Virus record (IMG/VR): IMGVR_UViG_3300020020_000098
Span: 1 to 38,836 of that record
Direction: 5' to 3' (one strand)
DNA from: a virus
Length of the DNA: 38,836 bases
In this document: positions 1 through 38,836 of the stretch, piece after piece
Layout of the letters: each line of letters begins with the position of its first letter
Position numbering within the stretch: the first letter of the stretch is position 1
Position numbers and translations under genes: made by a program
The notes under the pieces: model-generated
The model's database searches: none
Seen by the model: only the letters and a program-made list of their open reading frames with translations
What the model was told of the DNA's origin: nothing

Positions 1-65
1 GTTAGGACCCTTCGACGCGCAGCGATTGCGAGGCCCCCCCTCACTCGAGCTCGGCTTCGGCCTCG

Positions 66-473
66 TCACCAGTCGTCTCCCTTCCGAGGCTCGCGTCCGA
101 ATCCGCCCTCGCTCTTGATGTTCTTTCTGCGGTTGCAATTGCCGCAGAGCGACTGGAGGTTCGCGCCGTCGTAGTGCCTGCCGCCGGCGCGGAGCGCGCG
201 AATGTGGTCGACGCAGGCGGCGAGCTCGCGACGCCCCAGCGCGGTGCACGACGAGTGCTCGGCGTACCGGACGCCGTCGACGCGTTGCCCGCACCACGGG
301 AACCGCGCGAGCCAGCGCCGGGCGAAGTCGGCCCACTTGGTGTCGTAGCCGCGCTTCGCGGCGCTCGGACGCCGCGCGTCGCTCTCCTGGTCGCGGCGGC
401 GCTTACACGTCGGGCAGCGGCCGCGCATGATCGCGCCGCACCTGGCGCACGGGCGAGGAGGGGCGAGGGCCAT
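66..473 (-). CDS. HNH endonuclease with N-terminal zinc ribbon
   Basis: A 135-residue HNH nuclease, a family that cleaves or nicks DNA using one metal ion. Zinc-ligand pairs C9/C12 and C20/C23 form an N-terminal ribbon. The nuclease core follows with VDHI (residues 88-91), N105 in an LQSLC stretch and the C110/C113 pair, which is the usual beta-beta-alpha-metal layout. The start at 473 (MALAPP) is preferred over an upstream ATG because the zinc ribbon begins there and the upstream extension is low-complexity. It lies at the 3' end of the early operon. In many HK97-like phages an HNH gene lies beside the terminase and aids packaging. Here TerS is some 32 kb away in this linearisation, so a packaging role is less obvious. 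The family assignment is firm and the role is inferred. Confidence 0.85.
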   Translation of the reverse strand: MALAPPRPCARCGAIMRGRCPTCKRRRDQESDARRPSAAKRGYDTKWADFARRWLARFPWCGQRVDGVRYAEHSSCTALGRRELAACVDHIRALRAGGRHYDGANLQSLCGNCNRRKNIKSEGGFGREPRKGDDW

Positions 474-498
474 GGCGTCAGCCTGATCGACTCGCCCA

Positions 499-696
499 TC
501 ACCGAAGCTTCGGGAACGTCGGGATCGCGGCGTGCCCGAGGAGCACGGCAAGGATCCAGAGCACGATCACGGCGACGCACACGACGACGATCACGTCTCG
601 GAACGGCGCCGCCATCGGTACGTATTTCGTCACGAGGTAGACGAGAAACCCGACGAGCGCGATCGAGAGCACAAAGACGATCAGACTTTCGAGCAT
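499..696 (-). CDS. Small two-helix membrane protein (holin candidate)
   Basis: A 65-residue protein with two hydrophobic helices (about residues 3-25 and 37-57). They are joined by a short polar turn containing K24, P27 and R33. The size and hairpin topology fit a small holin or pinholin, and also a family of small bacterial membrane proteins of unknown role. It sits directly upstream (transcriptionally) of the HNH gene and downstream of the KGG-repeat gene. No endolysin or spanin lies beside it, which weakens the lysis reading. Being a real gene is well supported by composition, because the antisense frames here are Arg/Ala-rich shadows. Function is an inference from topology only. Confidence 0.65.
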   Translation of the reverse strand: MLESLIVFVLSIALVGFLVYLVTKYVPMAAPFRDVIVVVCVAVIVLWILAVLLGHAAIPTFPKLR

Positions 697-772
697 GGCG
701 TAAGCCTTTCGTTGCGGGCTGCCGTGTTACTCGTCGTCGAGGAGCGAGCACCCTCCTCGAGCACGAAGGCGT

Positions 773-985
773 TCACGATTCGACCTTCCCGTCACCCTCG
801 GGCACGGGCGCCTGGCGGCCGCGGCCGCCGCGGGACATCGAGCCGCCCTTGCGCCCGGCGTCCTGCGCCTCCCGCGTATTCCATTCGTGCGCGGTGCCGC
901 GCGCGTGGGCGGCGATCCCGCCCTTCCTCGCGATCTCGCGCTGCTTGTCCTTGTTCATGCTGGCGAAGCCTCTTCCCGATGCCAT
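773..985 (-). CDS. KGG-repeat stress-type protein
   Basis: A 70-residue basic, Gly-rich protein with two copies of the KGG motif (ARKGG near residue 20 and GRKGG near residue 47). These motifs mark the KGG / conidiation-10-like stress-induced family (GsiB-type), small hydrophilic and probably disordered proteins linked to desiccation or general stress in bacteria. The start at 985 is chosen because AGGAG lies 7 bases upstream. Longer in-frame starts add a non-conserved Arg-rich leader. It stands among small early-operon genes. A phage-carried copy could serve the lysogen or pack with nucleic acid, but that is speculative. The family call rests on the repeated KGG motifs and size. Confidence 0.7.
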   Translation of the reverse strand: MASGRGFASMNKDKQREIARKGGIAAHARGTAHEWNTREAQDAGRKGGSMSRGGRGRQAPVPEGDGKVES

Positions 986-1026
986 CGGCGGATCTCCTGT
1001 GAACGTGTGTGTGAGCGCCGCTCGGG

Positions 1027-1278
1027 CTACGTCGCGAACCGGATGCAGCCCGAGGTACTGCACACGGCGCGAATCTGCCGACGCGTCGGGCTGCGGCGCG
1101 TGGTCTGGTACGCGATCGCCCCCGTGCGACAGACGGGGCACGGGATGACGCCGGAGCCGACGCCGGCGTCGCCGAGCGTCCGACGGGCGTCCTCCCCAAT
1201 TAGGCGCGCGACGGTGAGCAGCTCGGCGATCCGGCTCGTGTCTAGTTCATCCTCGAGCGGTTCTTGATCGATCGTCAT
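1027..1278 (-). CDS. Small zinc-ribbon protein
   Basis: An 83-residue protein. The first half is acidic and helical (residues 1-40). The second half carries a CPVC pair and a later C-x4-C pair (CSTSGC) in a basic setting, the layout of a small zinc ribbon. The start at 1278 forms a 4-base ATGA overlap with the stop of the preceding gene, which decides it over the much longer upstream reading. Such ribbons in phage early operons usually bind nucleic acid or regulate transcription, but no specific family is recognised. Confidence 0.6.
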   Translation of the reverse strand: MTIDQEPLEDELDTSRIAELLTVARLIGEDARRTLGDAGVGSGVIPCPVCRTGAIAYQTTRRSPTRRQIRAVCSTSGCIRFAT

Positions 1279-1532
1279 CGCTGGGGTTCCTCGCGTGGGG
1301 GTGTGGGCTCGCCGGGCTCGTAGTCGGTCCACTCGATCCCCGCGAGCGCTTCGAGAATCACGGCGCGCCCGCAGTCGCACGCCTGCACGACGAACAGGTG
1401 GGCATCGACGGTGCCCGTGTAGTGCAGCTCGGAGGCCCGGGGCCCGCGGCAGTGCCCGCACCGCCCGATCGCGCACGTGGCGAGGTGCCGCACATACTCG
1501 CCCGCGTGCTCGAGCGGGTTACGCGTGGCCAT
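1275..1532 (-). CDS. Small Cys/His-rich protein of unknown function
   Basis: An 85-residue protein with a C-x3-GRCGHC cluster (C20, C25, C28) and a later ACDCG pair (C52, C54), suggesting one bound zinc ion. The C-terminus is Pro/Glu-rich. It overlaps the following zinc-ribbon gene by ATGA and the preceding gene by 14 bases, so it is translationally coupled within the early operon. I do not recognise the family. Such compact Cys-rich proteins are common fillers of phage early operons. Confidence 0.55.
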   Translation of the reverse strand: MATRNPLEHAGEYVRHLATCAIGRCGHCRGPRASELHYTGTVDAHLFVVQACDCGRAVILEALAGIEWTDYEPGEPTPPREEPQR

Positions 1533-1743
1533 CGGGGCCCCCGCGCTCCGCCGCGATCACCTCGACCAGCGCCGTGTAACAGAACGTTTCGAAGTACTCG
1601 CCGGATTCGGGGCCGCCGAGCCGGAGAAAGAAGCGGAGGCCCCACACCAGGGCGGGCGGGTAGCCCGTCTCGAACGGGGGGACCTCCACTGCGGCCACGA
1701 ACGCGCCGCGGGCGGTGTTGAGGCGTGCGGTCATGCTGTCCAT
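1519..1743 (-). CDS. Hypothetical protein, early operon
   Basis: A 74-residue protein without a recognisable domain. Residues 18-45 are hydrophobic and aromatic (VEVPPFETGYPPALVWGLRF) but not long enough for a convincing membrane span. The start at 1743 has a strong GGAGG about 9 bases upstream, lying inside the end of the preceding gene. It overlaps the next gene by 14 bases. Coding is supported by the ribosome-binding site and the tight spacing. The function is unknown. Confidence 0.5.
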   Translation of the reverse strand: MDSMTARLNTARGAFVAAVEVPPFETGYPPALVWGLRFFLRLGGPESGEYFETFCYTALVEVIAAERGGPDGHA

Positions 1744-1746
1744 GGG

Positions 1747-2034
1747 CTAGATCCTCCCTTCGCGCGGTAGGCGTCGAATGTCGTACTGGAACGCCCGCAG
1801 CTCCTCGTGCATCGCGTCAATCCGGGCCACGCCGGCCGCCGACGAGTCGTCATCCGCGCCGCCGTGCACGAGGATCGAGAACGCCCCCAGCGCGCCGAGA
1901 TAGAACGCATGGCGCAGCACTTCGAGCGTGGCCGGATCGCACCGCCGTGCGTAGAGCGGGCGCAATTCGTGCCACGCGTCGAGCAGATTCGCCGCGTGCA
2001 CCACGCGGGCGCCGATCCCGGTCTCACTCGCCAT
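1747..2034 (-). CDS. Hypothetical protein, early operon
   Basis: A 95-residue protein, mostly helical by composition, with an Ala-rich middle (AFYLGALGAFSILVHGG) followed by a polar C-terminal helix. The start at 2034 overlaps the preceding gene by 11 bases. Upstream in-frame starts would add Arg-rich shadow sequence. There is no recognisable domain or catalytic motif. It is probably cotranscribed with its neighbours, and its function is unknown. Confidence 0.5.
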   Translation of the reverse strand: MASETGIGARVVHAANLLDAWHELRPLYARRCDPATLEVLRHAFYLGALGAFSILVHGGADDDSSAAGVARIDAMHEELRAFQYDIRRLPREGRI

Positions 2035-2332
2035 CGCTCGCCGTCTCCTCTCGAGGGGTGAACTTCCCGCACGCTGGCCAGCGCAGGCGCCAATCCGTCG
2101 CGGCGCTGCACGAGATCCGGAACCGCGTGCACTTCGGCCAGGAGCCATCGCCCCCGCCGGATCGGACGAGCGAGACGCACGCGCCGCACGTCGCCCCCTC
2201 GGGGCCAGCGCCGTACCGCCGGCGCATGATGTCGATCGTCTTCGCCCGGTGCGCCGTGGCTGCGTCTCGCGTCGTCGGCGCCCGTACGCCGTCATCGTCG
2301 GCGGGCGGCGTGAGCGCGAAGTCGTCGAGCAT
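2024..2332 (-). CDS. Small Cys-rich protein of unknown function
   Basis: A 102-residue protein with ATCGAC (a C-x2-C pair near residues 49-52) followed by KCTRF, SCSAA and PACGK. Four to five cysteines with aromatic neighbours suggest a zinc-bound fold. The N-terminus is acidic and polar. The start ATG at 2332 follows the stop of the upstream gene closely and has only a weak ribosome-binding site. It overlaps the downstream gene by 11 bases. No named family is recognised. The spacing of the cysteines is the only structural clue. Confidence 0.5.
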   Translation of the reverse strand: MLDDFALTPPADDDGVRAPTTRDAATAHRAKTIDIMRRRYGAGPEGATCGACVSLVRSGGGDGSWPKCTRFRISCSAATDWRLRWPACGKFTPREETASDGE

Positions 2333-2341
2333 GGGCGTCGC

Positions 2342-2893
2342 TCAGTGCGTCGCGCGCCGGTTCGAGCGCTTCGCCGGCGGCTCGTCGGCGTCGTCGTCGC
2401 CTTCGCCGCTCAGCGGCATCGGGATCTGGATTGTCGAGAGCGTCAACCGCAGCTCGGAGACTTCCCAGGCCGTGAGGAGCGCCGCCAGATCGCGCGCGTC
2501 GCCCCGCTCGAGCTCGTGCTGCGTCACGAATTCGAGCGCGAGATCGCGCTTCTCCTGATTCGGGCGCCAGACGCGCACCTTGACGATATCGGCGAGCGCG
2601 AGCTCCGCCGTCGGATCGACGTCGGGCGCGAGCGCGAGCGTCGCGGTGTAGCGCTCGTCGATCGGCTCGAACTTCACGTCGTGCACGCCCCAGAGGGGCA
2701 GCTTGTCGCGCCCGAAGCAGTGCCCGACGATCGGGAGCCGGATCTTGCTCGCGAGATCGTGCCCGAGCACCGGCACACGGAACGTGATCTGACACTGCCG
2801 CACGCGTTGAGAATCGCCGTCATCCGTCGCGACGTCGGCGATCCGCAGCGAGAGCCTTCGTAGTTGCACCGGCACGAGATCCACATCGAACAT
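2342..2893 (-). CDS. Hypothetical phage protein, 183 residues
   Basis: A 183-residue protein rich in beta-strand-type segments (QITFRVPVLGHDLASKIRL, LPLWGVHDVKFEPIDER) with an acidic, disordered C-terminal tail (GEGDDDADEPP) that becomes basic at the end. A near-consensus GGAGG lies 6 bases before the ATG at 2893, making this one of the best-supported starts in the early operon. The acidic tail and early position recall single-strand DNA-binding proteins, but no OB-fold signature is clear enough to claim it. I do not recognise the family. Confidence 0.55.
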   Translation of the reverse strand: MFDVDLVPVQLRRLSLRIADVATDDGDSQRVRQCQITFRVPVLGHDLASKIRLPIVGHCFGRDKLPLWGVHDVKFEPIDERYTATLALAPDVDPTAELALADIVKVRVWRPNQEKRDLALEFVTQHELERGDARDLAALLTAWEVSELRLTLSTIQIPMPLSGEGDDDADEPPAKRSNRRATH

Positions 2894-2923
2894 CAGAGCC
2901 CTCCGATCGTGTTGAACGTTGCG

Positions 2924-3382
2924 TTACTCCAGCCCGCGCGCCGCGAACGCCCGCCGCAGCATCGCCAGGGCGATCCCGTCGCGGACGGCCGTCGTCGTCG
3001 CGTGCAGCACGATCCAGCCGGCGAGCTGCGCCTCGTTCGCCTTCTCGTGATCGAGCTGCAACCCGGCCCCCGTGTTGTGTCGCCCACCGACACGGATCCG
3101 CGTGCCGGGCTTGATCACGACGTTGGCGCCCTTCCGATGCTCGACGCCGCGCTCGATCGTGATCAGGCGCCCGTGCGCCCCACCATCGATCTCCATCGCG
3201 ATCTTGAGCGCCGGCCAGGCGAAGTCGAAGCGCCACATCCGATCGCAGAACCGATACTCGGCTTCCCACGCCGGGATCCGCTCGCGTTCGAGGATGTCGA
3301 CGAACGAGATCTCGCCCTGGCGCGTCTGCCGTCGATACGCGAAGAGGGCCGGTGACGACGAGGACGACGCGCGGCGCGCCAC
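2924..3382 (-). CDS. DUF559/Vsr-like PD-(D/E)XK endonuclease
   Basis: A 152-residue nuclease-like protein. The core is FRFDFAWPALKIAMEIDGGAHG-like: D53 in the RFDFAWP strand, then E64-x-D66 in MEIDGGAH. This is the arrangement of DUF559 and very-short-patch-repair-type endonucleases (restriction-endonuclease fold, metal-dependent DNA cleavage). The HEKANEAQLAGWIVLHAT segment near residues 112-129 fits the family's final strand. Translation starts at GTG, which shares bases with the TAG of the preceding gene. It may act as a structure-specific nuclease in replication or recombination, since phages often place such enzymes in this position. The family call is good; substrate unknown. Confidence 0.75.
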   Translation of the reverse strand: MARRASSSSSPALFAYRRQTRQGEISFVDILERERIPAWEAEYRFCDRMWRFDFAWPALKIAMEIDGGAHGRLITIERGVEHRKGANVVIKPGTRIRVGGRHNTGAGLQLDHEKANEAQLAGWIVLHATTTAVRDGIALAMLRRAFAARGLE

Positions 3383-3900
3383 TACCGGTCGCCCTCCCGT
3401 GCCCAGCGCACGAAGATCGCGCCTCCCGGGTTAGCGCTCATGCCGTGATCCCCCTCGTGCCCCGCGGGCCGGTTGCACACGAGCGCTCGGAGCCCCGAGC
3501 CGCGCCTTGAGGCGCCGCACGCGCTCGACGTCGTCGACGCGAGGTGCTCGATCGACGTCCACTGCGACGGCGCCTGGGCCGCTGGGCGATGGCGGATCGT
3601 CGGATCGAAATGGGGCGTCGGCGCCGGCGCGAGGGACGCCGTGATCGGCGTCCACAGCCACGCGCCGCGAGGATTGCGTTGGCGCCGCGCGCTTATCTCG
3701 CTCGCCTTGATTGCGCGATCGAGCTGCGCCGGGTGCGGGAGGCGGAACCCGAGCGCGAGGATCCGATCGACGATCGCCCCCTTCCAATCGGCGAACGTCT
3801 CGACGTGTCCGAGTTGCTCCGTCGCGATCGCGCAGAGGCGTGGCCACGTGATCGGCTCGCGATCGCGCAGCGCCGGCGATCGGCGTGATCTCGTGCTCAT
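3382..3900 (-). CDS. Hypothetical replication-region protein with C-terminal Cys/His motif
   Basis: A 172-residue protein just downstream of the replication gene. Residues 17-70 form a helical segment (ITWPRLCAIATEQLGHVETFADWKGAIVDR). The C-terminus has C-NRPAGHEGDH followed by W, a C-x4-GH-x2-DH motif seen in many small phage proteins. GAGGAG lies 7 bases before the ATG at 3900, strong support for this start. Unusually, 470 bases also lie within the open frame of the DUF1376 gene on the same strand. Composition says this frame is the coding one in the overlap. It could be a helicase-loader substitute, but there is no P-loop, so the function is unknown. Confidence 0.6.
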   Translation of the reverse strand: MSTRSRRSPALRDREPITWPRLCAIATEQLGHVETFADWKGAIVDRILALGFRLPHPAQLDRAIKASEISARRQRNPRGAWLWTPITASLAPAPTPHFDPTIRHRPAAQAPSQWTSIEHLASTTSSACGASRRGSGLRALVCNRPAGHEGDHGMSANPGGAIFVRWAREGDR

Positions 3901-4504
3901 CGCCGTTCTCCTCGGGTATGGATTCTTGGGGGTTTTCCACAGGACTGTGGAAATCTCCGCGCGTCAGCGCGGTAGTTCTTCCCTCGATAGAGCTCGTACG
4001 TACCGAAGTACTCGGACGATCGGGATCAGTACCAGGGTGTACGTACGTACTTTGAAGGATAGCTATCGGTTTTTCGATGCTTGGGCATGCCATCCGCGCC
4101 CGTTTGCGCGATGCCCGGGCATCGTCGACGGCGCCTGAGGTGGTCGTCGGCTTTCGCCAGCGCACCGCGGCGCCGGCGCGGCCCTTTCGCGCCGCGCGCT
4201 CAATACGTTGGCGCACGTTGGCGCGCTCTACTTCGAGCCGCGGGTTTCGCCACAACCCATCAGCTGGCGACTGTTGGAATTTTGCACTGAGGCGCGGCCA
4301 AGCTCTTGCGAGTCGCCAACGCGAGAGATGTGCAATTTTTGACAACTGACTTACATGAGTCGGCAGCCCGCCGTGCGTCCATTGGTGACAGAGGAGGAGG
4401 AAGTACGCGCCGACTTCCTCGGTCGTGAAGTGCACCGTCCCGCCGAGAAAATCGTTGGGGTAGAACGGGAAGTACGGGAACGGCAGCGACAGGTCGGGGT
4501 CCAC
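3431..4504 (-). CDS. DUF1376 (YdaU-type) replication protein
   Basis: This gene encodes a DUF1376-family protein. Family members stand at the replication-initiator position of many phages, next to helicase loaders. The signature is the N-terminus: PFPYFPFYPNDFLGGT, then EEVGAYFLLLCHQW (residues 6-45), followed by a winged-helix-like segment to about residue 85 and a basic stretch. The start is GTG at 4504 with GGAG 8 bases upstream. A longer ATG reading extends into the antisense-like shadow of the neighbour. The frame stays open to 3431, but the last ~157 residues (beyond 3900) are Arg/Pro-rich and overlap another gene, so the true end may differ or a frameshift may be present. It holds an origin-like element internally. 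Confidence 0.75.
   Translation of the reverse strand: MDPDLSLPFPYFPFYPNDFLGGTVHFTTEEVGAYFLLLCHQWTHGGLPTHVSQLSKIAHLSRWRLARAWPRLSAKFQQSPADGLWRNPRLEVERANVRQRIERAARKGRAGAAVRWRKPTTTSGAVDDARASRKRARMACPSIEKPIAILQSTYVHPGTDPDRPSTSVRTSSIEGRTTALTRGDFHSPVENPQESIPEENGDEHEITPIAGAARSRADHVATPLRDRDGATRTRRDVRRLEGGDRRSDPRARVPPPAPGAARSRNQGERDKRAAPTQSSRRVAVDADHGVPRAGADAPFRSDDPPSPSGPGAVAVDVDRAPRVDDVERVRRLKARLGAPSARVQPARGARGGSRHER
3933..4050. other. Candidate replication origin inside the DUF1376 gene
   Basis: At 3933-3941 TTTTCCACA matches the relaxed DnaA-box consensus. Its mirror image (tgtggaaat, 3946-3954) lies 4 bases away, and together they make a perfect 9+2+9 palindrome at 3934-3953. Then 3996-4050 holds seven GTAC tetramers, including GTACGTACGTAC at 4039-4050 and CGTACGTACC at 3995-4004. 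This patch is visibly AT-richer than the surrounding genome. Lambda-like phages place the origin inside the initiator gene, so an origin is plausible. It is a pattern-based inference only. Confidence 0.4.
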
Positions 4505-4506
4505 GG

Positions 4507-4665
4507 TTAGTACTCCTCGCGATCGCGACGGGTCGCCCTCGGGCGTCCGTCGTGCGCGTAACAGATCAGGAACGCGGCGCCGGCGAGGAGCAGCGCGCAG
4601 AGCCCCGCGAGCGCGCGCCGAATGAGCCGAAGAACGTGCACCATCTCGCGTCCCCATGCGATCAC
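4507..4665 (-). CDS. Small single-span membrane protein
   Basis: A 52-residue protein with one hydrophobic helix (ALAGLCALLLAGAAFLICYA), a basic N-terminal flank (RLIRR) and a charged tail ending RRDREEY, so the tail is probably cytoplasmic or periplasmic depending on insertion. The GTG at 4665 overlaps the stop of the DUF4406 gene by GTGA, the coupling used throughout this operon. An internal ATG at 4644 is an alternative start. It ends 2 bases before the DUF1376 start codon. The function is unknown. A role in lysis or superinfection exclusion would be guesswork. Confidence 0.5.
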   Translation of the reverse strand: MIAWGREMVHVLRLIRRALAGLCALLLAGAAFLICYAHDGRPRATRRDREEY

Positions 4666-5015
4666 CGCAGCACGACGGCGCCCGCTGTGAGCCAGGCGTG
4701 CAGCGCGTCGAGCGTCTCGAAGACGGGGATCCCGCGGCTCTCCGCGAAGGCGCGCTCCTCCGTCGCCCCCCGCGACCGGCGCCAATCCTCGGTGAGCAGC
4801 ACGGCATCGCAGCGCGCGACGAGCTCGAGATCGCCGGCGTACCACGTCGCGTCGTGCATCGCGCCGTGGAAAAACCGCGTGTTCGCGTGCGGACAGAGGG
4901 CGACGGCGCCGAGCTGCCAGACGGCGAGCGCGAGCCGCTCGGCGCGGCGGATGTTCTCCTCGATCGCCCAGGCCGAGGCGCCCTGATACGGGCCGGCGAT
5001 ATACACGACGGTCAC
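4662..5015 (-). CDS. DUF4406 nucleoside 2-deoxyribosyltransferase-like protein
   Basis: A 117-residue protein of the DUF4406 / nucleoside 2-deoxyribosyltransferase-like fold. YIAGPY at residues 5-10 is the nucleotide-binding loop, followed by NIRRAERLALAVWQLGAVALCPH, then DAVLLTEDWRRSRGATEERAFAESRGIPVF, the typical DAVLLL-x-GW-S-G-E segment with E in the catalytic position. Enzymes of this fold transfer deoxyribose between bases. The phage members have no firmly known substrate and may salvage nucleotides or bind cyclic or modified nucleotides. The start is GTG at 5015, overlapping the upstream stop by GTGA. It sits two genes downstream of the PD-(D/E)XK candidate and near the methyltransferase. 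Confidence 0.75.
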   Translation of the reverse strand: MTVVYIAGPYQGASAWAIEENIRRAERLALAVWQLGAVALCPHANTRFFHGAMHDATWYAGDLELVARCDAVLLTEDWRRSRGATEERAFAESRGIPVFETLDALHAWLTAGAVVLR

Positions 5016-5227
5016 GACTCGCGCTCCCGGGCGCCGAGGATTCGCACCGAGGCGCTCGAGCCCGTGCGTACCACGTGGAGGGTTGAGCCAATGTCGGCGT
5101 CGCGTATCCCCTGCGCGCGGAGATCGGCGACGACGTCGGCCGGCGGCGTGTCGCTCGCATAGACGAACGTGCGCCCGTCGCGGAGTCGGATCGTGACGGT
5201 GCCGGGTTGGTACGCCGCGAGCGTCAC
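5012..5227 (-). CDS. Hypothetical small protein
   Basis: A 71-residue protein. The N-terminal half is predicted beta (GTVTIRLRDGRTFVYAS). The second half is VVADLRAQGIRDADIGSTLHVV, helical, ending in RILGARERES. The GTG at 5227 forms a GTGA overlap with the preceding stop and fits the operon's coupling pattern. A GTG at 5242 would give five more residues. There is no recognisable family. The beta-hairpin plus helix could be a small nucleic-acid or protein adaptor. Confidence 0.5.
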   Translation of the reverse strand: MTLAAYQPGTVTIRLRDGRTFVYASDTPPADVVADLRAQGIRDADIGSTLHVVRTGSSASVRILGARERES

Positions 5228-5724
5228 GATCGCCCCTTCCACGGGATATCAGCCGCGGTGAGCGCCCGCGCCGGATCCGCGGGCCGCGGCGTGGCACTCG
5301 CGGCGGCGGTGGCGTGGCGCGCCTGGTCGCCTCGCTGCTTTTGCCGATAGAGCAGGACGCAGAAGTCGATCAGCATGCCGCGGGTGGGCACGCCGCCGTC
5401 CTCCTCTTCCACGGGGCGTGAGCTGGGGTCGGTGAGCATCTGCCGCAGGAGCTCGGTGGGGATGGCCACGTGGCAGCCGGTGTCGCCGATCACGAAGCAC
5501 CAGAGCGCCGCGGTCGTCACGTTGATGCCGCTCGGCGTGTAGTAGCCGCGCCGCCCCGGGTCGCTGTCCGTTTCGACGTACAGCTTGTGATCGAGATACC
5601 GCTTGCGCTTCGTTTCCACCTGGGCGTTCCCGCTGGCGACCCACTCCAGGAAGTCGTTGATCTGGAGCTCGCCCTGCACGCCGTACTTCAGATCGCGATC
5701 GAAGCGGGGTTCGGCTTTGCTCAT
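5224..5724 (-). CDS. Putative PD-(D/E)XK-fold phage protein
   Basis: A 166-residue protein. Residues 14-50 read KYGVQGELQINDFLEW, then QVETKRKRYLDHKLYVE. An early Glu (E19) followed by E37-x-K39 and a conserved K-R-Y-x-D-x-x-L-Y-V-E strand resembles small phage endonucleases of the restriction-endonuclease fold. The middle acidic Asp of the usual motif is not obvious. The remainder (ALWCFVIGDTGCHVAIPTELLRQML) looks like the structured end of such a fold, followed by an Ala/Pro-rich tail. Its ATG overlaps the stop of the MT-A70 gene by ATGA. It may process branched DNA together with the recombination block upstream. The fold assignment is tentative. Confidence 0.5.
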   Translation of the reverse strand: MSKAEPRFDRDLKYGVQGELQINDFLEWVASGNAQVETKRKRYLDHKLYVETDSDPGRRGYYTPSGINVTTAALWCFVIGDTGCHVAIPTELLRQMLTDPSSRPVEEEDGGVPTRGMLIDFCVLLYRQKQRGDQARHATAAASATPRPADPARALTAADIPWKGRS

Positions 5725-6740
5725 GAGGCCACCGCCGGTTCGTTGCTCCAGGTCGTCCAGCCGGGCCGCTGCCGCCGGGCGAATAACTCCGCACGGTCGG
5801 CTGGCTTGAAGGCCGGATACATCGCTTCGAGCAGCTCGTACACGCGGGCCGGCTTCTCACTGTGGGCGCCGCGGCGCGCGCGGATGACCGACGACACGCG
5901 CGCCGATGGCTCCGGGACCGGGAGCGTGCCACGCGCCGCCACGAGCAGCAACTCGTGCTGCTGGCGGAAGTAATAACCCATGCCGATCACTTCCTTGTCC
6001 CAGACGGCGCACGTGCGGTAGCTGAAGCCCCACGCCTCCACGACGCGGAGCGCGTCGGCCAACTTGGGACTCGTGGCCCAGAGGAACAGCACGCAGTCGT
6101 CCGCGGACGGCACGCGCAGCGTGCAGATGTCGTCGAGGCTCATCGTCGGATACTGGTTCTCGATCGCCCGGCTGTCCGTCTCGACGTGCTCGTAGCGCCA
6201 GGGCGGGTCGACGTACAGCAGCTTGAAGAGCCCGGCCGGAAGCGGGCGCGTGTGGCGCTCGTCGCGCGTGGCCGACTGCTTCCGCTCTCGAAGCACCTTC
6301 GTGAGGCTGACTTCCTGCTGCGCGATCTGCTCACGCAGCGAAGGCGGCAGCGCCGCCAGTTGCTGCGCGACGGCAGACGTGTTCTTCGTGATGCCAAGGT
6401 CTGTCAAGGTCGCCGCCGGCGTAAAAGCCGGTCCACTAGGTCGACCGGCTTTTCCGCGACCAGGTCCGGCCTTTCCTGTCGCCTTTGGCAGCTCTCGGAG
6501 CAGCTCGCCGAGCCGTGCGAGCGCGTGGATCTTCAGTCGGTGCGCGTAGCCGATGACGTCCTCGCCCAACTGCTGGCGTGCCGCGAACACCTTCTGCGCG
6601 GCGGCCACGTTCATCAGGAGCTTGACCTGCTGCACGTTGGTCGCCTGCTTGAGCGCTCGCTCGGCGTCGATCAGGCGACGCACGACGGCGTCCCGCGCTA
6701 CGGTGGCTGGCAACTTCACCAGCGTTCCCCTTCCCGTCAC
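5721..6740 (-). CDS. MT-A70 family DNA adenine methyltransferase
   Basis: A 339-residue protein. The C-terminal half is an MT-A70 methyltransferase: LYVDPPWRYE (DPPW at 178-181, the catalytic motif for N6-adenine methylation), LFLWATSPKLADALRVVEAWGF (about 219-239), GYYFRQQHELLLVA (about 255-268) and HSEKP (293-297) before the closing ELFARRQRPGW. The N-terminal 150 residues are helical and Lys/Arg-rich, with a GxGRGKAGRP segment that probably contacts DNA. The substrate is S-adenosylmethionine plus DNA adenine. Phage versions probably protect against restriction or set a replication or packaging mark. The GTG start overlaps the upstream stop by GTGA. The family call is strong; the target site is unknown. 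Confidence 0.9.
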   Translation of the reverse strand: MTGRGTLVKLPATVARDAVVRRLIDAERALKQATNVQQVKLLMNVAAAQKVFAARQQLGEDVIGYAHRLKIHALARLGELLRELPKATGKAGPGRGKAGRPSGPAFTPAATLTDLGITKNTSAVAQQLAALPPSLREQIAQQEVSLTKVLRERKQSATRDERHTRPLPAGLFKLLYVDPPWRYEHVETDSRAIENQYPTMSLDDICTLRVPSADDCVLFLWATSPKLADALRVVEAWGFSYRTCAVWDKEVIGMGYYFRQQHELLLVAARGTLPVPEPSARVSSVIRARRGAHSEKPARVYELLEAMYPAFKPADRAELFARRQRPGWTTWSNEPAVAS

Positions 6741-8470
6741 TTCCGGCGCCTCGAGGCCGGCGCGAGCGCGCTACTGCCGGCGTCGTAGAAGCGCACTCCG
6801 GGCCAGGCGAGCGTGCCCTCGTCGGCCTTGGCGCGCGTGCGGAGGTACGCCAGGTTCGGCTCGACCGCCGCGACGGGCACGTCGGGCGTCTGGCCCTCGA
6901 GGACGTCGAGCGACGTGACGAGCTCGCGGCCCGTGGCCGTCTCCCAGCCCTCGATCGCCTGGATCCAGGTCAGGACTTCCTTGAGCACGGTGGGGCGCGC
7001 GATCGCGACGACCAGGGCCTCGGTGCTGAGCACTTCCGCCGTCCAATTCTTCCGGCCGCTGACGCCGGCGACGGTCGGCGCCTCGGTGCGCACCGGTGCG
7101 GCGACGGTCTGCTGCGCCTGGTGGACGAGGCCGGCGGCGTCGCGCTGCAGCTCCTGCGCGCGATCGGCGTCGCCCGCCTGGGCGGCCGCGGCGGCCTGCT
7201 GCTCGACCTGCTTCGCCTCCTCGGCCAGGCGCGCCCGGTCTTTCGCGGCGGCCTCGTCGGCGATCCGCTGCTCGTCTCGGGCCTTCGCTTCGGCCTGGCG
7301 CTTCTGCGCCTGGAGCCAGCGGGTGACGGCGCCCTGCTGCCCGACAAGCAGCCCCTTGGCGGCCTCGAGCGGCTCGATGACGGCCTTGCGCTCGGCCAGG
7401 CGGTCCTGATAGGGCTGCCGGGCGCGCTCGACGAGCGGGTCGAAGTAGGCGTGCGCCTCGCGCAGCGCGTCGTCGACGAAGGTCGCGTAGTGCACCGCGG
7501 CCTCGCAGCTCGCCTGATCGCTGAGGCTGCGCGCGAGCACGCCGGCGCGCATGACGACCGTGTCGCGGCGCTGCTCGAGCTGCGCCTGCACGTCGCCGGA
7601 GTCGCTCGATGCCGGGCTCACCGGCGGGGCGTCGGGCGGTTCGTCCGGCAGGGCCTCGGCCGGCGGGTGGTCGGGCAGGATGTCGCGGAGATCCTCGAGC
7701 GGCGGCGGCTCGGGGGGCAGGTCGTCGAGCGGGAGGGTGTCCGGCAGGTTGGTCATGGGTCGCGATCTCCAGGTGAGCCCGCGGTGCGCACGCGCGAGGC
7801 TCAGGGCTTCGAGAAACTCGGCGCGGTCGTGGCGCCACGAGCGCGGGGCAATCGGGTAGCGGTGCACGGCGTAGCGCCCGGTCTGGAAGATCTGCACCGA
7901 CCAGCGCTCGAGCGGACCGAGCACCTCGGCGCCGAACTCCTCCTCGAGCGCCAGGTCGTACGCCATCAGCTGCAGGTCGGCGCGGGCGGCGGCCGGATCG
8001 CCGGTCTTGATGTCGAGCAGCACGAGCCCGGGGCGGCCGCGCACGGTGCCGACGCGGTCGAGGCGCCCGGTGTAGCCGTACCGGCGCGAGAAGACGACGG
8101 TCTCGAGGCAGAGCGGGTCGAACCTGCGCTCCTCGCGGAAGAGGCGCCACGAGTCGAGATACGGCGCAACCTGGCCATCGACGGACGCGGTCTCGAGATC
8201 GCCCTCGTCGTAGTAGTGCGCGGCCTGGTGTGCCGCCGTCCCGATCAGCCCCTTGCGCTGCAGGACCTGCGTCTTCACCTTCGAGAAGTCGGTCTTCCCC
8301 GCCTGCTCGAGCACCTGGGTCACGGACGCGATCAGCGCGCCGTCGAACGTGTGCGCGCGCGAGGCCTCGGCGTAGGTCAGGCCGGCCAGCCAGGCGGCGC
8401 GGCGCGTGAGGCGCGCGGCGAAGGCGGGCCGGGTATATGTCGCCGGTGCGAGGGTCAGGGCTCGGCTCAC
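6737..8470 (-). CDS. RecB/Cas4-like PD-(D/E)XK nuclease fused to a coiled-coil protein
   Basis: A 577-residue open frame with two distinct halves. Residues 1-235 are a RecB/Cas4-type nuclease: GTAAHQAAHYY (H81), LETVVFSRRYGYTGRLDRVG (E123, D138), LLDIKTG (D153-x-K155) and QLMAY (Q167, Y171), all characteristic motif positions. Then come a Pro/Asp-rich linker (about 240-300), a long Ala/Glu/Lys/Gln coiled coil (about 320-480) and a C-terminal domain. An internal ATG at 7756 (MTNLPD) has GGAG about 10 bases upstream, so the second half may also be made alone. The nuclease probably resects DNA ends for the phage recombination pathway with the gene at 9428-10570. The start is GTG with GTGA overlap. 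Confidence 0.75.
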   Translation of the reverse strand: MSRALTLAPATYTRPAFAARLTRRAAWLAGLTYAEASRAHTFDGALIASVTQVLEQAGKTDFSKVKTQVLQRKGLIGTAAHQAAHYYDEGDLETASVDGQVAPYLDSWRLFREERRFDPLCLETVVFSRRYGYTGRLDRVGTVRGRPGLVLLDIKTGDPAAARADLQLMAYDLALEEEFGAEVLGPLERWSVQIFQTGRYAVHRYPIAPRSWRHDRAEFLEALSLARAHRGLTWRSRPMTNLPDTLPLDDLPPEPPPLEDLRDILPDHPPAEALPDEPPDAPPVSPASSDSGDVQAQLEQRRDTVVMRAGVLARSLSDQASCEAAVHYATFVDDALREAHAYFDPLVERARQPYQDRLAERKAVIEPLEAAKGLLVGQQGAVTRWLQAQKRQAEAKARDEQRIADEAAAKDRARLAEEAKQVEQQAAAAAQAGDADRAQELQRDAAGLVHQAQQTVAAPVRTEAPTVAGVSGRKNWTAEVLSTEALVVAIARPTVLKEVLTWIQAIEGWETATGRELVTSLDVLEGQTPDVPVAAVEPNLAYLRTRAKADEGTLAWPGVRFYDAGSSALAPASRRRK

Positions 8471-8709
8471 TCGACGACCTCGAACGCGCCGCACGCCGGC
8501 GCGAGCACCGACCAGGGCGTGCCGGATCCGTCGCGGTCGCAGGCGAAGGTGGTCAACGGGCGATGTTGCCGATCCTCGGGCCGCGGCCCGGCCGTCGCGC
8601 GGAGATGCGCGCACCGCTCGCACGTGCCGGCGGCGAGCCGGCGGCCATGACGGCGCAGCATCTCGGTGTGCGCTGGACTTGCGCCGATGCGTTCGATCAC
8701 GTCGCTCAC
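8467..8709 (-). CDS. Small zinc-finger-like protein in recombination block
   Basis: An 80-residue protein with a C-x2-C pair (TCERCAHL, about residues 29-32), a later C (TFACDRDG) and a fourth C (APACGAF), consistent with one zinc site. The N-terminus is helical (IERIGASPAHTEMLRRHGRRLAAG). The GTG at 8709 overlaps the upstream stop by GTGA, and its own stop overlaps the nuclease GTG by GTGA, so all three genes are tightly coupled. A longer ATG reading upstream is Arg-rich shadow of the neighbour. No named family is recognised; it may be an accessory to the nuclease. Confidence 0.55.
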   Translation of the reverse strand: MSDVIERIGASPAHTEMLRRHGRRLAAGTCERCAHLRATAGPRPEDRQHRPLTTFACDRDGSGTPWSVLAPACGAFEVVE

Positions 8710-9431
8710 AGATCCGCCGTGTTGAGCCACCACGCGAGGAAGAACGTCGCGCACCGACGCTGCCCGCGCGGGTCGAGCAGCTGCCCGACCATGATCGGGT
8801 CGCGGCCGCTGGTGTTCGAGACGACGCCGATCTGGTCGAAGAGCTTGAGCGCCATGGCGCGCGCCGTCGCGTCGAGGACCGCCGGTTTCACCGCCGTCCA
8901 CGGAAAATCCGGCTCGTCGTAGGAGTCGGCGATATGGAGAGACTTCACCGTGGTGCCGCCGTCCTTTGTCGACACGGCATGGGACGCGTCACGCGTAAAG
9001 ACGCGATCGTCGACGTAGCGCCCTTCCCCTGGCGGCAAGATCTGCGGTGTGACGTTGAACTTCGAACTGCCTTCGTACTCGGACGACGCGTACAGCGGCT
9101 TCTCGCGCTTCACACGCACGGCCAGCACGTCGACCGGCATGTTCGGAACGATCAGGTAGCCGGCCTCCACCGCCGCCTTGAGCTTCTCGTAGTAGGTCAC
9201 CCGGCGGGCGGTGAGGTTGATGCGGCTGGTGAGGCTCGCCATCTTCCAGCCATTCGCTGTCGCGATCAGGCGGTGATCCTCGATCTCCTTCAGCTCGTCG
9301 CTGAGCGTGCGGATCTTGTGGTCGCACCAGGCCGTCAGGGCCTGCTGCGCCGCCGGCATGTCCGACGGCGCCAGGGCGACGAGCTCGAGGTCGCCACTCA
9401 CCGGATGCGGCGCGAGCTCGCCAGCGCTCAC
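8706..9431 (-). CDS. Conserved phage protein of recombination block, function unknown
   Basis: A 241-residue protein between the putative annealing protein and the nuclease. Residues 25-95 are helical (QQALTAWCDHKIRTLSDELKEIEDHR, then WKMASLTSRINLTARRVTYYEKLKAAVEAGYLIVPNMPVDVLAVRV). The rest contains KSLHIADSYDEPDFPWTAVKPAVLDATARAM and ends with DPIMVGQLLDPR and FFLAWWL. There is no catalytic motif that I recognise. The start at GTG 9431 is set by the GTGA overlap. Its place in a gene trio with an end-resecting nuclease suggests a recombination accessory or mediator. That is inference from position only. Confidence 0.55.
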   Translation of the reverse strand: MSAGELAPHPVSGDLELVALAPSDMPAAQQALTAWCDHKIRTLSDELKEIEDHRLIATANGWKMASLTSRINLTARRVTYYEKLKAAVEAGYLIVPNMPVDVLAVRVKREKPLYASSEYEGSSKFNVTPQILPPGEGRYVDDRVFTRDASHAVSTKDGGTTVKSLHIADSYDEPDFPWTAVKPAVLDATARAMALKLFDQIGVVSNTSGRDPIMVGQLLDPRGQRRCATFFLAWWLNTADL

Positions 9432-10570
9432 TTGACGACCTCCGCGGCCATGCACTCGACGTACTGGCCCCACTTCTGATTGCCGACAATGAGCCGCACC
9501 GGCACACCCACCAAGCCCTTGAGATCGACCTTCTGGGTGTAGGCGTAGAGCTGCAGCCCGCGCTCGGTCTTCGCGACGAGCAACGTTGGCTTGTCGGCCC
9601 GCGGCGCCGCCGCTTCGAGGATGCGGTCGACCCCGTCGGGCAGGGACGCCGGCGCCGCACTGGCGCCGGCGGGGCCGCCTACCGCCTCTGCAGCGTCGCT
9701 CGGCATCTCACCGGCTACGGGCTTGGTGCCGACGCTGTCAGTCCCTGTTGCTGTGGTCGCCGCCGACGGCGCCTGGTCGCTCTTGCGCTGCGGCGTCGCC
9801 GGCACATCCGCGAAGGCCTGGTCGATGGTGGTGTCGCCTTCCTTGATCGCCGTGGCAATCCCGATGAGCGTCTCCATGTGCTCGAGGGTGACGTCCTCGA
9901 CGCCGCGGACGCCGAGCAGCCCGAACACGCGCGCGCCCTCGACGCCGAGCTTCTGGAAGTGCTCGAGCATCTTCGCGCGCCGCGTCGCCAGCGTGGCCGC
10001 GTTGCCGACGGCGACGGTGCGGGCCTTCTCGTAGATCGGCCGCCAGAACGCCGACGGGATGATCTTGAACACCGCATTGCGCAACGCGATGGAGCTCGCG
10101 GCGTTGCCGGTCACGCCGACCATGTCGTCGCTGTACTTCTTCGAGGGGATCACGGTGCCGTCGCGGTTCGTCTTCTCGCTCGTGGTGATCCGGCGTCGCA
10201 CCTCGAACGCGATCGCGGTGTTGGCCTCGATGTCCCAGGCCTCGCCGCGCGCCGTGATGAAGCGGTCGTCTTCGTCGACGATGCGGGCTTGCGCGCGGAG
10301 GTTGCCATACGCGGCGACGCAAATTTCCGCCAGGCGCGCCGACGGGCCCGTGACGGTCTTCCCGTCGCGCGGGAGCGCGTAGAAACACGCCTTGGCCGTC
10401 TCCTCGTCGAGGGTGGCCATCTCGGTGCTCTTGTCGATGAACGCGCGGATCGAGCGGGGATAGCGCTTGGCGGTGGCAATCTGCACATCGACGTCGCCGC
10501 CCGCGGCGCGGCCCGCGGTAACGGGCGCCTCCCGTTCGAGCACGAGCGCGCCGCTGTCGGTCTTCGTCAT
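9428..10570 (-). CDS. Conserved phage protein, putative single-strand annealing recombinase
   Basis: A 380-residue protein of a phage family whose core (about residues 60-235) reads FYALPRDGKTVTGPSARLAEI, GNLRAQARIV, TAIAFEVRRRITT, DDMVGVTGNAASSIALRNAVFKIIP and, later, RVFGLLGVRGVEDVTLEHMETL. The RNAVFK/IP stretch and the late (V)xxLGVxxVEDxTxEHxxxLxGIxTAIKEG block resemble the closing part of phage annealing proteins such as RecT/Erf-like families. Residues 255-320 form an Ala/Pro/Thr-rich linker, then a compact C-terminal domain. ATG at 10570 with AGAGG 8 bases upstream. First gene of the recombination block, two genes before a RecB-like nuclease, so an exonuclease/annealase pair is likely. 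The function remains inferred. Confidence 0.6.
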   Translation of the reverse strand: MTKTDSGALVLEREAPVTAGRAAGGDVDVQIATAKRYPRSIRAFIDKSTEMATLDEETAKACFYALPRDGKTVTGPSARLAEICVAAYGNLRAQARIVDEDDRFITARGEAWDIEANTAIAFEVRRRITTSEKTNRDGTVIPSKKYSDDMVGVTGNAASSIALRNAVFKIIPSAFWRPIYEKARTVAVGNAATLATRRAKMLEHFQKLGVEGARVFGLLGVRGVEDVTLEHMETLIGIATAIKEGDTTIDQAFADVPATPQRKSDQAPSAATTATGTDSVGTKPVAGEMPSDAAEAVGGPAGASAAPASLPDGVDRILEAAAPRADKPTLLVAKTERGLQLYAYTQKVDLKGLVGVPVRLIVGNQKWGQYVECMAAEVVK

Positions 10571-10657
10571 AAGGCGTACCTCTCGCGTGACGTGGGCACA
10601 CTGCGCGCCCGCCGTGGGTTGAAAACCGTGTCGATGTGGGGGTATCGACTTACGAAC

Positions 10658-10969
10658 TTACGACGCGAGCAGACGGTCGAGGACTTCGCCGGGCGGCCAC
10701 AGGCACTCCGGCATCGTGCCGAGGACGCAGGCGATCCGCAAGCGGAGCTCCGGGGGCGGCACGTCCTTCCCGCTTTCGTACCGGGCGATCGTCGACCTGT
10801 CCACGCGTACGATCTCCGCGAGTTGGGCTTGGGTCATCAATCGCGCCACGCGCAGGAAGTGCATCGGCGTGAGGCGCCGTCTGGTGGCGGGCCCGTTCCG
10901 CCCACGTGCCGTCCGAGTCGTTTTCAACATCCGCGACTTGCCGACGGGCGCGGTCAGGGTGTCAGGCAT
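10658..10969 (-). CDS. XRE-family HTH transcriptional regulator
   Basis: A DNA-binding regulator of 103 residues. A helix-turn-helix of the XRE/Cro-CI type spans about residues 37-91 (LMTQAQLAEIVRVDRSTIARYESGKDVPPPELRLRIACVLG). The N-terminus is basic and flexible. The C-terminus is short, so no dimerisation or protease domain is present, which suits a Cro-like or secondary regulator more than a RecA-cleavable repressor. ATG at 10969 is preferred, but later starts (10930, 10813) cannot be excluded because the ribosome-binding site is weak. It is transcribed toward the recombination genes and probably controls the early operon. Confidence 0.75.
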   Translation of the reverse strand: MPDTLTAPVGKSRMLKTTRTARGRNGPATRRRLTPMHFLRVARLMTQAQLAEIVRVDRSTIARYESGKDVPPPELRLRIACVLGTMPECLWPPGEVLDRLLAS

Positions 10970-11240
10970 GAGCGTGGTCTCTCGATTCTGCTCGACGCGT
11001 CGACCGACAATGATCAACGCGAAGGCGAGAGACTACGCGCGGTTCGAAGCCGCCGTCAACGCGCGCAGCACAGCGATATAAGCGTCTTCAATTGCAGATA
11101 GTTATATGGCTGAGGACACATAGACGTGCGCGCGCGGCGCGGCCCGCTGCGCGAGTTTCTGCACGCGGCGTATGAGACGCGGGTGTCCGCGGCGTGCAGT
11201 TGCGCGAAGTTGTGTGCAGGGAGATCGGCGAACGTTGGCG
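10970..11240. other. Non-coding stretch between two regulator genes
   Basis: No credible gene lies in these 271 bases. The short frames here are Arg-rich or broken. It contains an AT-richer patch near 11077-11112 (gatataag, ttcaattgcag, gttatatgg) that could hold the promoter of the XRE gene at 10658-10969 on the minus strand. A TTGCGCGAA run (about 11200) resembles the TTGCAGCAA operator repeats at 11651 and 11679. None of this is strong enough to mark a precise promoter. Confidence 0.35.
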
Positions 11241-11648
11241 CTATTGACGTCGTGTGCGCCTGAGCGCCCTGCTAGCCTTGGTCGTCGTTGTATCGGGCCG
11301 GTCACGCGTCAGCACGTCAATCGCCCGCTGCTTCTCGGGATCGAGCTTCCGCCAACGGTGGAGGTGATTGCGTTCCTTAAACGTCATCGTCGAATCGACT
11401 TCTTTTCCGTAGAGGCTCTCGATGAGCTCGGCCACCTCACCCTTGCCGGCTGAGCGGAGAACCATCGACGGCCGCGCCCCCATGACCCTGGCCAGTCGCA
11501 AGCAATTTTCCACGTTGAACGGGTGATCGCCCTTGTTGAGGGCGCGATTCAACCGAGCCGTGCTGATACCAATTGCCTCTGCAAGAGCCTGCTGAGAAGG
11601 GAACGCCCTCACCGCGGTCTTGAGGAGCTCCTTAAAGTCGATCGTCAC
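11241..11648 (-). CDS. HTH regulator (Cro/CI-type), likely switch protein
   Basis: A 135-residue DNA-binding protein. An HTH occupies residues about 15-65 (FPSQQALAEAIGISTARLNRALNKG, then NVENCLRLARVMG). It is followed by a polar helical tail and a basic C-terminus (KASRALRRTRRQ). The helix-turn-helix pattern ALAEAIGISTARLNRAL is typical of phage repressors. There is no LexA-like peptidase domain. It is divergent to the plus-strand operon at 11771, and the shared 122-base region holds repeated palindromes, which is the arrangement of an immunity switch. Which of the two HTH genes is the lysogenic repressor cannot be decided from sequence. Confidence 0.7.
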   Translation of the reverse strand: MTIDFKELLKTAVRAFPSQQALAEAIGISTARLNRALNKGDHPFNVENCLRLARVMGARPSMVLRSAGKGEVAELIESLYGKEVDSTMTFKERNHLHRWRKLDPEKQRAIDVLTRDRPDTTTTKASRALRRTRRQ

Positions 11649-11770
11649 CGTTGCAGCAAGTTACGAAGTCCAGTGACGTTGCAGCAATTGCATATGGCTA
11701 CTTGACAGGACTGTCATGCGTGCTCGAACATGTCAGCCGAACGGGCCATATTGCGTGAGGAACGACGACG
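11649..11770. promoter_or_regulatory. Divergent control region with repeated operator-like palindromes
   Basis: Two copies of TTGCAGCAA (11651-11659 and 11679-11687, 28 bases apart) are each a palindrome around a central A. A third, different palindrome, TGACAG-GA-CTGTCA, lies at 11703-11716. TTGACA at 11702-11707 overlaps it and could be the -35 of the plus-strand promoter, although the -10 is poor. The two 9-base copies lie next to the start of the minus-strand HTH gene, and the third lies toward the plus-strand gene. This layout fits two regulators competing at one switch. Confidence 0.6.
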
Positions 11771-12223
11771 ATGCAGCGTAGCGAACGGCTCCCAGCGGTT
11801 GATCTGAATTCTCGTCAGGAGCCCCGCCCTGGCGTGCACGAGGGGCGCCCTGTCCTGAATTCCACTCAGGGGACCCGCCACGATCTGAACGCAGTTAAGA
11901 CCAGCCCCGAACCGTCCGCCGCCGACCCGGTCCGCAAGGCCTCGCTCTACTTCCGCAGCGCCCTCGTCGCCGCGGGCCTGAAGCCCGAATACGTCGCCGT
12001 GCACCTGTCGGCGCAAGGATTCCGGGTCAGCCCCGTCCTCGTCAGCTACTGGCAGAATCCGACGCGCTCGGAGCTCCCGAACGGCGCGCATCTTGTGGCG
12101 CTGGGCCCAGAGTTCGAGCGCGTGTATAGCCGCGTGGTCCGGCAGGCGAACGGGTGGGGGCGCCTGGCGATCCTCGGCCTGTTGGACGCGGCCGGCGACG
12201 TGGCCGAGCTGTTCGAACCGTAA
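11771..12223 (+). CDS. Putative regulator, first gene of divergent operon
   Basis: A 150-residue protein whose first 55 residues are polar and probably disordered. Residues 60-120 (YFRSALVAAGLKPEYVAVHLSAQGFRVSPVLVSYWQNPTRSELPNGAHLVALGPEF) have the spacing of a small helix-turn-helix domain: helix, turn at G, helix, then recognition-type segment. GAGG lies 10 bases before the ATG. As the first gene facing the HTH switch gene across an operator region it is a good candidate for the opposing regulator, but no family was recognised, so the call is tentative. Confidence 0.5.
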   Translation: MQRSERLPAVDLNSRQEPRPGVHEGRPVLNSTQGTRHDLNAVKTSPEPSAADPVRKASLYFRSALVAAGLKPEYVAVHLSAQGFRVSPVLVSYWQNPTRSELPNGAHLVALGPEFERVYSRVVRQANGWGRLAILGLLDAAGDVAELFEP

Positions 12224-12224
12224 G

Positions 12225-12452
12225 ATGCCAACCCCGGAGCCGCGCTACGTGATCTGGTCGTTCGAGCACGCCGGATGGTGGCGGCCCGGCGGGTGGGGCT
12301 ACACCGTCGATCTCGCGGCCGCGGGCCACTACACGCGGGCGAAGGCCGAGGCCATCGTGGCGAGGGCGAACGTCGTCGCCACCAACGAAGCGTGCCTCCC
12401 GCTGGCCGAGGCGCTCGTGTCGGGTCCACCGGCGGCGCCGCATGAGCCGTAA
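12225..12452 (+). CDS. Hypothetical small protein
   Basis: A 75-residue protein rich in Trp and Gly at the start (RYVIWSFEHAGWWRPGGWGYTVDLAAAGHYTRAKAEAIVARAN), a beta-type N-terminus followed by one amphipathic helix. A similar W-x-F/Y-x-G-W-G-W-T-V pattern recurs in the gene at 13845-14432, suggesting a shared small fold. It starts 1 base after the stop of the upstream gene and overlaps the next gene by 11 bases, so coupling is likely. The function is unknown. Confidence 0.5.
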   Translation: MPTPEPRYVIWSFEHAGWWRPGGWGYTVDLAAAGHYTRAKAEAIVARANVVATNEACLPLAEALVSGPPAAPHEP

Positions 12453-12777
12453 TCCATTGGCGACCCTCCTCTGCGCTTCCCCCGCCCGGGTTCAGCCGAT
12501 CGCCCCTTCTCGCATGGGGCAGAGGTTCCTGCTCGCCGATTTCGCCGAGCGGTTGCCTGGGGAGGGCGCGATCCGCGTCTGCCGCGTGCGGTCGGTCGAG
12601 CCATGGCCGCATCTCTTCGAGGTGCTCATCGTCCGGGACACAGGGCCCGACGCCCCGATCAACAGGCTCGCGACTGGGATCATCACGGCGGCCCGCCTGC
12701 CGATCGTCGATCCGATCCGGGGCGATGCGGTCCACTGCCTCCACCTCACGATCGGCCAGGCCGAGGTCTTCACGTAA
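12442..12777 (+). CDS. Hypothetical protein
   Basis: A 111-residue protein. Residues 40-111 are rich in beta-strand-like segments (AIRVCRVRSVEPWPHLFEVLIVRDTG, then IITAARLPIVDPIRGDAVHCLHLTIGQAEVF). There are no catalytic motifs. Its start at 12442 overlaps the preceding gene by 11 bases. It is part of the compact plus-strand operon and has no recognised family. Confidence 0.5.
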   Translation: MSRNPLATLLCASPARVQPIAPSRMGQRFLLADFAERLPGEGAIRVCRVRSVEPWPHLFEVLIVRDTGPDAPINRLATGIITAARLPIVDPIRGDAVHCLHLTIGQAEVFT

Positions 12778-12788
12778 GGTGTCGCCCG

Positions 12789-13061
12789 ATGGCATTGACG
12801 CCTGAAGATCAAGTCGTGTCGCGGCTTGCGACGGAGCTCGACGCGAAGAACGAGCCGATGGAGCTGGTCCTGCAACCGGGCACCGTCTTCCAGCTGACCG
12901 CGCTGGTGCAGCTCGCCTGCCGCCATCCGCACGTCAGCAACGCGATGCGCGTGACCGCTGAGCGGCTGCTGGCGGCGGTCCGCGAGTACTTTACGGATTG
13001 CCCGACGGTGCTCGAGGTCGTGCGCCGCGGCGACGACCCGCGGCAGGATGTCTCGCGATGA
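12789..13061 (+). CDS. Hypothetical helical protein
   Basis: A 90-residue, mostly helical protein (DQVVSRLATELDAKNEPMELVLQPGTVFQLTALVQLACRHPHVSNAMRVTAERLLAAVREYF). ATG at 12789 follows the upstream stop by about 11 bases. A longer upstream start is low-complexity and out of keeping with the compact spacing. It overlaps the next gene by ATGA. No family recognised. Similar small helical proteins appear in phage moron operons without known roles. Confidence 0.5.
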   Translation: MALTPEDQVVSRLATELDAKNEPMELVLQPGTVFQLTALVQLACRHPHVSNAMRVTAERLLAAVREYFTDCPTVLEVVRRGDDPRQDVSR

Positions 13062-13294
13062 TCACCGACGACGGCCTGTCCTTCCATGCCGTACTGGCGA
13101 AAGCGGACGGCGCCACCTACACGCGTGAGACCGACAACCGGGGCGAGCTCCTGACGTGGATCCGGCAGCACCAGGACGCCGGCGATACCGTGGTGGAAAT
13201 CGGCATGCGGGCCAGCGGGCCGGCGGTGCCGGGCATGCTGGCCGCGTTGGCGTTCGGCGCGGCGAGGATGGCGACACGGGACACGCCGTCATGA
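13058..13294 (+). CDS. Hypothetical small protein
   Basis: A 78-residue protein with two beta-like strands (LSFHAVLAKADGATYTRETDNRG), a helix (LLTWIRQHQDAG) and VVEIGMRASG, an alpha/beta layout. The C-terminus is Ala-rich. It is joined to its neighbours by ATGA overlaps at both ends, so it is translationally coupled. Function is unknown. Confidence 0.5.
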   Translation: MITDDGLSFHAVLAKADGATYTRETDNRGELLTWIRQHQDAGDTVVEIGMRASGPAVPGMLAALAFGAARMATRDTPS

Positions 13295-13602
13295 GGCGCA
13301 CTTACGTGCACTACTGGGTGCTCGACGAGGCTGGCCGGCCGCAGCCGGTGGACGACGTGCTGACGTGGGCGCGGTGGTTCGAGACCGCCGAGCGAACGGT
13401 GGCCAGCGACCACGTCGGCGACGTGCACGTCTCGACGGTGTTCCTGGCGCTCGATCATGCCTTCGGCGTCGGCCCGCCCGTGCTCTGGGAAACGATGATC
13501 TTCGGTGGCGCGCTGGATCAAGAGTGCTGGCGCTACACGTCGCGCGAGGCGGCGATCGCGGGACATGCCGAGGCGCTGGCGCTCGTCCACGGCGACGCAT
13601 GA
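13291..13602 (+). CDS. Hypothetical protein with phage-type YxxYWV and WETMIFGG motifs
   Basis: A 103-residue protein with MRRTYVHYWVLDEAG, WARWFETAERTVASDHVGDVHVSTVFLALDHAFG, PPVLWETMIFGGALDQECWRYTSREAAIAGHAEAL. The WETM(I/V)FGG-x-L-D-x-x-x-x-RY-x-x-x-x-A-x-x-GH pattern is shared by many small conserved phage proteins of unknown function. It starts with an ATGA overlap. The conservation of this motif suggests a real and widespread role that cannot be named here. Confidence 0.6.
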   Translation: MRRTYVHYWVLDEAGRPQPVDDVLTWARWFETAERTVASDHVGDVHVSTVFLALDHAFGVGPPVLWETMIFGGALDQECWRYTSREAAIAGHAEALALVHGDA

Positions 13603-13611
13603 GGCTTCGCG

Positions 13612-13845
13612 ATGGGAGTCGTTCAAGCGTATAGCGCGTGTGTGGGGTGCCGGCTCGGGTTCTTCTACAACCCGATGCTCGTGCCGTCGTGTCGCGATCC
13701 GCGGACGGGCGCGCGCGAACCGATCTGCCAATCGTGCGTCGATCGCGTGAACCCGGCCCGACTCGCCAACGGCCTCGCGCCGATCGTCCCGCTCCCTGGT
13801 GCGTACGATGCGTGCGACGAAAGCGCGCTCGACGGCGACGAGTGA
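13612..13845 (+). CDS. Small zinc-ribbon-like protein
   Basis: A 77-residue protein with C-x2-C (ACVGCRLGF) near residues 10-13 and a second pair (ICQSC) near 39-42, each followed by hydrophobic residues, the signature of a single zinc ribbon. The C-terminus is acidic. Its TGA shares a base with the next ATG. The family is not recognised. Such ribbons are often protein- or nucleic-acid-binding adaptors. Confidence 0.55.
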   Translation: MGVVQAYSACVGCRLGFFYNPMLVPSCRDPRTGAREPICQSCVDRVNPARLANGLAPIVPLPGAYDACDESALDGDE

Positions 13846-14432
13846 TGACGCAGACACTCAGAGGCCACGATCAGTTCACATGCCCGCGCTGCGGGCGCAC
13901 GTCCGGTCACCCGACGGACGCGCGCGAGGGATACTGCGGCGCCTGCCACGAGTGGACGGGGCCGCGCTTCGGCGTGATCGCGGAACACAACCGCCACGGC
14001 GGCTGGGGCTGGACGGTGTTCGATCGGCAGGCGAAGGCCGCGACCGGCGGCTGGTTTGCCGATCGCGTGGCCGCCGAGCGTACCGCCGACGTTTTGAACA
14101 GCCAAGCGGAGACGATCGAAACGTACCCGCCTCTGGCTGACCCGCTGCCACCGCCACCGCCCCCGCCACCGCCCCCGCGGGCGGAGCGGGACCCGCTCGC
14201 GGAGCGTGACGCGATCGCGAATCGGCGCGTGCGGTTGCAACGTGTCTTCCAAACCCGCCTCGGGATGCCGGATCGGATCGAAGTGCTCGATCCCGGGGGG
14301 ACGCTCCTCGCCTCGATCACGGCGACGGAGGGAGCGATCGCCTTGGTCGCCGCCGATGGCCGGCGCCTGGAGAGCTCCCGCGCCGGGTTGGTGGTCAACC
14401 TTGACGTGCGATTCGTCGGGCCAGAGGGTTAA
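13845..14432 (+). CDS. Zinc-ribbon protein with polyproline linker
   Basis: A 195-residue protein in three parts. Residues 12-35 hold two C-x2-C pairs (CPRCG and CGACH), a zinc ribbon. Residues 40-85 are a compact alpha/beta piece (HGGWGWTVFDRQAKAATGGWFADRVAAERTADVLN). Then a run of about ten prolines (near residues 102-113) precedes a C-terminal helical/beta domain (RDAIANRRVRLQRVFQTRLG, GTLLASITATEGAIALV). It is the last gene of the plus-strand operon, followed by the hairpin at 14474-14503. Function unknown; the middle part resembles the small protein at 12225-12452. Confidence 0.55.
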   Translation: MTQTLRGHDQFTCPRCGRTSGHPTDAREGYCGACHEWTGPRFGVIAEHNRHGGWGWTVFDRQAKAATGGWFADRVAAERTADVLNSQAETIETYPPLADPLPPPPPPPPPPRAERDPLAERDAIANRRVRLQRVFQTRLGMPDRIEVLDPGGTLLASITATEGAIALVAADGRRLESSRAGLVVNLDVRFVGPEG

Positions 14433-14473
14433 CGCCGCCCAGGTGCTTCGACGGCCGTACGAGGCGTGTAATA

Positions 14474-14503
14474 CCTGAGTCGCTCCACGTGGAACGACTC
14501 AGG
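14474..14503. terminator. Inverted repeat between convergent operons, likely bidirectional terminator
   Basis: CCTGAGTCG at 14474-14482 pairs perfectly with CGACTCAGG at 14495-14503. The stem extends by TCC/GGA after one C-A mismatch, with an ACGT loop. It sits exactly between the end of the plus-strand operon (14432) and the end of the minus-strand late operon (14520), where both transcripts must stop. No clear T tract follows on either strand, so it may act as a weak, Rho-assisted or barrier-type terminator. Confidence 0.55.
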
Positions 14504-14519
14504 CATTGCCTCGAGCGCC

Positions 14520-14696
14520 TCACCAGTCGTCGTCGGCGGCGCGCCGGCGCTCTTGGTCGTCGCGCCAAGCGTCCGAGACGCGCCCGGCGTCGGCCGGCGG
14601 CGAGCGCCTGGCCGAGCGCCTCGGCTCGCGCACGCCGCGCCACACGAGCACCAGGACGGCCGCGAGCGCGAAGAGCGCGACGACGATGGCGGTCAT
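14520..14696 (-). CDS. Small single-span membrane protein at end of late operon
   Basis: A 58-residue protein: an N-terminal hydrophobic helix (IVVALFALAAVLVLVW, about residues 4-19) and then an Arg/Asp-rich soluble tail ending in DDDW. ATG at 14696 lies 4 bases after the stop of the tail hub gene. Position at the end of the tail genes is where many phages keep holins or other lysis proteins, so a lysis accessory role is possible, yet no endolysin is adjacent. Function unknown. Found by direct translation of the region. Confidence 0.55.
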   Translation of the reverse strand: MTAIVVALFALAAVLVLVWRGVREPRRSARRSPPADAGRVSDAWRDDQERRRAADDDW

Positions 14697-14700
14697 GGCG

Positions 14701-17700
14701 TCACTCCGTCCCGTCGAGCTGAAACCGTCGCACGGCGTCCTCGAAACTGAAACGCACGCTGCTGCAGGTCACGCGGTACTTCGGGTGCAGGCCGGGGTGC
14801 AGGTCGATCTCGTCGATCTCGATGGTTTGAATCGTGAAGTCGCCGACGAGCGACAGCTCCGGCAGGTCGATGTGCACCGTCTTCCCTGAGCGCGTGTTTG
14901 GGTCGCGCGTGGCGTACTGGATGGTGATGATGGGGCGCGAGAACAGCTTCAGGTCGGCCATACCGGTCGCCGTGGCGCCCGCCAGCGCAAGCCGCCGGTC
15001 CTGCAGGACGTGCTCGACGATGCCTTGTGAGCCGCCGCTCTCGAGCACGGCGAGCGCCGCCTGCGCGGCCGTGTCGTCGCATTGGATGAAGATGTTCACC
15101 GGGTCGTTGGGACGAATCTCATACCGCACCGATCCGGGGCCGCTCGCCGGAATGCCCACGAGTTGAATGATCTCGGCAATGGGCGCGCCCGCCCCGAGCG
15201 ACCCGTCCGCTTTGTTGTCCTGATAACTCGTGGTGGTGTTGTCGCTGATGGTCGTGACGAGCTGATACGCCGCGCCGCCGCTGGTGGTGCGATAGAGCTT
15301 CCGCGCCGTCGTGCCGACGCCGCCGATCTGAATCCCCGTGACGTTGACCTGCCCACCCGCCGACGTGGTGTTGCCCGGAATCCAGTCGGCCCCGAGCTGC
15401 GCGTCCGGCTTCGTGCTGGTATAGGTGGTCGTGCTGTTGTCGTTGATCTCGGCTTCGAGTTTGTAGACGCCACTGTTGGCGGCGGTGCGATAGATGCGCC
15501 GCTTCGTCACGCGCGTATCGGGCGACGTGGCGATGCCCGAGAGCTGCGCCGCGTCCACGCCGCCGCCCGCCCACATGCCCGTCGGGGTGCTGGCGTCTGT
15601 TTCGCCACCGGTCGAGGTCACGAACCGATAGAGCCAGTAGTACAGGCCCGGCACCAGCCCGCCCGATCCGGTGGTGTTGTTCGACGGCACGGCCGCGCCG
15701 AGCGCGCCGTCCGCCACACTGCCCGATCGATACGTCGTGGACGTGTTCTCGTTGATCGTCGCTTCCAGGCGGTAGGTGCCATCGCCGCCGTTCGCCACCG
15801 TGCGATAGATTTTCCGCTTCGTGACGCGCGGGTCGGGGCTGATCGGAATCGTCAGGTCGGCCACGTCGTAGGTCGCCGCGAACCCGGCGCTGCCGTAGTT
15901 GCTGCTCGTCGTCTCACCGGCTGGCCCTGCTGATGTGGCGTAGGTGACGACCCAGAAGTACGAGCCGGGTGTGAGCTTGCCGGTGCCGGTGGTATTACTG
16001 GCCGGCATCGCCACGCCGAGCTGCGCGTCGGTCTTCGTGCTGCGATAGGCGGTGGTCGTGTTGTCGTTGATCGTGGTCTCCAGTCGATAGACCCCGTCCC
16101 CCCCGTTCGCGGCGGTGCGATACACGCGCCGCGCGATGACACGCGGATTGCTCGACGTCGGCAGCGTCAGATCGGCGGTGTCCTGCGTCGAGGCGATGCC
16201 CGCGCTCCCGTAGGGGGAAATTTCGGTCTCGCCTGAGGGGGACGAGGCGACGTAGGTAACGACCCAGAAGTACGAGCTCCCTGGCGTCAGGTTGCCGGTG
16301 CCAGTGGTGTTGGTCGTCGGTGGACTCGCACCGAGCGAGCCGTCCGCCACGCCGCCGGACTGATAGGTCGTCGTCGTGTTGTCGTTGATCGTGGCTTCCA
16401 GCTTGAACGCGCCACCGCCGGCAGCGGTGCGGTAGATCTTCCGCCGCGTCACGCGCCCGTCGCCGCTCGTCGGAATCTGCGTGAGGTTGACGGTGTCGCT
16501 CGCCGTGATCGACCGGCTCGGCCCAGCCGTCGTTTCACCCGAGGACGTGCCGAACGTGACGAGCCACGCGTACGTGTAGCCCGCCGCCAGCTTGCCGGTG
16601 CCAGTGGTGTTCACATCGGACAGCCCAGCCCCGAGGTTGTTTGTCTGGCTCAGGAACGTCGTCGTCACGTTGTCGTTGAGCGTGGCTTCGAGTTGATACG
16701 TGCCGCCGTTGACCGGCGTGCGGTAGATCCGCCGCGCGGTGACGCGACCATCGGGCGAGGTCGGAATACCCGAGAGTTGAACGGCGGTGAACGTGCCAGC
16801 GACGTTGTACCCCTGCGCCGGCCCTGCGTTCGTCGCGCCGGTCGCGGTGACGAACACCACGCGCCAGTGGTAGGTGCCAGGCGTGAGCTGGCCGGTGCCA
16901 GGGGTGCCCGTCGTGTTCTGCGTCGGCGGCGTCGGCGCGTTGCCGAGCGCGGAGTCTGGCTGCGTGTCCTTGAAGACGCCGCCGCCCGCAGGGCTCGCAC
17001 CGACGTAGCGGTAGGTCGAGCCGACCTCGCGATAGATTTTGATGCTCGTGATCCCTTGCCCGGTCGGTGCAGGTTGCACCGTGACGGCGGCATTGCAGGG
17101 CGTGCTATTGAACGGCGTCATCCACCCGCCCTGCGCCCCAGGCACGGTCTCGCCTTTCGCGTTCGTGTAGGACACGCGATAGAAGAAGTTCCGCTGCGGC
17201 CCACCGGGATACATCGTGCCGTTCGGCTGGTCCACGTAGGTCACGCTATACACAGGCGTGGTCGTAATCTCGCCGCTCATCGGCAGCGCGCCAGACGTCG
17301 ATGGTGCAGAGGATGGCGCGCTGACTTGCGTGACGACGTTGGTGAGCGACGGCGCACTGCCCGGTGCCGCGACTTGCACCGACGCTGGCGTGATCCCAGG
17401 CGCTGTGGCCGGCGCTGCGACTTGCGTGCTGACCGGCGTCGGCGTCGGTGCGGTGGTCGGTGGCAGCACTTGCCCCGCGATGCCGGTGGCGACCAGTGCG
17501 GTGGGTGGTCCCGCCACGGCCGGGAGCAGGATGGCCGGCGAGGGCGCCGACAGGGGCGACTCGGCGCCGTCCGTGATCGTCGTCGTCAGGTACCGATACG
17601 GACCCGCGCCGAGCGCGCCCGCCATCGCGAGCGGGGTGCCACCGGGTGCGGGTCCGCCGCCGACGCCGGCCTTCCCGGTGTAGCTAAGCCGCTGCGGTCC

Positions 17701-19053
17701 TGACACCACGAGCCCGCCTGACGGGCTGTACCACGAGCCGTCGGTCACGGGCATGACCGTGGCGCCGGGCACCACGACGCCGCGCGATTCCGACCCGCCA
17801 CCTTCGACGTAGACGCGCGTGCGGATTTGCGTCAGGTCGGTGGACCAGTGGATCGGCGGCTCGTCGAGCAGCACGCGCGCGGCGCGCGTAATCGGCGTCG
17901 GCGCGGCGGTCGCCTCCGTGAGGAACAGGTGCACGTCTTTGGCGTAATCGACGTACCAGTACCCGCCGATGCGGGCGGCCAGGCGCGCGAAGCAGGCCGT
18001 CAGATCCTCTTCGGTGAAGTCGATGCCGCCGCTCACGACCGGCAGGCCGGCCACGATGTTGGTGCCGGTGTAACCGGCCGGCGCCCAGTTCGTCAGCAGG
18101 TCGAGCGCGATGGCCGTCGCCGATTGCTGCTGGTAGCGGGTGCGGACCTTCCGGCGGTTGATACCGTAGACGTAGTCCTGGGCGGTGACGCGCCACGCGC
18201 GATTCTCGGGGACGCCTTCGTAGATCGCTTCGACGGTGTCGATGTAGCCCCCGAAGATCACGTCGTCGCCCGTGAGAGACGCCAGCCCGATGCGGACCTC
18301 TTGGCCGACGGTCGGCGCGGTCCCTTCGATCGTGAACGTCGCGGTGTTCGGCGTGTCGGCCAGGAGGTCACGAATCGAGACGCCCTCGATCCGCACGCGC
18401 GACCGCACGTCCACGCCGCCGATCGTGATCAGGCCCTTCGTCGGGTTGCGAGTCTCAAAGGTCCACGTCGGACCCGAGACGGCGCCGGCATTGTTCCGCG
18501 CCTCGATCCGCCAGTAGTAATCGACGCCCGGTGCGAGTGCGCCCGTCGTGAAGGTCGTGGCCGTCTGGCCCGTGCCGACGCGCGGCAGCCTCGACGGGAC
18601 CGGGCCGAAGTAGACGTCGAAGACGATGTCGCCCGCCGCCCCTGGCGGCTGCGTCCATGACAGGACCACCGGCGACGGTTGATTGACGGAATGGTTCGCG
18701 GGCGAGAGATAGATCGGCGCGGCCGGGCGTGTCGCCGTGAAGGCCCACAACGGCCCGAGTTGCTGCGGCCCGAGCGCGTTGGCCTTCGCGAGAATTTGCC
18801 AGTAGTAGATGACGCCGACCGTCAGCGGCGGCAGGACCCACGCTCGCGACTTCGTGTGGCCGACAAACGGCATGTTGCCGGCCGTCCCGAAGTACACGTC
18901 GTAGCCGTTGCCCTCGCCGAGCCACTGCACGGTGAGTGGCCCCGCGAGCGATTGATGCGGCGGCGTCGGCGTGTGCGGCGCGGTCGGCGCGACGTACGCC
19001 AGCCGCCCGGCGTTCAGTCGCAGCTTGCCGAGGCGCGCGGACGTGACGGCCAT
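14701..19053 (-). CDS. Large tail tip/hub protein with FnIII-like and tandem repeat modules
   Basis: A 1450-residue distal tail protein. The N-terminus (about residues 20-200) has two FnIII-like modules (VDYYWRIEARNNAG, VIYYWQILAKANALG). Residues 205-470 form a hub-like domain. A Pro/Thr/Ala-rich linker (about 530-610) follows, then at least five modules of about 100 residues containing RKIYRT, EATINDNTTTTY and FWVVTY-type cores (nucleotides about 15180-16930), and finally a conserved domain that includes LALAGATATGMADLKLF and PRVRFSFED-like VRFSFEDAVRRF. The C-terminal block is common in siphophage tail-hub proteins. It probably builds the tail tip and binds the host surface; the receptor is unknown. 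The repeats suggest length variation. Confidence 0.8.
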   Translation of the reverse strand: MAVTSARLGKLRLNAGRLAYVAPTAPHTPTPPHQSLAGPLTVQWLGEGNGYDVYFGTAGNMPFVGHTKSRAWVLPPLTVGVIYYWQILAKANALGPQQLGPLWAFTATRPAAPIYLSPANHSVNQPSPVVLSWTQPPGAAGDIVFDVYFGPVPSRLPRVGTGQTATTFTTGALAPGVDYYWRIEARNNAGAVSGPTWTFETRNPTKGLITIGGVDVRSRVRIEGVSIRDLLADTPNTATFTIEGTAPTVGQEVRIGLASLTGDDVIFGGYIDTVEAIYEGVPENRAWRVTAQDYVYGINRRKVRTRYQQQSATAIALDLLTNWAPAGYTGTNIVAGLPVVSGGIDFTEEDLTACFARLAARIGGYWYVDYAKDVHLFLTEATAAPTPITRAARVLLDEPPIHWSTDLTQIRTRVYVEGGGSESRGVVVPGATVMPVTDGSWYSPSGGLVVSGPQRLSYTGKAGVGGGPAPGGTPLAMAGALGAGPYRYLTTTITDGAESPLSAPSPAILLPAVAGPPTALVATGIAGQVLPPTTAPTPTPVSTQVAAPATAPGITPASVQVAAPGSAPSLTNVVTQVSAPSSAPSTSGALPMSGEITTTPVYSVTYVDQPNGTMYPGGPQRNFFYRVSYTNAKGETVPGAQGGWMTPFNSTPCNAAVTVQPAPTGQGITSIKIYREVGSTYRYVGASPAGGGVFKDTQPDSALGNAPTPPTQNTTGTPGTGQLTPGTYHWRVVFVTATGATNAGPAQGYNVAGTFTAVQLSGIPTSPDGRVTARRIYRTPVNGGTYQLEATLNDNVTTTFLSQTNNLGAGLSDVNTTGTGKLAAGYTYAWLVTFGTSSGETTAGPSRSITASDTVNLTQIPTSGDGRVTRRKIYRTAAGGGAFKLEATINDNTTTTYQSGGVADGSLGASPPTTNTTGTGNLTPGSSYFWVVTYVASSPSGETEISPYGSAGIASTQDTADLTLPTSSNPRVIARRVYRTAANGGDGVYRLETTINDNTTTAYRSTKTDAQLGVAMPASNTTGTGKLTPGSYFWVVTYATSAGPAGETTSSNYGSAGFAATYDVADLTIPISPDPRVTKRKIYRTVANGGDGTYRLEATINENTSTTYRSGSVADGALGAAVPSNNTTGSGGLVPGLYYWLYRFVTSTGGETDASTPTGMWAGGGVDAAQLSGIATSPDTRVTKRRIYRTAANSGVYKLEAEINDNSTTTYTSTKPDAQLGADWIPGNTTSAGGQVNVTGIQIGGVGTTARKLYRTTSGGAAYQLVTTISDNTTTSYQDNKADGSLGAGAPIAEIIQLVGIPASGPGSVRYEIRPNDPVNIFIQCDDTAAQAALAVLESGGSQGIVEHVLQDRRLALAGATATGMADLKLFSRPIITIQYATRDPNTRSGKTVHIDLPELSLVGDFTIQTIEIDEIDLHPGLHPKYRVTCSSVRFSFEDAVRRFQLDGTE
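15180..16930 (-). repeat. Tandem protein-module repeats inside the tail hub gene
   Basis: Five consecutive units of about 300-316 bases plus one shortened unit. Each begins with NTTGTG-x-L-x-PG, continues with a YFWVVTY-type strand, an R(V/T)(T/I)xR(R/K)(I/V)YRT strand and a DNNTTTTY-like DN(T/S)TTTY turn, and ends in D(A/G)xLGA. Starts are near 16.90, 16.61, 16.30, 15.99, 15.67 and 15.36 kb. Similar units make recombination and copy-number change likely. One earlier, divergent unit precedes them (near 17.0-17.2 kb). Confidence 0.75.
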
Positions 19054-19057
19054 CGCG

Positions 19058-19942
19058 TTACGCCGTGACGTAGGTCAGTTCAAAGAAGAAGTCGAGTCCG
19101 GCTTGCACTGCCGAGACCGGCATCAGCGCATACGACGCCGCGCCACCAGCCGGGAGGTAGAGCATCTGGATATCCGTCGTCCCGCCGCCCACGATGCCAC
19201 TGATCATCGACGCCGAAAGCGTGAAGCCGCCGCCGTTCACCCATCGCAGGGAACCAGGGTTGTACGTATTCCCCGAGGCCGGAAACGGCAGGCCACGCAA
19301 CAGCAGGTTCCCGCTGAGCGTGCCCACCGTCGCGAGCAGGATGCGGCCCGAGGCGACCACGCGATTTCCGAATCGGGTGGCGGTCGCCTCTTGCAGCGTG
19401 TAGGTCTGCCCGCTATTCCCCGTGGTGCCACCCCACGAGGGCACCCACGGAACTTCCTTATAGGCGTCGAGCGTGGAAGGATCGGCGCTCGGGACCTGCA
19501 CCGTAGGGAATGTGATCTGTCCGGTACTCGGCACGAGCCGGCCGTCGCGCTTCAGTTCGAGTTGGCCGAGCAGCGCGCCCACCTCGCTCAAGGCCATCAG
19601 CCGCAGCGAGCCGGCCTGATTGACGATCCGAAACAGCCGGCTGTCTGTCGGTTGAGATTGGTCGTTCAGTTGCACGTACGCGTAGCTCGGGCTATCGAGC
19701 TTCAGGCCACCGCTCGGGTCCACGCCGATGTTCGGTGTGGCTTTCAGCGTGTCGGCATCGTTGAAGATGGCGAGCAGGTTCACGGCCGGCACGCCGGTCT
19801 TATCAACGACCGGCACGAGCGCCGCGTCGACGGCATCCATCAGCGCATCGACCGCCGCCTTGTTCCAGATCGTGCCGACGCTGCCGCTGCCGTCGTCATC
19901 GACGAGGCCGTTGTACCAAGTGCGGTCGAGCGGGTTCGCCAT
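19058..19942 (-). CDS. Putative tail fibre / distal tail protein
   Basis: A 294-residue protein immediately upstream (in transcription) of the tail hub gene. The N-terminus (DRTWYNGLVDDDGSGSVGTIWNKAAVDALMDAVDAAL) resembles phage structural proteins that start with a helical attachment domain. The middle and end are beta-rich with Gly/Thr/Ser (NTYNPGSLRWVNGGGFTLSASMISGIVGGG), typical of fibre or tip proteins exposed to the environment. GAGGG lies 8 bases before the ATG. No exact family is recognised. Position and composition support a distal tail role, receptor binding being one possibility. Confidence 0.6.
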   Translation of the reverse strand: MANPLDRTWYNGLVDDDGSGSVGTIWNKAAVDALMDAVDAALVPVVDKTGVPAVNLLAIFNDADTLKATPNIGVDPSGGLKLDSPSYAYVQLNDQSQPTDSRLFRIVNQAGSLRLMALSEVGALLGQLELKRDGRLVPSTGQITFPTVQVPSADPSTLDAYKEVPWVPSWGGTTGNSGQTYTLQEATATRFGNRVVASGRILLATVGTLSGNLLLRGLPFPASGNTYNPGSLRWVNGGGFTLSASMISGIVGGGTTDIQMLYLPAGGAASYALMPVSAVQAGLDFFFELTYVTA

Positions 19943-19972
19943 CGTTCCGACCCTCTAGTTATCGGGTGTGAA

Positions 19973-20245
19973 TCAGACGCCCAAGCCGACCAGTTGCTTG
20001 ATCCACGTGGACGCCTGCAGCGCCGCTGCAATCGCCGGCAGGTCGCCCACGTAGAAGCCCTTGATGGCGTTGATCTCGTCCTGGCTCAGGCCCAGCGTCA
20101 CGAGGTCGGCATCGACCCAGGACTGGAGCTGCGTGGCGAAGTCGCCGCCGTCCTGCGTGACGCCGAGCAGCAGCGCGGCGAGGTTGCCGGCGGTCGCCTT
20201 GAGATCGGCGGCGGTGAACTGTTTCCCGGCTTGCGTGATCGGCAT
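19973..20245 (-). CDS. Small protein in tail region, function unknown
   Basis: A 90-residue, largely helical protein (GKQFTAADLKATAGNLAALLLGVTQDGGDFATQLQSWVDADLVTLGLSQDEINAIKGFYVGDLPAIAAALQ). GAGG precedes the ATG by about 10 bases. Its SQDEINAIKGFYVGDLPAI stretch looks like a small phage structural or scaffold segment. It lies between the tape measure and the distal tail genes, so it is probably a minor tail or assembly component. No family recognised. Confidence 0.55.
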   Translation of the reverse strand: MPITQAGKQFTAADLKATAGNLAALLLGVTQDGGDFATQLQSWVDADLVTLGLSQDEINAIKGFYVGDLPAIAAALQASTWIKQLVGLGV

Positions 20246-20251
20246 GGTTGT

Positions 20252-20416
20252 TTACCTCTCCTGTGTTTCGATCTCGATGTTGCACCCGGCGACGAACGCC
20301 GACAGCAGCAGTAGCTTGCGGGCCAGCCACCAGCGCGCATCGAAGACGCGCCGTCCCTTCACGCGCACGGTAAGCGTGATATGTCGAGACATTCGGTTGA
20401 TGTTGATGGTCGCCAT
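20252..20416 (-). CDS. Small phage tail-region protein (54 residues)
   Basis: A 54-residue protein encoded between the tape measure (ending 20429) and the next tail gene. It reads MATININRMSRHITLTVRVKG at the start, then RRVFDARWWLARKLLLLSAFVAGCNIEIE. The basic W-W-L-x-x-K-L-L-L-L-x-A helix with a short beta-type start is common in tiny proteins encoded near phage tape measure genes. Weak AGGG ribosome-binding site. The small size and position support a real gene; its function is unknown. Confidence 0.5.
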   Translation of the reverse strand: MATININRMSRHITLTVRVKGRRVFDARWWLARKLLLLSAFVAGCNIEIETQER

Positions 20417-20428
20417 CCGTGCGATTCC

Positions 20429-22609
20429 CTAGACAGACGGCCACTTGCGGCCGACGCGCATCATGCGGGTCAGCTCGGCGTTGATGATGCGCGCCACGTC
20501 CGCGCCGGTCCCGTTCACGAAGATGTTGGCGACCATGCCGCCGCCCGCACCGTTCGGCACGACGGTGCCGCCGCGATCGGGCACGAACAATTCTGGGCCT
20601 TGCTCGCCGACCATATAGGGCGAGCCCGCCGACACCGGCCCGCCCGCCGCACGGGCGGGAAACCCGAGCGCCGCCCAGTCCACTCCCGTCGGAATATCGT
20701 TGCCGTAGCCCTGGCCTTTGATGGACGTCACCGGCCCGTAGTAGCGATGCGCGTCGTAGGCGGCTTGGATCGCGCTCCGGTTCGCATCGCTGAAGTCGGT
20801 GACGGGTCCGACCGTGCCGCTCATCGTGCCCTGCCCCGCCTGGACGGCGGACATCGCGTCAGACCATGACGTGATGACGCTGTCGGCCGCCGCCGCGTGT
20901 GCCGCCGAAGCCGCCGACGCCGCCGACTGTTGGGCGACCTGAAAATCGTCGGCCGCGATTTGTGCGGCCCTGGCGACTCTGTATTGGTCCTCGATGGCCT
21001 GCTCGGAATACATCGACGAGTTGGAGGACATATGGCCATAGGCGGCGTTTGCCTTGTCGGCGACGTCCTGCAGCGAATCCCCCGAGACGGTGGCGAACTG
21101 CTTCATGGCCTCGGCGGCCTCTGCCTCGAGCGCGTTGGTGAGCCCTTCCGCTTCGCGAGTCGCGGCGGCCAGGCCCTTCGCGGCCTCGTCCTGGCTGGCC
21201 TTGAACGCGGCCGCTTCCTTTGCGCTCAATCCGTAGGCCTTCGCGACCTCGTTCAACTCTTCGCCCGCCCGTAGCAGGTTTTGAATGTGGGTGACGAACT
21301 GTTCGTCGAGCCCGTCCAGCGTGGTCTGGTAGGTCGTGTTCGCGGTGTTGACTTCCTCGAACGACGCCGCCCAGGCCTTCATTTCCTCGGCGGCTTTCTT
21401 GGCCGCGGCGGCATCCTCGTCGATGGATTTCTTCAGCCGGGCGTCGTAGGCCGCGCGCATCTGTTTCGCCAGCTCGCCCCCCGCGTTGCCGAATTGCACG
21501 ACGGGCTCGACGGCGGCCGCCGCCGCGGTGCCGACGTGGGTGGTCTCGTCGGCGACCTCCCGCAACGCGAGGCGGGCCTGCCGCGCGGCTTCGACGCTCT
21601 CGGCGTCGCCGAAGACCCCGTTCCACACGTCCGGCAACGTGGTCATTTGATCCATCCACGTCTCGAACGCGATGCCGACGCGCACGATCGCGCCGATCGT
21701 CTCCCCCGCCCACGCGGTCGCCGTCGCCTTGAGCTTGTTCCAGTCCTTGTCGAGTTGATCGAAGGCCGCCAACGCTTCCGCGCTCATCTTCGGCGCGGCC
21801 TCGCCGACCGCTTCCATATCGGAGACGAGCGCGGGCAGGATCTCTTTCCACTTCGCCCCGAAGATGGCCGCGGCGGCCGACGCGCGTTCGGTGGGATCTT
21901 GGATGCTGGCAATGGACTGGCCGATCGCCACCATCTGGTCGTAGGTGCCAAGGTCTTTGAACTCTGTGAAGTTGATCCCGAGCTTTTCGATGGCGCCGAT
22001 GACGCCTTTGTCGTTGGACCCGAGCGCCGCCTCCAGGCCTTGCGAGGCACTCACCAGCGATTTGAATTCCACGCCGGTGTCACCGGCGATGGCCATCAAC
22101 GCTTGCACTTCGTCGGTGAGCATCCCCGTTTGAGCCGCCGTCTTGTCGATGACGTCGGCGGTGTCGGCGACCGACTTCGCGAACCCGATGACGGCGCTGA
22201 TCGTGAAGGCGCCGGCGATCATGCCGCCGACTTTTCCAGTCACGCCGCCGAGGGACGACATCTCGCCGCCGGCACTCTTCGTCGCGTCACCGACCTCGCG
22301 CATTTTGTCGGCCGGCGCGGCCGCGCCCATCTTCTCCAGTTGGGCGGTCGCCTCCTCGGCCGTGACGTGGAAGCGACCCAGCTCGTCGTCGGTCTCCGTC
22401 ACCGCGCGGCCCAGGTCTTCGACCGACACCGTCATCGCGCCGGCCTCGGCAACCATGAGGGCCCCAGAGAAGGAGTCGCTCATCTGGGTCAGCGTGCCCT
22501 GCACGTTCGCGGCGCTCGCGTCGAGGCTCTGGAGTTCGGTTTCGGCCTGGGCCACGCCGTCGCTGAACGCGCTGAAGTCGGCGCCGAAGCGGGCAGTGAG
22601 ATCAGCCAT
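20429..22609 (-). CDS. Tail tape measure protein
   Basis: A 726-residue tail tape measure protein. It sets tail length and is ejected with the DNA. Long helical segments with coiled-coil character (DFSAFSDGVAQAETELQSLDA at the start), a membrane-active hydrophobic segment (GGMIAGAFTISAVIGFAKS, about residues 128-147) and Ala-rich helices fit the family. The C-terminus carries AAGGPVSAGSPYMVGEQGPELFVP followed by GGTVVPNG, a hallmark ending of many siphophage tape measures. It follows the tail assembly chaperone frameshift genes directly. At roughly 1.5 angstrom per residue, the tail should be near 0.1 micrometre. No lytic or peptidase domain was seen. Confidence 0.9.
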   Translation of the reverse strand: MADLTARFGADFSAFSDGVAQAETELQSLDASAANVQGTLTQMSDSFSGALMVAEAGAMTVSVEDLGRAVTETDDELGRFHVTAEEATAQLEKMGAAAPADKMREVGDATKSAGGEMSSLGGVTGKVGGMIAGAFTISAVIGFAKSVADTADVIDKTAAQTGMLTDEVQALMAIAGDTGVEFKSLVSASQGLEAALGSNDKGVIGAIEKLGINFTEFKDLGTYDQMVAIGQSIASIQDPTERASAAAAIFGAKWKEILPALVSDMEAVGEAAPKMSAEALAAFDQLDKDWNKLKATATAWAGETIGAIVRVGIAFETWMDQMTTLPDVWNGVFGDAESVEAARQARLALREVADETTHVGTAAAAAVEPVVQFGNAGGELAKQMRAAYDARLKKSIDEDAAAAKKAAEEMKAWAASFEEVNTANTTYQTTLDGLDEQFVTHIQNLLRAGEELNEVAKAYGLSAKEAAAFKASQDEAAKGLAAATREAEGLTNALEAEAAEAMKQFATVSGDSLQDVADKANAAYGHMSSNSSMYSEQAIEDQYRVARAAQIAADDFQVAQQSAASAASAAHAAAADSVITSWSDAMSAVQAGQGTMSGTVGPVTDFSDANRSAIQAAYDAHRYYGPVTSIKGQGYGNDIPTGVDWAALGFPARAAGGPVSAGSPYMVGEQGPELFVPDRGGTVVPNGAGGGMVANIFVNGTGADVARIINAELTRMMRVGRKWPSV

Positions 22610-22614
22610 CGTCC

Positions 22615-23153
22615 CTACTCGTCATCGAAGTCGGGATCGCGTGGGGCGACGTCGGTCGGCTTCTTCGGCGTCATCAGCTCCACGAGGATTTGATAGTCGT
22701 CCGGGTCTAGGTCGCGGACCCAGTCAACACGCCAGCCGCAACGGACGGCGAGGGCGAGGTCGGATCGTCGCCAGAGACGCCAGCCTGGGTTTTTTTTTCC
22801 TCGGCGCGGGCCGCGGCCATCCGCTGTTCGTGCGCCTCGATCGCGCGCTTGATCTCGGCGAAGCTCTCGTCGTCGAGCGAGTCCAGGACGCTTTCGAGTT
22901 CGGTGACCGTCAATCCGCGGATCGGCACGTGGGCGCCGTCGTCGTCGGTGAGGTTCCAGTCCACGAGATACTCGGTCATCATGGCCAGCCCGCTCTGCAG
23001 CGGGTTGACGCGCAGCCTCCCGTCCGTGCCGGCGAGGTACAGCCGGCTGAACGCCGCCCGTCGCTCACCGGAGGACAGCCGCGTTTTGATCGTGATGGTG
23101 TCGCCGTTGCTGAGCGGCACGACCGTCGTCTGTGGGCGCACGAATCGGGACAC
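22615..23153 (-). CDS. Tail assembly chaperone, long form via -1 frameshift
   Basis: This is the 179-residue gpG-T-type extended product. The first 121 residues are shared with the 0-frame gene. At the A9 tract (22790-22798) a -1 slip moves translation into a frame reading NPGWRLWRRSDLALAVRCGW, DWVRDLDPDDYQILVELM and stopping with TAG at 22615-22617. The new frame is conserved-looking and ends 5 bases before the tape measure ATG. In lambda-like phages the long form guides tape measure assembly and is absent from virions. The 0-frame (22707) and -1 frames overlap by about 80 bases. The frame change is inferred from sequence but strongly supported. Confidence 0.8.
22707..23153 (-). CDS. Tail assembly chaperone, short (0-frame) form
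   Basis: A 148-residue tail assembly chaperone of the gpG type. After the N-terminal beta-like part (TTVVPLSNGDTITIKTRLSSGERRAAFSRLYL) come helical segments (EYLVDWNLTDDDG, LTVTELESVLDSLDDESFAEIKRAIEAHEQRMAAARAEEKK). It sits between the tail tube region and the tape measure, the canonical position. It is the majority product. A fraction of ribosomes slip at the A9 tract to make the longer form. The C-terminal 27 residues of the 0-frame are low-complexity, consistent with overlap with the alternative frame. Confidence 0.85.
   Translation of the reverse strand: MSRFVRPQTTVVPLSNGDTITIKTRLSSGERRAAFSRLYLAGTDGRLRVNPLQSGLAMMTEYLVDWNLTDDDGAHVPIRGLTVTELESVLDSLDDESFAEIKRAIEAHEQRMAAARAEEKKTQAGVSGDDPTSPSPSVAAGVLTGSAT
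22790..22798 (-). promoter_or_regulatory. Programmed -1 frameshift slippery tract (A9)
   Basis: On the coding strand, G-AAAAAAAAA-CCC: codons GAA AAA AAA ACC. A single -1 slip on AAA-AAA keeps perfect tRNA pairing at both sites. Translation then continues as AAC CCA GGC TGG. The tract is where tail chaperone genes of siphophages classically shift, and the downstream -1 frame is open to 22615. No downstream pseudoknot was assessed. Confidence 0.8.
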
Positions 23154-23162
23154 GGATCTCTC

Positions 23163-23465
23163 CTACTGTTCGGGCGGGCCGAGCGTGGCGATCACTCGCG
23201 TCTCACCGACGGTGACCGTGTGGACGGGCCAGACCCAGAAGCCGCCCCGGCGCGGGCTCGTGAACAGCAACTCCCGCCGCGCCTGCGCCTGTCGGACTTG
23301 GAAGCGATCACACTGCGGGCCGAGCCGCGCGGCGAGGGTCCACGTGTGGGTGCCCTTCGCCTCGTCGACCGTGCGCGAGATCGTCCACGTGGTGAGGGCC
23401 ACCGCCGTGCGGTAGCCCCAGGCCAGCGTGGCGCTCTTGCCGCGCAGCGTGATCGATTTGAACAT
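23163..23465 (-). CDS. Minor tail-region protein, function unknown
   Basis: A 100-residue beta-rich protein (LRGKSATLAWGYRTAVALTTWTISRTVDE, then RREL-LFTSPRRGGFWVWPVHTVTVGETRVIATLGPPEQ). ATG at 23465 lies 7 bases after the TAG of the tail tube gene. A longer upstream reading crosses that stop in another frame and is low-complexity. Located between the tube and chaperone genes, it may be a tail completion or accessory protein. No family is named. Confidence 0.55.
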   Translation of the reverse strand: MFKSITLRGKSATLAWGYRTAVALTTWTISRTVDEAKGTHTWTLAARLGPQCDRFQVRQAQARRELLFTSPRRGGFWVWPVHTVTVGETRVIATLGPPEQ

Positions 23466-23472
23466 CGCGCCC

Positions 23473-23883
23473 CTACGGCACGATGGGTTCGCGCACCCAC
23501 GGGCCGCCACCCGAGAACGTGCCCGAGAGGGCCGGCGCGCCATCCACCGACGTATCGATGTCGGCGTCCATATAGGCGAGCCCCGACCAGAAGTAGGTCG
23601 GCTCGGCGGCGTGCGGGACGAGTTTTAGGAGCCCCGGGGTGTCCATGTCGGCCGCTTCCACGAGCGCCGTGTCCTCGGAGTTCCAGAAGCCGGCCACGCT
23701 GCCGGAGACATCCTTCAGGCCCGGCACATAGACGCGGTTGACATCACCGAAGCAGGACACGTCGATCATGTTCCGCTTCAGCGACAGCTTGAAGTTGTTG
23801 ATCGAGACGATCAGGACGGGCGTCCCCGGGGTGACGCCCGCAGGGTCCCACAGCACTTGTCCGTCGCGGCCAGTCAGAATCAT
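23473..23883 (-). CDS. Major tail tube protein
   Basis: A 136-residue protein of the phage tail tube type. The compact beta-rich chain (VLIVSINNFKLSLKRNMIDVSCFGDVNRVYVPGLKDVSGSVAGFWNSED) carries the conserved N-x-FKLS-x-K-x-x-x-(I/V)-D-V-(S/T)-CFGD and GL-x-D-(V/F)-(S/T)-G-x-x-x-GFW pattern found in siphophage tube proteins. It polymerises into hexameric rings around the tape measure. It follows the terminator and gp10-like genes, as expected. Confidence 0.75.
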   Translation of the reverse strand: MILTGRDGQVLWDPAGVTPGTPVLIVSINNFKLSLKRNMIDVSCFGDVNRVYVPGLKDVSGSVAGFWNSEDTALVEAADMDTPGLLKLVPHAAEPTYFWSGLAYMDADIDTSVDGAPALSGTFSGGGPWVREPIVP

Positions 23884-23887
23884 GGTC

Positions 23888-24337
23888 CTATCCCTTCGTC
23901 GTGAGCGTGGAAGTTGGCGTCGGCGTCATTTGCACGCGGTAGCGCCCGCCGCGGTGCTGCCAGCGAATCGTGGAGTCGGTCTCGTCGATCTCGACGTAGC
24001 GCACCCGCTCTTCGCGGTAGCCGCCCATCCAGTGATAGCCGTCGGCGACGACCGGCCGGTCTTCGAGCAACGCGTCGATGCGCGCCGCCGCCTCTTTGAT
24101 GCCCGTCGCGCCGCTGGTGGTCAGCATCACGGCCTTCACGAGATAGAGGCAGTCTTCGATCGCCCGCCCCTCGAAGGTCGCGCGATCCTCGGCGATGACG
24201 AGCGAGACGATCACGTACCGCTGCAGGCCGGGCGGCGCGATGTCCATGTAGACCCCGTCGGGCATCAGGCTCGCGAGCTGCGCGTCGGCCTGGAGCAGCG
24301 CGACGAGCCCGGCGTCGATCGCGGACGAGTCCGGCAT
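23888..24337 (-). CDS. Tail terminator/completion protein (DUF3168-like)
   Basis: A 149-residue protein matching the tail terminator position and pattern. The chain starts with a helix (DAGLVALLQADAQLASLMPDGVY), then strands PPGLQRYVIVSLVIAEDRATFEGRAIEDCLYLVKAVM, and a helix (GIKEAAARIDALLEDRPVVADGYH) before RYVEIDETDSTIRWQHRGGRYRVQM. This helix-strand order is that of DUF3168-like terminators, which cap the tube and join it to the head. It lies between the gp10-like and tube genes. Assignment is by motif and synteny. Confidence 0.7.
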   Translation of the reverse strand: MPDSSAIDAGLVALLQADAQLASLMPDGVYMDIAPPGLQRYVIVSLVIAEDRATFEGRAIEDCLYLVKAVMLTTSGATGIKEAAARIDALLEDRPVVADGYHWMGGYREERVRYVEIDETDSTIRWQHRGGRYRVQMTPTPTSTLTTKG

Positions 24338-24339
24338 CG

Positions 24340-24768
24340 TCAGAGCCCCGCCACGGTGGCGCCGCGCTGTTCGAGTAGGTCCGCCAGGGTGCGATACATG
24401 GTCCGGCGCTCGCGGACCGCAATCGGGACGAGCACGTGATGAGCCGGCGCCGCGCCGCGATTCCAGCCCTGCGACGTACGGCGCCCGGCGGTGCCGTATT
24501 CGTACATGCGCGCATGCGGCGCGGTGTTGCGCACGCGCGACGCGACGCCGAGCGGCCCTGCGTCGACGACCTCGACCTTGACCCCGTCGCGGAGCGTCAC
24601 GCCGCGACTGGCCGCGGTCGGCGTGGGATACGCGGCGCGCGCCTGGGCCGCGACGGTCTCTGCCGAGTCCGCGACGATGGTGCCCGCCTCCGCGGTCAGG
24701 GCCGCCGGCAGGGCGCGCAGCTCGCGGAGGAACTCGGGAAGGCCGAGCGTCTGGTATACGAACGCCAT
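24340..24768 (-). CDS. HK97 gp10-like neck/minor capsid protein
   Basis: A 142-residue HK97 gp10-type protein. FLRELRALPAALTAEAGTIVADSAETVAAQARAAYP is the helical front, followed by LRDGVKVEVVDAGPLGVASRVRNTAPHARMYEYGTAGRR (the A-x-x-x-E-Y/F-G-T block conserved in this family), then APAHHVLVPIAVRERRTMYRTLADLLEQRG. It belongs to the connector between capsid and tail. Its start codon shares one base with the stop of the adaptor gene. Confidence 0.75.
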   Translation of the reverse strand: MAFVYQTLGLPEFLRELRALPAALTAEAGTIVADSAETVAAQARAAYPTPTAASRGVTLRDGVKVEVVDAGPLGVASRVRNTAPHARMYEYGTAGRRTSQGWNRGAAPAHHVLVPIAVRERRTMYRTLADLLEQRGATVAGL

Positions 24769-25139
24769 CAGTTCACCTGTTCCGCGCAGATCAGTTCGAG
24801 GTCGGCGTTCCGCTCGTCCGGGTTGCCCACGTACACCACCTTGAGCAGCCGCGCGGGCTTCGGGTGGTCCTCGAGGTGGATCACCGTCTCGGTCGTGATC
24901 TGCGGGTGGTAGGGCACGGTCACCAGGTGCGAGGCGGTCGGGAGCGTCGTGGCGCCGGCAATGCGCTCCATGTCGCGGACCGAGGCCGGCCGGACGTGGC
25001 CGAACAGGGCCGGGGGATCGAGCGGCGTCTCGGTCTGCGTATAGCCGCCGTCCCCGTCGGGCACGGCCGGGCCCGGCGCCGTAAGCAGGAGGCGCTTCTG
25101 CCGGCGCGCGATGCTGCCGCCAGGCGCGATCAGGCTCAT
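24768..25139 (-). CDS. Head-tail adaptor / head closure protein
   Basis: A 123-residue protein of the head-closure (SPP1 gp16-like) type. LLLTAPGPAVPDGDGGYTQTETPLDPPALFGHVRPASVRDMERIAGATTLPTASHLVTVPYHPQITTETVIHLEDHPKPARLLKVVYVGNPDERNADLELICAEQVN is a small beta barrel with the family's (H/Y)-x-(V/I)-(T/R)-(V/M)-x-Y-x-x-x-I-x-(T/P) strand and closing NPDER-x-x-x-L-x-L-x-C(A/E)E segment. The ATG at 25139 overlaps the upstream stop by ATGA and is preferred over 25157. Confidence 0.7.
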   Translation of the reverse strand: MSLIAPGGSIARRQKRLLLTAPGPAVPDGDGGYTQTETPLDPPALFGHVRPASVRDMERIAGATTLPTASHLVTVPYHPQITTETVIHLEDHPKPARLLKVVYVGNPDERNADLELICAEQVN

Positions 25140-25705
25140 GCCAGCCTCACGTGACAATAGGTCGCGATCGCCTCGGCATAGCCCAGCGGGAGGAGGAACG
25201 ACTCCTCGAACGCGGCGAGATCGCGCCCGAGCGTCGCCATGTGCGCGACGAGGAGCCCGACGGCCTGGACCAGCAGCGGCGCCTCGGCGGCGAGCGCCGC
25301 CGGCGTGGGCCAGCCGGCGACCACCGTCAGCGTCGCGTCGTAGTCGCTGGCGAGCACGATGCCATCGAACGTCGGCGGATAGGCGTGCCCGGCGTCCGGC
25401 GTGATCGAGACCGTCGGGATCGTCTGGGCCGGGAGCGGCAGGAGCTCGCCGGCGCGCGCCCTGATCGTCACCCGGCGCGTCTGCTCGAGGAGCGCCAGGC
25501 CGGTATCGGCTTCGACCTTCTCGCGTGCGGCTTTGATAAACGAGAGCATGAGCGCGTCACGCGGATCGCCCGCCGGCCAGTCGAGCCCCGCGCGGAGCTT
25601 CGCCTCGTCGAGCGTCAACGGCTCGGCCACGGGCCCATCGACGAGCACGGAGGACACGCCGTAGGGCGTCGCCCAGGGCGCGCGCAGAAACTCAGTCGCG
25701 GCCAC
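25136..25705 (-). CDS. Head-tail connector protein
   Basis: A 189-residue connector of the phage gp6-like (head-to-tail) type. LTLDEAKLRAGLDWPAGDPRDALMLSFIKAAREKVEADTGLALLEQTRRV is the helical hallmark (residues 30-80). It is followed by strands (LPAQTIPTVSITPD) and WP-TPAALAAEAPLLVQAVGLLVAHMATLGRD near the C-terminus, as in other connectors. GTG start at 25705 overlaps the preceding gene by 14 bases. It joins the portal-capsid stage to the tail adaptor. Confidence 0.75.
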   Translation of the reverse strand: MAATEFLRAPWATPYGVSSVLVDGPVAEPLTLDEAKLRAGLDWPAGDPRDALMLSFIKAAREKVEADTGLALLEQTRRVTIRARAGELLPLPAQTIPTVSITPDAGHAYPPTFDGIVLASDYDATLTVVAGWPTPAALAAEAPLLVQAVGLLVAHMATLGRDLAAFEESFLLPLGYAEAIATYCHVRLA

Positions 25706-25985
25706 GGACGCCCTTCAGGCGGCGACCTGGCGCTGGCCGGCGGTAGGTCTTGGTGGACACGGCGGGCGCCTCGCGCACCACCGGCACCGGTGCGACCCCG
25801 CCCGCGGCCCGCCGCGCGAGCGCCTCGAGCGTGGCCGCCATACTCCGCGGCGCGCGCGTCGGGGCCGTCGTCGCGGCCAGGCGGGCGACGGACTCCGGCG
25901 TACACGCCGTGTGCGGCGTGTCGTCGACGGGACACGGCCCGGGGTCGTGACGCCACCCCAGCCCGCATCCGAACGCGCTCCGCAT
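25692..25985 (-). CDS. Hypothetical protein between capsid and connector genes
   Basis: A 97-residue protein. It starts MRSAFGCGLGWRHDPG and contains Cys/Pro-rich VDDTPHTACTPESVARLA, then an Ala-rich helix and a basic C-terminus (KTYRRPAPGRRLKGVRGRD). GGAG lies 8 bases before the ATG. It follows the strong terminator-like hairpin after the capsid gene, so it begins the next part of the late operon. No family recognised. It may be a head decoration or assembly factor, but this is not supported beyond position. Confidence 0.5.
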   Translation of the reverse strand: MRSAFGCGLGWRHDPGPCPVDDTPHTACTPESVARLAATTAPTRAPRSMAATLEALARRAAGGVAPVPVVREAPAVSTKTYRRPAPGRRLKGVRGRD

Positions 25986-26021
25986 GTCCGCCGCTCCCCT
26001 TCTGCCTCGCGAAACAACAGT

Positions 26022-26056
26022 GCGCCGGTGACGGCGCGAGCCTCCGTCACCGGCGC
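26022..26056 (-). terminator. Rho-independent-type terminator after major capsid gene
   Basis: A perfect 13-base-pair stem: 26022-26034 pairs with 26044-26056 around a 9-base loop (arms gcgccggtgacgg and ccgtcaccggcgc). On the minus strand it lies 19 bases after the capsid stop and is followed by a T-rich run (ACTGTTGTTT). Terminators directly after capsid genes let this highly expressed segment be partly insulated from downstream connector genes, giving more capsid message than tail message. Confidence 0.75.
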
Positions 26057-26074
26057 GCGTGTCGAGCCCGGCCG

Positions 26075-27349
26075 TTAGACGAGCGCCGACACGGTTCCGA
26101 ACGCCGACGGCCGATAGACGGCCAAGGCGAGCCGCTCCTCGGCGCGAATCGCGACGAGGTTCTTGATGAAGAAATCGACGTGGGAATTGCTCGCGTCGAC
26201 CCGGACGCCGCCCTTGCGGAAGATCTGGGCCGCCGTCTTGAACGCGCCCACGAGCCCGAGCCCCGCGGCGATCACCGGCGTCACGGCGACGGGCAGGCCC
26301 CACAGCATGGGCGACTGAATCGGCGAGAACGGGCCGCCGGTGAAGTACTCCCCGTTGACCGTCTTCGTCATCAGCGTGGTGGCCCAGTTCAGCGGATTGA
26401 GCACGTACCCGTCCGGCATCAGCAGCGAATTCGCGAAGACTTTCATCGTCTGCGCGAGGAGCACGTCGGCGTTCGTCTGGGGCGGCGTCGCGGCCGCGTT
26501 GCGCGGGAGATCCGGCGTCAGGCCTGGCCGATCGAGGATGCCGGACAGATTCGGCGCCGTGCCGTCGCCGTTGATCAGCTGATCCTGCTCTTCCATCAGC
26601 ACGCCCATGCGAAGCCGGGCGTCGATGTAGGACCGGATCGCGGGCTCGTCTTCGAGCATCTCCTCCGTCACGGGGAGCCAATGCGCGATCTTGCGGACGG
26701 CATCTGTCACGGCTTCGAACGTGAGCGTCGATTCGGGCTTGATGCCGCCCTCGAGCACGGTAGCCGCCGCGTTGACGAAGGTCTTCTCCCGCATGTAGGA
26801 GATCGCGTTACTGTTCGTCGTGCCCTGCGCGAAGAGCTCCGAGACGAGCACGGCGGGCGGGAGCGGCGACAGAATGCCGGGCAGGTACTGCGGCACGATG
26901 AGCGCGCCGCCCGACGCCGGATCCTCCGTGAGCGTCGCGCCACGCACGTTCGGCACGCCGCCATAGCCCATCGGCCACGGGAGATCCTCGCTCGGCGATT
27001 GCCACTTCGACGCCTTGTGCCCACCGGCCCGGAAGAACGAGCCGGCCTCCCCCGCCATGAAGCGCTCACCCCACGATTGCGCGCGCCGCGGACCGGGCGC
27101 GGCCGCGCCGGCCGGTCGGGCCGTCGCCGTGAGCCGCTCGAGCTCGGCGAGCATGGACGAATCAGCCTTCGCGCGCGCGATCTTCGCCTGCAGCGCCAGG
27201 CCCTCGTCCTTCTTCGCCTTGATCGCCGCGGTTTCCTCGTCGGTGAACAGGCGGTTTTCCTCTCCGGCGAGACGCGCGGTCTTTTCGTAGAGGGCGAGGC
27301 CTTCGGCCTTCACCCTTTCCAGATCGCGCTCGAGCGCATCGATGTTCAT
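26075..27349 (-). CDS. Major capsid protein, HK97 fold
   Basis: A 424-residue HK97-type capsid protein. The N-terminal 60-70 residues are a coiled-coil delta domain (LERDLERVKAEGLALYEKTARLAGEENRLFTDEETAAIKAKKDEG), expected to guide assembly and be removed by the S49 protease. The body has conserved features such as LSPLPPAVLVSELFAQGTTNSNAISYMREK, AVRKIAHWLPVTEEMLEDEPAIRSYIDARLRMGVLMEEQDQLINGDG and PNLSGILDRPG. ATG at 27349 with AGGA upstream. It is followed by a terminator. The structural role and family are clear. Confidence 0.92.
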   Translation of the reverse strand: MNIDALERDLERVKAEGLALYEKTARLAGEENRLFTDEETAAIKAKKDEGLALQAKIARAKADSSMLAELERLTATARPAGAAAPGPRRAQSWGERFMAGEAGSFFRAGGHKASKWQSPSEDLPWPMGYGGVPNVRGATLTEDPASGGALIVPQYLPGILSPLPPAVLVSELFAQGTTNSNAISYMREKTFVNAAATVLEGGIKPESTLTFEAVTDAVRKIAHWLPVTEEMLEDEPAIRSYIDARLRMGVLMEEQDQLINGDGTAPNLSGILDRPGLTPDLPRNAAATPPQTNADVLLAQTMKVFANSLLMPDGYVLNPLNWATTLMTKTVNGEYFTGGPFSPIQSPMLWGLPVAVTPVIAAGLGLVGAFKTAAQIFRKGGVRVDASNSHVDFFIKNLVAIRAEERLALAVYRPSAFGTVSALV

Positions 27350-27376
27350 GGTGGTTGTCCTTTTCGAAAAGTGAGA

Positions 27377-28294
27377 TCACACGATGAAACCGAGCGCGGC
27401 GATCTCTCGCTCGAGCGCGAGCTCGGAGGCAGCACGCCCGACGCGCGCCGGCGCCGGGCTGGAGGACGGCACGGCGACACGCGCGAGCGTCGCCTCAAGG
27501 GTCTCGACGCGGTCGACGAGCCCGGCGGCGAGCGCCTCGACGGCGGTCAGGGTGTTGCCCTCGCCAAAGCCGCCGCGGACGGCGTCGGCCGTAACGCCCC
27601 GCCCGAGCGCGACATCGGCCACGAAGCGCTCGTACGGCTCGGAGACGAGCGCCTTCAAGCGGGCGCGCGCCGTGTCGGAGAGCGGCTCGGTGGGGTTGCC
27701 GTCGACCTTGAACGTGCCGGCCGAAATGTAGGTGAGGACGATGCCCTCGTTCTTGAGGTACTGGCTCAGGTCCTCGTGGAGGCAGTAGACGCCGATCGAG
27801 CCGACCAGCGCTGACGGCGCGGCGACGATCTCGGTCGAGCGCGCCCCGGCCCAGTACGCCGCCGAGCACATTTGGAAATTGGCGACGGAGATCACGCGCT
27901 TGACGGCCGCGGCCTGGCCGACGCGCGCCGCGAACTCGCCGGCGCCGGCGACGGATCCACCCGGGGAATCCCAGTCGAGGACGATGGTCGCGACGGCCGG
28001 ATCGGCGACGAGCGCCGCGAGCTCGGCGCTCGCCTCTTCGAACGTGGCCCCGCCCGAGAAGTCGCTCAGCATGTTGATCCGGGGCGCGAGCACGCCGTGA
28101 ATCGGGAGCACGGCGACGGCGCCAGGCACGCGGGGCGCCGGCGGCGGTGGCGGCGGGCCGAACGCCTCGCGCTCCACCCGCTCGGCACCGGTGACGTGGC
28201 GCGCCAGTACGCGCCCGACCACGCGCAGCATGTCGCGCGTGAGCGCCCACGGATGATCGACCGCCCACGCCGCCACCCGAGATCCGGTCCGCAT
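27377..28294 (-). CDS. S49 (SppA-type) prohead protease
   Basis: A 305-residue serine protease of the S49 family. It cleaves capsid delta domains and scaffold inside the prohead. DWDSPGGSVAGAGEF (about 107-120) is the substrate-groove block. S144 in MCSAAYW is the expected nucleophile and K196 in SAGTFKVDGNP the general base; the 52-residue gap matches the Ser/Lys dyad of bacterial SppA. PSALVGSIGVYCLHEDLSQYL is the usual GSIGV motif. It starts with ATG overlapping the portal TAA (TAATG) and lies just before the capsid gene. Confidence 0.9.
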   Translation of the reverse strand: MRTGSRVAAWAVDHPWALTRDMLRVVGRVLARHVTGAERVEREAFGPPPPPPAPRVPGAVAVLPIHGVLAPRINMLSDFSGGATFEEASAELAALVADPAVATIVLDWDSPGGSVAGAGEFAARVGQAAAVKRVISVANFQMCSAAYWAGARSTEIVAAPSALVGSIGVYCLHEDLSQYLKNEGIVLTYISAGTFKVDGNPTEPLSDTARARLKALVSEPYERFVADVALGRGVTADAVRGGFGEGNTLTAVEALAAGLVDRVETLEATLARVAVPSSSPAPARVGRAASELALEREIAALGFIV

Positions 28295-29205
28295 TACGCT
28301 GCCTCCGTCTCGTCGAGCGCGAGCTCGCCGTCGATATACTTTTCGATCGCTTCGACACGCGCCTCGATCTGTAGCGGCGCCCCGCGTCGATCGGGCAGCG
28401 AGGACGCGCCGACCGGAGCCCCGTCCGGCACCATCGGCGGCGGCGCCGACGGGCCGGCCGCCGTATTGAGCGGCAGCGCGAGCGCGTCGGCGGAATCGTC
28501 ATCCGTGATCCGCGGGAGATTGAGCCGGGCCCGTCCCTCGTTCGCCGTCATGATTGGGCGCCCGACGAGCGTGTAGAGCGACGCCGCCTGCTCTTCGAAC
28601 GAGCCTTTGAGCTTTTCCTGGATGTTGAATTCGAGGTAAACGCGATCGAGGTCGCTCGCCTCGGACAGGAGTTGCCGCTCGAGTTCCTCGCTGATCATCT
28701 GCAGCCAGGGCCCGAGACAGTCCTGATAGAGCTGCTTATGCTGTTCCTTGATGTTGCTGAAGGTCGCGTGATCGAGAATCCCGACCATCGGCAGCGGCAC
28801 GTGATAGGCGCGCGCGACTTCCTCGTCGGTGAGCTTGCGTGCGGCGACGAACTCGGACTCGCGCGGCGAGAACGCACGCGCAGCGAAGGTCATGCCCTCG
28901 TCGAGAATCAGCGTCGAGACGGCGTTGTTGCCGGTGTGTCGCGCCTCGAGCTGCTCGCGGAAGGTCTGCTTGTCGTTGTCCTTCCACTTGCCGGCGGCGA
29001 TCGGGCGCGTGATCACCCCGTCGATTCGGCTGGCGTTCTTCCAGTAGTTCTGGCGATAGGAGGTCTCGCGGCGTCTTCGAGCAGGAGCGCGCGGAGCGTC
29101 TCGAGCGGCGAGAGCCCCATGAGCGGATTGCAGGGGTCGTAACCGTTGAAATAGACCACCGATTCGCGCGCCAGTGGGATGGTGCGGCCGTCCGGGAGGG
29201 TCCAA
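28294..29205 (-). CDS. Portal protein, C-terminal part (frame split)
   Basis: This frame carries the C-terminal two thirds of an HK97-type portal protein. ETSYRQNYWKNASRIDGVI, QLEARHTGNNAVSTLILDEGM, ARAYHVPLPMVGILDHATFSNIKEQHKQLYQDCLGPWL and RARLNLPRITDDDSADALALP are standard portal segments. The true portal sequence begins at about 29070. Everything upstream (29071-29205) is out-of-frame shadow. It must be joined to the N-terminal part by a -1 shift. Either a 1-base deletion in this copy or in the assembly, or a genuine shift, would explain it. Portals are essential, so a sequencing or assembly error is the simplest reading. Confidence 0.85.
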   Translation of the reverse strand: MDPPGRPHHPTGARIGGLFQRLRPLQSAHGALAARDAPRAPARRRRETSYRQNYWKNASRIDGVITRPIAAGKWKDNDKQTFREQLEARHTGNNAVSTLILDEGMTFAARAFSPRESEFVAARKLTDEEVARAYHVPLPMVGILDHATFSNIKEQHKQLYQDCLGPWLQMISEELERQLLSEASDLDRVYLEFNIQEKLKGSFEEQAASLYTLVGRPIMTANEGRARLNLPRITDDDSADALALPLNTAAGPSAPPPMVPDGAPVGASSLPDRRGAPLQIEARVEAIEKYIDGELALDETEAA

Positions 29206-29651
29206 GTGAAGCCCGACGGCACGAGCCAGCCCTGAACGGTCATCTCTTCGGGCGGCAGGCGCACGAGCCCGATCGAGTCATCCTCGCGGCGCACCTTGAG
29301 CCAGTACGCGTTGAAGTAGATTCCCATGTCCTGCATCAGGGACTGGAAGAGCCGATAGCGTGTCGTGCCGGGGTTCGGCCGATCGAGCCAGTGCAGGACC
29401 GGGTGACCGGCCAGGCGCTCGCGGTCGAGATCGGAGACGCGCCGGAACGCCTGCAGAGGGATCTGCGCGATATTGCGGGCGAGAAAGTCCACGACGGTCC
29501 GGACGTTCGGCTGCGTGCGATAGATCGCCGCATACGTCGCCGCGCTCATCGTGTCGAACACGGAGCGTGAGCTCGTGACCAGCGCGACGCCGCCGGCGGC
29601 CGGGCTTTTCGTCGTGAACGACTGCAGCGCGCCGAAACTCTTGACGATCAC
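29013..29651 (-). CDS. Portal protein, N-terminal part (frame split)
   Basis: This frame carries the first ~195 residues of the portal: SAATYAAIYRTQPNVRTVVDFLARNIAQIPLQAFRRV, HPVLHWLDRPNPGTTRYRLFQSLMQDMGIYFNAYWLKVRR and NPLMGLSPLETLRALLLEDAA. Homology-like reading ends there, at about 29070, where the next expected residues (E-T-S-Y-R-Q-N-Y-W) are in the -1 frame. The GTG at 29651 overlaps the upstream stop by GTGA and fits the operon pattern. The window between about 29066 and 29072 (gccgcgagacc on the coding strand) should gain one base to restore the frame. The longer ATG at 29750 adds shadow sequence. Confidence 0.85.
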   Translation of the reverse strand: MIVKSFGALQSFTTKSPAAGGVALVTSSRSVFDTMSAATYAAIYRTQPNVRTVVDFLARNIAQIPLQAFRRVSDLDRERLAGHPVLHWLDRPNPGTTRYRLFQSLMQDMGIYFNAYWLKVRREDDSIGLVRLPPEEMTVQGWLVPSGFTWTLPDGRTIPLARESVVYFNGYDPCNPLMGLSPLETLRALLLEDAARPPIARTTGRTPAESTG

Positions 29652-29878
29652 GGCGCCGCCTCCACTTGAGCGAAGGCGAAGTCGGCGACCGGGATCACGA
29701 CATCGCCGTCCATGGGGACCGGCGCCTCGCCTGGCTTCAGAAGCGAGCATCGCTTGAGCACGAGCCAGGCACCGCGCCGCTCAAAGATCACGGCGTCGAA
29801 GGCGTTGTCAGGCGCGCTCTTCGTCGTGATCAGGCAGCGGCGATGCAGGAACGGGGGGCGCCAGAAGGCCAGACGCAC
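29648..29878 (-). CDS. Small hypothetical protein between RHH and portal genes
   Basis: A 76-residue beta-rich protein (LHRRCLITTKSAPDNAFDAVIFERRGAWLVLKRCSLLKPGEAPVPMDGDVVIPVADFAFAQV). The GTG at 29878 is uncertain because no ribosome-binding site is visible. In-frame upstream reading continues as a plausible but low-quality extension. Its stop overlaps the portal GTG (GTGA). Probably a small head-region or assembly protein. No family is recognised. Confidence 0.45.
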   Translation of the reverse strand: MRLAFWRPPFLHRRCLITTKSAPDNAFDAVIFERRGAWLVLKRCSLLKPGEAPVPMDGDVVIPVADFAFAQVEAAP

Positions 29879-29927
29879 GGCGCCATGGTCGAGGCGCGCC
29901 GCGCCGGCTGTCGAGGATTGGTACCGT

Positions 29928-30137
29928 TTACTCGTCGCGGTCGGCGTCGTCTGGGTCGGCGAGGTAGCGTTCGACGGCGGCGCGCACGAGCGCCGGAACA
30001 CTCCGGCGGCGCTCCAGGCCAGCGCGGGCGTGGGCGGCGTCGTACGTCGCCGCCGACAGCCGGACGTTGACCGGTGTGCTCCCGTTCGCCGGGCGCCCGC
30101 CCCGATTCCGTCGCTCACGTTCGGATTCGTCGCTCAT
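29928..30137 (-). CDS. Ribbon-helix-helix DNA-binding protein
   Basis: A 69-residue protein with a basic N-terminus and a ribbon-helix-helix core: the strand PVNVRLSAATYDAAHARA followed by helix RRSVPALVRAAVERYLADP. This is the CopG/Arc/MetJ-like pattern (x-V-x-V-R-L-x...A-x-x...S-x-x-x-L-V-R-x-A-x-x-x-Y). It lies in the late operon between TerL and the portal, an unusual place for a regulator. It may autoregulate late genes, act as an antitoxin-like partner, or be a small terminase accessory. The fold call is good. Confidence 0.65.
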   Translation of the reverse strand: MSDESERERRNRGGRPANGSTPVNVRLSAATYDAAHARAGLERRRSVPALVRAAVERYLADPDDADRDE

Positions 30138-30150
30138 ACCGGCCTTCCTC

Positions 30151-31824
30151 TCAGAAGACGACGAGGTCGATCGGCGCGGCCGCCGGCTCGGCGAGCTCGA
30201 GCGCGGCGAGCTTGCGCGCCAGGAGCGCCGCGATAATCGGGTCGATGCGGCCCCGGCTGCGCTTCTTCACGGGGTAGATATTCCCCTTGTTGTCGTGCAT
30301 GACGACGACATTCGACGCGCACCAGCCGAGCAAGGGATTGCCGCCGGCGTCGACGAGCCCGTCGAGCACGTCGGCTTCGAAGTCTTTGGCCGGCCCGCTC
30401 ATTTGCAGCATCGACTGGCCGATCTCGACCACCGTAAGCCCGTCGTCGCGCTCGAGGAGTTGCACCAGATTCCCGGCGTTGTAGGGATCGACGCCGACGG
30501 ATCGCACGTCGAAGCAGTCGCGCGCCTCGAGCACGAGTTCGCGGACAGCCTCCTGGTCGATTCGGTTGCCGGGATTCGTGAGCAGATGGCCCGCCTCGAC
30601 CCATTCGCGGTACGGCGCGCGGTCCCGGTGCGCACGCTCCTCGAGCGTCGCCTCGGGCGTCAGCACGAACGCCCCGATTCGCCACGGGCGCCGCTCGTCG
30701 GTCGGAGGAAAAACGAGCGCGATCGCCGTCAGGTCGATCTTGCTCGAGAGGTCGATCCCGAGCCAGCACGGCTCGCCCGTCATGTCGTCGAGCGTCCAGG
30801 CCGATTGCCCCGCGCGCCAGCCTTCCATCGACAGCCAGGGCGCCAGCGTGTTGACCCAGAGATTGAGCCGCTTCTGCTTGAACGCCGCCGCGGCCGCCGG
30901 CATGTGCCGCGCCTTCCGCGCCAGGTTCTCCATGTCGTCGGGCTTCACGCTCACGCCGTAGTTCGGGTTCGCCTTGCGCCAGGTGGCCTCGGCCCACGGA
31001 TCGTCGTCGGGGTCGGCGTGGGCAATGAACGCGAAGAGCGTCTCGTCGGTGTGCGCCTGGTCGAGCACGCGGCAGGCGTACTCGTGCTGATCGCCGCACG
31101 GCGACACGGGGTCGTTCCCGGCGGTCGTGATCCAGTTGATGAGCGGCTGACGCCGCGCGCCCATCGCCGTTTCCATGACGTCGATCATCCCGCGGGCCTT
31201 GAGCGCGTGCGCCTCGTCGAGCGTCACCAGCTGCGGATTGAGCCCGTCGGTCGAGTCCCGATCGGCGCCGAGCGGTTCGAGCTTCGACGCCGTCCCCTCG
31301 TGGTGCAGATTGGCCGTGAGCGCGACAATTCGCGCGCGCAGAGCACGGTGGGCGCGCACCAGGCGCTTGCAGTCGTTCCAGACGATCCGCGCCTGGTCGC
31401 GCTTGGTCGCGACGCAGTAGCCCTCCGAGCCGGGCTCCCCGTCGAAGAACGTCACGTAGAGCGCCACGATCGCCGCGCTGAGACTTTTCCCGTTTTTTCT
31501 TGGGAGCTCGTTGTAGGCGACGCGAAAGCGCCGCAGCCCGGTCTCGACGTGCACCCACGCGAACAGCGAGCCGAGTTGAAACAGCTGATACGGCTCGAGG
31601 CGGATCAATGTGCCGGCCCACTCGCCTTTGTAGTGCCGGAGCTGCTGCGCGAACCGAAAGAAGCGATCCGCGAGCGCCGGCCGGAAGACGTAGGGGAAGG
31701 ACGGATCGCCGGCGGCCGCGCGCGCCCGGTCGCGCAAATGCCGGGCGCAGGCGAGGCGGTGGTACGTGCCGGCCACGACGCGCCCGTCGACGACGGCGCG
31801 CGCGTAGCGATCAATCGGGTGCAT
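30151..31824 (-). CDS. Terminase large subunit (TerL)
   Basis: A 557-residue terminase large subunit, the ATP-driven DNA packaging motor and headful or cos nuclease. ATPase: Walker-A-like LPRKNGKS (about 107-114) and Walker B LVTLDEAH (D203, E204), plus QARIVWNDCKRLV and STDGLNPQ near it. Nuclease: GIDLSSKIDLTAIA (D358), later VGVDPYNAGN and a C-terminal D in GRIDPIIAALLA, which fit the RNase H-fold Asp triad. It belongs to the HK97-like TerL group. It follows a two-TM gene and TerS and precedes the RHH gene. Confidence in the family is very high. Confidence 0.95.
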   Translation of the reverse strand: MHPIDRYARAVVDGRVVAGTYHRLACARHLRDRARAAAGDPSFPYVFRPALADRFFRFAQQLRHYKGEWAGTLIRLEPYQLFQLGSLFAWVHVETGLRRFRVAYNELPRKNGKSLSAAIVALYVTFFDGEPGSEGYCVATKRDQARIVWNDCKRLVRAHRALRARIVALTANLHHEGTASKLEPLGADRDSTDGLNPQLVTLDEAHALKARGMIDVMETAMGARRQPLINWITTAGNDPVSPCGDQHEYACRVLDQAHTDETLFAFIAHADPDDDPWAEATWRKANPNYGVSVKPDDMENLARKARHMPAAAAAFKQKRLNLWVNTLAPWLSMEGWRAGQSAWTLDDMTGEPCWLGIDLSSKIDLTAIALVFPPTDERRPWRIGAFVLTPEATLEERAHRDRAPYREWVEAGHLLTNPGNRIDQEAVRELVLEARDCFDVRSVGVDPYNAGNLVQLLERDDGLTVVEIGQSMLQMSGPAKDFEADVLDGLVDAGGNPLLGWCASNVVVMHDNKGNIYPVKKRSRGRIDPIIAALLARKLAALELAEPAAAPIDLVVF

Positions 31825-31827
31825 ACG

Positions 31828-31986
31828 TCACGGCTCGTCGGAGGACCGCCGAACGATCACGGCGAACGCGACGAGCGCGGCGACGATCACGACGTACCCC
31901 GGCGCCGGGCGCCCGAGGGACACGAGCTTTCCGCCGACGAGGAGTGCGACGGCGACAAGCGCGCCGAGCTCAAGCCAGGCCCTCAT
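31828..31986 (-). CDS. Small two-span membrane protein between terminase subunits
   Basis: A 52-residue protein with two hydrophobic helices (LGALVAVALLVGGKLV and YVVIVAALVAFAVIV) and a charged tail (RRSSDEP). Its ATG overlaps the TerS stop by ATGA, and its TGA lies 3 bases before the TerL ATG, so it is translationally coupled to packaging genes. A membrane protein between TerS and TerL is unusual. It could anchor packaging, act as a small holin, or be a superinfection-exclusion protein. Function unknown. Confidence 0.6.
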   Translation of the reverse strand: MRAWLELGALVAVALLVGGKLVSLGRPAPGYVVIVAALVAFAVIVRRSSDEP

Positions 31987-32486
31987 GACGGGCGCCTCGA
32001 CGGGGGCTCGTCGAATTCCGCGAACGCCGCCTCTTCGGGATCGCCGTCGGCCTGGCCAGGCCCGGCGATCCGGACGCGCGAGCGGCTCGAGGGCGTCAGC
32101 CCGAGCTCCGGCCAGAGCTTCTGACAATTCGCGAGCGCCTTGGTCCCGACGCTCAGATACGGATTCGGCATCAGATAGCCCGAGCGGCTCGCCTTGAGGA
32201 TCAAGCCCTTCGTCCGCACCTCCCGCATCGCCTCGAGATAGCGGCTCCATTCGATACAGAGCGCCACCAGCGCACCCCGATCGGCCGCGGTGATCTGGCG
32301 ACACGCGCGCAGCATCGGCACCAGGCGCAGCCATTCGGCGCGCGCGGCGGGTGTCTCGAGCTCCTCGGGCGGCTCCCACGCGTCGAGCGCCGGCGGGTCG
32401 GGTTCGAGGGGATTGAGCGGCCGATGCGAGGGATTGCCGGCCAGGCGCCGGGTTGTCGTCGGCGTGGGTTTTCGGCCGCGTGCCAT
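31983..32486 (-). CDS. Terminase small subunit, P27 family
   Basis: A 167-residue P27-family TerS, which recognises the packaging site and loads TerL. The N-terminus MARGRKPTPTTTRRLAGNPSHRPLN matches the family's GR(K/R)P-x-P...L-x-GN(P/R)...R-x-N/P-x signature. The helical body (WLRLVPMLRACRQITAADRGALVALCIEWSRYLEAMREV) and the SGYLMPNPYLSVGTKALANCQKLWPELGLTPSSRSRV segment are typical as well. Its tail is acidic. First gene of the late operon, divergent from the IPT/TIG gene across 71 bases. Confidence 0.9.
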   Translation of the reverse strand: MARGRKPTPTTTRRLAGNPSHRPLNPLEPDPPALDAWEPPEELETPAARAEWLRLVPMLRACRQITAADRGALVALCIEWSRYLEAMREVRTKGLILKASRSGYLMPNPYLSVGTKALANCQKLWPELGLTPSSRSRVRIAGPGQADGDPEEAAFAEFDEPPSRRPS

Positions 32487-32557
32487 AAGGACGCGCCTCA
32501 GTATGCACCGGCCGCGGCCGCGCCGAGTGTATTCTCTGCGACGGAGGTCACGCCGCT

Positions 32558-33013
32558 ATGCCGACTCTGACGATCGCGCCCGGGCTTTTCGCGTGGACAC
32601 TCGAGCTCGAGGACGGCACGACGCGCACCGTGCTGGCCTCCTCGCTCGAATCGGCGATCAACGGCATCCTGCCGTCACCGGTCGTCGTCGCGACGCGCGG
32701 TGAAGCGATCGGCGACGGCTCATCACCCGCGCTCGTGCCGCCCGTGCTCGCCTCGCTCGTGCCGCCGTCGGCGAAGCTCGGCGATCCGAGCTTCACGCTG
32801 CACGTGCACGGGACCGGCTTCCGGCCGGACTCCGTGATCGTCTGGAACGGCAGCCCGGAGCCGACGACCTACGTGTCGGCGACGGAACTCACGACTTCCG
32901 TGAATATGGCCACGGCGGAAGTCGCTCTCCCGATCCCCGTCCTCGCCCGGACCATCGGCGGCCAGGACTCGAACGTCCTCACGTTCGATCTACAGCCGGC
33001 GGCGGGCGCGTGA
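32558..33013 (+). CDS. IPT/TIG (immunoglobulin-like) domain protein
   Basis: A 151-residue protein. The first ~45 residues form a beta-rich start (LTIAPGLFAWTLELEDGTTRTVLASSLESAI). Residues 65-145 are an IPT/TIG domain: SLVPPSAKLGDPSFTLHVHGTGFRPDSVIVWNGSPEPTTYVSATELTTSVNMATAEVALPIPV, with the HG-TGF-x-x-x-SV-x-W-NG-x-x-x-x-T-x-(Y/F)-V-S-x-TELT pattern. Such domains on phages usually mediate weak carbohydrate binding, often as capsid decoration. It is the only plus-strand gene in this half, with GGAGG about 10 bases before the ATG, and it is convergent with the P63C gene. Confidence 0.75.
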   Translation: MPTLTIAPGLFAWTLELEDGTTRTVLASSLESAINGILPSPVVVATRGEAIGDGSSPALVPPVLASLVPPSAKLGDPSFTLHVHGTGFRPDSVIVWNGSPEPTTYVSATELTTSVNMATAEVALPIPVLARTIGGQDSNVLTFDLQPAAGA

Positions 33014-33020
33014 GGCGTCG

Positions 33021-34061
33021 TCAGGCTCGCGCTGGATCGGCGAGTGGAAGCTCTAAGGTACTCCCGCGTTTCGGGAGCACTTGATCGACCGTCTTGACGA
33101 AGCGGTGCCATCCGTGGCCGCTGGCGAGCGCCAGTCGCTGAAACATGATCAACGTGTGCAGGTGCTGCGCAAGCATCGGCTCGCCGATGTCATCGGTCAG
33201 GTACTGGTGCAGCTTGTGGGGCCGTTGCCCGTGTTCGTTTCGAGGGCTCTTTTCCTCGAGCGTTTTGAGCAAGTTGGGAGCGAGGCGCTCGTACACGAGG
33301 TCGCGAGTGTAATGGGCGACCACGCTGTACCGGTTCTTGCCCATCCCGGGCCAGATCCATCCCTTGAGTTTGTAGACGTTCTCGTAAAATTCGTCCGGGA
33401 ACTTCTTCACCCACGCCGCCAACTCCTTCCGAACGATCAACTGCAGGTACTGTTCGAGCGCATCCTGGGGCCGCACGCCCTGGTAGCCCGTCGCTTCGTC
33501 AACGAGAGCGATGATGCCGACGCGGGCAAAGGCGCGAGTCAGGATTTGGCACTGCGCGGCGAAGTGCGCCTGACTCGGCATGAGCAGTGTGCGTCTGTCG
33601 GCCTCGATCACGGCGTCGCAGATGTCGGGAAGGATCGTCGCTTCGTAGCCGTAGGCGGGCTTAACGAATCCTGCTGGCTGGAAGATGATGGGCGTCCTAA
33701 TGCGCACGGCTAAGTCACCGATATCCACGCCTTTAGCTTGCAGAGACTCCACGAATCGGGCCATGCGGTGCGCACCGCCTGTGCCCCCGCTGGTCGACAT
33801 GCCGATGCCGGCCTGCAAGCCGCGCTGAACCAGCACACGGCGCCCGTCATCAAGGACGTAGCACGGGATCTCGGCATCGCCGATCCGGAGCGGGCGATCC
33901 GAGTCTCCAAACGCCGACTTGGGCACCTCTCGGGCCGGAGCCTTTGCCCACCGCGATTCGGCGGCGGCCTTCGCAATCGACCGGCGCTCGTCCGCGGTCA
34001 GCTTGTCTCGTCGTGCACGGCCGCCGGAGGCGGCCACCTCGGTCATCCGCTTGTTGGCCAT
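33021..34061 (-). CDS. P63C domain-containing protein
   Basis: A 346-residue protein with a P63C domain, a family of phage/plasmid-associated proteins of unknown function. Hallmarks: LVDEATGYQ (about 180-190), DALEQYLQLIVRKELAAWVKKFPDEFYENVYKLKGWIWPGMGKNRYSVVAHYTRDLVYERLAPNLLKTLEEKSP and, at the end, LHTLIMFQRLALASGHGWHRFVKTVDQVLPKRG. The basic N-terminus (MANKRMTEVAASGGRARRDKLTADERRSIAKAAAESRW) may contact DNA. ATG at 34061 has AGAAAGGA close by and lies downstream of a promoter with an inverted repeat. GC content looks lower than in the flanks, suggesting separate origin. P63C genes often accompany morons; its activity is unknown. Confidence 0.8.
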   Translation of the reverse strand: MANKRMTEVAASGGRARRDKLTADERRSIAKAAAESRWAKAPAREVPKSAFGDSDRPLRIGDAEIPCYVLDDGRRVLVQRGLQAGIGMSTSGGTGGAHRMARFVESLQAKGVDIGDLAVRIRTPIIFQPAGFVKPAYGYEATILPDICDAVIEADRRTLLMPSQAHFAAQCQILTRAFARVGIIALVDEATGYQGVRPQDALEQYLQLIVRKELAAWVKKFPDEFYENVYKLKGWIWPGMGKNRYSVVAHYTRDLVYERLAPNLLKTLEEKSPRNEHGQRPHKLHQYLTDDIGEPMLAQHLHTLIMFQRLALASGHGWHRFVKTVDQVLPKRGSTLELPLADPARA

Positions 34062-34073
34062 AGTTCCTTTCTG

Positions 34074-34120
34074 CTTGCTAGCAGGCAAGAGTGTACGGCA
34101 CGACCATGCCTGCTAGCAAG
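34074..34120 (-). promoter_or_regulatory. Promoter of the P63C gene with flanking operator arms
   Basis: A -35 TTGCTA (34114-34119) and -10 TACACT (34090-34095) on the minus strand, 18 bases apart. A 14-base inverted repeat (cttgctagcaggca at 34074-34087 and its mirror at 34107-34120) covers the -35 and the start-point region, with 19 bases between arms. Each arm contains the 8-base palindrome TGCTAGCA. This is a typical repressor-operator layout and suggests tight control, perhaps by the P63C protein itself or by a host factor. Confidence 0.7.
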
Positions 34121-34237
34121 TAAGGAACACGCGGGACGGCCTGTCAATTCGATGCGCGTCGATGCGCGCGCCAGGGCTGCGGGGCTTCTACCGCCGACGG
34201 CCGAAGCGCCAGACGCATAGGGCGCGCCCCGAGCCGG

Positions 34238-34495
34238 TTAGGAGCCCTCGCTCTTCGGCGGACCGCTGCCCGGGAACAAGTGCCAGTACACCCGCGCCAA
34301 ATTACCTCCCAGCAGGACCTCGATCGTACCGAGCAGCCACGTAGGAGCCGTGTTGTGGAAGTAGAACGCGGCGAGCAGGAAGGCGAAGAGGACGATCGCG
34401 AAGAGGCCGAGCGCGAACCAGAGAGCTACCCACGCCATCCGGAGGCGAGCGGTGACTTCGGCGACTCTAAGCTGTCGCTCGGTCGGTATCGCCAC
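34238..34495 (-). CDS. Cassette gene 3: small two-span membrane protein
   Basis: An 85-residue protein with two membrane helices (about residues 17-45, WVALWFALGLFAIVLFAFLLAAFYF, and 52-68, LLGTIEVLLGGNLARVY), a short charged N-terminus and a C-terminal GSGPPKSEGS tail. The GTG start (34495) lies inside the end of the upstream gene, and no clear ribosome-binding site is visible. It ends a three-gene overlapping cassette (34238-35673). Small two-TM proteins as last genes of accessory cassettes are common effectors of phage defence or membrane stress systems, but this family was not recognised. Confidence 0.6.
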   Translation of the reverse strand: MAIPTERQLRVAEVTARLRMAWVALWFALGLFAIVLFAFLLAAFYFHNTAPTWLLGTIEVLLGGNLARVYWHLFPGSGPPKSEGS

Positions 34496-34859
34496 GGTCG
34501 GTGTCGATTAGCCTGTAGAACGTCAGTCGGCGAAGGTCGGTCTTGTTGAAGTGCTGCTCTTCAAGATCGCCGTCGCGCTCGACCCAACAACTGACTGTGG
34601 GTGGGAGCTGCGCTTCCGTATCGGCCGTTTTCGCAACGCTCCCGTCCGGACACAGCAGCTCGATGCCGCGCCTGAACAACCCTTGACGGACGGCTGTCTC
34701 GCAAATCTGCTGGGCGGCTCCCGCCGACACGTCCAGCAGGCTACGCACGTTCTCGGCGTAGAACTTGTCCGGGTTCAATCGCGTGAGCTCGTCTTCCCTT
34801 CCCGACAAGGGATCGCCGAGATGCTCACTGATTGTTCGTAAGAATTTCTCGAATAACAA
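34467..34859 (-). CDS. Cassette gene 2: small helical, winged-helix-like protein
   Basis: A 130-residue protein with no named family. GREDELTRLNPDKFYAENVRSLLDVSAGAAQQICETAVRQGLFRRGIELLCPDGSVAKTADTEAQLPPTVSCWVERDGDLEEQHFNKTDLRRLTFYRLI has the pattern of a winged helix (helix, turn, helix RSLLDVSAGAAQQICETAVRQG, then a beta-wing) plus a C-terminal beta/alpha piece. The start is a TTG (34859) with AGGGG 9 bases upstream, overlapping gene 1 by 35 bases. The overlap with gene 3 is 29 bases. Such overlap means strict co-expression. It may be an adaptor between a sensor and the membrane protein. Confidence 0.55.
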   Translation of the reverse strand: MLFEKFLRTISEHLGDPLSGREDELTRLNPDKFYAENVRSLLDVSAGAAQQICETAVRQGLFRRGIELLCPDGSVAKTADTEAQLPPTVSCWVERDGDLEEQHFNKTDLRRLTFYRLIDTDRGDTDRATA

Positions 34860-35673
34860 CGTCGGTATCCCCTGCGTTGTCAGCGTACCTTGGAAACGCG
34901 ATGTACCCCGTCGACGGGTCGACCGAGAACACTTCTACCGTCAGGGCTCGGGCGGAGTCGACCTTGAACATCGTGGCAAACATCACCGATTCGAGCAGCT
35001 GGGCGTAGAGCTCCGGGTTGTGCTCCTTGATGCCAAGCTCCTCGTCCATCGCCTCGGCCGCGGTCGACTTCGCCTTCTTGTACTTCGTCTTGGGCGCATC
35101 CATGAACCCATCGACCCAGAGTTTCTTTACGCCTCTGTGCAGGTCCGCGGGCGTGAGGCTGTAGCCAGAGGCGAGCCCGTTGACGATGTCCTTCTCGTCG
35201 CTGCCGCGGTTATTTAACAGATAGGGCCGGTCGAAGTACGCGCCCAAGTCCTTCTCGAGGACGACGAACCGCACGATCAAATGCGCGTCTGTCATCTCGA
35301 TTCGAATCGGCCACAAGAACTCCAGGGTGGCCTCCTCGAGGGGGTCCTTGAGCACCACCTTGTATTCCGAGCGCACGACGTACAACGCGTCCTCGCCAGC
35401 CGCGAGCACTTCGGCTGTTGCCTCCGCCAGCCTTGCCGGCAGGGCGAAGCCGCCAGCGGGACGATCGAAGACGTGGACGTGTTGGCGACAGCAGCTGAAG
35501 TGTTCGTTCACGAACGCAACGACCTGGTCGGGCTCCTTCGCCTCAGCAATCGCCTGACAGACCTCCTCTTTAGAGCCTTTGATCGCCGGCCACACGGCGC
35601 GCAACCGCGAAATCGGGAAAAGCTCGAGGAGGCGCTTGACGTTCTGGGTCGAGGCTTCAGCTACCGTCGGCAT
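34825..35673 (-). CDS. Cassette gene 1: 282-residue protein of unknown function
   Basis: A 282-residue soluble protein, first gene of the cassette. The N-terminal helices (NVKRLLELFPISRLRAVWPAIKGSKEEVCQAIAEAKEPDQVVAFVNEHFSCCRQHVHVF) include a C-C pair and H-x-H. The middle and end are beta/alpha (PIRIEMTDAHLIVRFVVLEKDLGAYF, NGLASGYSLTPADLHRGVKKLWVDGFMD, AEAMDEELGIKEHNPELYAQLLESVMFATMF), with a final alpha/beta part. No catalytic motif is obvious. The start ATG at 35673 has a weak ribosome-binding site. Codon composition looks less GC-rich than the early and late operons. Likely a sensor or regulator part of a cassette, but that is inference from context. Confidence 0.6.
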   Translation of the reverse strand: MPTVAEASTQNVKRLLELFPISRLRAVWPAIKGSKEEVCQAIAEAKEPDQVVAFVNEHFSCCRQHVHVFDRPAGGFALPARLAEATAEVLAAGEDALYVVRSEYKVVLKDPLEEATLEFLWPIRIEMTDAHLIVRFVVLEKDLGAYFDRPYLLNNRGSDEKDIVNGLASGYSLTPADLHRGVKKLWVDGFMDAPKTKYKKAKSTAAEAMDEELGIKEHNPELYAQLLESVMFATMFKVDSARALTVEVFSVDPSTGYIAFPRYADNAGDTDVVIREILTNNQ

Positions 35674-35914
35674 CTGCGGGCGGATTGTGGCACAGACTCA
35701 GCCGTCAGGCCATCGTCACGCCCGGCCTTGAGCCATTACCCCCCGGCGGAGCCACGCTTCACGCAGGGGTCGCGATCGCCCGCCGGGCCCGTGCTCGCCC
35801 TTCACGGCCGACCGCGCGCCTGTACGTGGCGACGACATAGCAGAGTCCCCGTAGTTTTACGGAGGCGGCACCGCTATTCGCCGATGGGGAGCCGGGGCTG
35901 GCGCCTGAAGCCCG

Positions 35915-36079
35915 TTACTTGAGGGCGGCGATCGCTTTCGCCATGCGCTCGATGAGAATCTGAAGCACTGGCCCGTCGTCGTCGGGGGCCCCTTCGATCT
36001 GGCTCGGGAGTCGATCCACGAAATCCTTCAGGTCTTGGCACAGCTGGCGTGCGGTCTGCCTGCTCTGGTTGTCGCTCAT
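35915..36079 (-). CDS. Small acidic helical protein near attP
   Basis: A 54-residue helical protein (QSRQTARQLCQDLKDFVDRLPSQIEGAPDDDGPVLQILIERMAKAIAALK). GAGG lies 8 bases before the ATG at 36079. It sits between attP and the three-gene cassette and is transcribed toward the cassette, with about 240 bases between them (nothing recognisable there). It may be a small regulator of integration or of the cassette, or an anti-factor. No family recognised. Confidence 0.5.
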   Translation of the reverse strand: MSDNQSRQTARQLCQDLKDFVDRLPSQIEGAPDDDGPVLQILIERMAKAIAALK

Positions 36080-36226
36080 GTCTGCATCCTCATGGGGCTA
36101 CTCGAGCGCCCGCTGGCCTGTCCGAACGGTTACGCGCCCCGCGGCTGCGTAACTACCGCGTAACCTTTTGAACGCCCCGCGGCTCCCCGCTGGCCCTCCT
36201 CCGACTGAAGGTACCGGCCGATCCCG

Positions 36227-36461
36227 TCGGATGCCTTCCGGATGCCTTCCTGTACGCAAAAACGACGAATCGTTAGCGAAAACTAACGAGAGCTAACGAG
36301 AGTAATCGTTGGAATTCCTAAGGGATTGCGAGGAAAGGTGGTCGGGGCGACTGGATTCGAACCAGCGACCTCTCGGTCCCGAACACCACCGGCCTCTCAC
36401 AGTTCACTGAGTAAATCGTTCATTCTCAGCCCTCGGATGCCAACAGGATGCCTTCCTGTAC
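36227..36461. other. Intact attP with paired arm-type repeats and tRNA core
   Basis: Two near-identical 29-base units (36227-36255 and 36433-36461, 25 of 29 positions equal) share the layout GGATGCC, 4 bases, GGATGCCTTCCTGTAC. Their direct repeats are 11 bases apart (one helical turn) in each unit. They flank the core at 36339-36383. A tandem 10-base repeat (CTAACGAGAG at 36283-36292 and 36293-36302) lies inside the left arm. Arm-type repeats on both sides of one core are what tyrosine integrases need at attP; in an integrated prophage they would be split between attL and attR. Confidence 0.75.
36339..36383 (-). other. 3' piece of a tRNA-Pro-like gene (attachment core)
   Basis: The minus strand reads from the anticodon loop (TTCGGGA) through the T arm (GGTTCGAATCC) and acceptor CGCCCCG-A to CCA. 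The loop suggests anticodon CGG, i.e. proline. The 5' half expected (CTCGG stem) is absent, so this is not a functional tRNA but the sequence a phage carries to rebuild the host tRNA 3' end upon integration. Type is given as other because it is a fragment. Confidence 0.8.
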
Positions 36462-36470
36462 CAACGCGCG

Positions 36471-37865
36471 TCATCCTCGCCAGAGCCCTCCAGCCGCCGC
36501 GTAGCGCCGGTCTTGCCGCGCGTGAAAGTAGCCTTGCGTGGTCTCAAGATCGCGATGCCGCGCCACCTCCTGTGTCAGCACAGGGTCACCGGTGTTCTCG
36601 GCCACGCGGCTGATGAACTCGTGCCGTGTCGTGTGCCACACCAGCCCCTGGGCTCGCCCCGGCACCAGCCCGGCAAGGGTGAACAGTTCGCGCCACAAGC
36701 GGTCGAAGCTCGCCTGATACCTCCCGTCCTCGCTGCCGAAGATGAACGTCCGCGAGAGCTTGTTGCCCTGCAGCTGAAACCGCCGCTGCTCGAGCATCTG
36801 CACGAACCGCGGCGTGCCAGCGAAGACGGTCTCGGGCTCGCCCGTCGACTTGCCGCCCTTCGTGATCTCGGGCGGTAGCGTTATGACGTACCCCTGCCCC
36901 GTCGTGCCGTTCGGGCGCGTGAACGGCACGGGGCGCCAGGTGACGTGGTGCAGCTGCAGCTTCAGCATCTCGCCGGCCCGCAGGCCGCCGTCGAGGGCGC
37001 CGATCAGCCGGCGGCGCATCTCGTGCCCCTTGGTGCCGGGCTTGAGCCGCTCCGGATCCCAGATCTGGAAGTTCTTGATCGCCGAGACCACCGACGGCGA
37101 GATCTGGAACTCCGCCGCGACCGCCTTGCCCGTCTGCCCCCGCTCGAGGGCGGCGCGGATAGCGTCGGCCTGCTCCTGCGTCAGCTTCTTCCGATTGGGA
37201 AAGTGCTGCGGCCGGTTCAACTGGTCGACCACGTCGAAGAGCCGATCCTCGACGTCCTCGACCAGGTGGCGCTGCTTGAAGTGCTCGGGCTTCGCGGCGA
37301 CCTTGCGGTCAATCGACGCCATGGGGTTGACCGTCAACCGCTTCCACCGGACCGCCCGTTTGAGCACCCGCCCCAGGATCTCGTGGTAGTTGTTCCAGGT
37401 CGAGTTCTTCCACTTGCGCGCCTTGGCGGTGATGTTCAGCCACCGCTCGATCTCCTCGGCGGCATCGGCGAGCTGCTTCAGGCTCAGCCCTCCGAGGCGG
37501 CTCGTCGCCAGGACGTTGAGCATGGGGCCCATCGAGTTCGCGGAGAGGCCGCGCTCCGCGGCGTAGTGCGTCTGCCACTCGGCGATGAAGCCGGCCAACG
37601 TCTGCGCGGTCCCTGGCGCCGGGCGCTCGCCCGCGCGGTCGAATGTGCCGCCGTCGATGGCCACCTTGAACCGCGCCAGGACAGCCTCGGCCTTCTCCGT
37701 CGAGTGCGGATCGACTTCCTGGCCCGCCCACTTGCTCAGGACCACTCGCCGCCCCTGATACTTCCCGATCCATTGACAGGCGCACCGCGTGAGGCGCCGT
37801 CCGGGTCGGCCGCACTTGTGGTGCTTCAGGAGCCCCTTCGTGCCACTCGAGGCGCGCCGGGGCAT
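36471..37865 (-). CDS. Tyrosine integrase with inserted HTH-like segment
   Basis: A 464-residue tyrosine recombinase that integrates and, with a directionality factor, excises the phage at the tRNA core. Catalytic set: R296 (GLRAGEM), K336/K339 (TKGGKS), H411-x-x-R414 (WHTTRHEF), H437 (VARHRDLETT) and nucleophile Y446 (QGYFHAR). The N-terminus has C18, C28 and C30 in a basic arm-binding part. Residues 224-266 (KLTQEQADAIRAALERGQTGKAVAAEFQISPSVVSAIKN) form an HTH-like insertion between the core-binding and catalytic domains, not usual in this family. ATG at 37865. attP lies directly after its stop codon. Confidence 0.92.
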   Translation of the reverse strand: MPRRASSGTKGLLKHHKCGRPGRRLTRCACQWIGKYQGRRVVLSKWAGQEVDPHSTEKAEAVLARFKVAIDGGTFDRAGERPAPGTAQTLAGFIAEWQTHYAAERGLSANSMGPMLNVLATSRLGGLSLKQLADAAEEIERWLNITAKARKWKNSTWNNYHEILGRVLKRAVRWKRLTVNPMASIDRKVAAKPEHFKQRHLVEDVEDRLFDVVDQLNRPQHFPNRKKLTQEQADAIRAALERGQTGKAVAAEFQISPSVVSAIKNFQIWDPERLKPGTKGHEMRRRLIGALDGGLRAGEMLKLQLHHVTWRPVPFTRPNGTTGQGYVITLPPEITKGGKSTGEPETVFAGTPRFVQMLEQRRFQLQGNKLSRTFIFGSEDGRYQASFDRLWRELFTLAGLVPGRAQGLVWHTTRHEFISRVAENTGDPVLTQEVARHRDLETTQGYFHARQDRRYAAAGGLWRG

Positions 37866-38206
37866 TACTTCGCCCGCTCCCGCGCCGCGCTCACCGCGTC
37901 CGCGATCCGGAGCTTGATATACGCCTGGCGCGCGATGCCGATCCGCGACGCCTCAAGGTCGATCTCGCGCAGCAGGTCGACGGGAAAGTCGACATTGACG
38001 CGCTGGATCTCACGGCCTGGGCGACGGGTTTTGCTGTGGTCGATGTAGGGCTCCAGATCGCCCTCGGGATCATCGGGCGGCAGATCGGCGAGTCGATCAA
38101 ATTCTTCCGCACTAATCATGGGACGCCGACGTGCGCTCGCGTTGGTAGAGCGCTTTTTCGAACCGCCGCGCGCGGCGGACTGAGATGAGGCGGGTGCTGT
38201 CTTCAT
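37865..38206 (-). CDS. BrnA/CopG-like antitoxin
   Basis: A 113-residue antitoxin of the BrnA/CopG kind. MISAEEFDRLADLPPDDPEGDLEPYIDHSKTRRPGREIQRVNVDFPVDLLREIDLEASRIGIARQAYIKLRIAD holds a ribbon-helix-helix core (QRVNVDFPVDLLREIDLEA...RQAYIKLRIA). It should bind the partner BrnT toxin and the operator. The start is ambiguous: ATG at 38206 gives a basic leader and a 95-base overlap with BrnT, while ATG at 38119 gives a compact protein with an 8-base overlap. Order (toxin first, antitoxin second) matches BrnTA operons. Confidence 0.75.
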   Translation of the reverse strand: MKTAPASSQSAARGGSKKRSTNASARRRPMISAEEFDRLADLPPDDPEGDLEPYIDHSKTRRPGREIQRVNVDFPVDLLREIDLEASRIGIARQAYIKLRIADAVSAARERAK

Positions 38207-38399
38207 GGCGATACGTCACCGTGGCCGTCCAAACGGTTTGTCCGATCGAGGCGATGATCTGAAATCGCGGCTCCGTCGAGGAGCGCGCCGTGCGCTCCAC
38301 ACGATCGCGATCAGCCCACAGCGCCTGTGCCTCCACGAAGTCGATCCCGTGCTTCGCCCTGTTCGCGGCAGACTTGGCGGGGTCGAATTCGAAGCGCAT
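38112..38399 (-). CDS. BrnT-like toxin (ribonuclease)
   Basis: A 95-residue BrnT-family toxin, a RelE-fold-type ribonuclease that slows translation by cutting RNA. It begins FEFDPAKSAANRAKHGIDFVEAQALW, the family's signature (F-x-W/F-D-x-x-K-x-x-x-N-x-x-KHG-(I/V)-x-F-x-x-A), then STEPRFQIIASIGQTVWTATVTYRHEDSTRLISVRRARRFEKALYQRE, with the closing RLIS-x-R-x-A-x-x-x-E-x-x-x-Y. ATG at 38399 lies next to a palindromic operator. It probably stabilises the lysogen or blocks competing phages. Confidence 0.85.
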   Translation of the reverse strand: MRFEFDPAKSAANRAKHGIDFVEAQALWADRDRVERTARSSTEPRFQIIASIGQTVWTATVTYRHEDSTRLISVRRARRFEKALYQRERTSASHD

Positions 38400-38401
38400 G
38401 C

Positions 38402-38418
38402 GGTATAGATACTATACC
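38402..38418 (-). promoter_or_regulatory. Palindromic operator over the BrnTA promoter
   Basis: A perfect inverted repeat GGTATAG-ATA-CTATACC (7+3+7). On the minus strand it contains the -10 hexamer TATAGT (plus-strand 38411-38416), 11 bases before the BrnT ATG. The -35 is weak, so the promoter may depend on this site. BrnA-type RHH proteins bind such palindromes for autorepression, so this is the predicted BrnA(-BrnT) operator. Confidence 0.7.
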
Positions 38419-38438
38419 ACAACTAACCCAGTCGCCGA

Positions 38439-38684
38439 TCACTTCGAGGAGCGGTCGTCCATCCAGGCGTCGAGCAACTTGGGCCGGATGCGGATCGTCG
38501 AGTGGCCGACCTTGGAGTGCGGCAACCCGTGCGTCTTGCACGCCGCATAGATCGCGGTGACGCTGACTCCGAGGTGTGCCGCCGCCTGCTTCGGCGACAG
38601 CCAGTCGGCCGACGCGGGCACGGTCCGCGGCCGCCGGCGCCTCTTCTCGCCCGGTTGATTCAGTAACGCCAATCCTTTCCCCAT
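38439..38684 (-). CDS. Excisionase-like HTH DNA-binding protein
   Basis: An 81-residue MerR/AlpA-like HTH protein. A basic leader (GEKRRRRPRTVPAS) precedes the motif DWLSPKQAAAHLGVSVTAIYAACKTHGLPHSKVGHSTIRIRPKLLDAWM, the winged helix found in excisionases and recombination directionality factors. AGAGGAG lies 8 bases before the ATG. It is the first gene of a short operon with BrnT, BrnA and the integrase, so it probably directs excision or represses that operon. Confidence 0.75.
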   Translation of the reverse strand: MGKGLALLNQPGEKRRRRPRTVPASADWLSPKQAAAHLGVSVTAIYAACKTHGLPHSKVGHSTIRIRPKLLDAWMDDRSSK

Positions 38685-38836
38685 CGCTCTCGCTCCTCTC
38701 GCTTACGGTGTCGCTTTTCGGGCCTGACGTCGGGCTGTGCGCCCCTATCCCGAACATTTGTTGAGCTCCTTTTCACTGCCCAAAACCCCGTTTCCGGAAA
38801 ACCCCCTGCTCTAATTCGCGCCCACACGAGGGAGCC
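38685..38836. other. Leader upstream of excisionase operon to window end
   Basis: No gene. The stretch 38750-38815 has AT-rich runs (gaacatttgttgagctccttttcac, ccaaaaccccgtttccggaaaacc) and TTTTC/GGAAAA arms that could hold the excisionase promoter on the minus strand. If the genome is circular, it continues into 1-65, which is also non-coding, before the end of the HNH gene at 66. I see no precise promoter or direct terminal repeat between the two window ends. Confidence 0.35.

Follow-up and report, generated by a model that had tools for sequence, protein, structure and literature searches.

The temperate phage studied here carries a sharply bounded accessory insert that holds an unrecognised operon of three overlapping genes, g1, g2 and g3. 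The insert (32987..35759) contains a P63C-domain gene, g3, g2 and g1, in this order of coordinates, and is missing from the sister phages L002, L003 and L004. In the searches made, three of its four genes matched nothing known. The insert probably serves lysogenic conversion and is transcribed from the prophage, and our main reading, to which we give a probability of roughly 0.4, is that g1–g2–g3 may be a lysogeny-expressed exclusion or abortive-infection operon with a small membrane effector.

The phage genome

The window, meaning the whole stretch of 38,836 nucleotides that was analysed, is the entire IMG/VR virus record IMGVR_UViG_3300020020_000098 of a soil bacterial virus. Profile searches identified integrase, terminase, portal, protease, major head protein, tail and replication/recombination modules, and a search of Rfam gave no match. 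Because the window ends adjoin each other in L003 (window position 38834 leads to L003 position 4301, and window position 1 to L003 position 4288), the window probably represents a nearly complete genome in circular permutation. The portal protein is split over two overlapping frames, 28294-29205 and 29013-29750. In L003 and L004 it occupies one frame of about 533 codons, and these sisters have some 217 bp more near 29653. A mutation or an assembly error accounts for the split frame.

The tyrosine integrase gene (36471..37865, minus strand) matched Pfam Phage_integrase (5.5e-9) and phrog_1 (3.2e-24). The attP core (about 36335-36385, minus strand) is the 3' part of tRNA-Pro(CGG), TTCGGGACCGAGAGGTCGCTGGTTCGAATCCAGTCGCCCCGACCACC. 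It is identical in the more distant relative L005, where it adjoins an integrase 63% identical to that of the window, and two actinobacterial genomes match it with 2 mismatches. L003, a close sister, has a different integrase and then a different tRNA-like sequence (L003 7940-8020), so that phages as closely related as these have exchanged their integration module. Directly upstream of the integrase gene of the window, at 37865-38399, a BrnT-type ribonuclease toxin gene (Pfam BrnT, E 8.4e-21) overlaps a RHH/CopG-like gene, and the two are likely a toxin-antitoxin pair.

Three overlapping coding genes

The preliminary description listed three minus-strand genes of 282, 130 and 85 residues with overlaps of 35 and 29 bases, and both the coordinates and the overlaps were reproduced. 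The first gene of the operon, g1 (34825..35673), starts with ATG and encodes a soluble protein. The second, g2 (34467..34859), overlaps g1 by 35 bp, and its TTG start is preceded by an AGGGG ribosome-binding-like run inside g1. The third, g3 (34238..34495), starts with GTG, overlaps g2 by 29 bp and encodes the 85-residue membrane protein. Codon usage was scored with a model trained on ten other genes of the same phage and expressed as z against shuffled sequence. Each gene was the best of its six frames, with z values of 9.9 (g1), 4.7 (g2) and 5.9 (g3). An open run of 282 codons was present in only 0.8% of the shuffles; the lengths of g2 and g3 alone were not unusual. All three genes are coding.

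The placement of the three genes alone between attP and the P63C gene was nearly right, the same interval also including an ORF of 54 aa (35915-36079) whose codon statistics are good. A simple scan limited to sigma-70-like promoters and terminators found neither.

An insert absent from three sister phages

L002, L003 and L004 have 85-95% DNA identity to the window over most of the shared regions (blastn). The alignments of all three stop at 32986, shortly before the gene at 32558-33013 ends, and restart at 35760. Between these positions the window has 2773 bp, L003 and L004 269 bp and L002 104 bp, the extra block thus being about 2.75 kb with four genes. Since the three sisters are without everything between the shared flanks, g1–g3 and the P63C gene are regarded as one accessory insert. 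Its true borders likely lie a few tens of bases inside the aligned limits, because L005 matches the window to about 33009. The gene at 32558-33013 encodes on the plus strand, in the direction opposite to its neighbour genes, a 151-aa protein that has no Pfam family, is 79% identical in the sisters and is also common to more distant relatives.

A lower GC content had been noted for the cassette, and the calculation agrees: the three-gene part has 61.2% GC against 68.2% in the window overall. The GC minimum of the genome lies here, and among windows of this size only 0.1% are as low. Two of the features by which a moron cassette is told were found: a defined site that is empty in close relatives (here three sisters) and deviating base composition.

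The insert has the integrase/attP module on one side and the terminase genes on the other. This stretch from integrase/attP to terminase is variable, as its contents differ in the window, L005 and L002: L005 has a HicB-like gene and then a small terminase gene in place of the insert, and in L002 the slot adjoining the conserved element that borders the insert holds a gene for a DUF2335 membrane protein (E 6.4e-15), with the end of another gene before it. The conserved element is intergenic (35760..35904), has 85-88% DNA identity in L002, L003 and L004 (blastn) and contains the hairpin CCGTAAAACTACGG; it may serve in packaging or as a site of control.

The proteins and the search for relatives

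No family had been recognised for any of the three proteins in the preliminary description, and the profile searches agreed with this. Against Pfam, NCBIfam and PADLOC, including the defence models of PADLOC-DB 2.0.0, there was no match to g1 and no credible match to g2 or g3. Residues 22-66 of g1 weakly matched phrog_3720 (E 0.007), a profile that matched no genome, controls included, and is uninformative. The AlphaFold model of g1 was unusable (pLDDT 36).

The product of g2 had been described as winged-helix-like. The AlphaFold model, which was built from a single sequence, has an H-H-E-E pattern, is of low confidence (pLDDT 55) and gave no significant Foldseek match; a winged helix in g2 is possible at the level of this model. 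The two membrane helices assigned to g3 were reduced to one by hydropathy and an approximate insertion-energy scale: residues 25-46 form one clear helix (-4.6), while the segment 49-67 scored +3.45 and may be amphipathic or re-entrant. On the same scale the three best helices of lambda RexB scored -1.6 to -2.6 and the two helices of a DUF2335 protein, used as a control, -1.0 and -1.8. The best Pfam match of g3, Cpta_toxin (E 0.032), was non-significant and far below the curated cut-off.

Relatives were sought widely. No credible relative was found in viral contig scans for g1, g2 and g3, in two further scans with artificially diversified pseudo-alignments, in a scan of genome contigs for g1, or by tblastn of phages and plasmids for all three. 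The whole-genome searches covered g1 and g2. There was no credible match to g1 in 397 genomes of one phylum, in 300 of one class within that phylum or in 151 genomes of another phylum, and none to g2 in 300 genomes, where the matches were noise of 13-19 bits, many of them running across stops. The matches to g2 in Ensifer plasmids were also rejected, as they were out of frame and inside a cytochrome oxidase gene. Most of the scans need short exact peptides, the genome samples are small and metagenome contigs lie outside them, so this absence is no proof of uniqueness.

The P63C gene, its leader and its relatives

The P63C gene (33021..34061, minus strand) is a full-length member of phrog_2384 (E 2.3e-94) and matched Pfam P63C (PF10546; E 1.2e-28) with 100 bits against a gathering cut-off of 26.1. 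It is also distantly similar to anti-repressor Ant families (phrog_2899, E 1.2e-7), and had no credible match among the PADLOC-DB 2.0.0 models. ATG 34061, preceded by AAGGA, is its likely start. The leader contains a perfect inverted repeat with 14-bp arms, CTTGCTAGCAGGCA-N19-TGCCTGCTAGCAAG (34074..34120), and the palindrome TGCTAGCA is present in each arm and at no other site in the window. The repeat is the probable operator of P63C.

In the phages ST104, Midgardsormr38 and SI8 a P63C relative directly follows a CI/LexA-type repressor gene, codirectionally, and in the IMG/VR phages L085 and L088 a Peptidase_S24 repressor gene in the same way. The position behind cI is the rexAB site of lambda. 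Petra, Barco, Lodos and DC1 have a P63C relative within the integrase/immunity region, and L087, by our own reading, after an integrase-like gene. SEN34 and Pkon1 are exceptions to this placement, and L082, L084 and L086 had no clear pattern. No relatives of g1–g3 were seen beside P63C in the other P63C loci, and the literature search gave no study of what P63C does. Barco excludes two unrelated phages in a published table (PMC6426606). No link to the P63C gene of Barco was drawn, because Guacamole excludes the same two phages and a search of Guacamole gave no P63C.

Interpretation of the insert

An accessory cassette of the lysogenic-conversion type, as proposed in the preliminary description, is what the empty site in three sisters, the lowest GC of the genome and the place of P63C beside repressor or integrase genes point to. 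For a defence or exclusion system the evidence is circumstantial, coming from position, gene layout and actinobacteriophage precedent, and the labels of sensor, adaptor and two-helix effector given to the three proteins went beyond it. Expression in lysogeny, joint action and a part in defence are what we infer for g1–g3 from the precedents of lambda RexAB and the Sbash and CarolAnn pairs. In such a system the soluble g1 would sense an incoming phage, and g2 would work with g1 as a DNA- or partner-binding regulator. Together with g2, g1 would trigger g3, and this small single-pass membrane protein would damage the membrane or block DNA entry. The overlaps would couple the translation of the three genes.

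The exclusion reading draws on several observations: the site is empty in L002, L003 and L004, the GC is the lowest of the genome and all three genes are coding. Furthermore, the slot lies beside the integrase gene and attP, a usual place in such viruses for genes that shield the host from other viruses, relatives of P63C stand behind CI/S24 repressors or in integrase/immunity regions, the neighbouring slot of L002 ends in a DUF2335 membrane protein, and the phages CarolAnn (gp44/gp43) and Sbash (gp30/gp31) offer a precedent. Against it speak the missing matches to PADLOC or other defence families, the promoter scan, and the one clear helix of g3 in comparison to the four-helix RexB, Sbash gp31 and CarolAnn gp43. 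Also, as no relative of g1–g3 was found, there is no conserved co-occurrence. Orphan status itself would be no argument against defence, since CarolAnn gp43 and gp44 defend and yet match no Pfam family. It is improbable that P63C, a widespread phage family, works with the unrelated orphan operon so that the full insert forms a single exclusion unit; if it did, P63C would be a family of prophage exclusion proteins that has gone unrecognised.

Accessory genes serve phages in many ways other than defence. The accessory insert and its membrane protein would equally suit lysogenic-conversion genes that serve host fitness or alter the envelope or receptors, rather than defend inside the cell; this is doubtful, as no enzyme, transport or envelope family was detected in g1–g3 and the three-way overlap suggests a tight complex. 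Somewhat less likely again is a regulatory insert, in which g1–g3 and P63C would tune a lysogeny or antirepressor switch and g2 and P63C would act on the palindromes at 34074-34120. The similarity of P63C to the Ant families, the inverted repeat in its leader with the only such sites of the window and the possible HTH in the low-confidence model of g2 argue for this, but a membrane protein is an odd partner for a switch and the sister phages manage without the insert.

That g3 is a membrane toxin and g1 and g2 its antitoxins, stabilising the prophage, seems clearly unlikely. The protein is small, single-pass and hydrophobic, its gene is the last of the operon, its best Pfam match is a toxin family and the phage has a second such pair in BrnT and the RHH protein; that match is nevertheless far too low, and a first gene of 282 residues is large for an antitoxin. 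The two long same-direction overlaps inside one uniformly low-GC insert make it very unlikely that three unrelated small genes were merely acquired together and have no joint function, even though the lack of relatives means that nothing shows the three to travel as a set.

Exclusion genes of prophages contribute much to phage resistance, and plating alone has brought most of them to light. The insert offers a clean natural pair of phages with and without it. The broader lead is P63C, a family of no established function that recurs at the rexAB position in several unrelated temperate phages; together with the operon it bears on whether new exclusion systems can be recognised by their position alone.

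Comparison with known exclusion systems

By the tests run, g1–g3 appear to fall outside the RexAB and CarolAnn families. Lambda RexA–RexB resembles the operon in having, within a prophage-expressed region, a soluble protein of similar size (RexA, 279 aa) beside a small membrane protein, but RexB is described as having four transmembrane helices and g3 has one clear helix. There was no match of g1 to Pfam RexA (PF15969) up to E = 1 and only E 0.65 to lambda RexA in BLASTP, and g3 neither matched Pfam RexB (PF15968) nor aligned to lambda RexB; as positive controls, lambda RexA and RexB matched their own Pfam families with 1e-97 and 8.5e-92. Also the DUF2335 protein of L002 is a small membrane protein in an adjacent accessory slot, with two clear transmembrane helices and no similarity to g3.

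Each of the pairs CarolAnn gp44/gp43 and Sbash gp30/gp31 consists of a soluble and a membrane protein that are expressed in lysogeny and have been shown to defend (PMC6426606, PMC6426596), and the soluble protein has been proposed to activate the membrane protein upon infection (PMC6426596, PMC6426606). In BLASTP the alignments of g1 to CarolAnn gp44 (E 0.66) and of g3 to CarolAnn gp43 (E 0.11) were not significant and covered short segments only. The operon further differs from both pairs in having three genes instead of two and a membrane protein with one clear helix, where the membrane partners of the pairs are described as having four. The likeness to CarolAnn and Sbash lies in the setting and the layout: temperate actinobacteriophages, a variable region beside integration or immunity genes, and a gene for a soluble protein followed by one for a membrane protein. 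The genes overlap in CarolAnn by 26 bp and here by 35 and 29 bases. Like the operon, these pairs had almost no relatives when described, only one other CarolAnn-related pair being present among more than 2,800 actinobacteriophages (PMC6426606).
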